From Vulcanimicrobiota bacterium (GTDB lineage Bacteria > Vulcanimicrobiota > Vulcanimicrobiia > Vulcanimicrobiales > Vulcanimicrobiaceae): a DNA stretch of 64,000 bases. The first letter of the stretch is position 1; the number at the start of each line of letters is the position of its first letter. The stretch lies in NCBI GenBank assembly GCA_013036105.1, contig JAAXCX010000006.1:1-64000 (forward strand). Reading direction: 5' to 3'. Positions 1-64,000 of this stretch are shown here, piece after piece. The notes under the pieces are model-generated. The model worked only from the letters and a program-made list of their open reading frames with translations. It was not told where the DNA came from and did not search any database. The position numbers and the translations under genes were made by a program.

Positions 1-12
1 TCCCCGTGAGGT

Positions 13-732
13 TTACGTGAGGAGCCATGGTTGCACTTCCGCGTTCGTTCGCGCGTAATCCTCGGGAGAATCTATCCACCACAACCGCTCTTTCGGCTCT
101 TCCATTTGATAGCCGTAGACTTCTTGGCCGGAACGTATGAGCTCGGGAAGGATGTCGCGGCCGAAGTCGCTGGGGCTTTGCGGAATTGCATCCAAAATTG
201 CCGGCTCGCACACCATGATGCCCGCGTTCACCCACGCGCTGAAGATGTGATCTTCGCGGGGCTTCTCGACGAACCGCTCGATTCGGCCGGCCGGCGTCAT
301 CGAAACAATGCCGCCGGCCGTCGCATTTTCGCGGTGGTACACCGCGAGCGTAGCAATCCCGTTCTTCGCGCGGTGAAATGCCGTCAGCGCGCCCATGTCG
401 CAGGTCGTGAGATTGTCACCGTAGAGCACGATGAATGTAGACGATAGGAACGAGCGGAGCGGAAGCAGCGCGCCCGCCGTTCCACGCAAAACTTCCTCAT
501 TCGAGTAGGTGATCTTCACGCCAAAGCCGCTCCCGTCGCCGAAATGCCGGACGATCGCATCGCTGCCATGATGCGTATTGATGGCGATTTCGCGGATTCC
601 GGAACGCTCCAGCAAACTGACGTTGTGCTCCAGAACGGGCTTACCGGCCACCGCGAGCATCGGTTTGGGAACATCTGCCGTGAGCGGGCGAAGCCGCCGG
701 CCTTCTCCAGCCGCCAGGATAACAGCGCGCAT
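13..732 (-). CDS. Sugar-1-phosphate nucleotidyltransferase (HddC/RmlA/GMPP-like)
   Basis: Predicted cytoplasmic nucleotidyltransferase of about 239 residues that would activate a sugar 1-phosphate with an NTP. The N-terminus carries the family signature: AVILAAGEGRRLRPLT followed by PKPML. A YGDNL segment supplies the metal-binding Asp, and FVEKP lies further on. The ATG at 732 is preferred because the product then begins directly with MRAVILAAGEG; a TTG at 759 would add nine unlikely residues. It is divergent from the SIS gene that starts 20 bp away. Base and sugar specificity (GDP-heptose, GDP-mannose or dTDP-glucose type) cannot be read from the sequence. Confidence 0.88.
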   Translation of the reverse strand: MRAVILAAGEGRRLRPLTADVPKPMLAVAGKPVLEHNVSLLERSGIREIAINTHHGSDAIVRHFGDGSGFGVKITYSNEEVLRGTAGALLPLRSFLSSTFIVLYGDNLTTCDMGALTAFHRAKNGIATLAVYHRENATAGGIVSMTPAGRIERFVEKPREDHIFSAWVNAGIMVCEPAILDAIPQSPSDFGRDILPELIRSGQEVYGYQMEEPKERLWWIDSPEDYARTNAEVQPWLLT

Positions 733-752
733 GATGGCAAGTTTCTTATCGG

Positions 753-1364
753 ATGGCAAAAAGCATGTCGGAGTTCACCCGCGGTTATCTGGCCGAAGCC
801 GTCGCGACGCTGCAGCAAATCGATCCCGATGCGATTGAGGCGGTCGTTGCCATCATCGAAGATGTGCGCGCGAACGGCGGACGGGTATTCTTTTTAGGGG
901 TAGGCGGAAGCGCTGCAAACGCCTCGCATGCGGTAAACGATTTCCGGAAAATAGCCGAGGTTGAGGCTTACGCTCCCACCGACAACATCGCCGAATTGAC
1001 CGCCCGCACGAACGACGACGGCTGGGAGACCGTTTTTGTGGAATGGCTTCGCGTCAGCCGGCTCTCTTCCAAAGATTTGGTCTTCGTTCTTTCGGTGAGC
1101 GGCGGAGACCAAGAAAGAGGTTTGAGTCTCAACATCATCGCCGCGCTGGATTTCGCGCGCAAAGCCGGCAGCCGTATCGCCGGGATCATCGGCGACAGTA
1201 GCGGCTACACTGCGCGCGTTGCCGACGCCTGCGTCATCATCCCATCGGTGAACAGGGAACACGTAACTCCGCACTCCGAAGGCTTCCAGGCAGTAGTTTG
1301 GCATCTGATGGTTTCGCATCCGCGCTTGAAACGGGCGCCGACGAAATGGGAGACCGCCACGTGA
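753..1364 (+). CDS. SIS-domain sugar-phosphate isomerase, GmhA-like
   Basis: A 203-residue single SIS (sugar isomerase) domain protein resembling phosphoheptose isomerases. The phosphosugar-binding loop is visible as FFLGVGGSAANASH, and the second Ser-rich strand as VFVLSVSGGD. GmhA enzymes convert sedoheptulose 7-phosphate to a heptose 7-phosphate; the actual substrate here is unproven. An internal ATG at 765 is an alternative start. The stop overlaps the next gene by a GTGA (1361-1364), implying translational coupling with the transaldolase-like gene. With the divergent nucleotidyltransferase it forms a likely nucleotide-sugar cassette. Confidence 0.82.
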   Translation: MAKSMSEFTRGYLAEAVATLQQIDPDAIEAVVAIIEDVRANGGRVFFLGVGGSAANASHAVNDFRKIAEVEAYAPTDNIAELTARTNDDGWETVFVEWLRVSRLSSKDLVFVLSVSGGDQERGLSLNIIAALDFARKAGSRIAGIIGDSSGYTARVADACVIIPSVNREHVTPHSEGFQAVVWHLMVSHPRLKRAPTKWETAT

Positions 1365-2086
1365 GCGCCGTGAAGCCGCTCGAAGATCTGCACGTAAAAA
1401 TTTTCGCGGACGGCGCCGATCAAAAAACGATGGTCGATTTATGCGCGAATCCGCTGATCCGCGGATTCACGACCAATCCGACGATGATGCGCATGGCAGG
1501 CGTCGCCGACTATGAAGCGTTCGCCCGCAGCGTTCTCCTTGGAATCGGGAACCGGCCCATCTCCTTTGAGGTATTCAGCGACGACGCGGCCGAGATGGAG
1601 CGGCAGGCTCGTACGATCGCATCGTGGGGAGAGAACGTGTACGTGAAGATCCCGGTAACCGATACGGCCGGCAACTCCACCGGCACATTGGTGCGCAAGC
1701 TCGCCGGCGACGGTATGAAGCTCAACGTTACGGCCTTGATGACTCTCGCTCAAGTCGAACAGGCACGGGACGCGCTCGGCACAGCGGCTCCGGCTTACAT
1801 TTCTCTCTTTGCAGGGCGCATCGCAGACACCGGGGTCGATCCGGTCCCGATCGTTTCACAAGCCGTGTCGATGCTGGCAGACCATAAGAACATCGAACTT
1901 ATTTGGGCCAGCCCCCGCGAGCTGCTGAATCTTTTTCATGCGGAGTCCGCCGGGTGCCACGTGATCACGATGACGCAAGAGCTCATAAAGAAGCTCGCGG
2001 TCGTGGGCAAAGACCTCGACGCTTACTCGCTGGAAACCGTCAAAATGTTCTACGAAGACGGAGCGCGAGCGAAGTTAGCCCTGTGA
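1361..2086 (+). CDS. Transaldolase / fructose-6-phosphate aldolase family protein
   Basis: A 241-residue class I aldolase of the transaldolase/FSA family, a (beta/alpha)8 barrel. GFTTNPTMM near residue 30 is the family N-terminal motif. YVKIPVT near residue 90 contains the Schiff-base lysine, and SLFAGRIADTG is the phosphate-loop region. The GTG at 1361 is chosen because it forms a GTGA overlap with the SIS stop; the reading frame stays open upstream to 1298 within the SIS gene. Next to an isomerase and a nucleotidyltransferase it may make or cleave the ketose phosphate entering a sugar-nucleotide pathway rather than serve the pentose phosphate pathway. That role is inference. Confidence 0.85.
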   Translation: MSAVKPLEDLHVKIFADGADQKTMVDLCANPLIRGFTTNPTMMRMAGVADYEAFARSVLLGIGNRPISFEVFSDDAAEMERQARTIASWGENVYVKIPVTDTAGNSTGTLVRKLAGDGMKLNVTALMTLAQVEQARDALGTAAPAYISLFAGRIADTGVDPVPIVSQAVSMLADHKNIELIWASPRELLNLFHAESAGCHVITMTQELIKKLAVVGKDLDAYSLETVKMFYEDGARAKLAL

Positions 2087-2706
2087 ACGTACCGCGCGTG
2101 GCCTTTGCCGTTTTTGCAGTCTGCTGGCTAACTACCGGCGCGACTTCCGCAAAACCATTAGCGCCTCCGGCCCCGGCCTCGTGGTGTCCCGGAACGCTGC
2201 TCGAGATTCGCACGGCAATTCTGGATGCGGAACGCTATCCGGCAAATAGCAAAGACAATGCTTTTAAACGGTACAGCTACCTCAACGGCCCGAGCTTCAT
2301 GAAGCAGCAAACCCCCGTACAATTCCAGTCGCGAGAGATTGGGGCTGTCATCGGAGACCACTGCGGGCAGCAGGCGGAGGCGCGCTTGAATCTTTATGAC
2401 GTCTGGGCTCAGGTCTTGATCGATCAAGCGAACGCGGTTTTTCTTCCTGAAAACCCGGGTTGTACACCGCGGACGAACGCGTTAATTCGCGCCACCATCG
2501 CCAATGACGCCTCAGCGCTCGCCGACCTTGTCGTGGAGCTAACGCCCCGGGATGCCGATATTGCCCATATCTATCAACTCTTGCGCGACTGGGCCACGCA
2601 GCACGGCGCGCGCCTGCCGCCCGTGATCAATCGCAACGGCCTCCAGCGTCTCGCCGCGTCGTACTCACGCGATTACGAGCAGCGCTTCTTCTCCATACAC
2701 TGCTGA
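2083..2706 (+). CDS. Secreted protein of unknown function
   Basis: About 207 residues. The GTG start at 2083 overlaps the preceding stop as GTGA, and the N-terminus VAFAVFAVCWLTTGATSAKP is a good signal peptide with a likely cleavage after TSA. The mature part contains several cysteines (CPGT, HCGQ, PGCTP and a C-terminal HC), suggesting disulfides in an exported protein. The frame is open upstream to 1903, but that part lies inside the aldolase gene. No family is recognised. It is co-translated with the sugar genes but nothing in it shows an enzymatic role. Confidence 0.7.
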   Translation: MNVPRVAFAVFAVCWLTTGATSAKPLAPPAPASWCPGTLLEIRTAILDAERYPANSKDNAFKRYSYLNGPSFMKQQTPVQFQSREIGAVIGDHCGQQAEARLNLYDVWAQVLIDQANAVFLPENPGCTPRTNALIRATIANDASALADLVVELTPRDADIAHIYQLLRDWATQHGARLPPVINRNGLQRLAASYSRDYEQRFFSIHC

Positions 2707-2709
2707 TCG

Positions 2710-3825
2710 TCAATCGATGTGCGGCGGCCACACCAACGGCCGGACATCGATTGCTCGCATTTCGCACGAACCGCCGTCCGCCGCGCCTGAAAGCCATGAG
2801 CCTTCTTCTAAAATGTCAATCCGCAGTTCGTGTTCGCCGGGATCGTCGGGCGCCTTTACCCGTACCAACGCGTCATGCTGATGCGCCGGCAACACTCTTG
2901 CCGGAAATGGCGTGCGAACGGGGGACTCGTTTTGTTTTTGTGAGCCGGGCGCCCACCGGTAACTTACGGCAAGCGCTCCCCACCGGATGAACTCGCTCTG
3001 CGGAAGCAGCGCGCGATGCGAATTGTTGACGATCCGCACCGTCACCCAATAGGTTTGCCCTGCGGTCATGGCCTCCGGAGCATCCAAAATGCGCACGTGA
3101 ATCCCCGGCGGCGTCGCTTTTTCCGCGATCGGCTCCATGAGGGCCGGAGCATGAGTCTCTTGTATCGGGCGCGTTTCGAAGTAATAGTCTTCGTACCGGT
3201 AAAAACGGTGTTGATCGAAGCCCGTCTCCGCTTCGTCGTAGGCCTCGTCATACGACCGGAGTTTGGCCTCGCGTGATTCGCGATCGTGCCAGGCAAAGTT
3301 CATTGCATCAGAATAGAGGCCGGCGAGATACGCCGGCTCGCCCGCAAAGGCCATCTGTTGATGAAGGTTCTGCGGCAGCACCGCGATCGATTCGATGTTG
3401 CGATAAAGTTGGGCACTGAAATGACCGATGTACGGAGCCGTAGCGAGATAGAGCTCGTCGCTCACCAAGTACCGCGAGGGCACCCAGTAATGCGTCACGC
3501 TGCGCATATTCATCAATGTGTCAAACACGGGGCGCGTCCAGCGCGAGCTTAACTTGTCATCGTCGTCGGCCGCGAATATCCAGTCGCCGCTGCACCGGTA
3601 GAACGCTTGCCTTTGCATCTCGATGAATAAGGGATCGTGCGCGAAGGAGTAGACGTTTTTCGTAAATTTTTTCGCAACGTCGAACGTATCGTCCGTAGAG
3701 GTGTCGTCTACCAGGACGATGAGCTCATCCGCAAGCTCCTGGAATTTTTGCAGCAACTGCTCGAAGGTTCCGGGCGGATTTCTCGTCGAGCCGTTACGCG
3801 TTGCGGTAAAGATCGAAAGATTCAT
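2710..3825 (-). CDS. Family 2 glycosyltransferase with C-terminal Ig-like domain
   Basis: A 371-residue protein. The N-terminal roughly 230 residues form a GT-A glycosyltransferase fold: MNLSIFTATRNGS, then VDDTSTDDT, and a DDDDK segment near residue 90 that fits the metal/nucleotide-binding DxD. The C-terminal roughly 130 residues look like a beta-sandwich (VRIVNNSHRALL, ALAVSYRWAPGS, PDDPGEHELRIDILEEG), a domain type often attached to polysaccharide enzymes. It probably transfers a sugar onto a surface glycan or carrier lipid. The gene ends 3 bp from the convergent secreted-protein gene. Confidence 0.83.
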   Translation of the reverse strand: MNLSIFTATRNGSTRNPPGTFEQLLQKFQELADELIVLVDDTSTDDTFDVAKKFTKNVYSFAHDPLFIEMQRQAFYRCSGDWIFAADDDDKLSSRWTRPVFDTLMNMRSVTHYWVPSRYLVSDELYLATAPYIGHFSAQLYRNIESIAVLPQNLHQQMAFAGEPAYLAGLYSDAMNFAWHDRESREAKLRSYDEAYDEAETGFDQHRFYRYEDYYFETRPIQETHAPALMEPIAEKATPPGIHVRILDAPEAMTAGQTYWVTVRIVNNSHRALLPQSEFIRWGALAVSYRWAPGSQKQNESPVRTPFPARVLPAHQHDALVRVKAPDDPGEHELRIDILEEGSWLSGAADGGSCEMRAIDVRPLVWPPHID

Positions 3826-3889
3826 GTTTGCTTCTTGTCTTGGCCGTTCGGAACGGTTTCATGGCTTCCCTATCGAAGCATCGCATCGT

Positions 3890-4600
3890 ATGCGGCGCTC
3901 AATCGATCTAGAAAATGTCACTCTCCGTTACGACGCTTTACTCGATCGCTATAGCGACGATAGCCGCGCCGTCGGCTGGCGCGATGCGCAGAGCCAAGCA
4001 AGCAAGTTTTATGAAATCGCGCAGGTTTTCGCGCACGAGAAACGCTCTTTCACCGTTTATGACGTCGGCTGTGGGCTCGGTAATTTGTATGACTTCCTCA
4101 AGGACACGAACAGGTTTGCGCGCTATCACGGCTGCGACATCAATCCGCGCATGATCGAGCGAGCGCGCCGCAGGCATGGGAAGCTCGCGGTGGATTGCCG
4201 CGATATCTTGCTCGCTCCACCGAGAAAACGCTACGATTACGTTCTTGCATCGGGTACGTTCAATCTGAGAATGAACAACTCCGAGCCTGCTTGGCAAAAG
4301 TACGTCGAACGCATGCTGCGCGCGCTTTACGGGATTTCACGGCATGGCATAGCGGTGGGTTTTTTGTCAACGTTTGCCCGGCATGAGGAGCGAGATGAGT
4401 TTCACGAAAACCCGTCGCGAATTCTCGACTTTGTCCAGCGGGCTCTGTCGCCGCTGGCGGAGATCCGCCATTCCGCCTCGCCGGGTCATTTCGCGGTATT
4501 CGCGTACCGCTCGTTGCCGCTCAAGAGAATTTCCAGACTTCGCGGCCCCTCATTGAAGAGCAAGTCGATGATTGAGAGACGCGGAATAAAGTCGCCGTAG
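3890..4600 (+). CDS. Class I SAM-dependent methyltransferase
   Basis: About 236 residues. The SAM-binding glycine loop is visible as VYDVGCGLGNLYDF, followed by the acidic residue in YHGCDINPRMIERAR and the motif VDCRDILL. ATG 3890 (MRRSIDLENV) gives a normal N-terminus; the frame is open further upstream but overlaps the divergent glycosyltransferase. The 3' end overlaps the convergent WbqC-like gene by 115 bp (4486-4600), an unusually long tail-to-tail overlap. Its neighbours suggest a glycan or small-molecule methylation role; the acceptor is unknown. Confidence 0.82.
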   Translation: MRRSIDLENVTLRYDALLDRYSDDSRAVGWRDAQSQASKFYEIAQVFAHEKRSFTVYDVGCGLGNLYDFLKDTNRFARYHGCDINPRMIERARRRHGKLAVDCRDILLAPPRKRYDYVLASGTFNLRMNNSEPAWQKYVERMLRALYGISRHGIAVGFLSTFARHEERDEFHENPSRILDFVQRALSPLAEIRHSASPGHFAVFAYRSLPLKRISRLRGPSLKSKSMIERRGIKSP

Positions 4601-5193
4601 AGTTGGCGGTAAACCGGGTGCTGATACTCTTGGAAAAAAATCTCTACGCCGGCCTTTTCAAATACCTTCGGGTCGGCGTATTCGCGCCCATGGGAACCAA
4701 AAAGAAGTGAGGTCGCCCCAAGTTTCCGGCACATATCCACGACGTACGCTGATTTTCTTCCCGCAAAATCATAGTCGCTGGCGACGACCAGTCTTGCGTC
4801 GATCCCCAGCCAGCGAAGAATCAAGCGCAACAGATCCGAAGTCAACTCGCCCAAAAACGCACGGCGCTTGGCTAGAACGGCGGCGAGTTCTCCGGCATAG
4901 TCCTGGAAGTATGCCGCTCTCCGGTAAGACTGCGCGATCGAGGCGATGTGCTTTCGCTGCCAGCCGTTCTCGCAAACGCGCAAATCGCAAATGCGGCCCG
5001 TTGCCCAACCGCCGCGTTTGACGGGAACGGTAAGCCACAAAGGGCCCGCAGCGGTCTTTATGCGATTGCGGTTGATGAAATCATATCTGCTGTATGGCAC
5101 GGTGTCGACAATACAGAAGACGTCGCTTACCGCAATCTTGTGAAACATGCCTAACCACGGGAGATAGGCCGGCTGGTGAGCGGAAAGGATCAT
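4486..5193 (-). CDS. WbqC-like family protein
   Basis: About 235 residues, matching the WbqC-like family found in O-antigen and surface-polysaccharide clusters. Recognisable are the start MILSAHQPAYLPWLGMFHKI, then NRNRIKT and LTVPVKRGG, a SDYDF stretch, and the C-terminal PRLSIIDLLFNEG. Biochemical activity of the family is poorly defined; an acyl- or amino-sugar-modifying role has been suggested. ATG 5193 is chosen because it opens directly into the family motif, although the frame extends to 5322. The last 115 bp overlap the convergent methyltransferase. Confidence 0.82.
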   Translation of the reverse strand: MILSAHQPAYLPWLGMFHKIAVSDVFCIVDTVPYSRYDFINRNRIKTAAGPLWLTVPVKRGGWATGRICDLRVCENGWQRKHIASIAQSYRRAAYFQDYAGELAAVLAKRRAFLGELTSDLLRLILRWLGIDARLVVASDYDFAGRKSAYVVDMCRKLGATSLLFGSHGREYADPKVFEKAGVEIFFQEYQHPVYRQLYGDFIPRLSIIDLLFNEGPRSLEILLSGNERYANTAK

Positions 5194-5293
5194 CGCCTCA
5201 TCCCCCTTCGCATTCCATTCGCAAAAAGCGTTTTTGAAGGTTCGCAGTGCGGCGGGTGAAGAAAAGCATGACGTTCGCATCCGGAGAGCTTTC

Positions 5294-6088
5294 ATGGATA
5301 TTTTGACGCCCGCCAACAACACAAGCCTCGGCTCAGGCTGGTTTCCGCTGGAAACTTACCGCGCCGAGAGTTTCCGCTGGGTCACCAACGACGCCGAAGT
5401 ATCCGTCGCTGCCCTAAGGAACGTCAAACACTATCTCAATATCCATCTCGAGCCCGGGCCCGGCTTGAACCTGAAGCCGTTCGAGCTTCTCATCAAGGAA
5501 AATGACCAAACCTTAGCGCGCACGACGGTGAAGGGGCGCCAGATGGTATCGCTCGAGCTGGCGGCGACGGAGCCGACGGTCCGCAAGTTGATATTGCACG
5601 TCGAGGGCGGAGGCAAAGCCGCTCCCAACGATAGCCGCCTACTCAACTTCCGCGTTTTTAAATTGACGTTCGTGCCGGCGCCGGTCGACGTGCTGCCGCC
5701 GGAACTCGGTGCAAAACTCGGATCCGGCTGGTATCCGCTCGAAACGTTCAACGGCGAGACCTTTCGTTGGGCGGGCGAAGACGCGAAACTTGCCATCAGC
5801 GATCCGGGCGGTGCAACACGTATGCTGCTTGAGGTCGAGCCCGGACCAGGAGTGAATTCCAAACCGTTTGTTTTGCGCGTCTTGAATGATGCGGGCGTTC
5901 AGATCACTGAGGCGCAAATAAAAACCCGCCAAGTCGTCGAGATTCCGCTGGACGGTCCCACCACATTGACGTTACACGCGGAGGGCGGCGGGAAGCTCAT
6001 CGGCTCCGACAAGCGGATCATGAATTTTCGGGTCTTTCAAAACTCTTCCGATCTCAAGGCGCCGCCCAAACAGCCCGCGATCGCCTAA
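5294..6088 (+). CDS. Protein of two tandem copies of an unrecognised domain
   Basis: About 264 residues consisting of two tandem copies, roughly 115-120 residues each. Copy one begins GSGWFPLETYRAESFRW and copy two GSGWYPLETFNGETFRW. Both continue through LEPGPGLNLKPF / VEPGPGVNSKPF and end in HVEGGGK / HAEGGGK followed by LNFRVFK / MNFRVFQ. The pattern suggests a beta-sandwich carbohydrate-binding or scaffold module. There is no signal peptide. ATG 5294 is preferred to 5234. It sits between the WbqC-like gene and the PseC-type aminotransferase, so a role in glycan assembly is plausible but unproven. Confidence 0.75.
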   Translation: MDILTPANNTSLGSGWFPLETYRAESFRWVTNDAEVSVAALRNVKHYLNIHLEPGPGLNLKPFELLIKENDQTLARTTVKGRQMVSLELAATEPTVRKLILHVEGGGKAAPNDSRLLNFRVFKLTFVPAPVDVLPPELGAKLGSGWYPLETFNGETFRWAGEDAKLAISDPGGATRMLLEVEPGPGVNSKPFVLRVLNDAGVQITEAQIKTRQVVEIPLDGPTTLTLHAEGGGKLIGSDKRIMNFRVFQNSSDLKAPPKQPAIA

Positions 6089-6112
6089 CTCCGCAGATAA
6101 GGCTGCCTCCGC

Positions 6113-7273
6113 ATGGCTGATGGGAAACTCGCCTACGCCCGGCAGCACATTGAAGAAGACGACGTCACAGCGGTAACGGCGGCCCTTCGTTCCGACTGGC
6201 TTACGAGCGGCCCCGCCGTAACGGCATTCGAAGAGCGCGTGGCCCAGTATTGCGGCGCGCGTCACGGCGCGGCCGTTTCGAGCGCGACGGCCGGCCTTCA
6301 TGCGGCCTGCCATGCACTTGGGATCGGGGCGGGCGATCTGGTGTGGACTTCTCCCATCAGTTTCGTGGCGTCGGCCAATTGCGCGCTGTATTGCGGTGCG
6401 AAGGTCGACTTCGTGGATATCGATCCGCGCTCATACACTATCTCGGCAAGCGAGCTTCAACGCAAGTTGGAAGCTGCCGCCGGCCAAAAAAAGCTCCCTA
6501 AGGCGTTGATCGTCGTGCATTTCGGCGGCCACCCTTGCGACCTGCGCGAACTCGCATCGGTGGCGCAGCCGTACGGGATCGCGATCATTGAAGATGCCTC
6601 CCACGCGCTCGGCGCGGCGTATCGTGGCGAGAAGATTGGTTCGTGTCGTTATTCGGATGCGGTGGTGTTCAGCTTTCACGCCATCAAGAGCATCACCACT
6701 GGAGAAGGCGGGATGGTCGTAACCAATCAGGAGCCTATCGCGCAGAGCGTCCGACGTTTTCGCAGTCACGGCATAACGCCCGATACTTCCGAGGCGGAAC
6801 CGTGGCGTTACGAGCAACGCGAGCTCGGCTACAATTACCGCATGACCGATGTACAGGCGGCGCTCGGAGCAAGCCAACTCAAAAAGCTCGACGCGTTCAT
6901 TGCGCGCCGGACCGAACTCGCCGCACGTTACGACCAAGGACTACGGGGCCTTCCGCTCCAGCTTCCTCACCGCGACGCGGCGAGCTCCTCGGCATGGCAC
7001 CTGTATCCAATCCAAATCGTTCACCGCGAGCGTGCCGAGCCCAGACGTACGCTCTTTGTCGAGCTCCGGAAGCACGGAATACGGACGCAAGTGCATTACA
7101 TTCCGATTCACACGCAACCGTTCTATCGCGCTCTGGGATTCCGCGACGGCCAGTTTCCCGTTGCCGAACGGTATTATGAGGGCGCCTTGAGCCTGCCGCT
7201 GTTTGTCGATCTGACCGAAAGCGACCAGAACAGGGTCATTGAGATCGTTGGTTCAATCCTGTCGAGACGATAG
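6113..7273 (+). CDS. pseC: DegT/DnrJ-type sugar aminotransferase, PseC-like
   Basis: A 386-residue PLP-dependent aminotransferase of the DegT/DnrJ/EryC1/StrS family, closest in wording to PseC, which aminates a UDP-4-keto-6-deoxy-hexose in pseudaminic acid synthesis. Visible features: AALRSDWLTSGPAV, SSATAGLHAACHALG, WTSPISFVASANC, the PLP-contacting DASHALGA, and FSFHAIKSITTGEGG carrying the catalytic Lys. It starts 24 bp after the duplicated-domain gene, so co-transcription is likely. No pseB, pseH or pseI homologue is in this window, so the final sugar is uncertain. Confidence 0.85.
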   Translation: MADGKLAYARQHIEEDDVTAVTAALRSDWLTSGPAVTAFEERVAQYCGARHGAAVSSATAGLHAACHALGIGAGDLVWTSPISFVASANCALYCGAKVDFVDIDPRSYTISASELQRKLEAAAGQKKLPKALIVVHFGGHPCDLRELASVAQPYGIAIIEDASHALGAAYRGEKIGSCRYSDAVVFSFHAIKSITTGEGGMVVTNQEPIAQSVRRFRSHGITPDTSEAEPWRYEQRELGYNYRMTDVQAALGASQLKKLDAFIARRTELAARYDQGLRGLPLQLPHRDAASSSAWHLYPIQIVHRERAEPRRTLFVELRKHGIRTQVHYIPIHTQPFYRALGFRDGQFPVAERYYEGALSLPLFVDLTESDQNRVIEIVGSILSRR

Positions 7274-7468
7274 GCCGGGGAACCTGGGCGCCAGGCCGGC
7301 TTGCTTACCACATTAAGGTCCGTTAACCGGGCGTAAGGCTTCGCTTAGTGGCGGCTTTTTGGGGTTCGCGGGCCAGGGCGATGTGGATACATTAAGAAGA
7401 GAAAGGATGCCGATTGGGCGGTCTTTTCTTAGATCGCCCAGGGCATAGCCGTGATGGGAGTCACCTTG
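7274..7468. promoter_or_regulatory. Intergenic leader with small inverted repeat
   Basis: A 195-bp gap before the propeller lipoprotein gene. It includes an inverted repeat, TGGGCG at 7415-7420 and CGCCCA at 7435-7440, separated by a pyrimidine-rich 14-nt loop. A GGAG at 7457-7460 fits as ribosome binding site for ATG 7469. No convincing promoter boxes or terminator can be named. Confidence 0.3.
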
Positions 7469-8836
7469 ATGTATCGTTTTACGCACAGTGTGCGGATAGT
7501 AGCGTTCGTGAGCGTAGCTTTTGCGCTGGCCGCCTGCGGCGGACACAGCGGCGGCGGCGGCGCGGGCACGAGCGGTGGCCTTCTTCCGGCAGCCGGCTCT
7601 CTCAGTTCCAGTGTGACGACGATGGCCGCATCAAAACCGTGTTTTTATCCGAACCCTTGCACGCTTGCTGAATGGACACTACCGGGCCTTACGGCATACT
7701 CGCCTTCTTCCAATCCAAATTCAATCGTCGCCGGCCCCGACGGTGCGCTGTGGTTCACCGAGTGGATCGGCAACAAAATAGGCCGCATTACGACAGCCGG
7801 AGCCATCACGGAGTTCTCGAATGGAATTTCGCCAAACTCGGATCCCAGCATCATCAAAGTTGGTCCCGACGGCAACCTCTGGTTCTCGGAATCGATCGCT
7901 GATGGCTCGCGAAGCGCGGTTGCGAAGATCACAACGTCCGGTGGCGTAACGGAATATAGCGCCGGCATCAATCCTGCTGAAGATCCGTACGGCATTACCA
8001 AAGGCCCCGACGGCAACATCTGGTTTGTGGGAGCCTTTGACGGCGAAGGCATCTATAAGCTCGCGCCACTGGACACAACGCCTACGGCAAAGGTTATGGC
8101 TCACGCGACACCGGGTTCGCAGTCGAACAACATGATTGTGGGTCCCGGTCCCCTCGCCACCGATAGTTATCTTTGGTTCGCCGAAACGGGCGGCGGGCGC
8201 ATCGGACGCTACGACATCACCAGCGGGGACCTCCGGGAGTTCCCCGTCCCGACGTCTACCAGCCAGCCTTACGACATCGTCGTCGGACCCGACGGCAACA
8301 TATGGTTCTCCGAATACGCCGGCGGCGCCATCGGGCGCATCACGCCGGACGGCGGCAGCGTCGTGGAGTTCAAGACCGGGTTTCCCGCCGGCTCCGGACC
8401 TAACGGTATCACCGTCGGATCGGACGGCAACATTTGGTTCGTCGACGCCAACCTCGGCGCTCTCGGCAGCCTCAATCCGCTCAATCCGACAGCGGGAGGG
8501 CACGAATATGTCATTCCGCCGACAACGGCCAATGGCGGCCTTGGATGCGTTCCGAGTTCAACCGTCACGTGTCCCGCCGGCCCATTTCCCATCTTCATCA
8601 CAACGGGCTCGGATGGAAACCTGTGGTTTACCGAGTACAACAACGTCATTGGCAGAGTGAATCCGCTTACCGTAACGGCCACGTGGGCGGCCGTCGGCGC
8701 AACGGCTACGCCGCCGCCCACAACTTGTGAAAGCGACAAGGACGACCAGCACCAGAAGCCTGGTAAAGACAATCAAGACCACGAGGTGAACAAGCCGTGG
8801 AAAGATTGTCTGGCGAAAAAGTTACACCACCACTAG
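7469..8836 (+). CDS. Virginiamycin B lyase-like beta-propeller lipoprotein
   Basis: About 455 residues. The N-terminus MYRFTHSVRIVAFVSVAFA ends in the lipobox LAAC followed by a Gly/Ser linker, so it should be an exported lipoprotein. The body repeats a blade motif many times: VGPDGNLWFSE, KGPDGNIWFVG, VGPDGNIWFSE, VGSDGNIWFVD and TGSDGNLWFTE, each followed by IGRIT-like strands. This is the Vgb/NHL-type propeller. Streptogramin lyase activity is not implied; most such secreted propellers are uncharacterised. The C-terminus is a charged Asp/Lys/His tail ending in HHH. ATG 7469 is chosen over 7451 and 7454 because GGAG lies 8 nt upstream. Confidence 0.82.
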   Translation: MYRFTHSVRIVAFVSVAFALAACGGHSGGGGAGTSGGLLPAAGSLSSSVTTMAASKPCFYPNPCTLAEWTLPGLTAYSPSSNPNSIVAGPDGALWFTEWIGNKIGRITTAGAITEFSNGISPNSDPSIIKVGPDGNLWFSESIADGSRSAVAKITTSGGVTEYSAGINPAEDPYGITKGPDGNIWFVGAFDGEGIYKLAPLDTTPTAKVMAHATPGSQSNNMIVGPGPLATDSYLWFAETGGGRIGRYDITSGDLREFPVPTSTSQPYDIVVGPDGNIWFSEYAGGAIGRITPDGGSVVEFKTGFPAGSGPNGITVGSDGNIWFVDANLGALGSLNPLNPTAGGHEYVIPPTTANGGLGCVPSSTVTCPAGPFPIFITTGSDGNLWFTEYNNVIGRVNPLTVTATWAAVGATATPPPTTCESDKDDQHQKPGKDNQDHEVNKPWKDCLAKKLHHH

Positions 8837-8855
8837 CCGAAAGGCGACCAGCGAA

Positions 8856-8884
8856 AGCGGGCTCGGAAGAGCCCGCTTTTTATT
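8856..8884 (+). terminator. Rho-independent terminator
   Basis: Perfect 9-bp stem, AGCGGGCTC at 8856-8864 and GAGCCCGCT at 8869-8877, with a GGAA loop and a T-rich tail. It ends the propeller lipoprotein transcript and abuts the stop codon of the convergent gene. Confidence 0.9.
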
Positions 8885-9804
8885 TACCCGGAACTGAAGC
8901 GCTCGAGAATCGTTTGCTGGGCTGCCGGATTCGCAAACACAAGCTGCGGTTTCGGCACCGGAACCGGCCGCCACATTTCGATGTGCTGGTAGGGAACGGA
9001 ACCGAGGTTGAGCGGCGTCAATAAACCGTTATCGTTGACATAATCCACCAGCATCATGATAAGCGTGTTGCCCAGCCCGTACTTTCCGTACGCTCGCGCG
9101 ATCAGACGTTTTTGGTTGACCGTCGTAAGCTCATATTGACCTGGAACACAGTAGTCGAGCGCAATTGTCGCATCGAGGTTGTCGCTTATCCGTGCGATAA
9201 CGAGCTGGCCGTGGTGCGCGAGCCATTGAAAATATTCGATTTCCACATTGAATCCGGACTGCTGCTCGCCTTTGCTTTTCCAGTACTCTTCGTAGTCGTA
9301 CTCGACTTCCGTATCCCATCTTATGATATCGTCCGCGGACGCGTCCGTGAGAACGCGGCACGTAAACTGTTCTTGCGTTTTTCGATAATTCCAATACTTG
9401 TCTCTTCGAAGACTGTCGTAATAAGCGTCCCGGCCGTTCTCGATCGGAACGATGTAGTCCGTTCGGCCAGCTGCGTCGTAAAAAATTCCGATTTCTTGGA
9501 GTCGACCGATCACCCGGTCGGGGAAAAAATTCGATTGGTCCGGGATCGAAGGCTCCAAGTCAACAATGATTCTGCCGTTCACCGTCACCGAAAACGGCAA
9601 AACCCAATCGTCTCCTTCGGCAACGAGTGATGCTGCTGCCAAATATTGCTCGGTACTTCTCGTCGCGCAGTTTTCGCAGATTCGTTTGAGGTTGAAATGC
9701 TCGCGGACATAGAGCGTGGGATCGCCCTGGCGAAGATCCTCGCCAAACATCCCCCAGAGCTTTTCGAGGCGCTGCTTGTTGTACGTTTCATGGATCTCGA
9801 CCAT
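8884..9804 (-). CDS. Putative acyltransferase (GNAT/FemAB-like), function uncertain
   Basis: A 306-residue soluble protein. The middle and C-terminal parts (YYDSLRRDKYWNYRKTQEQF, FQWLAHHGQLVIARI, IALDYCVPGQYELTTVN, then GLGNTLIMMLVDYVNDNG) resemble the layout of FemAB/BioF2-like acetyltransferase domains used in peptidoglycan or polysaccharide modification. The N-terminal third has a CENC pair. The assignment rests on general appearance rather than a decisive motif. It lies 16 bp downstream of the FkbM-like gene on the same strand, so the two are probably co-transcribed. Confidence 0.6.
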   Translation of the reverse strand: MVEIHETYNKQRLEKLWGMFGEDLRQGDPTLYVREHFNLKRICENCATRSTEQYLAAASLVAEGDDWVLPFSVTVNGRIIVDLEPSIPDQSNFFPDRVIGRLQEIGIFYDAAGRTDYIVPIENGRDAYYDSLRRDKYWNYRKTQEQFTCRVLTDASADDIIRWDTEVEYDYEEYWKSKGEQQSGFNVEIEYFQWLAHHGQLVIARISDNLDATIALDYCVPGQYELTTVNQKRLIARAYGKYGLGNTLIMMLVDYVNDNGLLTPLNLGSVPYQHIEMWRPVPVPKPQLVFANPAAQQTILERFSSG

Positions 9805-9820
9805 AGCGATCGATCAGCCC

Positions 9821-11158
9821 TCAGAGTTTCGCGCAGATGACATCGTCGAAAAAAACGCCCCAGGGTGAATCGGATGATGTGATGAGCTCACCAGGACCCG
9901 TGTTTTCCACCCAAACGTAAAGCCACACTGTAGCCCGCTCGATTCGCCGGTCCCGCGGAGAACTCGGGATCGTTACGGCTCCCCCCGTCTCTATATAATC
10001 GCCGGTAATGTGAGAAATGGAAGGCGTGGGCACATCCTGGTTACTGCCGTCGTCGTAGTACACTCTAAGAAAAATATAAGCGCCCCGCAAAAGGTTAGTG
10101 GGAGAAGCGGCCTCCTCGACCGTCTTTATGGAGGCGCCGACGCGCCACAACTCACCTTCCGAAACGCGCACCGGAGTCTGGTTTTCTATGGCGGCATATG
10201 GCGCTGGCCCCGGCGGGATCGGCTGACCGGGATTCATACCGACGTAAAGCGCGTTCTCGCCGCTGCGCTGCAAGCCGGTTCGCACTGCCAACGATACGTA
10301 AAACTGCGGCGCACAGACGACCGTTTGCCACCCTAAAGCCGGGTCTCGCGAACCTTCGCTCCACCCGCCGGGGATCGATTGGGGCGGCGCGACCCGGAGC
10401 TCCTCGAAATCGCCGTTTGCAATAGTCGTGGAAACGCCCGCATCCTGATGCGTCGCCGGTTTCGGGGAGGCCTTCGCACGAATAGCAGTGCACGCCAGCA
10501 CTGCGGGGCATCGCATCAGAAAGAATTGATACTCCGACATGGCCTCATAGAACGCGTCCTCTCCGGCCTTGTCTGTCAAGCGGCCCACGAAATTTCGCGT
10601 CATATCTAGCCACGCGGCGTAGTTTCGCGAAAAAATTTCCCGCTCGAGGCCGGTATTGACGTTGAGCAGATCGATGTGCTGAAAGCCGGCGCCGCGCACG
10701 AAGGCGCTGAGTTCGATTCCCATGACGTCCGGGGATTCGTCGCCGACCGGCGGCCGGACGATCGTGGCCCATTCACTGGCGCTTGTCGGCCCTTCCCGTA
10801 CGACGAGCGGGGCCGGTTCAGGCCAAATTGCCGCATTCACCAGGGTGACGCGGTCGGCATATGGAGCGAGATTGAAGCTGCACAAGTCGAAGTTTTTCTT
10901 ATCCGGCTCGATCGCGATAACGCGTGCATTCTTGTAGGTCGTTAGGTAGTAAAGCGACGTGTATCCCGCATACGCGCCGCAGTCGACGATGACTTCCGGG
11001 TTTCCGAAATCTAGGCCGGCGCAAGCGTATTCTTTTTTTACGAGGACGTCGCTGACGAACTCCAAGTCATCGGTATTGGTCCGGTAGTAGATAGGATTGC
11101 CGTCTAGCGAAAGGCCCAGTTCCCGGATCAGTTTCTGCACTTCCCACGAAGCGTTCAT
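9821..11158 (-). CDS. FkbM-like methyltransferase with C-terminal beta-rich domain
   Basis: A 445-residue protein. Residues about 50-230 match an FkbM-family methyltransferase: VIVDCGAYAGYTSLYYL is the SAM loop and VIAIEPDKKNF the acidic strand. The usual family motif near K-x-D-x-E-G reads LLNVNTGLEREIF here, so its charged residues are replaced, which may alter or abolish activity. Residues about 245-445 form a separate domain (NGDFEELRV, ENALYVGMNP, VFFDDVICAKL) that looks like a carbohydrate-binding beta sandwich. It is co-oriented with the acyltransferase-like gene, and a glycan substrate is plausible. Confidence 0.75.
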   Translation of the reverse strand: MNASWEVQKLIRELGLSLDGNPIYYRTNTDDLEFVSDVLVKKEYACAGLDFGNPEVIVDCGAYAGYTSLYYLTTYKNARVIAIEPDKKNFDLCSFNLAPYADRVTLVNAAIWPEPAPLVVREGPTSASEWATIVRPPVGDESPDVMGIELSAFVRGAGFQHIDLLNVNTGLEREIFSRNYAAWLDMTRNFVGRLTDKAGEDAFYEAMSEYQFFLMRCPAVLACTAIRAKASPKPATHQDAGVSTTIANGDFEELRVAPPQSIPGGWSEGSRDPALGWQTVVCAPQFYVSLAVRTGLQRSGENALYVGMNPGQPIPPGPAPYAAIENQTPVRVSEGELWRVGASIKTVEEAASPTNLLRGAYIFLRVYYDDGSNQDVPTPSISHITGDYIETGGAVTIPSSPRDRRIERATVWLYVWVENTGPGELITSSDSPWGVFFDDVICAKL

Positions 11159-11229
11159 CGCGGGGAGAGCGGAACCTGGTGGCGTTTGCCCTTCACGCCG
11201 AACGTGAGGACGAGCCGGAATGAGCTCGC

Positions 11230-13965
11230 TTAAACCGGCGCGGGGATCTTCTCAATCTCTTGCAGCTTCGCGAAAATCCGGTCTTCCGTAAACGGCAGCG
11301 CGGTGAAGCGCACGCCGGTCGCCGCTTTGAGCGCATTGCCGATTGCCGGTGCGACCGGATTGATCGTATTCTCGGCGATTGATTTTGCCCCTAAAGGTCC
11401 GATCGCGTCGTAGGTGTCGGCGAAGAAGATTTCGGTCACCGGCGCATCGGCAAAGGCCGGAATGCGGTAATTCCGCAGCTGAGCGTTGATCACGGCGCCC
11501 TTGTCGTTGTAAACCATCTTCTCCTGAAGCGCATAGCCGACGCCTTGCACGACGCCGCCGATACACTGGCCGCGCAGCTGATTCGGATTCATGACCGTTC
11601 CGGTGTCGACCGCTTCGGCGCTGAACAGAATCTGAATCTCGCCCGTGATGCGGTGCACCGCCAGCCGCACGCCATAGGCCATGAATGCAACGGTTCGGGG
11701 CGATCCATACGCTTTGCGGAACGCGGCCACGCGTTCGCCTTCCTTTTCGGCGGATGCGTACAACTCGGTGAGCGGCGTCCGGTGCCTGCCGTGCACGACA
11801 AACGTATCTTCGATCCGGCAATCTTCCGGTTTGCTTTTCGTCTTCTTGGCGGCGTACGAAACGATCTTCTCACGAAGCGCGCGCGCCGCGTTTTCGACCG
11901 CTTTGGTCGGCACCATCATGCCGACGCTGGCAAACGTCCCGCTATCGTACGGCGTCTTGTCCGTGTCGGAGTTGATGAACGAGACGCGCGATGTCGGGCA
12001 GTTCATGATCTGCGCAACGACCTGCTGCTGCGCCGTCACTAATCCGTTGCCGATCTCCACCGATCCGACGGTGAAGTGGTAACTGCCGTCTTCGAGCAGC
12101 GAGACTTCCGAACCGGATCGCTGCTCGGTTGGCGGCACGCAGTCCAACATGGAAATTGCCATCCCGCTGCCTTCGAGCCAATCGTCGCCTTCGGGCTTGC
12201 GCAGGCCGCGTCCACTGCGCAGCGCCTTTTCGATCGCATCGATGCATTGGTCGAGCCCGTAACTTCCCATCGTCAGGTCGGAAGACTCTTCCCAGATCGC
12301 TTCCATTTTGTCGGTCGCCCCCACGACGTTCTTACGGCGAAGTTCGATCGGATCGATCTTCAGCAAATCGGCCAACTCGTCGAGCGCCGACTCCATGGCG
12401 AACGTCGGCTGCGTCGTCCCATAGCCGCGGAAACCGCCGCCGCATTGCAAGTTGGTGTAGACAGCGTAGCCGTCGCCCTTTTTATTCGGGCACTTGTAGA
12501 TTGCCCACGGTCCGGACATACCATTGGCGAGCGTCTCGCCGCCGTGGTTCCCGTACGCGCCCGTGTTGGAGACAATGCGGTATTGTATCGCCGTCAGCGT
12601 TCCGTCTTTCTTGGCGCCGAGTTTCACGTGGATTTTCATCGGATGGCGCGTCGTTGCGCCGATGAACTGCTCTTCGCGCGTGAATTCCCACTTTACCGGG
12701 CGCCCCGTTTTCATCGTGGCAAAAAGCGTGAGATCCTCGCTCATCATGTCTTGCTTGCCGCCGAAACCGCCGCCGACGCGTTCGGTGAAGACGTGCAGAT
12801 CGGCCGGCATGATTCCAAAGAGGTAGCAGAGCCTGCCCTTCACGATGAACGGACCTTGCGAGCTGGTGCGCACGTGCAAACGTCCGTCGTCGCTGCGCCA
12901 CGCCAGGGACTGCATCGTTTCCAGATGGACGTGCTGCTGGCGCGGCGCATCATAATCGCCTTCGTAGATCGCGTCCGCCTCCGCGAAACCTGCGGCAACG
13001 TTGCCCACCTCGCCGTGCAGTTCGAGAAAAATATTTCTCTCGGGATGCAAGATGTGCGAGTCGATGCCGCGCTCGTGCAGCACCGGCGCGCCCGGAATCA
13101 TCGCTTCCTCCGGATCGAACACCGGAGTGAGCTCTTCGTAGGTGACCTCGACGTTTCGGCAACCTTCCTCGGCCGCGCCTTCGGTTTCAGCGACGACCGC
13201 AACGATACGCTGTCCAACAAAACGGGCGACGTTGTCGAGTAAATACGTATCGTCGGGATCGACGCGGTTATCTTCGTGAATTGCCGTCGTGTATGGACGG
13301 CGGGGAACGTCCTCCCACGTGTAGACCGCCACGACGCCGGGTACCGCCATTGCTTTGCTCTTATCGATCGAAACGATCTTCGCGAACGCGTGCGGCGACC
13401 GCAGCACTTTGAGGTGCAGCGTGCCGTCGGGCAGCGGAAGGTCGGTGGTATAGCGCGCGTGCCCCGTGACGATATCCCGCGCGAACGGATTGCGCACGCT
13501 GGCTCCGCTCGACCTTCCGGCGCGGTCGGTTTCGATGTTGGTCTTGCCTTCGAACGCATCGCGGATCGCGCCGTAACCCGTGCAGCGGCAGAGATTGCCT
13601 TTGAGCGAGTGCGGCAGATCGTTCTTCTGATCGCGGGTGAGCGCCGCGCCGGTCATAATCATGCCGGCCGTGCAGTAGCCGCACTGGAACGCTTGCGAAT
13701 CGAGGAACGCCTGCTGCATCGGATGCAGTTTGCCGTCGCGCTCGAGCCCCTCGAGCGTCGTGACTTCGCGGCCATCGGCGCGAAACGCGGGAAAGAGACA
13801 GCTGTGCACGGGTGTGTTGTCGACCCAGACCGTGCATGCGCCGCAATCGCCGGCATCGCAGCCCTTCTTCACGCTGTACCACCCGAGGTCGCGCAAAAAC
13901 ATGCGCAGACATTCGCCCGGCGGCGGCGAGGCCGAAAACTCCTTACCATTGACCTTGAGTTTCAT
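11230..13965 (-). CDS. Molybdenum hydroxylase: fused 2Fe-2S and Mo-cofactor subunits
   Basis: A 911-residue member of the xanthine dehydrogenase/aldehyde oxidoreductase family. Residues 1-75 are a plant-type ferredoxin domain (Cys36, 41, 44, 56); residues 80-150 hold the second 2Fe-2S cluster (CGYC at 95-98, CRC at 126-128). The rest is the molybdopterin domain with GGGFGGKQ, CGGGFRGYGTTQ and a C-terminal GAKSIAEN segment whose Glu is the candidate catalytic base. The small-large fusion resembles Desulfovibrio aldehyde oxidoreductase, which is about 907 residues. Unlike that enzyme it overlaps an FAD-subunit gene by 4 bp (ATGA). Substrate unknown: purine, aldehyde or heteroaromatic. Confidence 0.87.
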   Translation of the reverse strand: MKLKVNGKEFSASPPPGECLRMFLRDLGWYSVKKGCDAGDCGACTVWVDNTPVHSCLFPAFRADGREVTTLEGLERDGKLHPMQQAFLDSQAFQCGYCTAGMIMTGAALTRDQKNDLPHSLKGNLCRCTGYGAIRDAFEGKTNIETDRAGRSSGASVRNPFARDIVTGHARYTTDLPLPDGTLHLKVLRSPHAFAKIVSIDKSKAMAVPGVVAVYTWEDVPRRPYTTAIHEDNRVDPDDTYLLDNVARFVGQRIVAVVAETEGAAEEGCRNVEVTYEELTPVFDPEEAMIPGAPVLHERGIDSHILHPERNIFLELHGEVGNVAAGFAEADAIYEGDYDAPRQQHVHLETMQSLAWRSDDGRLHVRTSSQGPFIVKGRLCYLFGIMPADLHVFTERVGGGFGGKQDMMSEDLTLFATMKTGRPVKWEFTREEQFIGATTRHPMKIHVKLGAKKDGTLTAIQYRIVSNTGAYGNHGGETLANGMSGPWAIYKCPNKKGDGYAVYTNLQCGGGFRGYGTTQPTFAMESALDELADLLKIDPIELRRKNVVGATDKMEAIWEESSDLTMGSYGLDQCIDAIEKALRSGRGLRKPEGDDWLEGSGMAISMLDCVPPTEQRSGSEVSLLEDGSYHFTVGSVEIGNGLVTAQQQVVAQIMNCPTSRVSFINSDTDKTPYDSGTFASVGMMVPTKAVENAARALREKIVSYAAKKTKSKPEDCRIEDTFVVHGRHRTPLTELYASAEKEGERVAAFRKAYGSPRTVAFMAYGVRLAVHRITGEIQILFSAEAVDTGTVMNPNQLRGQCIGGVVQGVGYALQEKMVYNDKGAVINAQLRNYRIPAFADAPVTEIFFADTYDAIGPLGAKSIAENTINPVAPAIGNALKAATGVRFTALPFTEDRIFAKLQEIEKIPAPV

Positions 13966-14777
13966 GCCTCCAGCTCCTTGCGAATCTCTTCACCGAAACG
14001 GTACGTCAAATGCTTACGGTGCGGCGGCGAGCCGTGAACGTCGTCGAACCATAGCGAATCGGGAACGGCCGCGTCGATCGCATCGCGCACCTCGAACTCC
14101 GAGGGGCTGCCTTTGAATCGCATCTGCACGGGGCGCGCAGTCGCCGCCGTCACCGTAAGAATCAAATCGCCCGCGGGGGCGCGCGTCCCAATCAGCAGCA
14201 CCGCCGAGCGGCCGAGATGCGTCAGGGAAGAGCGCCGGAAGGCAAAGTTCTTCGAGAGCGCTTCCGCGGGCAGCCGGACGCTGCGCAGCAATTCGCCCGG
14301 CGCCAGCACGTTTTGGTGATTTCCCGTCACGAAATTGGTGGCGAGCACTTCGCGCGGTGCGCCGTCGCGCGGCCATAACGTCAAAACGCCCTCGAGCGCA
14401 ACAACAAGCGAGACCATCGGACTCGCGGGCAGCGACATGCAGACGTTACCGCCCACGGTCGCCTCGTTCCAAATCTTGAACGACGATAAGAACGAGCGGC
14501 AGCATTCGCCGATCAGCGGACCCGCGCGCCACTCCTTGGGCGGTCTGAAATCGTAAAGTTCGGCGATGCGGCAGGTCGCCGCAATCTCGAGTCCGTCTTT
14601 CCCGGCCGTCAGCGAAGGCCACCCCAACGTGTGCAGATCGATCAGCGTGTCAACGTGGACTTGCTGTTCGGAGAAGAGCCACGTTCCGCCGGCAAGCCAT
14701 GCGTAGCCGTCGCGCCACTGGCGTATTTCGTCCGCGGATTTCGGACGCTTGAGATCTTTGACGGTGTTGAGATTCAT
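13962..14777 (-). CDS. FAD-binding subunit of molybdenum hydroxylase (CoxM-like)
   Basis: A 271-residue flavin subunit that would pass electrons from the Fe-S clusters to an acceptor. The FAD pyrophosphate-binding segments are visible as WLAGGTWLF near residue 30 and ATVGGNVCMSLPASP near residue 110, both typical of CoxM/XdhB proteins; a C-terminal CO-dehydrogenase-flavoprotein-like domain follows. It overlaps the fused Fe-S/Mo subunit by ATGA and lies 27 bp downstream of the ABM-domain membrane protein, giving a three-gene operon. Confidence 0.85.
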   Translation of the reverse strand: MNLNTVKDLKRPKSADEIRQWRDGYAWLAGGTWLFSEQQVHVDTLIDLHTLGWPSLTAGKDGLEIAATCRIAELYDFRPPKEWRAGPLIGECCRSFLSSFKIWNEATVGGNVCMSLPASPMVSLVVALEGVLTLWPRDGAPREVLATNFVTGNHQNVLAPGELLRSVRLPAEALSKNFAFRRSSLTHLGRSAVLLIGTRAPAGDLILTVTAATARPVQMRFKGSPSEFEVRDAIDAAVPDSLWFDDVHGSPPHRKHLTYRFGEEIRKELEA

Positions 14778-14804
14778 GCGAGGGTTGCTTCCTTATAAGA
14801 GCCG

Positions 14805-15737
14805 TTACAGAACGCGCCAAAAAATCGCGACTTCGATCGCGTAGCCAAGTAAGACGGAGGCGGGGCCGGCGAACCTGATCCAACGCGGCAGGCCGTCCGG
14901 ATACAGCCACCAGCCAAACGCTTTAATGGCGACCAGCGGCATCAGCGGCCACGTAACCAGCCCGACGCTGATCGCATTGCCGATAATCGTGGCCAGCGCG
15001 GGATTGAGCACCGCCAAAAGACGCGGCGTCAAAAACTTCAGTTCTAGGGCCACGACCGGAAAGAGCATCAGCGTCACGAGCATCGCCGTTTTCCAATTGG
15101 GCGGCGATTGTCCGGTCACAGGATCCGGCGGCACCCAGCCCGGGAACGACGTGTCTACGTGCTGCACGACCACGTGATCGACGAGGTCTTCCGATTCTTT
15201 GAGCAACGCGGCGCGCTGCGGCGAGTTCAGCCACGCATTGAGTTTCTCGACCGTATCGAAGCGCAGCAGCGTCGTCCACACCGTTCCGCCCGGATCGGGC
15301 GGCTGAGTGTACGAGCCGCGGAAGCCCGGAAACGTGCCTTCCAATTTGTCCATGCGGTTGGCCCAATCGCGGTACTCGGCTTCCTTGCCGGCTTTGAGCT
15401 CGGTGACGATCACTTCGGTCGCGCTATTCTGCACGTAGAACTCGGTCGCGGCTCCGCCGGTCAGCTGCGTCACGCGGCCGCCTTCGACGAGCGGCGCAAC
15501 CTCCGCAATCAAGCTCCGGTAGGTCTCCGACGTTCGCCAGCGCCGCAATGCGTCAACGGACTCGAAACGCAGCGCGCCGACCCACTCTTCCTGATCGGGC
15601 GGCGCGGGCGGCCAGAATTCGCAACTCAACGCACCGCCGAACGAAAGCAACGCTTTCTGCAGACGCGGCGGCCACTGCGCGAAATCACTCTCGGCGCCCG
15701 CGCGCGGGCGCGCGCAAACCAGCAAGTTATTGGTCAC
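14805..15737 (-). CDS. Tandem ABM-domain protein with C-terminal membrane segments
   Basis: A 310-residue protein starting at a GTG. The first 200 residues look like two antibiotic-biosynthesis-monooxygenase-type dimeric alpha/beta-barrel domains (WVGALRFESVDALRRWRTSE and WTTLLRFDTVEKLNAWLNSP are equivalent strand-helix units). The C-terminal 90 residues are hydrophobic with about three membrane helices (AMLVTLMLFPVVALELKF, TIIGNAISVGLVTWPLMPLV, VLLGYAIEVAIFW). This layout is known in the COG3224 group. As first gene of the molybdenum hydroxylase operon it could be a membrane accessory or a substrate-handling protein; this is inference. Confidence 0.75.
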   Translation of the reverse strand: MTNNLLVCARPRAGAESDFAQWPPRLQKALLSFGGALSCEFWPPAPPDQEEWVGALRFESVDALRRWRTSETYRSLIAEVAPLVEGGRVTQLTGGAATEFYVQNSATEVIVTELKAGKEAEYRDWANRMDKLEGTFPGFRGSYTQPPDPGGTVWTTLLRFDTVEKLNAWLNSPQRAALLKESEDLVDHVVVQHVDTSFPGWVPPDPVTGQSPPNWKTAMLVTLMLFPVVALELKFLTPRLLAVLNPALATIIGNAISVGLVTWPLMPLVAIKAFGWWLYPDGLPRWIRFAGPASVLLGYAIEVAIFWRVL

Positions 15738-15784
15738 TGAACGATCACACGTTTGCTCGCGGAAACGCTCGCACGGGCGATCAA

Positions 15785-15818
15785 CAGTAATGCGATTACT
15801 GCACCGGTCGAACGACCG
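15785..15818. promoter_or_regulatory. Two adjacent palindromes upstream of the Mo-hydroxylase operon
   Basis: CAGTAATGCGATTACTG at 15785-15801 has perfect 7-bp arms around GCG, and CGGTCGAACGACCG at 15805-15818 has perfect 6-bp arms around AA. They lie 48-81 bp upstream of the GTG start of the operon at 15737, a position suited to transcription-factor operators. No regulator gene is adjacent, and no T-run follows, so they are not terminators. The 152-bp gap 15738-15889 holds no gene. Confidence 0.45.
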
Positions 15819-15889
15819 ATGCGCAAAAGGTGCGCCGCCAAGAACGATCCCTCCCTGCGCCCTAGTTTGGCGCTGGCCTGAATCAGCCT

Positions 15890-18800
15890 TTAGAGCCCGC
15901 CAACCCGGACGGCGCCGAGTGCCGGCGCGGTCTTCGTGGGCCGGACAAAGCGGTATTTTATGACTGAGACGCGTGTTGAATTGGCGCTGCTGACGAGCAA
16001 ATCGGAGCCGGCGGTGGTGTTTGTCGTTTCCACGCCGACGCCCGACGTCTGGGCGAACGGCCTGAAGCTCGCGATAAGCCCGAACGACGTCATGCGCTCG
16101 TGCGCGGATGGGTTATCTAAATACATCGGCGGCGCGCCCTGCAGCGCCGATCCGCTCGAATAGACTTTCACCAATCCGCCGGTGCGTTGGCCGGCCACGA
16201 TTGTTTCGGCGCCGCCGAGTCCCCCGGCCAACCAGCCGGTGCCCAACGAAACGCCGCCGCGGTACGCCGCGCCGAACGGAGCAAACGCCGCTGTTTCCTG
16301 GACGCGTGGAACGCCGGGCTTGCTGCCGACCGGCGTCATCAGCGAGAAAACAAAGACTTTCACCTGTGCCGGAGTTCCAGCGCCGGGAGCAGTGACGATG
16401 CTGTTGCGGCCGGTCATGAAATCGACAAAACCCGCCGCGACTATAACCCCGGAGCGATCGTTTGCGTACGGCACAAAAGCCGAAAACAATTGCGGAGCGG
16501 CGCCGGATTTGGGCGCGTGATAGATGTTGACGCGATCCGGAACGCCGGCCCCTGACCCCGCGATGATGTTGTCGGCGGCTCCGCCATCGATCTCGGCTGC
16601 CGCCACGCTAACGCCGTTGCGATCGCGCGAATCGAACGCCGTAAAGCGCGTCAAGACCGTTTCAAATGAAGGTTTGCCCGCAGTGGCTGCACCGGAATAC
16701 ACCGCGATGTCGGGACTATGCCCTTTGCCCGCGCCCGCGATCAGATCGAGCACGCCGTCACCGTTGACATCGCCCATTGCAACGCTCGGCAGGCTCGCCG
16801 ATCCCGGAAACGGCGTCACCGTGCGAATGAGGCGGTCGCCGTTGCCGTCGTAGATTTTTATCATCGCCGCATGACCGGCCGTTCCGGGAATTGCGATCGC
16901 GTACGACGAGACCGCCGGAATCACATTGATGAGCGCCATCAGACCGTTGTCTTCGTGGTTCAGGCGATGGCAGTGCATGACGTAAAGACCGGTGTACCCG
17001 ATGAAGTGCGTGCGCATCGAGAGCAAGCCGGGCGCGATGACGCTCTCTTCGGGTCCTAAGAGCGGAGCAGGAACGTTGGCGTTGTCCTCGCCCCACATTT
17101 CGACTCCGGTGCGCAAGCCGATGGTCGGATCGGAGAAGCTGGTGACTTGAAAATCGTTGACATGCACGTGGATCGGATGTTCGTCGTTATTGTGATTGAC
17201 GAAATCCCACTCTTCGACCGAGCCTAAACGGGGCTGGATGAGCGGAATGTTCGGGAACGCATTCCCACCGAACGCATAGACGAACGCCTTTGGATCCGAC
17301 ATGCTGGCGTGGTTGTTGAGAAATCCCCCGTTGATCAGCAGTTCGCGCTTGACGTCGGGCTTCACGCGCGAAAGATCTTCAAACGACGTGTAGGCGTGCA
17401 ACTTTTGTCCGGCGGCAAACGCCGTCGTTTGACCGGCGCCGGGCGCCGGTATCGCACGCACCAGAACTTGCGTAGGAAAAACGAAGAATCCATCGGCGTA
17501 ACTGATCGCCGATTGCTGGACCGTCAGCGTGCCGAGCTGCGCCGGCGGATTGGCGGTGCCGTTGTTGGTGTACAGGATGCCGGGCGCCGTCCGCGGCGTC
17601 TTCGATCGCCCGAGGGCAGGCATATCGAGCTGCAGGCCGCCTTTTTCCGGCATGGTAACCGCAATGGCGAAGCGCGATGCGGGCGGAATCGAAAGACGCG
17701 TGCCGCCGTAGGTTACGGGATAATGCACCGCCGTCGTCGGGTTTCCGTCCACACCGACGACCGCGATCTTCGGGTGCCGTCCTGTCGCCGTTTCGGTCAG
17801 TTCCACGGGCATGTAGGCGATGTCGCTAATATTTGCGAGCACCCAAATTTCGGTTTGTCCCGGCTTGATCTGCAAGACCGGTTGGAAAACGCCGTTCACG
17901 GTGAACTGAATGTCGCGATCGCGGTCGGGAAGATTGGGATTTGCGCGGATCGCCGTCCCGCCTTTGGCGTTCGGCGTAAACTGCTGCAGGTTGCTTGGAA
18001 TGAACTGAAAGAGCCCGCGATAGTTATGAATCGAGAGCGGCCCGGCGTACCAGACCGTGAAATAGCGCGTGCCCTTTTTCGATTGCAAGAAATTCACCGG
18101 CGCGAGCAGCGGGCGGTACGTTCCGTTGGCCAGCGCATTTCCGCGCGGCGCCGCCAGCGTGCTGACAAACTGCGGCCAATTCGGATCGTTCATCTGCGAT
18201 AGGCCATCCATCCGGTCGAAGACGACGTTGTACTGCAAAGCCATCGTGCGGATCGGAATGTGACGCGCGGTGACGACCGGCAGGTTGCCGTCCGTGCGCC
18301 CGATTTCGAGCAAGCCCGCCAGTCCGAAATAGGTTTGCGGCGTCGTTATCGTGTGCAAGTGGCTGTGATACCAGTACATGCCCTGCGGCATGTCGTTCGG
18401 AATATGGTACGTGTACGTGTTGGCCATGCCCGCGGGAATGTGCAGCAGCACGTTGTCGGAGTTGCCCATTGGGCTAGTGTGAATGCCGTGCACGTGCAAA
18501 TTCATCGGTGCTTGCGTTAACATTTGCGGATACGCCGGTACGGACTGACCCTTGGCCGTATACGCGGGATTGTAAAAGTCGCGAATCGTCAGTCCGGTCA
18601 GCGCGTTGTTGAGGTGAACGATCAGCGTCTGGCCCGGATACACGCGCAGCGTCGGCGCGGGGTAAAGATTGTCGCCCGACAGATGTCCGTTGGAAGCCGT
18701 GCCGCGATTCACCGTATAGGCGAAGAGCATCATATTTTTGAGCGGCCGCGCGACCGTGTTCAAACGCGCTTGGCTCTGATGCGCGGTCAGCGTGACTTCA

Positions 18801-18943
18801 AGAACGCCGTTCTGACTCGCGAGCGCGACTTGCTCGCTATATGCGGACCTCGCCGTTCCAGCCGAGAGGCTAGCGCCGGCGAATGCCGCCAGGACGATCG
18901 CGGCGCCGGCCGCGCGGAAGAAATAAAAGCAACGTGCGGTCAT
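15890..18943 (-). CDS. Secreted multicopper oxidase with C-terminal FG-GAP propeller
   Basis: A 1017-residue exported protein with a signal peptide (AAGAAIVLAAFAGASLSAGT). Residues about 50-680 form three cupredoxin domains carrying the copper ligands: LHVHGIHTSP, WYHSHLHT, HPIHVHVNDF and HCHRLNHEDNGLM. These supply the type 1 and trinuclear copper sites. Residues about 690-1017 are integrin-like FG-GAP/VCBS repeats (MGDVNGDGVLDLIAGAGKG and similar), a Ca-binding propeller rarely fused to multicopper oxidases. It may oxidise metal ions or phenolics outside the cell. A hairpin precedes its ribosome binding site. Confidence 0.88.
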   Translation of the reverse strand: MTARCFYFFRAAGAAIVLAAFAGASLSAGTARSAYSEQVALASQNGVLEVTLTAHQSQARLNTVARPLKNMMLFAYTVNRGTASNGHLSGDNLYPAPTLRVYPGQTLIVHLNNALTGLTIRDFYNPAYTAKGQSVPAYPQMLTQAPMNLHVHGIHTSPMGNSDNVLLHIPAGMANTYTYHIPNDMPQGMYWYHSHLHTITTPQTYFGLAGLLEIGRTDGNLPVVTARHIPIRTMALQYNVVFDRMDGLSQMNDPNWPQFVSTLAAPRGNALANGTYRPLLAPVNFLQSKKGTRYFTVWYAGPLSIHNYRGLFQFIPSNLQQFTPNAKGGTAIRANPNLPDRDRDIQFTVNGVFQPVLQIKPGQTEIWVLANISDIAYMPVELTETATGRHPKIAVVGVDGNPTTAVHYPVTYGGTRLSIPPASRFAIAVTMPEKGGLQLDMPALGRSKTPRTAPGILYTNNGTANPPAQLGTLTVQQSAISYADGFFVFPTQVLVRAIPAPGAGQTTAFAAGQKLHAYTSFEDLSRVKPDVKRELLINGGFLNNHASMSDPKAFVYAFGGNAFPNIPLIQPRLGSVEEWDFVNHNNDEHPIHVHVNDFQVTSFSDPTIGLRTGVEMWGEDNANVPAPLLGPEESVIAPGLLSMRTHFIGYTGLYVMHCHRLNHEDNGLMALINVIPAVSSYAIAIPGTAGHAAMIKIYDGNGDRLIRTVTPFPGSASLPSVAMGDVNGDGVLDLIAGAGKGHSPDIAVYSGAATAGKPSFETVLTRFTAFDSRDRNGVSVAAAEIDGGAADNIIAGSGAGVPDRVNIYHAPKSGAAPQLFSAFVPYANDRSGVIVAAGFVDFMTGRNSIVTAPGAGTPAQVKVFVFSLMTPVGSKPGVPRVQETAAFAPFGAAYRGGVSLGTGWLAGGLGGAETIVAGQRTGGLVKVYSSGSALQGAPPMYLDNPSAHERMTSFGLIASFRPFAQTSGVGVETTNTTAGSDLLVSSANSTRVSVIKYRFVRPTKTAPALGAVRVGGL

Positions 18944-18953
18944 AAGCAGTCCC

Positions 18954-18977
18954 CCAAGCGCCGGGTTGGGCGCTTGG
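18954..18977 (-). promoter_or_regulatory. Hairpin in the 5' leader of the multicopper oxidase
   Basis: Perfect 9-bp stem, CCAAGCGCC at 18954-18962 and GGCGCTTGG at 18969-18977, with a 6-nt loop. On the minus strand it lies immediately 5' of a GGGGGA Shine-Dalgarno-like stretch and about 10 nt from ATG 18943. It has no T-run, so control of translation or mRNA stability is more likely than termination. Function not shown. Confidence 0.45.
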
Positions 18978-19044
18978 CTGCTGCCGGCCTTTTTGGAGCC
19001 GAGCGGCGCGGGATTATAAATCTGTTTGCGCGATATAGTCGAAA

Positions 19045-19977
19045 ATGAAACTGTTTTTGGCGCCGGCGCTCGCCGTTGCGCTAGCCACGGCGCCTGTTTC
19101 CGCAGCCGGAACTTTGGCGCCCGCTTCGGTTACATTCGGAGCCGCGCAGCTGCCCAACGGCATCACGCTACACTATGCGGAGGCGGGGCGCGGCGTGCCG
19201 GTGATATTCATTCCGGGATCGCTCGCGGACTATTCCTACTGGAAAGATCAGGTCCAAGCATTCTCCGCCCACTATCGCGCGATCGCCTACAGCCGGCGGT
19301 ACGACTATCCCAACGAGAACCCCGCGCGCGCGGGCTACTCCGCGATCGCGGACGCTGACGATCTCGCACTCTTCATTAAAAAGCTCCGCCTCGAGCGCGT
19401 AAACGTCATCGGCCACTCATACGGCGCATACACGGCGCTTTTTCTTGTTTTGCGCCATCCGGGACTGGTAAAGAGCGCAATTTTGGCCGAGCCTCCCGCA
19501 GTCACGCTGCTGAATAGCGCGTCCGGCCAGCTGCGCACCTTAGCGGCGGCCCAATATGCCGACATACAAGGGCGGCTCGTTACTCCGATGCGCGCAGCTT
19601 TTCTTGCAAACGATACTGATAAAGGCATCGGCGTTTTCATGGGCTACGTTTTTAACAACCCGTCCGCGTGGCGCGCCATGCCCGCCGAAGACCGGGCGGC
19701 GGAGCTGCGCAATGCCCAAGAGTGGCGCGTCATGATGACGACCGGCACGCTTTTCCCCGCAGTCGATCCGCGCGCGATTCGTAAGATTCAGACGCCGGTG
19801 ATGCTGATGGGTGGAACGGCATCCTATCCGTTCTTGATCACGATCACGGAAATCTTATCGTCGCTCATTCCCCACAGCGCGCTGCTTTGGGTTCCGGGTG
19901 CCGGCCACCAAATGTGGTATGAGGATCCGGCGCTCCTCAGAGAGGCCGCCCAACGATTCATTCGCAACCGGCGATAA
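19045..19977 (+). CDS. Secreted alpha/beta hydrolase
   Basis: A 310-residue alpha/beta hydrolase with a signal peptide (LFLAPALAVALATAPVSAAG). The oxyanion region is VPVIFIPGSLADYSYWKDQ, the nucleophile elbow is VIGHSYGAYTA, and the catalytic His lies in PGAGHQMWYEDP; the acid is probably in the strand around VMLMGGTASYPF. Substrate unknown; esterase, lactonase and haloalkane-type activities are all possible. It diverges from the multicopper oxidase, and the roughly 100-bp shared upstream region probably holds both promoters. Confidence 0.85.
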   Translation: MKLFLAPALAVALATAPVSAAGTLAPASVTFGAAQLPNGITLHYAEAGRGVPVIFIPGSLADYSYWKDQVQAFSAHYRAIAYSRRYDYPNENPARAGYSAIADADDLALFIKKLRLERVNVIGHSYGAYTALFLVLRHPGLVKSAILAEPPAVTLLNSASGQLRTLAAAQYADIQGRLVTPMRAAFLANDTDKGIGVFMGYVFNNPSAWRAMPAEDRAAELRNAQEWRVMMTTGTLFPAVDPRAIRKIQTPVMLMGGTASYPFLITITEILSSLIPHSALLWVPGAGHQMWYEDPALLREAAQRFIRNRR

Positions 19978-20025
19978 TCAATTCGGCAAAGAGAGTAACG
20001 AACGCTATTTGGCGAAATATTCTTC

Positions 20026-20265
20026 ATGGGCCAAAGCTTTGAAGAGCGGGCCAAAAAGCGCCGAGCGACAATGACTGCTCGCGTAGCTCGCTCGCCACAA
20101 GAGATAGCCGCCCTGGAACGAGCGCGCGAAAATGCTCTGCTGCCATTCGAACGCGCGCAAGCCATTTGGAGCATTGTCCGAGACCTGACGGTCGCGCGAG
20201 GAAATGATGGATCTGAACTCCGACTTGATCGATCTCTTGCGCGCCTTGAACGCCGAGGGCGCTAA
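20026..20265 (+). CDS. Small protein, possible partner of the nucleotidyltransferase
   Basis: A 79-residue basic, helical protein with no recognised motif (MGQSFEERAKKRRATMTARV then SPQEIAALERAREN). It precedes and overlaps the next gene by 62 bp, a layout seen where short helical partners precede nucleotidyltransferases of MNT or AbiEii type. Without it, a 226-bp gap would remain. It may be an antitoxin-like partner, but coding status is only moderately supported. Confidence 0.45.
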   Translation: MGQSFEERAKKRRATMTARVARSPQEIAALERARENALLPFERAQAIWSIVRDLTVARGNDGSELRLDRSLARLERRGR

Positions 20266-20653
20266 ATATCTCATCGTCGGCGGCTACGCCTTCGCGGTGC
20301 ACGGAAAACTCCGCGCTACAAAAGACGCGGACATTTTCGTCGGAACCGATTCAGAAAACGCGCAAAAAGTTTGGAAGGCTTTAAGAGCTTTCGGCGCTCC
20401 ATTGGACGAACTGCAAGTCCAGGATTTAACGGTTCCGCAAACGTTTTTTATCATGGGACGCGCGCCCAATCAGATAGACATTATCACGACGATCGACGGT
20501 GTGACCTTCGATCGCGCCTGGGAAAATCGGCTATCATCGACCTACGGCGGGATTCCCGTGAGTTACATCGGCAAGGCGGACCTGATTGCGAACAAGGAAT
20601 CGGCCGGGCGTCCACAAGATCGCGTCGACGTCGAATATCTTCGGAACTCTTAG
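20207..20653 (+). CDS. Minimal nucleotidyltransferase (AbiEii/MNT-like)
   Basis: About 148 residues of a pol-beta-superfamily nucleotidyltransferase. Visible are YLIVGGYAFAVHGKLRATKD and DADIFVG, which hold the GG helix-turn and the two metal-binding acidic residues, then QIDIITTIDG with the third Asp. Enzymes of this fold include toxins that nucleotidylate tRNA or partner proteins. Two ATGs are in frame at 20204 and 20207; a GAGGAA just upstream favours the second. With the small upstream gene it may form a toxin-antitoxin pair. Confidence 0.75.
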   Translation: MDLNSDLIDLLRALNAEGAKYLIVGGYAFAVHGKLRATKDADIFVGTDSENAQKVWKALRAFGAPLDELQVQDLTVPQTFFIMGRAPNQIDIITTIDGVTFDRAWENRLSSTYGGIPVSYIGKADLIANKESAGRPQDRVDVEYLRNS

Positions 20654-20657
20654 CCGT

Positions 20658-21350
20658 ATGGAAAATCAAACGCGGAAGAGCGTCGACAAGAATAAGGTTT
20701 GGTTCAGCAACAATGAGACCTACGATAACTATGTTCGGAATATGCATTACCGGCTCAGATCGGAGATTGAATCTCACCTGACCGGTGCCGGAAATCTACT
20801 CGACATCGGAAACGGCGGCGTCTTTAACTATGATACAAAGCTAGCCGAAACGATTACGGCGCTCGACCTTTCGCCCGATATCTTTGCCGGCTCGGTTTAT
20901 CCGCCACACGTCAGCTTTCTCACTGGCTCTGCATTAGATATGCCCATCGATGGCGCGCGTTTCGATACAGTCGTGATGGTCATGCTCTTGCACCATCTCG
21001 TAGGAACGACAGTTTCACAGTCTAGAGCGAACGTGCGTAAGTGCATCGCTGAATGCCGCCGAGTGCTGAAACCCGGCGGCCGATTAGTCATCGGCGAATC
21101 GTGCGTTCCGCGGTGGTTTTATCGCTTCGAAGTGGGCGTCTTTCCGTTAGCGACTCTGGTGCTCGAAAAAATCATTCGCCACCCGCTCACGTTGCAGTAC
21201 ACCGCCCGGTGTCTCACCTCGCTGATTGAGGAACAATTCTCGCATTGCGAAGCAATACTGGTGCCCAAAGCCAAATACGATCTTGAATTTGGGGTGCTGG
21301 TCCCAACGTGGATCACGCCCGTCCGGCAGTACGTATTTAGCGCGACTTGA
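20658..21350 (+). CDS. Class I SAM-dependent methyltransferase
   Basis: About 230 residues. NLLDIGNGGVFNYDT is the SAM-binding loop, with Asn replacing the second Gly position of the usual motif. ALDLSPDIF holds the acidic strand residue, LDMPIDGARFDTVVMVMLLHHLV covers motifs II-III (helix omitted), and RVLKPGGRLVIGES is motif post-III. ATG 20658 lies 4 bp after the nucleotidyltransferase stop, suggesting co-transcription. Substrate unknown. Confidence 0.8.
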   Translation: MENQTRKSVDKNKVWFSNNETYDNYVRNMHYRLRSEIESHLTGAGNLLDIGNGGVFNYDTKLAETITALDLSPDIFAGSVYPPHVSFLTGSALDMPIDGARFDTVVMVMLLHHLVGTTVSQSRANVRKCIAECRRVLKPGGRLVIGESCVPRWFYRFEVGVFPLATLVLEKIIRHPLTLQYTARCLTSLIEEQFSHCEAILVPKAKYDLEFGVLVPTWITPVRQYVFSAT

Positions 21351-21382
21351 AGCCGGCCGTTAACTCGGCGGGCGTCCTGCCG

Positions 21383-22159
21383 ATGATAATCTCGGAGGAC
21401 TTTCATGCGGAAATTCGCGCTCTCATGAGCTTCATGGGCCGTGCATTTGGCGCGCGCGACAGACGCGCCGGCAACGCGGCGCAGCTCGATAAGGTGCTGG
21501 CGGATCTGGGCGAGCCAGAAAACGACGAGCCTGTACGCCCGCCATCGATCGCGCGGGAGACGCCGCCGCCCCCCGCGCCGGCCCCGGCGCCCCCCGCGGA
21601 CCATCGCGAGCGGCTTGAAAAGCTCCTCGACGACGCTCGCCGGATCGCGCAGATGCTTGAGAACGAATCGGCAGAAGCTGCGCTTGCCGAGAATCTCAAA
21701 CTCGACGAAAAACTCGCAGCCGTAGCGAAACTTGCTGAAGCGGAGGCGGAAGCGAGAGCGCAGGCGAGCACCCTGACCAAACAGAGCGAGAGCGCCGCGA
21801 TACACACCGCTCAGATCGATACAGACGTACGCGCTGCGCAACAAACCGTGACCGCTGCCGAAGAATCGGTCAAAGACCTCGAGGCGCGCCTCGCGGAGGC
21901 TCACCACGCCGTTATTCAGGCAAAGTCTCAGCTGGACGAAAGCGAAGGGCGTGCTCGCGCCTCCGCCCTCGAGCGAGAAACGCACGCGGCGAAAGTTCAC
22001 GCAGCCGAGGCCAGCCTCACAAAGTGCCGTGAAGCGCGCGAGGCAGCCGAGGCGGAAGTTCGGGAAGCCAAAGCAATCGCACGCAGCATCATGCAAACAG
22101 CCGCTACGCTAAAACAGCTGCGTCCGATCGGTTCGAACGGCGCCGTTACCGCGCCGTAA
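21383..22159 (+). CDS. Coiled-coil protein of unknown function
   Basis: About 258 residues, with a Pro-rich linker (PPPPAPAPAPPADH) near residue 65 followed by roughly 180 residues of Ala/Glu/Lys/Arg-rich heptads that should form a long coiled coil. There is no signal peptide and no enzymatic motif. A TTG at 21347 overlapping the previous stop is an alternative start. The 3' end overlaps the convergent metalloprotease gene by 14 bp. It could be a structural or tethering protein. Confidence 0.65.
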   Translation: MIISEDFHAEIRALMSFMGRAFGARDRRAGNAAQLDKVLADLGEPENDEPVRPPSIARETPPPPAPAPAPPADHRERLEKLLDDARRIAQMLENESAEAALAENLKLDEKLAAVAKLAEAEAEARAQASTLTKQSESAAIHTAQIDTDVRAAQQTVTAAEESVKDLEARLAEAHHAVIQAKSQLDESEGRARASALERETHAAKVHAAEASLTKCREAREAAEAEVREAKAIARSIMQTAATLKQLRPIGSNGAVTAP

Positions 22160-25064
22160 CCGCTACGGTCGCCTCTGCGCTGCGCGTGCCATCTGTGACC
22201 ACAACGCGCAACCGGTGCGCACCCGGCGTAAGTTTTAACACCAGCTGCGTCGCACGCTGTTCGTCCGCGCGCCCGAGATACGAATCTCCGCCGTCGATCG
22301 AATCCAGCACCGAGGCAAGCGCCGTGCCGCGCGACGCCGACATACGCCAGCGCAGCGTTACCGGCTTATTCGCTTTGACCACCGCACCCGCAGCGGGCGA
22401 GATAATGCTCACGCTCGGCGCGCGCGGCGAGAGCCGCTTGCTGTCCAGTACTTTGCCGCCGCCAACGACCTCAACAACCGCCGCGCCCGGCACTTGCGGG
22501 ATGCGTTCCATAAAGAACACCATCTGCGGATGCGCCGGTGTGGGGTGAAAACGGCTCGGCGGGTCGTGCGGCCGCTCGAATCCCGGGCGCAGCGCAAACG
22601 CGCGTAGTTGCTTCCCGGTCGCATCCAGCACGATGATGTGCATCGGCGCAAACGGGTCGTCGCGGGTTTCATCCGTGACGCTATCCAGCGTATAAAACGG
22701 CGTAAATCGCGCATCGTACGTCACGCCGTTGCGCCCCGCGTATCCGCGAACTATCAGCACGGGCGGGTCGCTCTTGCCTTGCAGCGCTACCGCCAAATGG
22801 CGGAACGTGCATTGCTCGGTGTATTGGTGAAGATAGTCGTTCGCCGGCTGCATGATGCCCTCGCCGTCAAAGACCTCGCGCCCTTCGTCCGTGTAGCCGC
22901 CGTGAATAAACCGCAATCCTTGCGCAAAGTCGCCGTCCGCATTGTGGTAGCCTTTGCTGCATTCGCTCGTCATCCACGGCACATCCGCGGGCGCCGGCGC
23001 GTTCCGCACTTGGAACGGCAGCGTATGCGCAAGCTCGTGTGCCACAACCGTATAGTGATTGTTGTTCCGCAGAAAGATCACTTTGGTTCCAATGGTAAAA
23101 GCCGCCGCGTGGCGGCCGCCCGGCCCGTATGCCCGCTCGAAATCTTCATCGCTCATCACAATGAGTTCGCGCCCTTGATGCTCCAAGATCGCGCGCAACG
23201 AGAACCGGTTGCCCAATTTGCTCTCGATACGGTCCGACAGCTCCATGTACGGCCCCATGTGGCTGTTCACTTCGTCCGGGAATACTTCACCCGACAGATC
23301 CAACGGCGGAATCGGGTCCACAACCGAACGGAATTCCGACGTGCGCATGTCGCCGCCCGGCCGCACCGGGTACAAGTCCGGCATAAAGTGCGAAGTCTCT
23401 CTTGCAAGCTGCAGCGTCCGGTCCTCCAGCAAATCGTCCTCATACTCGCTGGGCACGCCCAAACTCAGCGGCACAAAGTGCAGCCGCATACCGCTTGTTT
23501 TCACAATCGTGCCGCGCAAGCGTGCTTCCATGCCCGCAATATCGGTCCAGTCTTTGTTGCGAAGATGCTGCGCGTGCATCACTAGGACGTACGAACCCGT
23601 GTTTTTCGAAGAAAACCCCTCTTTGGCCGGCCAGCCGTACGCTGCTTCCAGTTTAACCGGATACTCCACGAAGGGCGCGTTGGGGCGCACCGTACCGCGC
23701 AGCGGAATCTTGGTCAGCGTTTGCGTCGCCTCGCTCCACACGATGCTCGCGCCCACGCCGAACGTGAAATCCAGCCGCACCGGATCGATGTTGCCTTTTT
23801 GATCCGCGCGGCAGTTCGACTTAATCTTCATCACCACGTGGCCGTTGTTCGGGTTGGGCGGGTCGCCGCGGTCGTTCACAATTACGCGCGCGCGTCCGGG
23901 CATCCATTCGTACTGATAGACGCCGGTCAGCACCGTCGGCCGCTGCGCAACCAGCGGATACGGCGCCGTGTACTCAATCGGAAACTCCGGTTTTTGCCGC
24001 TGCAGGATGTCGGGTTTGTCAAAAACCTTGTCGTCCTGCCACCAACCTTGCGTCGGCTGCATGTACGCGTCCACCAATTCCACGCGGCACGGTACGAGAT
24101 CGTCATGGCCGTAAATTGCCGGCGTTGCCTCGACGTCCGATGGCTCCGGTCCGGGTGTTTTTTCCGCCGGCGGCCGGCTCGTGGTGCGCGGCCGGGGTGC
24201 CGTCGCAACCTCTTGCGCTATGCGTGCCAGTTCCGCTTCAAGTTTGTACGAAATAAGGGCAGGGCCCGCGTGTTCCCCGCGAATGCGCACCTGCGCAACG
24301 CCGTTTTCCACGGGAACGCGCGTGGTTTCTCCGCCGTCTTCCAGTCGCGCCGATCCGCTCACACTGAAGTTCATGTACGCGCTGTCGCCCGCCGGCAACC
24401 CATCCACGCGTACGGCAAGCGTTTGCACCGATCCGGTTTCACCCGGTGGCGGCGCTTGCGCGTGTAATTCAACGACGTCCGCGGCGATCGCATTGCTTCG
24501 TTTTCCGCCGCTTTGCAACGCAATCGAATGCCGCCCAAGTCCGATGTCGTCGTGCAGCAATGCTTTGACGTTCATGTCCGAAGCGGCAACCGTATTCGCC
24601 GCAAGCGAGTTGCCGTCAACCAGCACGCGCGCCGTTGCAGCGTCGATGCGCTGCGCGCCAAGGTTCACTAAACCGTGACTCGAGCCGCCACGTTCATATG
24701 CCGTCGCCGCGCGCACGATGGCGGGCCCGCTGCGCGGAATGTCGGCGACGGCGGCTGTTCCCGGCACAACTCCGTCGCGCGCAATCACGCACTTCGCATC
24801 GCCCAGCAACACCGCCACGGCGTCTTTTGCAACTTTGAAGACCAGCCGCCCATCTGCACCGGCCACGACGTTCATGCTCGTGCGACGCCCGCTCTTATCT
24901 TCAAACGTCACGACGGCGCGTTGGGTGAACGTCGCAACGATCGTCGAGCCCGGCCCGGCAACATCTGGCAGATACGCGGTTGCAGGCGCCGTCTGCGCGG
25001 CGCCGGCAGCGGCGCACGCAAATAAGAAAAATGGCCCCAAAGCTAAGCGCAGGTGGTTACGCAT
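22146..25064 (-). CDS. Large secreted zinc metalloprotease-like protein
   Basis: About 972 residues, with a signal peptide (LALGPFFLFACAAAGAAQ). The first 300 residues are beta-rich Ig-like segments and a Pro-rich linker; the centre contains VVAHELAHTLPF near residue 675, an HExxH zinc site, with no clear downstream third ligand that would assign a clan. The final 90 residues form another Ig-like domain (SIISPAAGAVVKANKPVTLRW is its first part). ATG 25064 is chosen because GGAGG sits about 6 nt upstream. The family is not recognised; an extracellular peptidase is likely. Confidence 0.72.
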   Translation of the reverse strand: MRNHLRLALGPFFLFACAAAGAAQTAPATAYLPDVAGPGSTIVATFTQRAVVTFEDKSGRRTSMNVVAGADGRLVFKVAKDAVAVLLGDAKCVIARDGVVPGTAAVADIPRSGPAIVRAATAYERGGSSHGLVNLGAQRIDAATARVLVDGNSLAANTVAASDMNVKALLHDDIGLGRHSIALQSGGKRSNAIAADVVELHAQAPPPGETGSVQTLAVRVDGLPAGDSAYMNFSVSGSARLEDGGETTRVPVENGVAQVRIRGEHAGPALISYKLEAELARIAQEVATAPRPRTTSRPPAEKTPGPEPSDVEATPAIYGHDDLVPCRVELVDAYMQPTQGWWQDDKVFDKPDILQRQKPEFPIEYTAPYPLVAQRPTVLTGVYQYEWMPGRARVIVNDRGDPPNPNNGHVVMKIKSNCRADQKGNIDPVRLDFTFGVGASIVWSEATQTLTKIPLRGTVRPNAPFVEYPVKLEAAYGWPAKEGFSSKNTGSYVLVMHAQHLRNKDWTDIAGMEARLRGTIVKTSGMRLHFVPLSLGVPSEYEDDLLEDRTLQLARETSHFMPDLYPVRPGGDMRTSEFRSVVDPIPPLDLSGEVFPDEVNSHMGPYMELSDRIESKLGNRFSLRAILEHQGRELIVMSDEDFERAYGPGGRHAAAFTIGTKVIFLRNNNHYTVVAHELAHTLPFQVRNAPAPADVPWMTSECSKGYHNADGDFAQGLRFIHGGYTDEGREVFDGEGIMQPANDYLHQYTEQCTFRHLAVALQGKSDPPVLIVRGYAGRNGVTYDARFTPFYTLDSVTDETRDDPFAPMHIIVLDATGKQLRAFALRPGFERPHDPPSRFHPTPAHPQMVFFMERIPQVPGAAVVEVVGGGKVLDSKRLSPRAPSVSIISPAAGAVVKANKPVTLRWRMSASRGTALASVLDSIDGGDSYLGRADEQRATQLVLKLTPGAHRLRVVVTDGTRSAEATVAVTAR

Positions 25065-25099
25065 CGGCAGCCTCCAGGAATCCAAGGGTTTACCACCGC

Positions 25100-25120
25100 G
25101 TCATGGTGAGCCTGTCGGGG
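25100..25120. repeat. Dispersed palindromic repeat, copy A (core only)
   Basis: GTCATGGTGAGCCTGTCGGG at 25100-25119 matches the boundary blocks of the repeat seen also at about 32711, 35952, 37317 and 45201 (GTCATSSTGAGC and CTGTCGAA blocks directly joined, with no internal hairpin). It is intergenic, just upstream of the metalloprotease gene. Confidence 0.6.
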
Positions 25121-25166
25121 CCGCCGCGTACGCAGAGCCAAACCACAACCGAGGCGACGCACTACG

Positions 25167-25188
25167 AAAAAAGCCCGTAGTTACGGGC
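25167..25188 (-). terminator. Rho-independent terminator of the ancestral tRNA unit
   Basis: GCCCGTA (25173-25179) pairs with TACGGGC (25182-25188), and on the minus strand it is followed by six T. It sits 5 nt past the tRNA-Glu 3' remnant at 25194-25217, where the terminator of an uninterrupted tRNA transcript would be expected. Confidence 0.8.
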
Positions 25189-25193
25189 CAAAT

Positions 25194-25217
25194 GTGGTAG
25201 CGCCAACGGGAATCGAA
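25194..25217 (-). repeat. 24-bp duplicate of the tRNA-Glu 3' end (attachment-site-like)
   Basis: These 24 bases are identical to 26081-26104, which cover the CCA end, acceptor strand and part of the T arm of the intact tRNA-Glu gene. The identity ends inside the T arm. The distance between copies is 887 bp. A tRNA 3'-end direct repeat of this size is the classic footprint of tyrosine-recombinase integration. Confidence 0.8.
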
Positions 25218-25221
25218 TTCC

Positions 25222-25458
25222 GTGGATTCTTACCGCAAGTTCCATGGATTGCGTGGGGAGGATCGAATAATCAGCCCTTTCGGTTACATGGGAGCGATTC
25301 TGCCCGTCGGCGGCAGCGCGGATCGCGTACGCGTCCATCCTACGATCACCAAGGTACTGCTCGATTTCCGCAACGTGCCGAAGGGAACGTTTCCGTTCCA
25401 CTGCCACATGTTATTTCATGCGGACCACGGCATGATAGGAATCATTCGCGTCGAGTAG
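25222..25458 (+). pseudogene. C-terminal fragment of a multicopper oxidase
   Basis: About 70 readable codons, ending in a stop, encode only the last part of a multicopper oxidase: DRVRVHPTITKVLLDFRNVP then FPFHCHMLFHADHGMIGI, the C-terminal copper-ligand motif HCHxxxHxxxGM. The three-domain enzyme upstream of this is absent, because the 5' side runs straight into the duplicated tRNA end at 25217. It differs from the intact multicopper oxidase at 15890-18943 (HCHRLNHEDNGLM), so it is not a copy of that gene. No ribosome binding site; it is probably a remnant. Confidence 0.7.
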
Positions 25459-25497
25459 CGCACGCCGTCGAGCCGGAAGTAAGGAGATCACGCAGCG

Positions 25498-26076
25498 TTA
25501 GTCGTTACTTTCCGTGAGGATGCGCTGGTGGCCGGGAACGACGGCTTCGATTGCCGGCAGGTTCGCCCGCCGCATGTTCTTGGGATATGTGCCATTGCTG
25601 TGTTTCTTAGTCCAATCCAGTCCGCAGACGTACAAGTACTCGAAATTTTCCCAAACGGCATTCCCGACCTTATGCCGCGCGAGTACGGTCATCGGCACCA
25701 TCAGTTCCCAAGCCTGAACAATTCGAAACGAGTAGACGTCAAGAAACGCATCGATCGGAATAAGACGATTTTTCACTAGGCTGCCAACCCAATCGTATGA
25801 GTTTCCCAATTGCAGCCACGCGACGTTTCGATCGAACGTATTGTCGTAAACGCTCTTAACGTATACCGGATCCGCTATCATTTCAGGCAGCTGACGCTGC
25901 GTATCCGTCAGCCACTTGTTGAAATTCGCGTCTTCCACGCGCGCCAGCACGCTCAAGAGCCCTTCGAGCTGATTGGAGGCGCGCATGTGGCGCAGTTGCA
26001 TGAGCGCAGCTATCGCCGTCGTGGCAATGACAACGAACGTGCCTAGGGCGGCGACGGTGTTAAGCGTTTCAAGCAT
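25498..26076 (-). CDS. Small membrane-anchored protein of unknown function
   Basis: About 192 residues. An N-terminal membrane helix (VAALGTFVVIATTAIAALM) is followed by a soluble helical domain. The frame is open back to 26268, but that extension runs through both tRNA genes and is not coding; ATG 26076 lies 5 nt from the encoded CCA end of tRNA-Glu. It occupies the segment between the two tRNA-end repeats and may have arrived with the inserted DNA. Single-helix proteins of this type (DUF4760-like) are common and uncharacterised. Confidence 0.65.
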   Translation of the reverse strand: MLETLNTVAALGTFVVIATTAIAALMQLRHMRASNQLEGLLSVLARVEDANFNKWLTDTQRQLPEMIADPVYVKSVYDNTFDRNVAWLQLGNSYDWVGSLVKNRLIPIDAFLDVYSFRIVQAWELMVPMTVLARHKVGNAVWENFEYLYVCGLDWTKKHSNGTYPKNMRRANLPAIEAVVPGHQRILTESND

Positions 26077-26080
26077 AGGG

Positions 26081-26104
26081 GTGGTAGCGCCAACGGGAAT
26101 CGAA
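26081..26104 (-). repeat. tRNA-Glu 3'-end repeat, copy inside the intact gene
   Basis: The partner of the 24-bp direct repeat at 25194-25217. It contains the encoded CCA, the acceptor 3' strand and the T-loop side of tRNA-Glu. Confidence 0.8.
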
Positions 26105-26156
26105 CCCGTCTTTCCGCCTTGAAAGGGCGATGTCCTAACCGATAGACGATGGCGCC
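26082..26156 (-). tRNA. tRNA-Glu (anticodon UUC)
   Basis: Read on the minus strand, the acceptor arm GGCGCCA pairs with TGGCGCT (one G-U pair at position 1-72), followed by discriminator A and an encoded CCA. The D arm contains CGGTTAGGAC, the anticodon stem-loop is TCGCC-CTTTCAA-GGCGG with anticodon TTC, and the T arm is ACGGG-TTCGATT-CCCGT. It reads GAA and GAG codons. Its 3' end is duplicated at 25194. Confidence 0.93.
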
Positions 26157-26186
26157 GTATAGCCGGGGTTTCGCGCTCCGGGGGCT

Positions 26187-26258
26187 TGGGCCCGGCAGGA
26201 TTCGAACCTGCGCGCAACCAGTTATGAGCCGGCCGCTCTACCGCTGAGCTACGGGCCC
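26187..26258 (-). tRNA. tRNA with CAU anticodon (elongator Met, or Ile2)
   Basis: On the minus strand, acceptor GGGCCCG pairs with CGGGCCC, and discriminator A follows without an encoded CCA. The D arm is TAGCTCAGCGGTAGAGC, the anticodon loop CTCATAA (anticodon CAT), and the T arm GCAGG-TTCGAAT-CCTGC. A CAU anticodon can be Met or lysidine-modified Ile2; the sequence alone does not decide. It lies 30 bp upstream of tRNA-Glu in the same unit. Confidence 0.9.
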
Positions 26259-26297
26259 CCGCTTCCAACGCCCGGTCTTCTCATTCCGTTCGACCCC

Positions 26298-26720
26298 TCA
26301 CTGCCGGACGACAGTCGGGGCAACGTCGGACGCCAAGACGTTGAACTGATAACACGTGCGCCCGGCTCCGTGCGGCCAGTGTTGCCCGTGCCACGATTGT
26401 TCGCCATCATTTTCAGCCGCTAAGCTAAAACGTGCGCAGAGCGCGTAATTCTTTGCGCCAATTTTCCTGAATTCATATGGGAGGCGGGTGACCGGATCTT
26501 TTGCCTCCAGATCGCTCGGCAAGCGGTTGGGGAGCCCGCCGGCACCATCCGCGAACCGGTCGTGCATTCGCGAAGCGACGTTATCGAGATCGCTTACGCG
26601 CTGTTGGTCGAGCGCGACGAGCCGGGCGTGGCTCGGAGGCCCGATCACCAGAAAGGCGAGGGCCAGACCCAGCGCCACAACGACGCACGCCGCGACGCCG
26701 AAGAGGCGGTCGAGTTTCAC
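26298..26720 (-). CDS. Small membrane-anchored protein following DUF5671
   Basis: About 140 residues starting at a GTG that overlaps the preceding stop as GTGA. It has an N-terminal membrane helix (FGVAACVVVALGLALAFLVI) and a soluble domain with QQRVSDLDNVASRMHDRF, GGLPNRLP and DPVTRLPYEF, then a YALCARF strand. This pattern is familiar from short proteins paired with DUF5671 membrane proteins. Role unknown. Confidence 0.75.
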   Translation of the reverse strand: MKLDRLFGVAACVVVALGLALAFLVIGPPSHARLVALDQQRVSDLDNVASRMHDRFADGAGGLPNRLPSDLEAKDPVTRLPYEFRKIGAKNYALCARFSLAAENDGEQSWHGQHWPHGAGRTCYQFNVLASDVAPTVVRQ

Positions 26721-27376
26721 GACTGCGTATTCGGCGGATCGATCGTTTTCAAATAGTAGAGAAAGACGCCGCCGCCGAGTACTAACAGTACGAGCGAATC
26801 GAGCAGGAATCGGATCGTCAGCTCGCCGCGAAGCAGCGCGCTGATAAACCAGAAGCCGTCGCCGAGCACCACAATCGCGGCGATAACGAGCGCGAGGTAC
26901 GTGAGCCACCGGCGGACGCCCGAGTCATACAGATCCGGGCGCGCCGCAAGTTGTCGGCGGATCAACGTGTGAACGAAGACGAAAACCGGAAAAGAAATAA
27001 CGACGACGGCGACCTGCCACGAAATCGTATTCCGCAGAGATTGCGCGTAATACGGCGCCTCTTGCGTCGCATCGGGGAACGCGCGGGCGATCAAAATGTA
27101 AAAGATTTGGCCGAGCGCGACCGTCCAAAATCCAAGCGTGATGAAATTCAGCAGATAATAAAACGCATCTCGCGCATTCTCGACCTGCCCCGATCGCGAC
27201 GGCACGGGCATCCCCAGCGTCTCGGCATAGTACGATGAAAGCGCGGCATAGACGCGCCGCTCCGGCCAGCCCCGGTCGCCAAGAAGTGACACGATAAACT
27301 CATCGTTGACGCCGTGCTGCTTAGCGGCCCGGACGAACTCCAAAAGCCCGGGATTGCCGGCAGGGCCTGCACTCAT
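26717..27376 (-). CDS. DUF5671-type integral membrane protein
   Basis: About 219 residues. A short soluble N-terminus (LLEFVRAAKQHGVNDEFIVS is an EF-like helix-turn-helix) precedes about four membrane segments, including the DUF5671 signature region YYLLNFITLGFWTVALGQIF. ATG 27376 (MSAGPAGN) is preferred over 27427, which overlaps the divergent gene. It is translationally coupled to the next gene. Function unknown. Confidence 0.75.
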   Translation of the reverse strand: MSAGPAGNPGLLEFVRAAKQHGVNDEFIVSLLGDRGWPERRVYAALSSYYAETLGMPVPSRSGQVENARDAFYYLLNFITLGFWTVALGQIFYILIARAFPDATQEAPYYAQSLRNTISWQVAVVVISFPVFVFVHTLIRRQLAARPDLYDSGVRRWLTYLALVIAAIVVLGDGFWFISALLRGELTIRFLLDSLVLLVLGGGVFLYYLKTIDPPNTQS

Positions 27377-27469
27377 GGGCCGAAGATTTCGCCGTATGCG
27401 GCCCAGCGCCCGCTTGGTCGCAAGCAAGCATGCGAAGTTACGGCCGCGGATGCCGATTACTTATATACG

Positions 27470-27898
27470 ATGTTTCATGCTATTGTGCTTGGCTTAGCCA
27501 TGCAGAGCGCTTCGATATCCATACCCGCAGAGAAGCGTATGCTCGCCGACCTGAACTCCACTCGCGCCCGCGCTGGGCTGCCGATGCTCAAACTGGACAA
27601 CCGCCTGACGGACGTCGCGACGGCCCACGGCATCGACATGGCGCAGCACAACTATTTCGCGCACGAGTCGCAGGGCGGACAATCGCCATTCGACCGTATG
27701 AAGGCCGACCGCATTTCCTTCGGCTGGGCCGGCGAGAATCTGGCCATGAGCCCCGACGAACCGACGGCCTACCAGGCGCTTCTGCAGAGCCCGGAGCATT
27801 TGGCGAACATCATGCAGCGCCACTTCTCGAAAGTGGGCATCGCCGCGGTGCAGGGTCCGGACGGCGAGATGCTGTTCGTGCAGGACTTCACCAACTAA
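27470..27898 (+). CDS. CAP-domain (SCP/PR1-like) extracellular protein
   Basis: About 142 residues forming a bacterial CAP domain: LNSTRARAGLPMLKLD, VATAHGIDMAQHNYFAHES, then FGWAGENLAM and LLQSPEHLANIM, a recognisable CAP/YkwD layout with the conserved His and Glu residues (H of AHGIDM, E of GEN, H of PEHL). The N-terminus is short and hydrophobic, so export is likely though the signal is weak. Such proteins occur in spores, cell walls and secretomes; their biochemistry is mostly undefined. Confidence 0.82.
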   Translation: MFHAIVLGLAMQSASISIPAEKRMLADLNSTRARAGLPMLKLDNRLTDVATAHGIDMAQHNYFAHESQGGQSPFDRMKADRISFGWAGENLAMSPDEPTAYQALLQSPEHLANIMQRHFSKVGIAAVQGPDGEMLFVQDFTN

Positions 27899-27917
27899 CA
27901 ACCGTTCTTTTCCGGTC

Positions 27918-28436
27918 ATGAAACGATCGGGATCCCTCATCATCGCCGCGCTTGCTTGCTGCATGATCGCGGCGATTCCGCGTCATGCCGTGCCGCGTCA
28001 CCCAACGACCCCGCCTCCGATCGACGGCATCCGCTGCGAAGGCATGGAAGGCGCCGTCGTTCACATTCATCAGTACCTCGCGCTGTACGACGGATATCAG
28101 CGCGTGACGGTGCCCGCGCTCATCGGCATCCACAACGATTGTCTGTACTGGCTGCACACGCACACGGCCGACGGATTGATCCACGACGAAGTTCCGATCC
28201 ACAAATTTTTTAAGCTGGGCAATTTTTTCGACGTCTGGAAGCAGCCGTTGAATTGGTACCAAGCCGGCCCTTTGCACGCGCGGCCGGGCACAAAGCTCAA
28301 AATTACCGTTGACGGAAAGCCGTTCAAAGGAAACCCGCGCAACATCGAGCTCGACAACCACACCGAGATCATCATCAAAAGCGGGCCGCCTTACGTTACG
28401 CATCCACCGCATTACAACTGGGGAAACATGGGCTAG
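27918..28436 (+). CDS. Conserved secreted His-rich protein
   Basis: A 172-residue protein with a signal peptide (SLIIAALACCMIAAIPRHA). The mature part has many histidines and aromatic residues: VVHIHQYLALYDG, CLYWLHTHTADGLIHDE, FFDVWKQPLNWY and a C-terminal HPPHYNWG. The HIH and HTH pairs suggest metal binding, and similar short secreted proteins with LHTH-x-GxIH are known but unassigned. It lies 19 bp after the CAP gene, so both may be exported from one transcript. Confidence 0.75.
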   Translation: MKRSGSLIIAALACCMIAAIPRHAVPRHPTTPPPIDGIRCEGMEGAVVHIHQYLALYDGYQRVTVPALIGIHNDCLYWLHTHTADGLIHDEVPIHKFFKLGNFFDVWKQPLNWYQAGPLHARPGTKLKITVDGKPFKGNPRNIELDNHTEIIIKSGPPYVTHPPHYNWGNMG

Positions 28437-28446
28437 CCAAAAAGAA

Positions 28447-28468
28447 GAGGGCCGCTTTCGCGGCCCTC
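28447..28468. terminator. Bidirectional Rho-independent terminator
   Basis: GAGGGCCGC (28447-28455) pairs perfectly with GCGGCCCTC (28460-28468). The minus-strand side is followed by CTTCTTTTT and the plus side by TCTCTCTG. It separates the convergent secreted His-rich gene and the repeat-protein gene. Confidence 0.85.
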
Positions 28469-28494
28469 TCTCTGTCGCTACACAACGGATTGGG

Positions 28495-30780
28495 CTAGCG
28501 ACACTTCTTGTGGAGCATCGGTTTACCGGCGATCGCGGAGGTCCCGACGATGTAGCGCGGTCCGGTCGAAGCTCCGAGCACTCCGGTCTTGTACCAAACG
28601 CAGCGCCGTTTTCCAACCGGCTGAATGGCTACCGGAAGAACGCGTGTCGGCAGCGCTGCGATGCGGCGTCCGCTGGCCGGTCCGGTCGAAGCGCCGAGCA
28701 CATGCGTCGGTGCCCCTGCGGCTCCGCGCGTTCCGCTGCCCGGTGCGAACTGTCCGCCTGCAGCCGGAATCATGCCGACCGGGGCGCCCGGTCCGCGCGT
28801 TCCGCTTTGGCTCGTTGTGAAGCCGCGTCCCGGAACGACTGCTGTGCGTGACGTTCCGCCGTTAACCGGAACCGCTGCAACCGTGCCCGGAACGTGAGCT
28901 GAGCTGTTGGCGATTCCGCCGATCACTTCGCTCGGTGCAGCGCCGCTGCCGCCGCCGGACGATCCGCTACCGCACATTGCGGAGCTGGTCGATTCACTTG
29001 ACTTACAGAAACCGCGGGTGTGACCGGCCGGATTTACGCACTCGTGCGGAAGTCCGGGCGGGTTGTGACCCGACGCGTCGTTGGCCGCATCTTTGGCCAT
29101 TTGGTTAGCAAACGCGGGGTTGCTGTGGCTCTTCGAACTGGCGCCTTGCGCGCACGGTCTGGTGACGTTCGAGGCGACTTCGGTATCGCTGCCGCCCGTA
29201 CCACCGCCGCTGCCGCACATGCTTTCGCTGCTCGACGATTTGCAGAAGCCGCGCGTATGTCCGGCCGGATTCACGCACTCGTGCGGAAGTCCGGGCGGGT
29301 TGTGACCCGAGGCGTCGTTAGCGGCGTCTTTGGCCATTTGATTCGCGAACGCGGGGTTGCCGTTACGCGACGATCCATGTCCGCATTTGCCCATGCCGTT
29401 CTTGGTGACATCGACGTCGTTCTTGGCCACGTCAACGTCTGTCTTCTTGGCTTTTTTCGTCTTGGTGTCAACGTCGCTGCTGGCTACGTCAATGTCTGAA
29501 GACGCGCCCATCGAGCCCGATCCGCTGCCGCAGATGCTTTCGCTGCTGGACGACTTGCAGAAGCCGCGCGTGTGACCGGCCGGGTTCACGCACTCGTGCG
29601 GAAGTCCGGGCGGGTTGTGACCCGAGGCGTCGTTAGCGGCATCTTTGGCCATTTGATTCGCGAACGCGGGGTTGCCATTACGCGACGATCCGTGCCCGCA
29701 CTTGCCCATGCCGCCGGCTTTGACGTCTACATCGGCCACGTCACTGTCGGACTTGCGATTCTTGGCCTTGTGCCCTTTGGTATCGATGTCGCTCTTGGCT
29801 ACGTCAACGTCTGATTTCTTCGCTTTCTTCGTATCAACATCAGACTTGGCTACGTCGATATCACGATCGCATTTTTTCTTGTCGTTGTCGAGTTTCGCCA
29901 GGTCGTTGTCGAGTTTTTTGGATTTTCTGGTCGCCGGATTGTCGAGGTCGGCTTTGACGATATCGATGTCGAGCTTCACGGCATCGACGTCCTCTTTTTT
30001 CGCGCCCTTGAACTTCGGCGTGTCGATGTCGGCCTTCACCTGATCGACATCCGTCTTGGCAACGTCAGAGTCAACGTCCGTCTTGGTTCCGCGCGCGAAC
30101 TTGTCGATGCCGTGCTTCTTCACGAGGTCGAGCGCGACGACTTTTCCGCTCGTCGCCGACATGGCCGTCACTTGTAAATTCGAGCCGACTTTTACATGCA
30201 GACGGCTCGCCGTCTTGGCGTCGAGCGTGATCATCCGCGACTGTCCGCTTTGATCTTGCACCACGAACGTATCGCCCGTGCGCGCAGTCACCCGCATATT
30301 GTCCTTCTCGCCGCGATTGCACACGGCCGTGATCTGCTGGCCGTTGGTAAAGAAAATTAAATCGCCGTGGCCCTGATGGGCTTTCAGCGAGGCCAGTGCC
30401 GCGTCGGAAATATTGAAGTCATGCGTGCCGCCGTTTGAAAGTTTGACGTGGACGCCGGCCTGCGCGCCCGATCCGAACACGTCGCGGTCGCCCGCGCTTC
30501 CTTCGAATTCACTGCCCTTGCCGTCGCCCATCGTTTTGTTCGCCTTCATGCTGCGATCGAAATCGCCCGGCGAAGACCGCGGGCCGCCGACGCCGCCGGG
30601 GCCGCGCTGCGCTGCCGCCTTTGAATCGCCGCCGCTGCTGCTTTGACCCGGCGCTGCTGCGCCTTGCGAAGGGCCGCCTTTTTTGTCGTGATTGCCGCCT
30701 TTATCTGCGAACGCGATGCCTGTGGTGCACAGCAAGGCCGCGCTTAAGAAGGCCGCTGCTAATTTCTGCGGACGTTGCAT
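28495..30780 (-). CDS. Secreted repeat protein with Asp-Val-Asp heptads and Cys cassettes
   Basis: About 761 residues with a signal peptide (KLAAAFLSAALLCTTGIAFA). A Gly/Ser/Lys-rich segment leads to a roughly 120-residue beta-rich domain (GTHDFNISDAALASLKAHQG, VTARTGDTFVVQDQSGQSR). Next comes an Asp/Lys region built from units such as SDVDVAK and SDVDTKK, a roughly 7-residue period, then three near-identical cysteine cassettes (NPAFANQMAKDAANDASG, PHECVNPAGHTRGFCKSS) separated by more heptads, and a Gly/Thr-rich tail with two LGASTGP units. ATG 30780 is preceded by GGAG. No known family; a Ca-binding or self-assembling surface protein is possible. Confidence 0.78.
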   Translation of the reverse strand: MQRPQKLAAAFLSAALLCTTGIAFADKGGNHDKKGGPSQGAAAPGQSSSGGDSKAAAQRGPGGVGGPRSSPGDFDRSMKANKTMGDGKGSEFEGSAGDRDVFGSGAQAGVHVKLSNGGTHDFNISDAALASLKAHQGHGDLIFFTNGQQITAVCNRGEKDNMRVTARTGDTFVVQDQSGQSRMITLDAKTASRLHVKVGSNLQVTAMSATSGKVVALDLVKKHGIDKFARGTKTDVDSDVAKTDVDQVKADIDTPKFKGAKKEDVDAVKLDIDIVKADLDNPATRKSKKLDNDLAKLDNDKKKCDRDIDVAKSDVDTKKAKKSDVDVAKSDIDTKGHKAKNRKSDSDVADVDVKAGGMGKCGHGSSRNGNPAFANQMAKDAANDASGHNPPGLPHECVNPAGHTRGFCKSSSSESICGSGSGSMGASSDIDVASSDVDTKTKKAKKTDVDVAKNDVDVTKNGMGKCGHGSSRNGNPAFANQMAKDAANDASGHNPPGLPHECVNPAGHTRGFCKSSSSESMCGSGGGTGGSDTEVASNVTRPCAQGASSKSHSNPAFANQMAKDAANDASGHNPPGLPHECVNPAGHTRGFCKSSESTSSAMCGSGSSGGGSGAAPSEVIGGIANSSAHVPGTVAAVPVNGGTSRTAVVPGRGFTTSQSGTRGPGAPVGMIPAAGGQFAPGSGTRGAAGAPTHVLGASTGPASGRRIAALPTRVLPVAIQPVGKRRCVWYKTGVLGASTGPRYIVGTSAIAGKPMLHKKCR
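28970..29713 (-). repeat. Three tandem Cys-cassette coding repeats
   Basis: Within the heptad protein gene, three copies of a roughly 130-195-bp unit lie at about 29518-29713, 29205-29400 and 28970-29130. The first two are nearly identical at DNA level; the third is diverged on its 3' side. Each encodes the AFANQMAKDAANDASG and HECVNPAGHTRGFCKS segments with two conserved cysteines. Confidence 0.85.
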
Positions 30781-30904
30781 ACCCTTGTCTCCATTGTGTA
30801 GTCGGGGGGAAGGTTTCGCATCCAGTGTTGCCACAAAGTCCTGAAGCGAAACATCGCACGCTTCTTTCAAAAGCGAGCGAGCTTTTAATTGTCCGGGGTA
30901 TAAG

Positions 30905-32679
<1,775 letters not shown>

Positions 32680-32710
32680 AGGCGGCACAGTTACGGGCTC
32701 GCACCTTCGT

Positions 32711-32760
32711 TGTCATCCTGAGAGCCTGAGCGGTGCAGCCACAGGCGCACCATGTCGAAG
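32711..32760. repeat. Dispersed palindromic repeat, copy B
   Basis: TGTCATCCTGAGAGCCTGAG opens the copy, followed by a GGTGCAGCCACAGGCGCACC hairpin and a final TGTCGAAGG. It is the longest intergenic copy, between ndk and the biotin ligase gene. The outer blocks GTCATSSTGAG and GTCGAA are shared with the other copies. Confidence 0.75.
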
Positions 32761-32777
32761 GCCGAAGGCGGCCCTCG

Positions 32778-33512
32778 ATGAGCCGCTTCTCGCAGATCCG
32801 CCGCGTCGGATCGACCGGCAGCACCAACGACGATATTGCGAAGATCCTCGGCGAGCCGCAGGCGCGCGGGCTGACGCTCGTTTCGGATTATCAAATCAGC
32901 GGCGCAGGACGCAAGGGCCGGGCGTGGATCGCTCCGCCGGGAAGCGCGCTTCTGTTCACAACCGCCCTGCCGGATCAGGTTCCCGCGCGCGATCTGTGGG
33001 TTGTCCCGTTTTGGATCGGCTTGGTCGTGCATGATGCACTAGCCGGTTTCGGCATCGCCACGCAGCTGCAGTGGCCCAACGATGTATTGCTGGACGGAGC
33101 GAAGGTCGCCGGGATCCTGTGCATTTCCCGCGTCGCCGGTCCACAAGCGTGGGTAGCGTGCGGCGTCGGACTGAACGTCGCGCGGCCGGCAGAACCCGGC
33201 GCGCTGATCGATATCGATCCGCCGCCGGCTTTTCTTTCCGACGTCAGCGCATGCGATCGCGACGAACTGCTCGCACACATCTTGCGGCGCGCCGACGCCT
33301 CTTACGAGATGCTGGCGTCGCCCGACATTATCGCGCGCGCGTGGGAACGCGCGGCGGGACTTCCCGGAGCGCGCTACCGCTTGAGGTTAGATGGTTCGGA
33401 CGAGCGCATCGAGGGCAAGGCCGTTCAACTCGGAACCGCCGGGGAACTCGTGATCGATTCGCACGACGGCCGCCGCAGTATCTCGCAGGCCGATGGACGC
33501 GTATTGCGCTAA
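32778..33512 (+). CDS. birA: Biotin--[acetyl-CoA-carboxylase] ligase
   Basis: About 244 residues, a monofunctional biotin protein ligase without a DNA-binding domain. GSTNDDIAK near residue 15, the biotinyl-AMP loop GAGRKGRAWIAPPG, QWPNDVLLDGAKVAGIL with the catalytic Lys, and a C-terminal SH3-like domain (GKAVQLGTAGELVI) are all present. ATG 32778 is selected because upstream codons belong to the repeat at 32711-32760. Confidence 0.92.
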   Translation: MSRFSQIRRVGSTGSTNDDIAKILGEPQARGLTLVSDYQISGAGRKGRAWIAPPGSALLFTTALPDQVPARDLWVVPFWIGLVVHDALAGFGIATQLQWPNDVLLDGAKVAGILCISRVAGPQAWVACGVGLNVARPAEPGALIDIDPPPAFLSDVSACDRDELLAHILRRADASYEMLASPDIIARAWERAAGLPGARYRLRLDGSDERIEGKAVQLGTAGELVIDSHDGRRSISQADGRVLR

Positions 33513-33522
33513 CGTCAACGGT

Positions 33523-34065
33523 TCATTGTTTTTCGGTGCGCGCGCGGCTGCGTTTTTCGCAGATTTCGCAGAAGTGCGGCATCTTGTTATCGGTTTCGAA
33601 AATTGAGTTTGAATAATGCATCGCGCAGCGCGCGTTGTAACAGTGCTTGAGCCCTAACGCATGTCCGAGTTCGTGCACGCACTCTTTGAGCGCGCGCTGA
33701 AAAAGCGCGTTTTCGTCGGCAGCTTCGCCGTAGAATTCGTTGCGCAGGCGGTGGAGCGAGACCGCCGCGACGCGGCGATGTTCGTCGGCGTCGCCGAAGA
33801 CGAACCGCTGCGAGGTCTTGTAGAGGTCGAAATCGGTAATGCCCAGCAGCAATCCGCCGTCGCCGCCGTATTCGCGCAGCAATTTCGTCGTCAGCGTGGG
33901 GAGAAACAGTTGCTTGCGCGTGCTGTTAAGGCAGCTCCGCGAGAGCGAGAGCGGCCTTTCAACGACGATGTCGTACAGAAAACGCTCCGCCAAACATAGT
34001 CCCAGGCGGGAGAGAAACGCGGGGTCGATCCCGTTGACGGGAACGATGCGCAATTGCATCTCCAT
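33523..34065 (-). CDS. Archaemetzincin-family metalloprotease
   Basis: About 180 residues matching archaemetzincins: CVHELGHALGLKHC holds the metzincin zinc site HExxHxxGxxH, followed by CAMHYSNS (Met-turn) and a C-terminal zinc-like set of cysteines in HFCEICEKR. Archaemetzincins are best known in archaea and vertebrates but occur in some bacteria. No signal peptide is seen, so it may be cytosolic. ATG 34065 avoids overlapping the divergent acpS; upstream starts to 34122 are possible. Confidence 0.88.
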   Translation of the reverse strand: MEMQLRIVPVNGIDPAFLSRLGLCLAERFLYDIVVERPLSLSRSCLNSTRKQLFLPTLTTKLLREYGGDGGLLLGITDFDLYKTSQRFVFGDADEHRRVAAVSLHRLRNEFYGEAADENALFQRALKECVHELGHALGLKHCYNARCAMHYSNSIFETDNKMPHFCEICEKRSRARTEKQ

Positions 34066-34108
34066 CTCTGGGGCGGTTTCTTTCGACGCTTCCGCGAAAA
34101 CGCCCGCT

Positions 34109-34474
34109 ATGATCGTCGGCATCGGAACGGACCTGGCTGAGGTTGCGCGCTACCGTTTCGACCAGACCGAACTCGCATGGTTTGCGCGCAAGATTTACAC
34201 GGATGAAGAGATGGCATACGCCATGCGCAAGCGCGAGCCGGCCCAGCGCCTCGCCGGATTTTATGCTGCCAAAGAAGCCACGCGCAAAGCGTTCGGCCAC
34301 GCGATTCCCTGGCGCAGCATCGGCGTCACGCACGAACGCAGCGGCAAGCCCGCCATCCGGCTTACCGGCGAAGCTGCGGAACTGCCGGCGCGGCGCGGGG
34401 TCACCGTTATTCACTTGTCGATCACGCATACGGACGAGACGGCCGCCGCAACCGTGATTTTGGAAGGGCCGTAG
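34109..34474 (+). CDS. acpS: Holo-[acyl-carrier-protein] synthase
   Basis: About 121 residues. MIVGIGTDLAEVARY is the N-terminal signature with the Mg-binding Asp, and FYAAKEATRKAFG is the second family motif with the conserved Glu and Lys. It transfers the 4'-phosphopantetheine arm from CoA to ACP. The stop shares one base with the next gene's start (TAGTG), so it is coupled to the NAD(P)HX repair gene. Confidence 0.95.
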   Translation: MIVGIGTDLAEVARYRFDQTELAWFARKIYTDEEMAYAMRKREPAQRLAGFYAAKEATRKAFGHAIPWRSIGVTHERSGKPAIRLTGEAAELPARRGVTVIHLSITHTDETAAATVILEGP

Positions 34475-35946
34475 TGCGCGTTTTCACGCCGCAGCAGATG
34501 CGGGCGGTGGATGCGGCCTCATCGGCGGGCGACGGAGACGTGGCGCTGATGCGAACGGCGGGGGAAAAAATCGCGGAAATGGCGCGCCGGCGCACGCGCG
34601 GTTCACGGATCGTGGCATTTGCCGGCAGTGGAAATAACGGCGGCGACGCATTTGCCGCGCTGGCGCAATTGCCGGCGTCGTTCGAACGCATCGTGTATGC
34701 GGATTTGGCGGAAAGGCCCTCCGCGGCGAGACGAGACGCGGAACGATCGGCGGCGGAAGCCGGCGTGCTCATGCGCGCACTCCCACAAACGTTAGACGAA
34801 GCGCGCGCGGCGCTCAAAGGATGCGGGCTCGCGCTCGACGGTCTCCTGGGCACGGGCGCGCGATTGCCGCTGCCGCAAAAATACGACGCGCTCGTTACCG
34901 CGCTAAATGAAAGCACCGCCGCCGTGCTGGCGATCGACCTGCCCAGCGGAACGGTCGACGCCGACGTCACGGTAACGCTCGGCGCGTTAAAGATCGGACT
35001 GCTGCTCGAACCCTTGCGATCGCTCGCGGGCGAGCTGTGGCTGGCCGACATCGGACTATCCGGAAAAGCGATCGCGGAACAGGCCGCGGAGTTTTCAGCG
35101 CTCGACGACGGTGAATTTTTGCAGTTGTTTCCAAGACGGCCGCGAGACTCCGACAAACGAAAAGCGGGAGCTCCACTCATCATTGCCGGATCCGAGCAAT
35201 TTCCAGGCGCGGCCGTATTATCGGCACTCGGCGCCGCCCGGTCAGGCGCGGGTTACGTAACGGTCGCCGCACCGAAGGGCGCGCTGCCCGCATTGCGCGC
35301 GCACCTGATCGAGCAAGTTGTCGTGGAGCTGACGAGCGCCGACGATCTCATCGACGTGGCCGGCCGCTGTTCCGCCATCGGTATCGGACCGGGCCTCGGA
35401 CTTGACGACAGGACCGGCGGCATCGTCCGCGATTTCGTCAAGCGTTGCGATCTGCCGATCGTAGCCGACGCAAGCGCGCTCTTCCATTTCGCAAAACACC
35501 TGGACATGCTGCGCGGAAAACGCATCGTCCTCACGCCGCACGAAGGCGAATTTGCGCGTCTCTCCGGGAAGGGCACGATCAAACCCGGCGAGCGGATCGA
35601 TCGCCTGCGCGAGTTCGTCGATCGCACCGGTGTAACGACGCTGCTCAAAGGCGATGCGACGCTGATCTATGACGGCGCAGTCATGCACGTAAATACGACC
35701 GGCACGCCGCTGCTCGCAACGGCGGGAACGGGTGACGTTCTCACCGGCATGATCGCAACGCTGCTTTCGCAAGGGCTCGCGCCTGTTGATGCGGCGCGCG
35801 CCGGCGCGTACTGGCACGGACTTGCGGCACGCAAAGCGGGCGAGCTACGCCCGGCCGGCGTGATGGCCCGCGATGTTGCGGACGCGCTCGGCGGCGCTAT
35901 TCCGAGCGAAACTGGGGCACGCGGCAAACTCGTTCGGATTTACTAA
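34474..35946 (+). CDS. nnrD: Bifunctional NAD(P)HX epimerase/dehydratase
   Basis: A 490-residue two-domain repair enzyme. The N-terminal YjeF-N epimerase domain has VAFAGSGNNGGDAFAAL and AIDLPSGT. The C-terminal dehydratase domain has GAARSGAGYVTVA, IGIGPGLG, VLTPHEGEFARL and LATAGTGDVLTGMIA with the catalytic acid residue. It restores NAD(P)H that has been hydrated. It starts at a GTG overlapping the acpS stop, a gene pairing common in bacteria. Confidence 0.95.
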   Translation: MRVFTPQQMRAVDAASSAGDGDVALMRTAGEKIAEMARRRTRGSRIVAFAGSGNNGGDAFAALAQLPASFERIVYADLAERPSAARRDAERSAAEAGVLMRALPQTLDEARAALKGCGLALDGLLGTGARLPLPQKYDALVTALNESTAAVLAIDLPSGTVDADVTVTLGALKIGLLLEPLRSLAGELWLADIGLSGKAIAEQAAEFSALDDGEFLQLFPRRPRDSDKRKAGAPLIIAGSEQFPGAAVLSALGAARSGAGYVTVAAPKGALPALRAHLIEQVVVELTSADDLIDVAGRCSAIGIGPGLGLDDRTGGIVRDFVKRCDLPIVADASALFHFAKHLDMLRGKRIVLTPHEGEFARLSGKGTIKPGERIDRLREFVDRTGVTTLLKGDATLIYDGAVMHVNTTGTPLLATAGTGDVLTGMIATLLSQGLAPVDAARAGAYWHGLAARKAGELRPAGVMARDVADALGGAIPSETGARGKLVRIY

Positions 35947-35951
35947 GCTTG

Positions 35952-36012
35952 CCCCTCGACATGCGCGTCTACGACGCGCTGCTCGGGGTGGTTCGACAGG
36001 CTCACCGTGACA
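35952..36012. repeat. Dispersed palindromic repeat, copy C
   Basis: CCCTCGACATGCGCGTCTAC starts the copy, with GCGCGT and ACGCGC forming an internal hairpin. GGTTCGACAGGCTCACCGTG near 35989-36008 then holds the shared outer blocks. It fills the gap between nnrD and ligA, ending just before the ligA stop. Confidence 0.7.
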
Positions 36013-38088
<2,076 letters not shown>

Positions 38089-38442
38089 CTAGCGCGGCGA
38101 GCTGATTATCTGGATAGCGTAACCATCCGGATCGCCGATCATCGCAAAGCGCCCGAACGATTCGTCGCACGGACTTTGAAAGATCGGAACGCCCTTTGTG
38201 CTGCACTCTTCAACGAACCGGTCCACGTTTTCCACGGAGAAACCGACTTGCAGCGATCCGGGACGAACGGCGAGCACTTCGGTTTTCGGATGCAAGCCGA
38301 GCAACGCGCCGCCTCCGAGATCGAAATCCACCCAGTCCGGAACGGCGTCGGTCTTCACTTTTAACCCTAGCACGTCGCGATAGAAATCGCGCGAACGTTC
38401 TAAATCCGCACAGACCAGCATCGCGATGGTGAATTGCGCCAT
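38089..38442 (-). CDS. VOC-family (glyoxalase-like) protein
   Basis: A 117-residue single-domain vicinal-oxygen-chelate protein with paired beta-alpha-beta-beta-beta modules: VCADLERSRDFYRDVLGL, then VGFSVENVDRFVEECSTKGV and GDPDGYAIQIIS at the end, where a metal-binding Glu would lie in classical members but here reads Gln. It may bind a small molecule without metal catalysis. It sits 6 bp from ligA and 3 bp from uvrA on the same strand. Confidence 0.82.
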   Translation of the reverse strand: MAQFTIAMLVCADLERSRDFYRDVLGLKVKTDAVPDWVDFDLGGGALLGLHPKTEVLAVRPGSLQVGFSVENVDRFVEECSTKGVPIFQSPCDESFGRFAMIGDPDGYAIQIISSPR

Positions 38443-38445
38443 GCG

Positions 38446-41412
38446 TTAGGCTTCGACGGCTACCCGGTCACCCTTCGCCAGATCGTCCAGGACCCGCAAA
38501 TTCTCACGTTCCAGCGCTTCGATAGCGCTCGGTGCTGGCCGGCGGTGCCCGACCGCGCGCTGATCTTTCAGCACGGGGAGCAGATACTGCCCGGTGTAAG
38601 ACCGCTTGTCGCGCGCGACTTGTTCGGGCGTTCCGGCCGCGACCACAGTGCCGCCGCGGTCGCCGCCCTCGGGGCCGAGATCGATGATGTAGTCGGCCGT
38701 TTTGATAACGTCGAGATTGTGCTCGATCACGAGCACCGTGTTTCCCGTTTGCACCAAGCGGTCCAGAACCTCGAGCAGTTTGTGGATGTCGGCGAAATGC
38801 AGACCGGTCGTCGGTTCGTCGAGCACGTAGAACGTACGCCCGGTCGAACGGCGCGCGAGTTCCGTGGCCAGCTTGACGCGCTGCGCTTCGCCGCCGGAAA
38901 GCGTCGTCGCGGGCTGTCCCATCTTGATGTACCCGAGCCCGACGTCGCAAATGGTGCGCAGCTTATTGTGAATGCGCGGTATCGCCGAAAAGAACTCGGA
39001 CGCTTCGTCAACGCGCATCTCGAGCACGTCGCTGATGTTCTTTCCTTTATATTTGATCTCGAGCGTCTGCGCGTTGTAGCGCTTGCCCTTGCAGACTTCG
39101 CACGGCACGTAGACGTCGGGCAAGAAGTGCATCTCGATCTTGATGATGCCGTCGCCTTCGCACGATTCGCACCGGCCGCCGCGCACGTTGAACGAAAACC
39201 GGCCCGGCATGTAGCCGCGCATCTTCGCCTCGGGCACCATCGAAAAGAGCTCGCGCACCAAATCGAACGCGCCGGTGTACGTCGCCGGATTGCTGCGCGG
39301 CGTCCGCCCGATCGGCGATTGATCGATGACGACCAGTTTGTCGAGCACGTCGGCGCCGCGCACGCTGCCGTACGTTCCGGCCGCCGGCTGATGATGCAGA
39401 TGCTGATTGAGCGCTTTCACGACGACATCGTTTACGAGCGTCGATTTGCCGCTGCCGCTCACACCGGTCACGCACGAAAGCACGCCGACCGGTAGGTCGA
39501 CGTCGATGCCGAGCAGATTGTTGGCCTTGGCTTTGCGTACTTGCAGCCACGACCGCGGCGCGCGCCGCTCTTTCGGTATCGGAATGAATTTGCGTCCGGA
39601 GATATAGGCTCCGGTTTCGGATTGCGGGTTGGCGATCACGTCGTCGAGCGTTCCGGCGCTCAAAACATAGCCGCCCTCGAGGCCGGCGCCCGGTCCGATA
39701 TCAACGACCACGTCGGCGTTTCGGATCGTGTCCTCATCGTGCTCGACGATGATCAGCGTGTTGCCGAGATCGCGCAGCGTCTTCAGCGTCGCCAGCAGTC
39801 TGTCGTTGTCGCGTTGATGCAACCCGATCGACGGTTCGTCCAAGATATAAAGCACGCCGACGAGCGAACTGCCGATCTGCGTCGCGAGCCGGATGCGCTG
39901 CGATTCGCCGCCCGAAAGCGTCGTCGCCGAACGCCCGAGCGTCAGGTAATTCAAACCGACGTTGGTCAAAAATCCGAGCCGCGCGCGAATCTCTTTGAGA
40001 ACCTGATGCGCGATCTGTTCTTCGCGCGCACTCGGTTTGAAGTCGGCAAAGAATTTTTCACAGCGCTCGATCGAGAGACGCGTCAGTTGGTCGATATTCG
40101 AACCGCCAATCGTGACCGCCAACGCCTCGGGTTTGAGCCGCGCGCCTTTGCACTGCGGGCAGACCGAAGCCGACATGTATTTCTCGATGTCTTCCTTGAC
40201 GTAGTCGCTCGACGTCTCGCTGTACCGCCGCTCCAAATTGTTGACGACGCCTTCGAAGGTCGCCTTGTATTCCCAGACCTTGCCCGCGCGCGATTCAAAC
40301 GCGAAATTCTGCTCGCGATCGGTGCCGTACAGGATTACGTCGACGACGTCGTCGGGCATCTTCTCGATCGGCGTCGTCATTTTCACGCGATAGCGGCGTA
40401 ACACGCGTTCGAGCTGCTGCAGATAGTAAGGGTTCATCGACGGGAAGCGTCCGCTGCCCAGCGATTTGCTCCATGGAACGATCGCGCCGCCCTCGATCGA
40501 CTTGCTGCGATCGGGAATGACCAGCCACGGATCGATTTCGATCTTTTCGCCCAAGCCCGTGCAGCTCGGACACGCGCCGTACGGTGAGTTAAACGAAAAC
40601 AATCGCGGCGCCAGCTCTTCGAACGAGAGTCCGCAGTAGACGCACGCAAACGCTTCGCTGTAGGTCAGCTCGCGCTTCGACTTGCCATCCTCAACTAAAG
40701 CCGTCACGATGCCGGTGGAAAGCCGAACGGTCGTTTCGACCGAGTCTGTCAGCCGCTTGCGAATATCCGGTTTCATCACCAAACGGTCAACGACGACTTC
40801 GATCGTATGCTTGCGTTTCTTGTCGAGGACGATCTTTTCGCGCAGTTCGCGCGGTTCGCCGTCGATGCGCACGCGCGAGAAGCCCTCCTTGGCTATCTCC
40901 TCAAACAGTTTGGCGTACTCGCCCTTGCGTCCGCGCACCAGCGGCGCGAGCAATTGAATCTTGGAACCTTCGGGCAACTCCATGATCGAGTCGACGATCT
41001 GCTCGCTGGTTTGCGAACTGATCTCGCGGCCGCAGTTATAGCAGTGCGGCAAACCGATGCGTGCGAAGAGCAGGCGCAGATAATCGTAGACTTCGGTCAC
41101 CGTTCCGACGGTCGACCGTGGATTACGCGACGTAGACTTCTGATCGATGGAAATCGCGGGCGAGAGGCCCTCGATGTAGTCGACGTCCGGCTTCTCCATC
41201 TGGCCAAGGAATTGGCGCGCATACGAGGAGAGCGACTCGACGTAGCGGCGCTGACCCTCGGCGTAGATTGTGTCGAAGGCAAGCGAGGACTTGCCGGACC
41301 CCGAGAGGCCGGTAATCACGATCAGCTGGTTTCGTGGAAGGGCGAGATCGATGTTCTTGAGGTTATGCTCGCGCGCGCCCTTGATAACGATGGAGTCGAG
41401 ACCGGGTGGCAT
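38446..41412 (-). CDS. uvrA: Excinuclease ABC subunit A
   Basis: A 988-residue ABC-type damage-recognition ATPase. Both nucleotide sites are visible: [12 protein letters not shown] and [12 protein letters not shown] (Walker A), and [12 protein letters not shown] and [12 protein letters not shown] (signatures). Zinc modules include CVYCG with [13 protein letters not shown] and CESCEGDG with CEVCKG. It loads UvrB onto damaged DNA. uvrB lies about 5 kb upstream in the window, not in the same operon. Length is typical (about 940-980). Confidence 0.97.
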
Positions 41413-41462
41413 GTTCGTTACTTCAACACGCCACCCGGTTTATACGTTGCGAGAGTTTCTCT

Positions 41463-42239
41463 TTAGTAGGTTGCGGGCGGCCCAGCGCTCGGCGGGGTCG
41501 CTACCACGGCGGCCGGCGTCGAGAGCTTGATGTACTCGCCGACGATGACCAGCGTCGCGTAGACGGCGACGATTTGCTGGATAAGCATCGCGATAATTCC
41601 GCCGAGCAGCGGAAGTTGCGCGAAGAGATGCCCTACCCAGCCCGCCAAGAGCGAGACAACGCAGAGCAGCACGAGCAGCAGCAGCGTCGTCAGGAAGTTC
41701 CTCGTCGTGACACGGAAGGAGTCTCCCAGCGCTTCGGCGCCGGAGTGCCCCCCGACGATCACGCTTGCGAACGTGTACATGAAGAACAGCGCGAACAAAA
41801 GCAGCGGCAAGCCGAGCGTGAAAAACAATACCACCGAGAGTATCGCCGCCACGATCGCCAGCACGATCAGCAGAACGATCGCGACCAAAATCGATCCCGC
41901 GTCTTTGCGGAATGCCGCCGCACCGTCGTCGAGGGTAGCGCGGCCGGTGCGCCAGGCGGCTCCGGCCATGCCGGTCGTATAGGCCACGGTGAGAATTGCC
42001 GCGACCAGCGCGACAGCAGCCGAGAGCATCGCCGCCATCCCGAATGCGCCCATCCCCGCACCCGATGCTCCGACAGCGCTAAGGCCGGCGCCGCCCAAGA
42101 GCCCGGCCCCGACCAGAAAGAACACGATGACCGCGGCCACGATGCCGATAACGAGCCCCGGAACCAGCATGATCCAGTTGCCGGAGAGCAGCTCCCACGA
42201 GCGCCCAAACGTATTGCCCAAACCTTCAGGAGATTGCAT
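41463..42239 (-). CDS. Multi-pass membrane protein of unknown function
   Basis: A 258-residue protein with about six hydrophobic segments (for example IMLVPGLVIGIVAAVIVFFL, SILVAIVLLIVLAIVAAIL, TTLLLLVLLCVVSLLAGWVG, IIAMLIQQIVAVYATLVIV), Gly/Ala-rich, with a Pro-rich C-terminus. The layout resembles YciC/DUF-type membrane proteins, but nothing is specific. It is encoded 51 bp upstream of uvrA. Confidence 0.75.
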   Translation of the reverse strand: MQSPEGLGNTFGRSWELLSGNWIMLVPGLVIGIVAAVIVFFLVGAGLLGGAGLSAVGASGAGMGAFGMAAMLSAAVALVAAILTVAYTTGMAGAAWRTGRATLDDGAAAFRKDAGSILVAIVLLIVLAIVAAILSVVLFFTLGLPLLLFALFFMYTFASVIVGGHSGAEALGDSFRVTTRNFLTTLLLLVLLCVVSLLAGWVGHLFAQLPLLGGIIAMLIQQIVAVYATLVIVGEYIKLSTPAAVVATPPSAGPPATY

Positions 42240-42366
42240 AAAACCCTCGCTTTCCGATTCTACAGGCGCTCAGCGCTGCGCGCTTCGCCGCCCCCCCGCG
42301 GGCAAGGCCCTGGGGTCCCCCTCGACAAGCAATAGAAATAGCCGAGAAGCGATAGTCCGTCCATTT

Positions 42367-43089
42367 TCACAGCAAGTAAGCACCTACCTGGGCTATGGTC
42401 CCAACGGTCGCGTCGGGCTCGGCGGCCCCTTCCGGGAGCTCTTCGTTTCGCAGATTCATCCAGATCGTGAAAAGGCCGGCCTCGATCGCGCCAGCGATGT
42501 CGCGCTCGTACCGGTCTCCGACCATCCCAGTCGCCGCCGGACGAGTTCCGAGCTTTTCGCAGGCATGGGCGAAGAGCCGCGGGTCGGGCTTGACCATGCC
42601 GGTCTCGTCGGCCAGAAAGATCGCATCGAATCGATCGCTCAACTCCAGCAGCGCGATCTTCTCGGTGTGCGTCTCCGAAACGCCGTTGGTAACGAGCCCG
42701 AGTTTCTTGCCCGCAGCTCGAAGGCGCGTCAGCAGCTCGAGCGCTCCGGGAAAGAGCGCGAAATATTTCTTGCGGTATAGATTATAGTTAACAGCGCTCC
42801 GCTCGGCCAGACGCGAATCGTCAAGTCCGATCGATGACAGCGCGCTTCCCCACAGGCGTGACCGCAGCGACGAGAGCTTGGTCAGCAGAAGCTCTTGCAC
42901 CTGATCCGCGGTCAGCCGCTTCCAGAATCCCTCCGCTTCTTCGATGTACGCGTCTTTGAGCGCCAGCGCATCGATGCCGCGCTCGGCGGCAACTTCACGC
43001 GCGACCTCTTCCGCGGCGCTTCTGAAGGCCAACGTGTCGTCGTGCAGCGTGTCGTCAAGATCGAAGAGGACGGCGTCGAGATTACGCAT
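42367..43089 (-). CDS. HAD-superfamily hydrolase
   Basis: A 240-residue HAD phosphatase with motif I AVLFDLDDTLHDD (the nucleophile Asp), motif II LVTNGVSE, motif III GMVKPDPRLF and motif IV MVGDRYERDI. The cap domain is of C1 type. The substrate is unknown: nucleotide, sugar phosphate or phosphoglycolate are all possible. The start overlaps the mannosidase stop by 8 bp, so the two are co-transcribed. Confidence 0.87.
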   Translation of the reverse strand: MRNLDAVLFDLDDTLHDDTLAFRSAAEEVAREVAAERGIDALALKDAYIEEAEGFWKRLTADQVQELLLTKLSSLRSRLWGSALSSIGLDDSRLAERSAVNYNLYRKKYFALFPGALELLTRLRAAGKKLGLVTNGVSETHTEKIALLELSDRFDAIFLADETGMVKPDPRLFAHACEKLGTRPAATGMVGDRYERDIAGAIEAGLFTIWMNLRNEELPEGAAEPDATVGTIAQVGAYLL

Positions 43090-45583
43090 GGCCGAACCTC
43101 ACGCGGAACGACCGCAGCTCGAACGCTTTCACATCGAAGACGAGCGTTTCATCTTCAATCGCGACCGCACTTTCCACCGGACGTTCGAGAGCGTCGACCG
43201 CGTGCGCCGCGGCCACGCGCGCGCCGGAGCGCAGATGTACCGACCGCGCTTCGCCGTTACATTCGCGCACGCGCACGATCGCGCCGTCACGATCTTCGGC
43301 CGGTTTGCAGGCGACAACCAAAACGTTTTCGTCTTGCGTGGTAAACAAGCGCACGCGCGGCTCGTGCGCGAAGCGCAACCACGCGTGTTCCAACGCGCCG
43401 GTGGCCGCGGAGGCAAGCGGCGCGAATGCAAAGCTGAAGCGGTGCGAACCAATGTCGGCGTCCGGGTCCGGCCAAACGGTTCCACGCAAGAGCGAGTGTC
43501 CAAGCGCAATTTGAGGGCCGGCCGAGAGCGCGCTCCAGCCGTACGTGTCCAGTGCAAAGATTGCCGCGCCTTCGCCGCTCGCGTCGCGCACCGCGGCAAA
43601 GCGCTGACCCGGAACTTCGAACTTCGCGCGCTCCGCGGGCGTATCGCGCAGCGCTCCACGCACGATCGTCCCGTGCGGCGAACCATAGGTCACCTCGTTG
43701 GTCTCGACGGCGAAACGGTTTTCGACGCGAAGCAGCCTGCGCCGAAGCTGCCAATCAACGTCGAGCTCGACGCGCAAGAACGGCTCACCTTCGCGCAACT
43801 CGATGCGCATCGCACCGGGCGACCCGTCGAAATCGTAATCCAGCTCGAGCGCAGCATCGACGATCCGCGCGCGCTTCGCGGGGATGCGCCGCATCGTCCG
43901 CTGATATCCATCGTCAATGTTCCACGCTTCCCACTGCCGTGGGCGGTCGCGGTAGAGCGCAAGCACGTTGACTTCGACGGCGATGTTGCGTCCGCCGGCG
44001 GCGGCGAGTTCCGTGACGACGCCGTCGGCGCCGGCGCGCGCGCGAATCACGCCGTTGTCAAACGCAAATGCCGCGCCGTCTTCGCGCGGCAGAGACCGTG
44101 CGGCGGCGTGGTGCGTGCCGGTGCGCGGAAGCATTGATTGCGCCGACGTAATCGCGCCGGCCACGAGCTCTTGCGCCTGCGCGTACTCGCTCTCGGCGTC
44201 GCGATAAACGTCCGTAATCGCCGTGCCCGGCAGCACGTCGTGAAATTGGTTGCGCAGCACAATCTCCCACGCGGCGTGAAGGCGCTCGGCGAACTGTGCC
44301 GTCGCAGCCGCCGGAGCCCGGACGGCCTCGCACCACGCCACGAGTTCCTCGGCCTCAAGCAGCGCGCGTTCGAGCAGCGCGTTTTGAAATTTCATGTCGT
44401 GATGCGTCGTATAGGTGCCGCGATGGTATTCCAAATAGAGCTCGCCCGTGTAGACCGGAAGCGGCTGGCTGCGATTCGCAAGCTCCTCGAACCACTCGCG
44501 CGGGCGGATCCATCGGCCGATCTCCGGCGCTTGCGCGAGCATTTTCGGCGTGACGCCGCCGCCGCCGTCGCCGTATCCGAGTACCAGCGGCTCGTGCCGC
44601 TCGCGCGCAGTTTTTATGCGCCACGGATAAGCTCCGCCGTCATAAGATTGAATCAGCGCGCTCGTCACGCTGCTGCCGTCCGGACCGCACCATACGAATT
44701 GCGGATACGGAAAACGCGTGGTGTCGTTCCATTGCAACTTCGTCGTCGCGAAAAACGGAATGCCCGCGTGCGCGAGCAGTTGGGGAAGCGTGTTTGCAAA
44801 CCCGAACGAGTCTGGAAGCCACGCGATCGACGGCGTCACGCCCAACCGCCGCGTGCAGTACTCGTGCGCGAACAGCATTTGGCGCAACAGCGATTCGCCC
44901 GATGGAATATTGCAGTCGCTTTCCACCCAGAGCGCGGCAACGGCCGGATCGAAGCGGCCCCCGCGCACTTCTTCGCGCACATGCTCGAAGAGCCGCGGAT
45001 CGCTTTCCTCGACAAACCGGTAAAGCTGCGGCTGACTCTGGGCAAAGACGAACTGGGCATCGCGCTCGAAAAGATCGCACGCGATTGCAAACGTCCGCTG
45101 CGCTTTTCTTACGGTCTGCTCGTACGTCCACAGCCACGCCACGTCGAGATGCGAGTGGCCGATGAGTGGAATCTCGCGGCCCTCGTCCCGGCCCGGGCGT
45201 GGTTCGACTGGGGCGCCTAACGGCGCCCGCTCACCATGACACAAGTCATCCGCGCACGCCGCAATCTCAACAAACCGCTGCGGCTTTTGATGCGATAGGG
45301 CGTTGAGCAGCCACCAAATAATGCCCGGCCCTGACGGCAGCCCGTTTGTCGGAAGTGCCTCGAGCTCAACTTCGAGTTCGATCTCGCGCGATTGCTCGCA
45401 CGCCGGTACGAAGACGGCGTGATGCTCGCGATCGTAAGCTCCCGCCGCCTGTCCGGCGACGCGCAACAGCCCCCCGGTTCGCGTGCGGTAGGAAATCAGC
45501 ACGGGCTCCGCCGACGCCGGAAGCATCCCGCGCAGCAGCGCAATCTCTTGGCTGCGCGATTTTTCGATCAGCGGCAGTTTCAC
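43082..45583 (-). CDS. Alpha-mannosidase, glycoside hydrolase family 38
   Basis: About 833 residues. PLIGHSHLDVAWLWTYEQT holds the family H-x-H-x-D zinc ligands, WVESDCNIPSGESLLRQ the catalytic nucleophile Asp, and LGYGDGGGG further on, as in class II mannosidases. A frame is open to 45736, but a strong terminator (45604-45630) sits inside that stretch, so the GTG at 45583 (VKLPLIEKSRS) is the better start; it has a GGGTGG-like site just upstream. A palindromic repeat copy encodes CHGERAPLGAPVEPRPG (45201-45242). No signal peptide, so the enzyme is probably cytosolic. Confidence 0.88.
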   Translation of the reverse strand: MKLPLIEKSRSQEIALLRGMLPASAEPVLISYRTRTGGLLRVAGQAAGAYDREHHAVFVPACEQSREIELEVELEALPTNGLPSGPGIIWWLLNALSHQKPQRFVEIAACADDLCHGERAPLGAPVEPRPGRDEGREIPLIGHSHLDVAWLWTYEQTVRKAQRTFAIACDLFERDAQFVFAQSQPQLYRFVEESDPRLFEHVREEVRGGRFDPAVAALWVESDCNIPSGESLLRQMLFAHEYCTRRLGVTPSIAWLPDSFGFANTLPQLLAHAGIPFFATTKLQWNDTTRFPYPQFVWCGPDGSSVTSALIQSYDGGAYPWRIKTARERHEPLVLGYGDGGGGVTPKMLAQAPEIGRWIRPREWFEELANRSQPLPVYTGELYLEYHRGTYTTHHDMKFQNALLERALLEAEELVAWCEAVRAPAAATAQFAERLHAAWEIVLRNQFHDVLPGTAITDVYRDAESEYAQAQELVAGAITSAQSMLPRTGTHHAAARSLPREDGAAFAFDNGVIRARAGADGVVTELAAAGGRNIAVEVNVLALYRDRPRQWEAWNIDDGYQRTMRRIPAKRARIVDAALELDYDFDGSPGAMRIELREGEPFLRVELDVDWQLRRRLLRVENRFAVETNEVTYGSPHGTIVRGALRDTPAERAKFEVPGQRFAAVRDASGEGAAIFALDTYGWSALSAGPQIALGHSLLRGTVWPDPDADIGSHRFSFAFAPLASAATGALEHAWLRFAHEPRVRLFTTQDENVLVVACKPAEDRDGAIVRVRECNGEARSVHLRSGARVAAAHAVDALERPVESAVAIEDETLVFDVKAFELRSFRVRFGHA
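45201..45242. repeat. Dispersed palindromic repeat inside the mannosidase gene, copy E
   Basis: GGTTCGACTGGGGCGCCTAA then CGGCGCCCGCTCACCATGAC. The inverted arms GGGCGCC and GGCGCCC are perfect around a TAAC loop (45211-45227). It aligns base for base with the ligA copy over most of its length but is translated in another frame. Confidence 0.8.
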
Positions 45584-45603
45584 AGCGCCACCCTTTCGGT
45601 GGC

Positions 45604-45630
45604 AAAAAAAAACCCCCGCGTATGCGGGGG
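45604..45630 (-). terminator. Rho-independent terminator
   Basis: CCCCCGC (45613-45619) pairs with GCGGGGG (45624-45630), and the minus strand continues with nine T. It ends the transcript of the small proline-rich secreted protein and fixes the mannosidase start downstream. Confidence 0.95.
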
Positions 45631-45651
45631 TGCAAGAGAGATCGCCGGTGG

Positions 45652-46071
45652 TTAGCGCGGCATGCACTGCGACTTCAGCTTGGTACGCTGAGCCGCCGTC
45701 AGTTTCACGCCTGGTTTCATGAGCGGTTTGCACCACGACGGCAGCGTCATCGCCGGCTTCGCCGCGGGTTGACGCATGCCCGGATCGGGCGTGGCCGTGC
45801 GGGTGAATTTCTCCAGCCAGTTTCCGTTGGGGTTGTTATTGAGCATATCGGTTCCGGGCGCAGGGGCCGTCGGCACCGGATTGCCGGCCGGGGTTACCGC
45901 CGGGTTGGGCATCGGACTCGGAATGGGTGTCGCCATGGGCGTCGGTGCCGGGCTCGGCACCGGCGTAGCCTGCGGAGCAGCCGTCGCCCGCACCGCGACT
46001 CCGCCGAAAAGCGCCAGGGTCATCGCGCACGCCGCCAGAGCGGCGGGAAAAGCGCGGGGAATTGCCTTCAT
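45652..46071 (-). CDS. Small secreted proline-rich protein
   Basis: About 139 residues with a signal peptide (FPAALAACAMTLALFGGVAV) followed by a Pro/Thr/Ala-rich linker (TPVPSPAPTPMATPIPSP) and a short C-terminal region with two cysteines (SWCKPLMKPGVKLTAAQRTK, SQC). ATG 46071 has GGGAGG about 7 nt upstream. It is bounded by a terminator at 45604-45630. No recognised family. Confidence 0.75.
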   Translation of the reverse strand: MKAIPRAFPAALAACAMTLALFGGVAVRATAAPQATPVPSPAPTPMATPIPSPMPNPAVTPAGNPVPTAPAPGTDMLNNNPNGNWLEKFTRTATPDPGMRQPAAKPAMTLPSWCKPLMKPGVKLTAAQRTKLKSQCMPR

Positions 46072-46219
46072 ATGTGAACCTCCCAAAAATGTCGGTACCC
46101 TACCGTTTCCCCGCTTTGCCGCCGTCCTTACCAAGCAAGCATCAGCCCATGCGAGAACGAGTCCCATGACGGCTGCGATTCGTAACCATGCATCCGAATC
46201 GCGGACGCCATGGGACGAG

Positions 46220-48313
46220 CTAGCTCCCGACGAGTTCCTTGAGCGCGTGGGCGAAGATTTTGGGCGCCTTTCCTTGGAAGAGCAGCGACTCGTTGCCCCC
46301 GATCTGCTTACGCAGTTCGACCAGCTCGTCACGCAGTGCCGCGGCTTTTTCGAATTCGAGATTGGCGGCGTACTCGTGCATCTTCTTTTCGAGTTCCGCG
46401 GCCATGCGGAGCGCTACGTCGCGCGGCAGTTTCTCGCGGCGCAGCTCGAGCTGCGTCTCTTCAGTCGCGCCGACCATCGAAAGAATGTCCCGGATCTCTT
46501 TGCGCACGCTCTTGGGCTCGATACCGTGCTCCACGTTATACGCAACCTGACGCTCGCGGCGCCGGCGCGTTTCGCCAATGGCACGTTCCATCGATTGCGT
46601 CACGACGTCGGCGTACATCAGCACCTTGCCTTCGACGTGACGCGCCGCCCGGCCGATCGTCTGTATCAGCGACGTTCCGCTGCGCAGATAGCCTTCTTTG
46701 TCGGCGTCCAGAATGCCGACCAGTGAGACTTCCGGCAGATCCAAGCCCTCGCGAAGCAGATTGATGCCGACGAGCACGTCGAAAACGCCCAGGCGCAGAT
46801 CGCGCAGAATGGCGACGCGTTCGAGCGTATCTACTTCGCTGTGCAGGTAACGCACCTTAAAGCCCATTTCGAGCAAAAAATCGGTGAGATCTTCGGCCAT
46901 CTTTTTCGTGAGCGTCGTGACGAGGACGCGCTCTTTGCGCTCGACGCGCAGGCGAATCTCTTCCATCAGATCGTCAACTTGGTTGAGCGTTGGGCGAATC
47001 TCGACTTCCGGATCGACCAGTCCGGTCGGCCGGATGATCATCTCGACCACTTGCGAGCTGCGCCCCATTTCATACGTTCCCGGCGTCGCGGAAACGTAGA
47101 CGACCTGGTTGATGTGCGCGTCGAACTCTTCGTATGTCAGCGGCCGGTTGTCGAGTGCGCTCGGCAGGCGGAAGCCGTGCTCCACCAGCGACTGCTTGCG
47201 GGAGCGATCGCCCGCGAACATGCCGTGCACTTGCGGCAGCGTCACGTGCGACTCGTCGACGAAGAGCAGCCAGTCTTTCGGAAAGAAGTCCAGCAGACAC
47301 GTCGGCGTGGATCCGGGCTCGCGCCCGGAAAGCGGGCGCGAATAGTTCTCGATGCCATTGCAGTACCCGACTTCGCGCAGCATGTCGAGATCGTAACGCG
47401 TGCGCATTTCCAGCCGCTGGGCTTCGAGCAATTTTCCATTCTCTTTGAAGAACTTTAGGCGATCCGCGAGCTCTTGCTCGATCGAAACGATCGCGCGGCG
47501 CAGTTTTTCGTCCGGCGTGATGAAATGCTTGGCCGGAAATATCGTGATGGCGTCTTTGCTCTCGACGTACTCGCCGGTCAAAATGTTGACGACGTTGATC
47601 GCTTCGATGCGGTCGCCGAAGAACTCGATGCGGTGCACCAGTTCTTCGTCGACGCCGATGAACTCGAGCGTATCGCCGCGAACGCGGAACGTCCCGCGCA
47701 CGAGGTTGAGGTCGTTGCGCCGGTACTGCATGTCGATCAGCTTGCGCAGCAAAACGTCGCGGTCGATGTCGGTGCCCACGCTCAGATTCTGCGAGAGTTC
47801 CATGTAGTCGGCCGGCGAGCCCAAACCGTAGATGCACGAAACCGACGCGACGATAAGGGTATCGGGACGCGTGAGCAACGACTGTGTCGCCGAATGGCGT
47901 AAGCGCTCGATCTCGTCGTTGATCGAGCTGTCCTTTTCAATGTAGGTGTCCGTGTGGGCGATATACGCCTCGGGCTGATAATAGTCGAAGTACGAAACGA
48001 AGAACTCGACCGCGTTCTCCGGGAAGAATTCGCGGAACTCCGCGCAAAGTTGGGCCGCGAGCGTCTTGTTGTGACAGAGCACCAGCGCAGGCTTCTGCGC
48101 GATCTCGATCGTCCGCGCCATCGCCATCGTCTTGCCGCTGCCGGTCACGCCCAGCAGCGTCTGCGCGCGATCGCCCGCGCGCACGCCGCCGCCCAAAGCC
48201 TGGGTGGCCGCGGGCTGATCGCCGGCAAGGCTGAAGGGTGCCACGAGTTTGAAACGATTGGCCACGACGCTCTGGACCGATACGGGACCCGCCAGGGTTG
48301 CGAACGCTCCCAA
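46220..48313 (-). CDS. uvrB: Excinuclease ABC subunit B
   Basis: A 697-residue helicase-like repair protein. GVTGSGKTMAMA is the Walker A loop, and LVLCHNKTLAAQLC, EFFVSYFDYYQPEAYI (with the DNA-inserting beta-hairpin following) and QTIGRAARHVEGKV are typical. A C-terminal UVR domain (KMHEYAANLEFEKAAALRDE) binds UvrC. The first in-frame start, at 48313, lies 14 bp from the divergent prs start; a GTG at 48265 that opens at VANRFKLVAPFSLAG is an alternative and leaves more room for promoters. Confidence 0.96.
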   Translation of the reverse strand: MGAFATLAGPVSVQSVVANRFKLVAPFSLAGDQPAATQALGGGVRAGDRAQTLLGVTGSGKTMAMARTIEIAQKPALVLCHNKTLAAQLCAEFREFFPENAVEFFVSYFDYYQPEAYIAHTDTYIEKDSSINDEIERLRHSATQSLLTRPDTLIVASVSCIYGLGSPADYMELSQNLSVGTDIDRDVLLRKLIDMQYRRNDLNLVRGTFRVRGDTLEFIGVDEELVHRIEFFGDRIEAINVVNILTGEYVESKDAITIFPAKHFITPDEKLRRAIVSIEQELADRLKFFKENGKLLEAQRLEMRTRYDLDMLREVGYCNGIENYSRPLSGREPGSTPTCLLDFFPKDWLLFVDESHVTLPQVHGMFAGDRSRKQSLVEHGFRLPSALDNRPLTYEEFDAHINQVVYVSATPGTYEMGRSSQVVEMIIRPTGLVDPEVEIRPTLNQVDDLMEEIRLRVERKERVLVTTLTKKMAEDLTDFLLEMGFKVRYLHSEVDTLERVAILRDLRLGVFDVLVGINLLREGLDLPEVSLVGILDADKEGYLRSGTSLIQTIGRAARHVEGKVLMYADVVTQSMERAIGETRRRRERQVAYNVEHGIEPKSVRKEIRDILSMVGATEETQLELRREKLPRDVALRMAAELEKKMHEYAANLEFEKAAALRDELVELRKQIGGNESLLFQGKAPKIFAHALKELVGS

Positions 48314-48327
48314 AGGAACCTCGAAGC

Positions 48328-49341
48328 GTGAGCCAGAGCCCGCTTCTCTTTAGCGGAAATTCCAATCAAAAACTCGCCGAGGACATTGCCCGGCGGTTAA
48401 AGCTGCATGTCGGAAAAGCGACCGTTTCCAAATTCAAGAACGAGGAAACGCGCGTGCAGATCGGCGAGAACGTGCGCGGCTCCGAAGTCTTCGTCATCCA
48501 GTCGATCTGCAAATCTCCAAGCGGCGGCGTGAACGATTCGCTGATGGAGCTGCTGCTGATGATCGACGCGCTCAAGCGCGCATCCGCTTCGCGCATCACG
48601 GCGGTCATTCCGTACTACGGATACGCTAAGCAAGACAAGAAATCGAGCGGCCGCGAACCGATCTCGGCGAAGGTCGTGGCAAATATGCTCAAAACGGCCG
48701 GCGCCAAACGCATGGTCACGATGGATTTGCATGCCGCGCAGATCCAAGGCTTCTTCGACGGACCGGTTGACAACCTGATGGCAATGCCGACGCTGTGCAA
48801 CTATCTCAAGAAGGAAGAACTCTCGGAGGGCCGGGTCGTCATCGTCTCGCCCGATGCGGGCGGCGTGCACCGCGCGGAGCTCTTCGCCAAGCGCCTGGGA
48901 AGCTCGCTCGCGATCGTCTTCAAGCGGCGCCCGGAGCCCGACGTCTCCGAAGTCACGGATATCGTCGGCGACGTTTCCGGTAAGGTTGCCGTCGTCGTGG
49001 ATGATATGATCTCGACCGGCGGTACGCTGGCCAAAGCCGCCGAAGCGATTCTTTCGCGCGGCGCGACAAAAGTCTACACGGTCGCGACCCACGGAATTTT
49101 TGCGGGCGACGCGATCGCCGTGCTCGAAGAATCGCCCATCGAAAAAGTGATCGTCACCGATACGATCCCGTTCTCGGACGCGCTCGAGCATCCGAAGTTC
49201 GCGCAACTCTCGATCGCGCAGACGTTCGCCGACGCAATCAACCGCATCACCACTAATCGTTCCGTCTCGGAACTCTTTACCGAAGACGGAGAAAAAAAAA
49301 TGAATGAACTTCGTCCGCCGGAGCCCGTAGCAGTTACATAA
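48328..49341 (+). CDS. prs: Ribose-phosphate pyrophosphokinase
   Basis: About 337 residues. It makes PRPP from ribose 5-phosphate and ATP. LLFSGNSNQKLAEDIA opens the protein; DLHAAQIQGFFD carries catalytic His and Asp positions, and VVVDDMISTGGTLAKAA is the PRPP-binding loop. GTG 48328 has AAAGGA about 11 nt upstream. It overlaps rplY (TAATG at 49339-49343), giving a prs-rplY-pth operon found in many bacteria. Confidence 0.96.
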   Translation: MSQSPLLFSGNSNQKLAEDIARRLKLHVGKATVSKFKNEETRVQIGENVRGSEVFVIQSICKSPSGGVNDSLMELLLMIDALKRASASRITAVIPYYGYAKQDKKSSGREPISAKVVANMLKTAGAKRMVTMDLHAAQIQGFFDGPVDNLMAMPTLCNYLKKEELSEGRVVIVSPDAGGVHRAELFAKRLGSSLAIVFKRRPEPDVSEVTDIVGDVSGKVAVVVDDMISTGGTLAKAAEAILSRGATKVYTVATHGIFAGDAIAVLEESPIEKVIVTDTIPFSDALEHPKFAQLSIAQTFADAINRITTNRSVSELFTEDGEKKMNELRPPEPVAVT

Positions 49342-50006
49342 TGGCACAACAATTGAATTTGACCATCGAGCGGCGCGAAAGCGCCGGCACGACCAAGGCG
49401 CGCGCGCTTCGCAAGGACGGGAAAATTCCCGGCATCCTGTACGGGCACGGCTCCAATCCGCAAGCGATCGCCTTTGCGCGCCGCGCACTCGACGACATTC
49501 TGCATCATGGCGCGCGCACGTCGCTGATCACGCTCACGATGGACGGCAAGCGCGTGGATACCGCGCTGCTGCGTGAAGTGCAAGTGGACCCGGTCTCGCG
49601 CCGCATCGTGCACGTCGATCTCCAACGCGTCTCCGCCGACGAAACGGTGCAGGCCAAACTTCCCGTCGTCACCGTGGGAACGCCTGAGGGCGTTCGCAGC
49701 TTCGGCGGCGTCATGGACGTCGTGCTGCACGATCTCGAGGTCGAAGGCCCGGCCAACAAGCTCCCGGATCGGATCGAGATCGACGTCAACGAGCTGGGCA
49801 TCCATCAACACGTGACCGCGGGCGAGATCAAACTCCCCGAAGGTTTCAAAATGATCACACCGGCTGACGCGACCGTGGTCGCCGTCGAACCGTCGAAGAC
49901 CGAGAAACTGCTCGAAGAAGCCGCCGTCGGGGTTACCGAACAAGCCGAGCCCGAGATCGTCGGCAAACCCGCCGAAGAAACGCCGGCCGAAGGAGCTTCG
50001 GAGTAA
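49341..50006 (+). CDS. rplY: 50S ribosomal protein L25 (CTC family)
   Basis: A 221-residue L25 of the long general-stress (CTC) type: an N-terminal 5S rRNA-binding domain (RRESAGTTKARALRKDGKIP, GILYGHGSNP) and a C-terminal beta domain (DVVLHDLEVEGPANKLPDRI, ADATVVAVE), with an acidic tail. It starts at an ATG sharing a base with the prs stop. Its own stop TAA lies within the expected overlap with pth. Confidence 0.95.
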   Translation: MAQQLNLTIERRESAGTTKARALRKDGKIPGILYGHGSNPQAIAFARRALDDILHHGARTSLITLTMDGKRVDTALLREVQVDPVSRRIVHVDLQRVSADETVQAKLPVVTVGTPEGVRSFGGVMDVVLHDLEVEGPANKLPDRIEIDVNELGIHQHVTAGEIKLPEGFKMITPADATVVAVEPSKTEKLLEEAAVGVTEQAEPEIVGKPAEETPAEGASE

Positions 50007-50572
50007 AACTCGTCGCCGGACTGGGCAATCCCGGCAAAGAGTACGCGCAGACCCGGCACAACGTCGGATTCATGGTCGCCGAAGAGTTCGCGCGGCGGCT
50101 CGGCATCGATCGCTGGAAGATCAAAGACGGCGCGCGGCAAGCCTACGATTCCGCGCGCGGCTTAGTCCTCGTCGAACCGCAAACGTTCATGAACAACAGC
50201 GGCGTGCCCATCAGACTGATTGCGTCGTGGTACAGAGTGCCGCCCGAAGGCTTGCTGGTCGTCTACGACGACATGGACATCCCGTTTGGCAAACTGCGGT
50301 TACGCGCGTCCGGCGGACACGGCGGGCACAACGGCCTGCGTTCGGTCATCGCGACGATGGACGAGCAATTCGCACGCTTGCGGGTCGGCGTCGGCCGCCC
50401 CGATTACGACAGTATCGATCACGTCCTCGCGCCCTTCACGTCCGAAGAGCGCGCGGCGCTGCCGGGCATCGTGTCGGCCGCGACCGACGGCGTCGCCTGC
50501 TGGTTCGATCGCGGCATCGAAGCGGCGATGCAGTTTGCGAACACCTGGGAGTTGCCGCAAACGGCGGATTAG
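50003..50572 (+). CDS. pth: Peptidyl-tRNA hydrolase; start codon non-canonical (GTA)
   Basis: About 189 residues. It releases tRNA from peptidyl-tRNA. KLVAGLGNPGKEYAQTRHNV holds the essential Asn and His, with QTFMNNSG, YDDMDIPFGKLRLR and GGHGGHNGLRS following. The first in-frame ATG is 50072, inside the domain and past the catalytic Asn and His. Upstream, the frame has no ATG, GTG, TTG or CTG between the rplY interior and the motif; it begins GTA AAA CTC at 50003. Other junctions in this window use GTGA; here the sequence reads GTAA, so a single base change (50005) would explain the loss. Confidence 0.85.
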   Translation, partial: VKLVAGLGNPGKEYAQTRHNVGFMVAEEFARRLGIDRWKIKDGARQAYDSARGLVLVEPQTFMNNSGVPIRLIASWYRVPPEGLLVVYDDMDIPFGKLRLRASGGHGGHNGLRSVIATMDEQFARLRVGVGRPDYDSIDHVLAPFTSEERAALPGIVSAATDGVACWFDRGIEAAMQFANTWELPQTAD

Positions 50573-51756
50573 CGGCAGACCCGGGGACGCCCCTGAAGAA
50601 TCGGAATGCGTTCTCCCGCCGGCGGGCGCGTTGAGAAGTACCAGTAGCCCAGCAGATGCGGACAGACCGGCTGCAGCGCTTGATCGGCGCCGCGAACCGC
50701 GCCGCGGATCGCGCTGACACGATCGCCGGTAACGGTAAGCGCGTATTGGTCGGCGGCCATATCGAGGTCGCGTTCGTAGCCGTTGAAAAACGGGAGAGCG
50801 ACCAGATAGACACACCCGAGCAACGCTCCAACCAGCGCGAGCCGCGAAACCGGATCATCGTCGCGCCGGAATCCGATCCGGTCGGCCAGGAAGATGGCCA
50901 GCGCCGATCCCAGCACCAGCATGGCTCCCAGGATCAGAGCCAAATGGAGCGCGCTATTGGCGGCAACCCATCCAAACGAGCGCGCGATCGTGAATCGCAG
51001 CTCGGCTTGGGTCGCGCCGGCGACCGCCGTATCGGATATAACCACGCGCTGCGAAGCGCCCCAGCCCAAGACGTATGACGATCCGGCGTGCGTTCGCCGC
51101 GAAACGATCTCTTCCACGACGGGCACGGAGACGTTTCCGGCGCGCGCGCGCAGCGCAGGCAGCTCGCTCTGCAGCGCGCCGGCCGGCAAGTCGCGATACG
51201 TCGCGAACATCGGCGCGAGCGCGAACGGTTGAATGTAGGTCAGCAGCAGCGTCATTCCGATAATGCCCGCCGTTGTGTAGGCGTACCATTGGTGCGTGCG
51301 GTCCACGAGTCCGAGCACGACGGCGGCCAGCAGTCCTGCCGCAACCATCGCGATGACCGTCGTCAACAGCCAGCTGCCAAACCAGTAGCGCGTCAGCACG
51401 TCGCTCAAGCCCATGATCCACGACATGCGGTACTGGAAAAACATCGGAACGAACGCCGCCGCGCGATCGAGTAACGCGAGCAGCGCGCCGAACCAAAAGC
51501 GCACCCAGAATTCAGATCCAATGCGAGCGCGCAATCGATCGCGCAGGCGCGCGGACCGCCCGGAGTTCCAAAACCATGCCAATACGGCGATCTGTATCGC
51601 GATGGTCGCAAACCAGACCGGAATGGTGAATTGTTCGAAATGCTGAGCGGCCGCGGCGCGGGCCGGATCGACCAGCAAGAAGGGCGACTGCGTCAGGAGC
51701 GCGTGCGCGGGAATCGCGTTGACGACGTAGTCGAGGGCGTTAGGCCGTCCGATCAC
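50569..51756 (-). CDS. M48-like membrane protein lacking the zinc-protease motif
   Basis: A 395-residue integral membrane protein with the layout of Ste24/HtpX-type M48 proteases: several N-terminal membrane helices, LALVDR-like loops and IQPFALAPMF. Where the family has HExxH, this protein reads AELRFTIARSFGWVAANS; the downstream metal Glu region reads YERDLDMAADQYAL, and the C-terminal His of the usual THP motif is Arg (STRPPAGERI). All three metal-site signatures are lost. The GTG at 51756 overlaps thyX by GTGA. It is probably a catalytically dead pseudoprotease that may still bind partners. Confidence 0.8.
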   Translation of the reverse strand: MIGRPNALDYVVNAIPAHALLTQSPFLLVDPARAAAAQHFEQFTIPVWFATIAIQIAVLAWFWNSGRSARLRDRLRARIGSEFWVRFWFGALLALLDRAAAFVPMFFQYRMSWIMGLSDVLTRYWFGSWLLTTVIAMVAAGLLAAVVLGLVDRTHQWYAYTTAGIIGMTLLLTYIQPFALAPMFATYRDLPAGALQSELPALRARAGNVSVPVVEEIVSRRTHAGSSYVLGWGASQRVVISDTAVAGATQAELRFTIARSFGWVAANSALHLALILGAMLVLGSALAIFLADRIGFRRDDDPVSRLALVGALLGCVYLVALPFFNGYERDLDMAADQYALTVTGDRVSAIRGAVRGADQALQPVCPHLLGYWYFSTRPPAGERIPILQGRPRVCR

Positions 51757-52394
51757 GTGTGCGCGGGCGCGCGCTCCCAGCCCAGCGCTTGCGCGACGAC
51801 CGGCAACTCATCCACGAAGATCCGGCGGCATTCTTCGGCGATCTCGCGATGCTCCAACTGGGTGGATGGATCGGTCCTCAGATTGATGTAGTGGATCCAG
51901 TCGCGGACAGTGCCTTTCATGTAAATGGTCGTCGCCGATGCGAGCGGCAACAAGAAGCGTGCCGACTCCTTGGCGATGCCCTTGGCCAGGGCTTCTTCGT
52001 ACAAGCGGTACGCTTCACCGAAATGCTCGTCTTGGGCGCGTTCGAACCAGTCGAGCGTTTCGGGAGGGAGATCATCATGCGACGATTGGCGGTTTTTCGG
52101 ATCTTGCCGCCGCGGATGTACGCGTTCGATCTTCTGCAGCTCGGCATACCGCAAACTGAACTCTTGAAAATGCATGCTGCGGTGACGAATGATTTGCGCG
52201 CTGATGCTGCGCGTCGTCTGAATCTCGATGCAGAGATCGGCCATTTCAAAAACCGACCAGTGCGCGTTCTTGATGCAATACCGCAACAGGCCGGCGACGT
52301 CGGGGTTCTCCTGGTTGGCGGGATTGCTCACGCGCGCACAATAGCCCATCAAACGCTCGGCGTCGGGCGTGATCCAAACCAGTCTGCACCGCAT
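51753..52394 (-). CDS. thyX: Flavin-dependent thymidylate synthase
   Basis: About 213 residues. RHRSMHFQEFSLRYAEL is the ThyX signature (RHRxxSxxExSxRY type), followed by ARFLLPLASATTIYMKGT and the RTDPSTQLEHREIA helix. It methylates dUMP with methylene-tetrahydrofolate and FADH2; no thyA is visible here. ATG 52394 (MRCRLVWITPD) is chosen over an upstream frame extension that lies within the GGDEF gene. Confidence 0.95.
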   Translation of the reverse strand: MRCRLVWITPDAERLMGYCARVSNPANQENPDVAGLLRYCIKNAHWSVFEMADLCIEIQTTRSISAQIIRHRSMHFQEFSLRYAELQKIERVHPRRQDPKNRQSSHDDLPPETLDWFERAQDEHFGEAYRLYEEALAKGIAKESARFLLPLASATTIYMKGTVRDWIHYINLRTDPSTQLEHREIAEECRRIFVDELPVVAQALGWERAPAHT

Positions 52395-52431
52395 GCTCCC
52401 AGGGTTCGCGCTGCCCGGGCTCTTTTGCTTT

Positions 52432-53457
52432 TCAGCGATGCACGGTGAAGCTGCCGCGCCCGTCCGGAAACGCGACGCGGTCCCTTCCTGAGCGTTTGCT
52501 GTGATACATCGCCGCGTCAGCCGCTTCGAAGAGCGCGCTCGCTGACGCTGCGTCGTATGGAAATGCCGCGACGCCCACGCTGGCCGTAACCGGCAGGCCG
52601 ACGCCGAAATCGCAAGCGCGCACGGCATCGCAAAACGCTTGTGCGCGCGCGATCGCGCCGCGCTTGTGTTCGTTGCGCAGAACGGCGCAAAATTCGTCGC
52701 CGCCGTTACGCGCTCCCAGATCAACCGCGGGCCGCAAATGTTCGCGCAGCATCCCTCCCAACCGCTGCAGCACCCGGTCGCCGGCAGTGTGCCCGCGCGC
52801 ATCGTTCACGCCTTTGAAACCGTCGGTGTCGATGAACCACAAGGCCAGCGTGACGCTGCGTCCGATCTCCGCCGCGCGCAACTCCACCTGTAACGTGTCG
52901 CGAAACGCGCGCGCGGTGTACAGGCCGGTCAGCGCGTCATACGTCGCGCTCGCGCGGTCGGATTCGCGGTCGCGCGCGAGCATATAGGGCACGGCGGCAT
53001 GCGCCGCAGCTCGGATCAGCGCTTCTGAAGCGCGGATCGATCCCCGCGCCGAGGCATAGGTCACGGCGCACAATGCATTCCCTACATACATAGGAACGGC
53101 AAGCGCCGCGCGATCCGTGGGAATCACCGGTTTGGAGCCGGACCCGAGCATCATGTGGTGTCCGGCCAGAGCCGCATGCGCCGGCAATGAGTCGCCGTCG
53201 AGCCGCAAACGCAGATCGCGAAAGTATTCGGCGCGGCCGCCGCCGGCAAACATGCACGCCAATTCTTCGCCCGCGGGCCGGAAAACGAGAACGGCGTCGA
53301 TCGCCGGATCCACTACCGCGAGCGCGGCTTCGAGCGTCTGCAAGACGGCTGCAGCCGAATCTCGCGAAGCTGCGGTCAGTGCACTCACCGCCTCGAGCAA
53401 GGCCCGCTCGGAGCGGACGGCTTCGCGGCAGCGCCCGTGCAGCGACGGTATCCTCAT
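52432..53457 (-). CDS. GAF-like + GGDEF diguanylate cyclase
   Basis: About 341 residues. The N-terminal half is GAF-like (AAVLQTLEAALAVVDPAID, ALAVPMYVGNALCAVTYAS), probably a sensor. The C-terminal half is a GGDEF domain with DALTGLYTARAFRD and the active site ARNGGDEFCAV; the usual RxxD inhibitory site five residues upstream reads PAVD. It should make cyclic di-GMP. No membrane helix. It diverges from the MalT/LuxR regulator with a 34-bp gap, so the two are likely co-regulated. Confidence 0.88.
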   Translation of the reverse strand: MRIPSLHGRCREAVRSERALLEAVSALTAASRDSAAAVLQTLEAALAVVDPAIDAVLVFRPAGEELACMFAGGGRAEYFRDLRLRLDGDSLPAHAALAGHHMMLGSGSKPVIPTDRAALAVPMYVGNALCAVTYASARGSIRASEALIRAAAHAAVPYMLARDRESDRASATYDALTGLYTARAFRDTLQVELRAAEIGRSVTLALWFIDTDGFKGVNDARGHTAGDRVLQRLGGMLREHLRPAVDLGARNGGDEFCAVLRNEHKRGAIARAQAFCDAVRACDFGVGLPVTASVGVAAFPYDAASASALFEAADAAMYHSKRSGRDRVAFPDGRGSFTVHR

Positions 53458-53491
53458 ATGGAGGGCAAGTGCCCGCGTCGAAGCGCTCGCT

Positions 53492-56059
53492 GTGCACACA
53501 CCGCGCTTCATGCGCGCCCGCGTCAACGAACGGCTCACGCGCGCGGCCCGCTTTCCGGTGACGCTGCTGGCGGCTCCGGCCGGCTTCGGGAAGAGCGTGG
53601 CGCTGCGGGATTTCATCGAAAGCTCGCAGCTGAACGCCGCCGTCCTGGAACTGCGCCGCGAAGATTCGGCGCTGCTCGATTTCGTCCGACGCTTGAGCGA
53701 TGCGATCGCGCCCGCGGCTCCGTCCGCGGCGGCCGCTTTCCCGGCGCTGGCGGAACGCGTGATGGCGGCCTCACAGCCCGTGCGCGAAATCTCCGACTGG
53801 TTCGTCGAGCATACAAAACACGCGTCGTGCACGATTGTCATCGACGATCTGCACTATGCCACCGACGTCGCGTCGGTCGCATTTCTCGCCGACGTGATCG
53901 AACGCACGAGCGACCGTCTATCCTGGATTATCGCGGCGCGAACGGACATGGGGCTGCCGGTCGCGACCTGGGTGGCTTACGGGCGCATGGATTTTCCGGT
54001 CGGCGAAGACGATCTGCGGTTCACACCGGAAGAAGCGCTGGCGGCGGCGGGCGACGCGGAGAATGCCGCCCAGCCGCAGGAAGTCGAATCGCTGCGGGCG
54101 CTGACCGGCGGCTGGCCGGTAGCGCTGAACATCGCGCTGCGCACGCGCACGCGCGTGAGCGATCTCGCAGCCGCCGCGAGCGGAACGCGCGAGATCGTGT
54201 ACCGCTATCTCGCGGAACAAATCTTAGCGAGCGTGTCCGAAGAGCAACGCTCGTTTTTGCTGCGCAGTTCGGTCTTTTCGTCGTTCGACGGCGAGATCGT
54301 CGAACGGCTGGGTGCCCGCGAGATCTTTGAAGCCGTCCGGCGTAACGTCACATTTCTCACCGAGATTTCGCCCGGGGAATTCCGCTACCACGATCTCTTC
54401 CGCGAGTTTCTCGAAACCCAACTGCAGCGCACCGGCCGGTCGGCTTGGCTGAAAGCTATTGGCGAAGGCGCGAGCCTGCTCGAAGCGCGCGGCGACGAAC
54501 GCGCCGCGCTGCTGCTGTACGCACGCGCTTCCGATGGCGGGGCGATCGTCCGAATTCTCGAGCGGTCCGGGCTGGCGCTCTTCGAACGCGGTGAGGGCGC
54601 GGCCCTTCGCACGGCTATCGAACCACTTTCGCAAGAACAGACGCGCGCAAGCGCCACAGTCCAAGCGCTGCGTGCGATGCTCGAATCGGCGCGCGGCCAT
54701 TTCGAAACGGCGGAACCCGCGTTTCTTGCTGCGATCGCCGATTCGAAGGACGCGGCCGTGCGCCTCAATCTCGTGCACCGGTATGCGGTCGAGCTCGTAC
54801 GCCAAGGCCGCGACTGCATCGCGCTGCTCGAACCGGTCGCACTCGACAAATCCGTGCCCAAACAAGCGCAGCTTCCGATCTTGGGAACGCTCGCGACGGC
54901 ATATGCGGGCGCCGGATCCTTCGACCGCGCCGAAGACACGATCGAGCGGGCATTGAAACTCGTCGACACCCAGACGTCTGACGAGGCCCGCGCGCGCCTG
55001 CTGCAACAAGCATCGTACGTCTATCAATTCACGCATCCCGATCGCGCAAGGAAGTATGCCGGACTTGCGATCGAACTCGCGGTCGCGCGCAATCTGTACG
55101 ACGTCGCCGCGCGCGCCAGCAGTGTGCAATACGCGATCCTTTACAACGAGACGACCGATCCGATCGGGTTGCTCGCCATTCTCGACAAACTCGGCGAATA
55201 CGCGCGCAAAGGCGGCAGCGAACAGACACGGCTCTACGGTCTGATCGCGTCCTACGATTTACAGGTGGAACGCGGCGAGGAATCCGCGCTGGAAGAACTC
55301 GATCGCGAACTCGCGCAAAGCCAAGCGGCGCTGCCGCTCGCAAGCAACGAAATGCTCGTTCCGGCGCGAGCGCTGCGCGAAACATGGTCCGGAAACTTCC
55401 GCGGCGCGTTTGCGCTCGTTCGAGAGAATCCGCAGGTCCAGCGTAACGACGAGCTTCGCGCCGTCGCCGCTTCGCTCGCGGCGCTCTGCGCATTCGCGGC
55501 CGGCATGCCCGGCGAGGGCGATGCGTTCGTGCACGAAGCGAACGAAGCGCTGCAGCGCATCACCGGATCGAATATGCAAACGATCCGCGCGCGGCTATTC
55601 CTGGCATTGGCCGAGATGCAGCGCGGACGGGATCAAGAAGCGCACCGCCATCTCTCGGCCGCTGAAAAAGCCGCGCCGCCGTCGATGGCGCAGCTTCGCG
55701 CGTTCGCGCACGCGGTGCGCGTAGCGTACCGGGTCCGGCTCTCGCAATCCGAGGACGGATCGTGGCCGGCCGCCCTCGAGCGTCTGCGCGCCGTGCATTT
55801 TGGCGGACTTGCACGCATGCTGGCTGCGCTGCCTTCGAGCGGAGCGGCGGCCGAGGGTTACAGCGCCCTCACGCCGGCGGAACGCGAGATACTGCAGCTG
55901 CTCGCACTGGGCGGGAGCAGCAAAGACGTGGCCGCCAGAACGGGCCGAAGCCCGCAGACCGTCGACACGCACATCCGTTCGATGTGCCGAAAACTGGGCT
56001 GCAGCGGCCGGCGCGAAGCGGTCGCGTTAGCAACAAGCAGCGGCTGGGTAGAAACCTAG
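53492..56059 (+). CDS. MalT/LuxR-family ATP-dependent transcription regulator
   Basis: About 855 residues. The N-terminal STAND NTPase has Walker A LLAAPAGFGKSVAL and Walker B CTIVIDDLHYA, followed by a long alpha-helical repeat region (TPR-like) and a C-terminal LuxR HTH (LTPAEREILQLLALGGSSKD, RSPQTVDTHIRSMCRKLGC). The layout matches MalT-like large LuxR activators. GTG 53492 includes HTPRFMRARVNERL; ATG 53510 is an alternative. Ligand unknown. Confidence 0.87.
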   Translation: MHTPRFMRARVNERLTRAARFPVTLLAAPAGFGKSVALRDFIESSQLNAAVLELRREDSALLDFVRRLSDAIAPAAPSAAAAFPALAERVMAASQPVREISDWFVEHTKHASCTIVIDDLHYATDVASVAFLADVIERTSDRLSWIIAARTDMGLPVATWVAYGRMDFPVGEDDLRFTPEEALAAAGDAENAAQPQEVESLRALTGGWPVALNIALRTRTRVSDLAAAASGTREIVYRYLAEQILASVSEEQRSFLLRSSVFSSFDGEIVERLGAREIFEAVRRNVTFLTEISPGEFRYHDLFREFLETQLQRTGRSAWLKAIGEGASLLEARGDERAALLLYARASDGGAIVRILERSGLALFERGEGAALRTAIEPLSQEQTRASATVQALRAMLESARGHFETAEPAFLAAIADSKDAAVRLNLVHRYAVELVRQGRDCIALLEPVALDKSVPKQAQLPILGTLATAYAGAGSFDRAEDTIERALKLVDTQTSDEARARLLQQASYVYQFTHPDRARKYAGLAIELAVARNLYDVAARASSVQYAILYNETTDPIGLLAILDKLGEYARKGGSEQTRLYGLIASYDLQVERGEESALEELDRELAQSQAALPLASNEMLVPARALRETWSGNFRGAFALVRENPQVQRNDELRAVAASLAALCAFAAGMPGEGDAFVHEANEALQRITGSNMQTIRARLFLALAEMQRGRDQEAHRHLSAAEKAAPPSMAQLRAFAHAVRVAYRVRLSQSEDGSWPAALERLRAVHFGGLARMLAALPSSGAAAEGYSALTPAEREILQLLALGGSSKDVAARTGRSPQTVDTHIRSMCRKLGCSGRREAVALATSSGWVET

Positions 56060-56087
56060 CTCGGCCGGGCAACAACGGAGCCTTTGC

Positions 56088-57347
56088 TTGCGCATACGTC
56101 TTTTTTGTTTACTGACTTTCGCGGCGGTCTCGGCAGGATGCGCCGGTTCTTCACGCGCGCTCATCCCCGCCGCACCCCAGAGCGCCGGCGCGACGAATTC
56201 GCCCAGCCTCACGGACATCACGGCAACCACGGCCGGAAACGGCGCGACGGGTCTGCCCGGCGGAAATGGCGCGACGGGATTGCCGGGGGGAAACGGCGCC
56301 ACGGGTCTTCCGGGCGGAAACGGCGCAACAGGGCTACCTGGTGCGCTACTGGCGTGCTCGCCGGTAGCGATTCCCGGTCAAGCAGCCTGCACAATCGCGG
56401 TCAACATCACCATACCGCCTTTGAGCGATCTCGGTACTCCGTCGTCGCTGCTGCCGGGACTGCACCCCAGCGATCTGCAGAACGCCTATAACCTTCCGTC
56501 TGCGCAGTCCGGCGGCACGGTTGCGATCGTCGACGCTTATGACGATCCGCTCGCCGAAACGGACCTCACGATCTACCGCGCCGCGTACGGCCTGCCGCCA
56601 TGCACGACGTCGAACGGCTGCTTCCGGAAGGTCAATCAGCAAGGCGGAACGGGATCGTATCCGGCGGCAAACGGCGCGTGGGGCGAAGAGATTTCACTCG
56701 ACCTCGACGTCGTGTCGGCCGCATGTCCGAAGTGTTCGATCGTCCTCGTCGAGGCAAACTCTGCGCAGATCGACGATCTCGGTGCGGCTGTAGACACGGC
56801 AGCTGCAATCGGCGCCTCGGCAATCAGCAACAGCTATTACGCGGCCGAGTGGTCGGGAGAAAGCGCAGAAGACGTGCACTACCGCCATCCGGGCACCGCG
56901 ATCACCGCGAGCTCGGGCGACCAGGCCGCACCGTTTTATCCGGCGGCTTCGCAATACGTCACCGCGGTCGGCGGCACCACCCTTTCCGGAAGCGCCGGCG
57001 CGTGGCACGAATCGCCGTGGGCGTATGGCGGGCAAGGCTGCAGCGCGTACATAAGCCGTCCGACCTGGCAAAAAAATATCTGTAAATCGCGCGCGACAGT
57101 GGACGTGGCGGCGGTCGCCGATCCACAAACCGGCGTTTCTATGTACGACTCCCTCGCAGGCGGCTGGCTGGTCGCGGGCGGCACGAGCATCGGCGCTCCG
57201 CTGATCGCGTCGGCGTACGCTCTCTCGGGCAATCCCGCCGGGCCTGCGTATTCGTACGCGCACCGGGATCAGTTCAACGATATTTCATCGTCGGGATTCG
57301 ATCTCGCAACGGGCCTGGGCTCACCTAACGGCGTCTTGGGGTTTTAG
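56088..57347 (+). CDS. Sedolisin (S53) lipoprotein with collagen-like stalk
   Basis: A 419-residue secreted serine-carboxyl peptidase. The N-terminus RLFCLLTFAAVSAGC is a lipobox. Residues about 50-85 are a collagen-like stretch of Gly-X-Y triplets (GLPGGNGAT repeated). The catalytic set is complete: WGEEISLDLD (Glu and Asp), SSGDQAAP (oxyanion Asp) and AGGTSIGAPL (Ser), plus the C-terminal Ca site FNDISSSGFDLATGLGS. Unlike the other sedolisin in the window it has no recognisable pro-domain. TTG 56088 is preceded by GGAG. Confidence 0.85.
   Translation: MRIRLFCLLTFAAVSAGCAGSSRALIPAAPQSAGATNSPSLTDITATTAGNGATGLPGGNGATGLPGGNGATGLPGGNGATGLPGALLACSPVAIPGQAACTIAVNITIPPLSDLGTPSSLLPGLHPSDLQNAYNLPSAQSGGTVAIVDAYDDPLAETDLTIYRAAYGLPPCTTSNGCFRKVNQQGGTGSYPAANGAWGEEISLDLDVVSAACPKCSIVLVEANSAQIDDLGAAVDTAAAIGASAISNSYYAAEWSGESAEDVHYRHPGTAITASSGDQAAPFYPAASQYVTAVGGTTLSGSAGAWHESPWAYGGQGCSAYISRPTWQKNICKSRATVDVAAVADPQTGVSMYDSLAGGWLVAGGTSIGAPLIASAYALSGNPAGPAYSYAHRDQFNDISSSGFDLATGLGSPNGVLGF
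56235..56342 (+). repeat. Four 27-bp tandem repeats encoding a collagen-like segment
   Basis: Four consecutive 27-bp units (56235, 56262, 56289, 56316), each beginning GGAAAYGGCGC and encoding GNGATGLPG. Synonymous differences between units show they are not recent perfect copies. In-frame copy-number change would lengthen or shorten the stalk without breaking the gene. Confidence 0.9.
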
Positions 57348-57414
57348 CGAAGATTAACCGCGGACCCGACCGCTAAACATACACCGCGTTTCGGGACGCA
57401 GTTATCTAGCGCGG

Positions 57415-57714
57415 CTAGGCCGCCTTAGGGACGAGCAACTCGACCGCGTCGTAGACTCGGAACAGCCCGTCGAAGCCGGCCAGCGACAGCAGTTTGCGCA
57501 CGAAAGCCGAGTTCACCAGAATGACCGCCGCGTCGAGGTTTTTTGCGGCCCGGTAGGCGCGCAGTTCCAGCAGCGCCGCAAGCAGCGTATCCGTGACGTG
57601 GCGCGCACCCGAGAGGTTAATCACGATGTGCTCCGCCGTGTAGGCCGGCTCGAGGCTGGCGTGGAGTTGATCGAGTTTGTACGAGTCCCACTCGCCCGGT
57701 ACTGAAATCATCAT
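57415..57714 (-). CDS. STAS-domain protein (anti-sigma antagonist-like)
   Basis: About 99 residues with a single STAS fold: ISVPGEWDSYKLDQL, HIVINLSGARHVTDTLLAAL (the usual phosphorylation loop, with Thr in TDT) and DAAVILVNSAFVRKLLSLAG. It may antagonise an anti-sigma factor or act in another switch; no cognate kinase is seen nearby. ATG 57711 or 57714. Confidence 0.78.
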   Translation of the reverse strand: MMISVPGEWDSYKLDQLHASLEPAYTAEHIVINLSGARHVTDTLLAALLELRAYRAAKNLDAAVILVNSAFVRKLLSLAGFDGLFRVYDAVELLVPKAA

Positions 57715-57815
57715 GGGCCGAGGATAGGGCACTCCAGGCGGCGGGCGCTCTACCCTATTTACGGTATGTGCGCGCCCCCGTGCGATTCCTAGCCTCATGG
57801 TAGGAGGAGCAATCC

Positions 57816-59582
57816 ATGAAGAAACTTGCAGCCCTGGCCGTCGCTTCCGCATTGTTGGCGGCGTGCGGTGGGCATGGCGGCTCGATGCCGCCGATGGGAT
57901 CCGCGCCGCAGTCCTCGCAGATGGGCATGGGCACCACGAAATCAGCATCCATTGTCCAAGCGCCCGCGGGCTGGTCGAGCACCGGCACGCAGGCGATTCC
58001 GATCGCCAACGCGAGCGACCTGGGCGCTGCAAACGCCGCGCAGTCGATTACCGTCCGCGTCGGCTTACAACTGCACAACATGAAGCAGCTGCAGTCGGAG
58101 ATCGCCGCGGGCAATCAACTCGACGACGGCGCCTTTATGGCGACGTACGCGCCGACGAGCTCGGACGTTTCGGCCGTGACGGCCTATCTTCAAAGCCAAG
58201 GATTCAGCAATATTACGGTCGCGCCGAATAACCTGATTATCAGCGCGGACGGATCGATCGCGAAAGCGCAGACCGCTTTCAATACGTCGATTCATTCGTT
58301 TTCCGGCGGCGGCACATCGTTCATTGCAAACGTCGCGCCTGCGTTCGTTCCCACATCATTGTCGGGAATCGTCGTTGCGGTTCTGGGATTGAACAACTTG
58401 CAGGCCATGAAACCGACGCCGCAGGTCACGTCGTGCCAAGTCTTCGGCGTCTCTTCGCCCTCCCAGCAGTGCCTGCGTTTCTACGATCCGGCGACGTTTC
58501 AAAAAGCCTATGATGCGGGGAGTGTACCGCCGGCAAACACGACGCCGATCGCGATCATGACCGAAGGCGACGTGACGCAATCCATCTCGGACCTTCGGCT
58601 GAACGAGCAGAAGTTCGGGCTGCCGCAAGTTCCGGTCAACGTCGTACAGGTCGGCCTTTCGAGTCCCGACACCGCCGGCGACGGCGAGTGGACGCTCGAC
58701 ACGGTCTACTCCAGCGGAATCGCGCAAAACGTCAAAGCGCTCTACCTCTACGACACAACCTCGCTGACCGATTCGGATATCGCCAACGAATACAACAGCT
58801 GGGTCACGCAGCACAAGACCAAGATCGGCAACTCGTCGTTTGGCGGCTGCGAATTCTTCCCGTTCCTCGATGGTTCCATGGTTCTCGATGACGAGGTTCT
58901 CGCGCAAGGCGCGGCCGAGGGCATGACGATGTTCGTCTCCACCGGCGACAACGGCGGCTACTGCAACAACTTCGTCGACACCAACGGCGCACCGGGCGGC
59001 GCACCGTTCACCGAATATCCCGCGTCCTCGCCATACGTGGTTGCAGTCGGCGGCACGGACCTGTTCAGCAATGCCGACGGCAGCTACCAGGGCGAAAGCT
59101 CGTGGGAAGCCGGCGGCGGCGGCTTGAGCCAATTCGAATCCCCGCCGTACTGGGAACAGCAGACGCAAACCGTTAACAGCGCGGGAGCCCTGCTCTTCCG
59201 CGGACTGCCCGACATCGCCATGGATGCGTCGATCGAAACCGGCGCGGAAACGTGGGGCGGTCAAGCTGCCAACGGCGCGTGCACACCCTGCGTAACCGGC
59301 GGAACGAGTTTGGCTTCACCGCTTGCGGCCGGAAGCTGGGCGAGATTCCAATCGTCGCACGGCAACCGGTTAGGATTTGCGGCCGCGCTCCTGTACCGCA
59401 ATTTCCAACAGCATAGCGCCGGAGCAACGCTCACCGGACCGCCTCCGACCGCGCCTTACGGCGGTTTCCACGACATCCTCGCGGGAACCAACGGGCTCTA
59501 CACGGCGGCGCCCGGTTACGACTACACGACGGGACTCGGCAGTCTCGATCTCGCCGTGATGAATAGCCAAATCGGCAACTAA
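57816..59582 (+). CDS. Sedolisin (S53) lipoprotein with pro-kumamolisin domain
   Basis: A 588-residue secreted protease. The lipobox is LAALAVASALLAAC. Residues about 75-200 form the pro-kumamolisin activation domain (SITVRVGLQLHNMKQLQSEI, YLQSQGFSNITVAPNNLIIS). The S53 domain has GDGEWTLDTV (Glu and Asp of the catalytic set), STGDNGGYC (oxyanion Asp), TGGTSLASPLAAG (Ser) and the Ca-binding C-terminus FHDILAGTNG and YDYTTGLGS. It should act at low pH. ATG 57816 has an AGGAGG-like site upstream (TAGGAGGAGCA). Confidence 0.92.
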   Translation: MKKLAALAVASALLAACGGHGGSMPPMGSAPQSSQMGMGTTKSASIVQAPAGWSSTGTQAIPIANASDLGAANAAQSITVRVGLQLHNMKQLQSEIAAGNQLDDGAFMATYAPTSSDVSAVTAYLQSQGFSNITVAPNNLIISADGSIAKAQTAFNTSIHSFSGGGTSFIANVAPAFVPTSLSGIVVAVLGLNNLQAMKPTPQVTSCQVFGVSSPSQQCLRFYDPATFQKAYDAGSVPPANTTPIAIMTEGDVTQSISDLRLNEQKFGLPQVPVNVVQVGLSSPDTAGDGEWTLDTVYSSGIAQNVKALYLYDTTSLTDSDIANEYNSWVTQHKTKIGNSSFGGCEFFPFLDGSMVLDDEVLAQGAAEGMTMFVSTGDNGGYCNNFVDTNGAPGGAPFTEYPASSPYVVAVGGTDLFSNADGSYQGESSWEAGGGGLSQFESPPYWEQQTQTVNSAGALLFRGLPDIAMDASIETGAETWGGQAANGACTPCVTGGTSLASPLAAGSWARFQSSHGNRLGFAAALLYRNFQQHSAGATLTGPPPTAPYGGFHDILAGTNGLYTAAPGYDYTTGLGSLDLAVMNSQIGN

Positions 59583-59605
59583 GATCCCCAAAACGGGGCT
59601 GCAAG

Positions 59606-59645
59606 AAAGGGCGCCGCGTGGAGAGCACGGCGCCCTTTCAATTTC
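59606..59645. terminator. Bidirectional Rho-independent terminator
   Basis: AAAGGGCGCCG (59606-59616) pairs perfectly with CGGCGCCCTTT (59628-59638). It lies between the convergent sedolisin gene and the small secreted gene, with flanking A/T-rich ends on both sides. Confidence 0.88.
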
Positions 59646-59654
59646 CCCGTCGAG

Positions 59655-59993
59655 CTATTTCCCGAGATCGATCGTTGCGGTTTTGTCGCCGGGTTTGGGA
59701 CAGGCATTTCCGATGTAGATCGGCCGCCCGCCCGAGTCCGTTCCATATTCGGCCTTCAGACATCCGCCCGGACGGACTTTGAACGTAGCCTTTCCGGCGG
59801 CGTTTGTGGTTTCTGTTTCGAGGCTCACGATCGAATAGTTTGCGCCCTGTTTCCACATGCGTACAAAGGCGTGTTTCGCGGGCCCGCCGCCGGGAAGATT
59901 CACCGTAACGGTTATCGTTGCGGCGCTTGCCGCGGCCGGCAATGCGGTCGCGAGAAATACACATACAGTCGAAGCTCGTAAAAAACGTTTCAT
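59655..59993 (-). CDS. Small secreted beta-sandwich protein
   Basis: A 112-residue protein with a signal peptide (FLRASTVCVFLATALPAAAS). The mature part (ITVTVNLPGGGPAKHAFVRM, TNAAGKATFKVRPGGCLKAE) looks like a carboxypeptidase-regulatory or SpaA-type beta domain, with two cysteines. Role unknown. It lies 28 bp downstream of glmU on the same strand. Confidence 0.75.
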   Translation of the reverse strand: MKRFLRASTVCVFLATALPAAASAATITVTVNLPGGGPAKHAFVRMWKQGANYSIVSLETETTNAAGKATFKVRPGGCLKAEYGTDSGGRPIYIGNACPKPGDKTATIDLGK

Positions 59994-60021
59994 ACTAAAC
60001 GCACCTCCGAGTGCAGGAGTC

Positions 60022-61353
60022 TTATTTGCCGGGCAACGGTTTGGCCGGATTGCCGGCGACGCGCTTGCCCGCGGGGACGTCTTTCGTGACGACCGAACCC
60101 GCGCCTGTCAGCGCACCGTCGCCAATCGTGATGGGAGCGATGAGCGATGTGTTCGATCCGATCATGACGTCGCGGCCGATCACCGTCTTGTTCTTGTTCT
60201 TGCCGTCGTAGTTGCACGTGATCGTGCCGGCGCCGATATTGGTTTCCTCGCCAATCTCTGCGTCGCCCAAATACGTGAGGTGGCTAGCCTTCACGCCGCG
60301 CGCGAGGCGCGAGTTCTTGACTTCGACATAGTTTCCGATGCGAACGTCGGCGCCAAGCTGCGCGTTGTCGCGAATTCGCGCGTACGGGCCGATCATGGTG
60401 CGGTCGCCGGCGCTCGAATCGTAAATCCAGCTCTCGCGCACGGTCACTTCGTCGCCAAGACGCGCGTTCGAAAGACGCGAATTGGGACCAATTGCGCAGC
60501 GCTCGCCGATCTCCGACAGGCGGCCGATCGAACTATTCGGATAGATCACGGTGTCGCGCCCGATCTTCAGCTCCGGCTCCAGCGAAGTGCTCGCCGGATC
60601 CACAATGGTCACGCCCGCGAGCATGTGCTGCGCACATAGGCGGCGGTTCATTTCTTGCCGCGCGACCGCGAGTTCCACGCGATCGTTAATTCCGGCGGCG
60701 TGAATGGGATCGGGCGTCACGACGGGCACGACGGATTTGCCGGAACCAACCATATCGGCGACCGTATCGGTGAGGTAAAACTCTTTCTGCGCGTTGTCGC
60801 TGCGCAGGCGCATCACCGCATCGCGCAGAGACGTCTCGTCAAAAGCATAGATGCCGGCATTGACTTCGTCGATCTCTAACTCGGCCGCGTTTGCGTCGCG
60901 CGCTTCGACGACCCGTTCCACTCCGCCGTCGCGGCGCACGATCCGGCCGAAGCTCGAAGGCAACGGCACGCGCGCCGTAACCAGGGCCATGGCGTTGCCG
61001 CCGGCGGCAGCCAGCACTGCGCTGAAAACTTCCGGAGTAACCAGCGGCATGTCGCCGCACGCGACTAGTACGCGTCCCGATCCGTCCGGCTTCATCGCAT
61101 CCAGCGCGGTACGAACGGCGTGGCCCGTACCGAGCTGTTCTTCTTGAAGAATCCCGCTCGCGTTGAATTCATCCATGCGTCCCTGAAGTTCGGCGTTGGT
61201 CACGACGTAGATATCCGCGACGCCGGCGGCACGCAGCGCTTGCAGCACGTACCAGAGCATCGGCCGGCCGCACAGATCATGCAAGACCTTCGCCGTATCG
61301 CTTTTCATACGCGTGCCCTTGCCCGCGGCCAGCACGATCGCGCGTACGCTCAT
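60022..61353 (-). CDS. glmU: Bifunctional GlcNAc-1-P uridyltransferase/acetyltransferase
   Basis: About 443 residues. The N-terminal uridyltransferase has LAAGKGTRMKSDTAKVLHD and LVACGDMPLVTPEVF; the C-terminal left-handed beta-helix acetyltransferase has VEVKNSRLARGVKASHLTYL and NIGAGTITCNYDGKNKNKTV. It makes UDP-GlcNAc for peptidoglycan. ATG 61353 overlaps the gltX stop by ATGA, so it is translationally coupled. Confidence 0.96.
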   Translation of the reverse strand: MSVRAIVLAAGKGTRMKSDTAKVLHDLCGRPMLWYVLQALRAAGVADIYVVTNAELQGRMDEFNASGILQEEQLGTGHAVRTALDAMKPDGSGRVLVACGDMPLVTPEVFSAVLAAAGGNAMALVTARVPLPSSFGRIVRRDGGVERVVEARDANAAELEIDEVNAGIYAFDETSLRDAVMRLRSDNAQKEFYLTDTVADMVGSGKSVVPVVTPDPIHAAGINDRVELAVARQEMNRRLCAQHMLAGVTIVDPASTSLEPELKIGRDTVIYPNSSIGRLSEIGERCAIGPNSRLSNARLGDEVTVRESWIYDSSAGDRTMIGPYARIRDNAQLGADVRIGNYVEVKNSRLARGVKASHLTYLGDAEIGEETNIGAGTITCNYDGKNKNKTVIGRDVMIGSNTSLIAPITIGDGALTGAGSVVTKDVPAGKRVAGNPAKPLPGK

Positions 61354-62813
61354 TTCGCCCACTCTTTGAGTTCGGACGACGAGACGCCCCCCAAGATTTC
61401 AAGCGCAACGCGCAGACGTTCGCGCACGATGTCGCGGCCCAGAATGTCGATCGAATCATAGAGCGGCACCGAGGTCGGACTTCCCGTGATAGCGACGTAG
61501 AATGGGCGCGTGACGTCGCGCAGCTTCAGCTCCAGCCGCGCCGCGACGTCTTTGAGCACAGCCTCAATCTCCGCGGTATGCCAGCTCGTCAGAGCGTCGA
61601 ATCCCCAGCTCGCCAGCTGCAGCGCTTTGCGCAGCGATACGTCGTCGAGCTTTGGCGTGCGCAGCTGCTCCGCGGTCACGGCGACGCGGCCGGCAAAAAA
61701 GAATGCGAGCAGCGGCCCGAGGTCGCTCAAACGTTCGATGCGCGGCTGTGCCAGGGCGGCAATTCTCCGCAACTTCGCTTGCTCGAATCCCCAGGCTCCC
61801 GCTTTGCTCATGAACGCATCGAGATCGTTGCGTTCGCGCAAGTATCGTCCGTTCAGCCAATCCAGTTTGGTCACGTCGAAGACCGGACCGCCCAGCGAGA
61901 TGTGTTCGACGGCGAAGCGCTCGGTCATCAGCGGCAGGTCCATGATCTCTTCGCCCTCGGGCGGCATGACGCAGAGCAAGCCCAAGAAATTCAACAGCGC
62001 GTCGGGCAGATAGCCCATTGCGTCGTAAAACAATATGCTCGTTGGATTCTTGCGTTTGCTGAGTTTGCTCTTGTCGGGATTGCGCAAGAGCGGCAGATGC
62101 AGCAGCTGCGGCGGCTCCCATCCAAAATACTGATAGAGCAGCAAATGCTTGGGCGCCGACGAGAGCCACTCTTCGCCGCGAAAGACGTGCGTGATCTCCA
62201 TCAAGTGGTCGTCAACGACGCTGGCGAGATGGTAGGTCGGCATGCCGTCCGATTTCATCAGCACCTGCATGTCGACGCTGCCCCAGTCGATCTCGATCGC
62301 TCCACGGCGCAAGTCGTCCACGACGCATACGCCCTGCGCCGGCACACTCAATCGCACGACGTACGGCGTTCCGGCCGCCTCTTTTTTCGCGGCCTCTTCG
62401 GCGCTGAAGCTCGTGCACAAGCCATCGTATCGCGACGGCAGCTTCGAAGCGCGCTGTGCGGCGCGCATATCGTCCAGCCGCTCAGGCGTGCAGAAACACT
62501 TGAACGCATTACCGTCGTCCAAGAGCCGTTGCACGTGCTCGCGGTAGATTTCCGACCGCTCGCTCTGCCGGTATGGTCCGTGCGGACCACCAACATCGGG
62601 GCCTTCATCCCAGCTCAAGCCCAGCCAGTGCAGCGAATCGAGAATCGCCTGCTCCGATTCGCGCGTGCTGCGCGCGCGATCCGTATCTTCGATGCGCAGC
62701 ACGAACTTGCCGCCGTTTTTCTTGGCGAAACAGTAATTGATCAGCGCGACATAAGCGGTGCCGACGTGCGGGTCGCCGGTCGGCGACGGCGCGATACGCG
62801 TTCTAACGGTCAA
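61350..62813 (-). CDS. gltX: Glutamyl-tRNA synthetase
   Basis: A 487-residue class I aminoacyl-tRNA synthetase. IAPSPTGDPHVGTAYVALIN carries the HIGH-type motif and KLSKRKNPTS the KMSKS-type motif; CFAKKNGGKFVLRIEDTDRA is also typical. It charges tRNA-Glu (a UUC gene lies at 26082). Its upstream gap, 62814-62998, contains a nested inverted repeat. Confidence 0.96.
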   Translation of the reverse strand: MTVRTRIAPSPTGDPHVGTAYVALINYCFAKKNGGKFVLRIEDTDRARSTRESEQAILDSLHWLGLSWDEGPDVGGPHGPYRQSERSEIYREHVQRLLDDGNAFKCFCTPERLDDMRAAQRASKLPSRYDGLCTSFSAEEAAKKEAAGTPYVVRLSVPAQGVCVVDDLRRGAIEIDWGSVDMQVLMKSDGMPTYHLASVVDDHLMEITHVFRGEEWLSSAPKHLLLYQYFGWEPPQLLHLPLLRNPDKSKLSKRKNPTSILFYDAMGYLPDALLNFLGLLCVMPPEGEEIMDLPLMTERFAVEHISLGGPVFDVTKLDWLNGRYLRERNDLDAFMSKAGAWGFEQAKLRRIAALAQPRIERLSDLGPLLAFFFAGRVAVTAEQLRTPKLDDVSLRKALQLASWGFDALTSWHTAEIEAVLKDVAARLELKLRDVTRPFYVAITGSPTSVPLYDSIDILGRDIVRERLRVALEILGGVSSSELKEWAK

Positions 62814-62835
62814 TCTTGCTCACCCGCCGTAATGC

Positions 62836-62996
62836 GCGAACGACGTCTGCCGGGTTCCATTTCGCTTGGCCACGCGCTCGCTGCGGCATCCCGCCTCCGC
62901 TTGCCCTGCTGACTGCAGACCGCTCCCGCCATCCATGGCTCCGCGGTTGCAGTCAGACGACCTGCGCCGAAACGGAACCCGGCAAACGCCCTTCGC
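62836..62996. repeat. Nested inverted repeats upstream of gltX
   Basis: Outer arms TGCCGGGTTCCATTTCG (62848-62864) and CGAAACGGAACCCGGCA (62968-62984) match 16 of 17 and extend further with mismatches to about 62836 and 62996. Inner arms CTGACTGCAGACCGC (62909-62923) and GCGGTTGCAGTCAG (62943-62956) match except for one indel. The whole 160-bp gap can fold into a long branched hairpin. It may be a palindromic mobile unit or a structured gltX leader; no T-run marks a terminator. Confidence 0.6.
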
Positions 62997-62998
62997 AC

Positions 62999-63412
62999 TC
63001 AGCCGACGAGTTCGCGGCGGTTGCCGCATTCGCGCTGAACGAAACTGATGATATTGGCGAGCGGTGCGCCGGGCGTGAATATTTCGCGCACGCCGATGCG
63101 TTTGAGCTCCTCGGCATCTTCGGGCGGGATGGTTCCGCCGCCGAAAAAGACGATGTCTTGCGCGTTCTGCGCTTTGAGCTGTTCGACGATGAGCGGGAAG
63201 AGCGTCATGTGCGCGCCGCTGAGGATCGAAAGGCCGATGCCGTCGGCATCTTCTTGGATCGCCGTTTGCACGATCTGTTCGGGCGCTTGGAAGAGTCCGG
63301 TGTAAATGACTTCCATGCCCGCGTCGCGGAGCGCGCGCGCGATCACTTTCGCGCCGCGATCGTGTCCGTCGAGCCCGGCTTTCGCGATGACGATGCGCAG
63401 CGGTCTAGCCAT
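62999..63412 (-). CDS. B12-binding subunit of methylmalonyl-CoA mutase-type enzyme
   Basis: A 137-residue cobalamin-binding protein. KAGLDGHDRGAKVIARAL holds the DxHxxG motif that contacts B12; GLSILSGAHMTLFP and DIVFFGGGTIPPED complete the binding fold. It would pair with the large subunit encoded upstream to isomerise an acyl-CoA such as methylmalonyl-CoA to succinyl-CoA. Its start overlaps the small gene at 63405-63533 by 8 bp. Confidence 0.9.
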   Translation of the reverse strand: MARPLRIVIAKAGLDGHDRGAKVIARALRDAGMEVIYTGLFQAPEQIVQTAIQEDADGIGLSILSGAHMTLFPLIVEQLKAQNAQDIVFFGGGTIPPEDAEELKRIGVREIFTPGAPLANIISFVQRECGNRRELVG

Positions 63413-63533
63413 GCGGCTGCGTGTCCTCGCGTTCGAGCTCGAGGCTAAGCCGGAGCGCTTCCTCGAGTTTAGCCATCACTTCTTTTAACGTCGCGGCTTC
63501 GGCGTCGCGCTGCTCTTGCGTGAGTGCGGCCAT
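63405..63533 (-). CDS. 42-residue peptide in the acyl-CoA mutase operon
   Basis: A small helical peptide (MAALTQEQRDAEAATLKEVM then AKLEEALRLSLELERED). It starts at a TAATG overlap with the large-subunit stop and ends inside the B12-subunit start, so all three are translationally coupled. It is rich in Glu and Leu, a likely amphipathic helix. It could be a linker, chaperone or regulatory subunit; no family is recognised. Confidence 0.65.
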   Translation of the reverse strand: MAALTQEQRDAEAATLKEVMAKLEEALRLSLELEREDTQPHG

Positions 63534-64000
63534 TAAAACGCAACTTTCTCGGTGTAACGTCCGTAGACGGCGGCCATCGCTTCGACGATCTCGCCTTCGG
63601 TGAGGTAGGCCTTCACGCAGTCGATCAGGTGCGGCATCACATTGTCGTTCGGGTCGGCGCAAGCTTTCCTCAGACGTTCGAGTGCAGATTGCGCGGCGGC
63701 CTGATCGCGATTGCGGCGGACGTCTGCAACCGACCGCGCCTGTTCGCGCTCCATCTCCACGCCGATACGCAGCAGTTCGATATCTTGCCGTTCTTCGGGC
63801 TTCTCGAAGGCGTTCACGCCGACGAGAATACGATCTTTTGTTTCCAGCGATCGCTGATAGCGGTAGCTCGCGTCGGCAATCTCGCGCTGGAAGAACCCGG
63901 CCTCGATCGCTTCGATCACGCCGCCGTATTCCTCGATGCGTTTGAAGTAGTCTTCGGCCTGGCGCTCGAGCTCGTTGGTGAGCGCCTCGATGAAATACGA
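63533..64000 (-). CDS. Methylmalonyl-CoA mutase-type large subunit, C-terminal part
   Basis: The C-terminal 155 residues only; the 5' part continues past the window end at 64000 in the same frame. The readable part begins SYFIEALTNELERQAEDYFK, then GGVIEAIEAGFFQREIADAS, ETKDRILVGVNAF, typical of the acyl-CoA-mutase catalytic domain's C-terminal barrel end. Since the B12 domain is encoded separately downstream, this is the split (large subunit) type. Substrate may be methylmalonyl-, ethylmalonyl- or isobutyryl-CoA. Confidence 0.9.
   Translation of the reverse strand, partial: SYFIEALTNELERQAEDYFKRIEEYGGVIEAIEAGFFQREIADASYRYQRSLETKDRILVGVNAFEKPEERQDIELLRIGVEMEREQARSVADVRRNRDQAAAQSALERLRKACADPNDNVMPHLIDCVKAYLTEGEIVEAMAAVYGRYTEKVAF

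Follow-up and report, generated by a model that had tools for sequence, protein, structure and literature searches.

A predicted exported, modular repeat protein with Asp/Lys heptads and cysteine cassettes encoded downstream of enolase in one Eremiobacterota genus

The gene, its neighbours and its orthologues

The window, by which we mean the whole 64,000-nucleotide stretch analyzed, comes from an uncultured soil bacterium of Ca. Eremiobacterota. A coding sequence for a 761-residue protein occupies positions 28498..30780 of its minus strand, on which all the parts of the gene given below also lie. It starts with an ATG at 30780 and ends at a stop codon at 28495–28497, in agreement with the interval given in a preliminary description of the locus, and is backed by the open reading frame, by orthologues and by substitution ratios (omega). 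From the N- to the C-terminus, the protein comprises (i) a signal peptide, (ii) a duplicated DUF5666-like N-domain, (iii) a heptad region, (iv) three cysteine cassettes, (v) a Gly/Pro linker and (vi) a 72-residue C-domain. The enolase gene (30908..32221, minus strand) lies immediately upstream, on the same strand. An intrinsic-terminator-like hairpin (28445..28470, minus strand; 11 pairs, CTTTTT) is found 25 bases past the stop codon, in a scan that overall did not exceed shuffled sequences (5 hairpins found, 4.9 expected). Two plus-strand genes converge on the repeat-protein gene, one (27314–27898) encoding a secreted protein of the CAP family and the other (27918–28436) a small exported protein with no Pfam match; this arrangement is also present in two related genomes, G103 and G100, and G102 likewise has the small protein.

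Orthologues were found in four genomes of the same genus (G103, G100, G102 and G104), with blocks that are 61–81% identical, and four of the five genes, that of the window included, are intact. The G102 copy (L029:6708-8573, minus strand) has one in-frame TAA, located within the heptads, and carries two CKCHKGE/CGCHKGE motifs in place of the NPAG cassettes described below. It may reflect gene decay or a faulty assembly; in that lineage, neither the cassettes nor an intact gene thus appear indispensable. The succession of enolase and repeat-protein genes on the same strand is observed in the window, G100, G102 and G103. The post-enolase slot of G101 holds an unrelated gene and, across 20 further genomes, the presence of the orthologue in this slot turned out to be a feature of the genus only. 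Note that the slot of G105 (L105:4674-7673, minus strand) encodes a different exported protein, of 1000 residues, which contains tandem DUF5666/OB-like repeats, about seven Cys-x7-Cys cassettes (GNGTPPNNLANTQRTAAGNNALATAGANQNAAAGCVSINAGPC) and a carboxypeptidase-regulatory-like C-domain, a modular design that we regard as analogous.

Pairwise omega values across the orthologues range from 0.11 to 0.28 for the N-domain and from 0.08 to 0.22 for the C-domain (Ks/Ka analysis), indicating that both domains are under purifying selection. Taken together with the dN of 0 of the cassette core (see below), these values strongly support translation of the frame, and speak against the absence of translation that the preliminary description had named as a possible refutation.

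Export signal, flanking domains and heptads

Inspection of the sequence shows a signal peptide at residues 1–25 (30706..30780; MQRPQKLAAAFLSAALLCTTGIAFA followed by DK), with a probable cleavage site between AFA and DK and no lipobox. This peptide, already noticed in the preliminary description, is common to all five orthologues. The phylum has been reported to possess BamA and LPS genes, i.e. to be diderm (PMC6664022), and a Gram-negative envelope has been seen in Vulcanimicrobium (PMC9758169). The host genome encodes an Omp85 protein and VKOR, an extracytoplasmic disulfide-forming enzyme; a DsbA of the Thioredoxin_4 type was not found in it. The protein is therefore probably exported to a diderm envelope. 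The earlier proposal of a surface or matrix protein holds as regards export, but the final location is not fixed by any anchor: the 761-residue protein contains no lipobox, transmembrane helix, LPXTG motif or match to a known sorting domain.

The N-domain (residues 90–228, 30097..30513) appears to consist of two copies of a beta-beta-alpha-beta-beta unit, an order that is repeated in the AlphaFold2 model (pLDDT 48–58 in parts) and that is distantly reminiscent of DUF5666/OB-like domains. Its match to DUF5666 (PF18914) reaches 13.5 bits (E 0.091), below the Pfam gathering cut-off of 27 bits, so that the curated cut-off does not make it a member of this family. Four of the five orthologues match DUF5666 weakly, along almost the full length of the model (best E 0.036). 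The N-domain also matches the L031 protein (hhalign E 3.3e-6, probability 88%; hmmsearch 7.5e-7), which itself matches DUF5666 with an E of 2.7e-4, below the cut-off. A direct hhalign comparison of the second N-subdomain with the DUF5666 domains of the short cassette proteins described below failed. A Foldseek search with the AlphaFold2 model returned nothing at E<0.001, and the OB-like entries high in its list do not count as evidence. The N-domain is probably a duplicated, distant DUF5666-like domain, the sequence links being weak but consistent. The beta-rich N-domain of the preliminary description thus fits the sequence and a low-confidence model but is not wholly novel. Note that the literature examined gives no function for DUF5666, and that we found no paper on the present protein family.

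At the other end of the protein, a Gly/Ser/Pro-rich linker (28714..28971), variable between orthologues, leads to the C-domain (28498..28713). The latter, 86–96% identical in the genus, is the most conserved part of the protein and contains two Cys and two VLGASTGP boxes; outside the genus, its matches are at chance level only.

The heptad region (residues 230–355, 29716..30093) comprises 16 units of consensus phi-D-phi-D-phi-x-K, and a second, short heptad block (residues 429–460, 29401..29496) lies between cassettes 1 and 2. Asp and Lys account for 24% and 21% of the residues, respectively, over a 124-residue region. In the window protein, D–D pairs are in excess over shuffled sequences at spacing 7 (17 observed, 6.6 in shuffles, z=5.1) and at spacing 2 (16 observed, 7 in shuffles, z=4.3), and acidic pairs at spacing 7 reach z values of 5–8 when orthologues are included. 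The spacing of about seven residues reported earlier for Asp-Val-Asp/Lys units is thus borne out, with some interruptions by intervals of 10, 13 and 14 residues. The region has a fraction of charged residues (FCR) of 0.46–0.53 with well-mixed charges and a net charge of about zero, and its length varies from 130 to 264 residues across orthologues. Identity over four orthologues is 0.92, 0.79 and 0.88 at D1, D3 and K6, and 0.43, 0.26 and 0.44 at the alternating hydrophobic positions, with the reservation that D and K in one orthologue served to define the register, which biases conservation towards those positions.

Like RTX and LEA repeats, the heptads are repetitive and Asp-rich or polyampholytic; they differ in that their Asp residues are balanced by Lys in a 7-residue D-x-D unit and in that neither the RTX nonapeptide nor the LEA profile of Pfam matches the 761-residue protein at E up to 1, as the preliminary description had anticipated. 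YadA-type heads also display an alternating hydrophobic pattern with a 7-residue sub-period; in the heptads, which lack a Pfam match, charged residues replace the small residues and glycines. A separate search with the heptads, as suggested earlier, gave PDB matches only at E of at least 0.5. Their hydrophobic moment is highest at 150–160 degrees, unlike that of an amphipathic helix (100 degrees), and their hydrophobic positions are the least conserved, which is not what is expected of a canonical coiled coil; AlphaFold2 nevertheless shows a weak preference for helices there. They could lack a fixed structure or form helices or beta strands. Two AlphaFold2 runs on the protein gave mean pLDDT values of 32 and 40, too poor to uphold the new repeat fold proposed earlier or any other claim on the fold.

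The cysteine cassettes and a wider group of exported proteins

Each cassette spans four cysteines: Cys 361, 397, 408 and 417 in cassette 1 (residues 361–417, 29530..29700), Cys 466, 502, 513 and 522 in cassette 2 (residues 466–522, 29215..29385) and Cys 543, 581, 592 and 603 in cassette 3 (residues 543–603, 28972..29154), with cores beginning at residues 370, 475 and 554, respectively. The preliminary description had spoken of three nearly identical cassettes with two cysteines each; the three copies stand, their 41-residue core (NPAFANQMAKDAANDASGHNPPGLPHECVNPAGHTRGFCKS) being identical at the protein level, but the extended cassette has four cysteines. Cassettes 1 and 2 lie within a 315-nt tandem duplication, the unit of which includes the short heptad block. 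The window copies of the core differ pairwise at 5, 12 and 15 of 123 bases, all in third codon positions (dN 0, dS 0.2–0.9), and copies in orthologues show 0–2 amino acid differences for up to 23 base differences, almost all in third codon positions. That the core is frozen despite synonymous change indicates translation under strong purifying selection. The number of cassettes in the five orthologues is 3, 2, 1, 1 and 0, suggesting that copy number is free to change while the core sequence is constrained.

A 17-residue profile (A3), built from ten rows that include the window copy, detects three copies in the window protein (49.3 bits each, E 1.8e-12) and a second motif protein in the host genome (G000:C10, E 5.8e-10). 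This separate search, also suggested earlier, extended the core motif H-x-C-[VIT]-N-P-A-G-x-x-[RK]-G-x-C to exported proteins of 11 genera, all in one family; the 50 genomes examined elsewhere in the phylum gave no convincing match (best E 0.005), and no cassette protein was found in viral contigs and plasmids. In a narrower form, the recurring motif reads H-x-C-[VIT]-NPAG-x-x-RG-[WF]-C. Over 18 distinct versions of the motif, C3, N5, P6, A7, G8, G12 and C14 are invariant, R11 differs in a single version, and H1 and H9 are frequently replaced; the search pattern itself demanded both Cys and both Gly, which are likewise invariant in the ten profile-derived rows, where they were not required.

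These relatives are short cassette proteins (L032-L039, L085-L097) of about 160–250 residues, which have the NPAG motif and a signal peptide in common with the window protein. Most of them also carry a DUF5666-like domain, above the curated cut-off in one case; L097 has no Pfam match. They differ from it by their single cassette core, which precedes the DUF5666 domain, and by the absence of heptads. Known DUF5666 proteins, to which the N-domain is weakly similar, have no described D/K heptads or NPAG cassettes. The NPAG core thus seems to be the hallmark of an as yet unnamed set of exported proteins distributed over a single bacterial family. Genes for topoisomerase IB, DUF488, an aspartyl protease and a TPR protein lie next to the short cassette genes and offer no clue to function. 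Six short proteins (L035, L037, L038, L090, L091 and L095) have mature N-termini that, after the likely signal cleavage, start with Asp-Gly-His and are His-rich; such starts presumably resemble the amino-terminal Cu/Ni-binding motif.

Proposed role and competing explanations

Searching Pfam, NCBIfam and PDB with the full-length protein returned nothing significant and, in line with the preliminary description, no known family covers the repeats. Exported proteins that combine repeats with small beta domains have precedents; the D/K heptad, the four-Cys NPAG cassette and the C-domain, as judged from the libraries searched, match no family. The modular architecture, the constraint and the turnover of repeat number are direct observations. 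The reading that we favour, with a probability of roughly 0.5, is that of a disulfide-stapled, Sec-exported modular spacer protein of the envelope or surface of one Eremiobacterota genus, whose function is deduced indirectly. After export, the two DUF5666-like beta domains and the near-invariant C-domain would position the protein; the heptads would act as a spacer, highly charged but net-neutral, of a length that drifts from one species to another; and each cassette would be a compact knob stapled by disulfides, with an invariant Cys-x10-Cys pair and an outer Cys pair, serving as a repeated binding or cross-linking unit, so that the copy number of heptads and cassettes would set length and valency.

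The nature of the cassettes is where this reading meets its main competitor, in which they would hold zinc or copper through H-x-C-x5-H-x4-C, as a degenerate zinc knuckle, with the DxD ladder adding cation sites. The genus motif (HECVNPAGHTRGFC) indeed has H1, C3, H9 and C14, and shares the G-H-x4-C ending and the 14-residue span of CCHC knuckles, and several relatives have His-rich mature N-termini. However, CCHC knuckles are defined by C-x2-C-x4-H-x4-C with conserved ligands, whereas the cassette, in an exported protein, has His as its first ligand and its second at position 3 instead of 4, a shift of one residue from the knuckle; many relatives have K, Q, Y, N or R in place of H1 and H9 but retain both Cys, the heptad Asp residues are balanced by Lys, and the Pfam zinc-finger match is insignificant (E 0.15). 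Since C3 and C14 are invariant while H1 and H9 vary, disulfides are favoured over metal, which we consider unlikely; the invariant Cys pair, the exported location and the VKOR gene of the host point the same way, suggesting that the cassette cysteines form disulfides, although the lack of a match to a Thioredoxin_4-type DsbA in the host genome speaks against it.

Other explanations bear on the heptads. An exported desiccation or osmotic protectant, in which they would be a disordered hydrophilic periplasmic chain acting in a LEA-like manner while not being LEA, would suit the FCR of about 0.5, the near-zero net charge, the well-mixed charges and the disorder-like AlphaFold2 output, as well as the frequent abundance of the phylum in oligotrophic habitats reported in PMC9758169; we hold it for quite unlikely, as it has no LEA family match and leaves the frozen cassettes and C-domain unexplained. 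A rigid helical stalk or coiled coil, in which the heptads would build an extended charged helix like those of periplasmic adaptors, would account for the enrichment of D to K at +3 and K to D at +4, the AlphaFold2 helices at residues 282–322 (local pLDDT about 62–64) and weak PDB matches to adhesin and MacA helices (E 0.5–0.95), but the position of the hydrophobic-moment peak, the poor conservation of the hydrophobic positions and the low prediction confidence make it distinctly improbable. Finally, the gene could be a lineage-specific filler of the post-enolase slot, of little function and kept by repeat turnover, as the absence of the family outside the genus, the stop codon in G102 and the different occupants of the slot in G101 and G105 might suggest; the constraint (omega 0.08–0.28, cassette dN 0) already largely refutes this view, which is very improbable.

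Beyond the disulfide-stapled spacer, it is possible, although we put it forward tentatively, that the D-x-D/K heptad represents a repeat class in which charge takes the place of a hydrophobic core, and that the NPAG cassette is a new kind of disulfide mini-domain, which is duplicated and lost as a unit and marks a system of surface proteins peculiar to a single Eremiobacterota family. A previously undescribed family of predicted exported proteins and a sequence-frozen cysteine cassette are now defined in a phylum of which hardly any member has been cultured and whose surface biology is little explored. Cassettes that are frozen while their number drifts freely make a clear, testable module, and the heptad, which keeps its charges and varies its hydrophobic residues, offers a good opportunity to ask whether selection can act on the precise sequence of a polyampholyte repeat.

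Elsewhere in the window, a 979-residue open reading frame (22146–25085, minus strand) carries a bacterial Ig domain (Big_7) and also matches eCIS_core below threshold.
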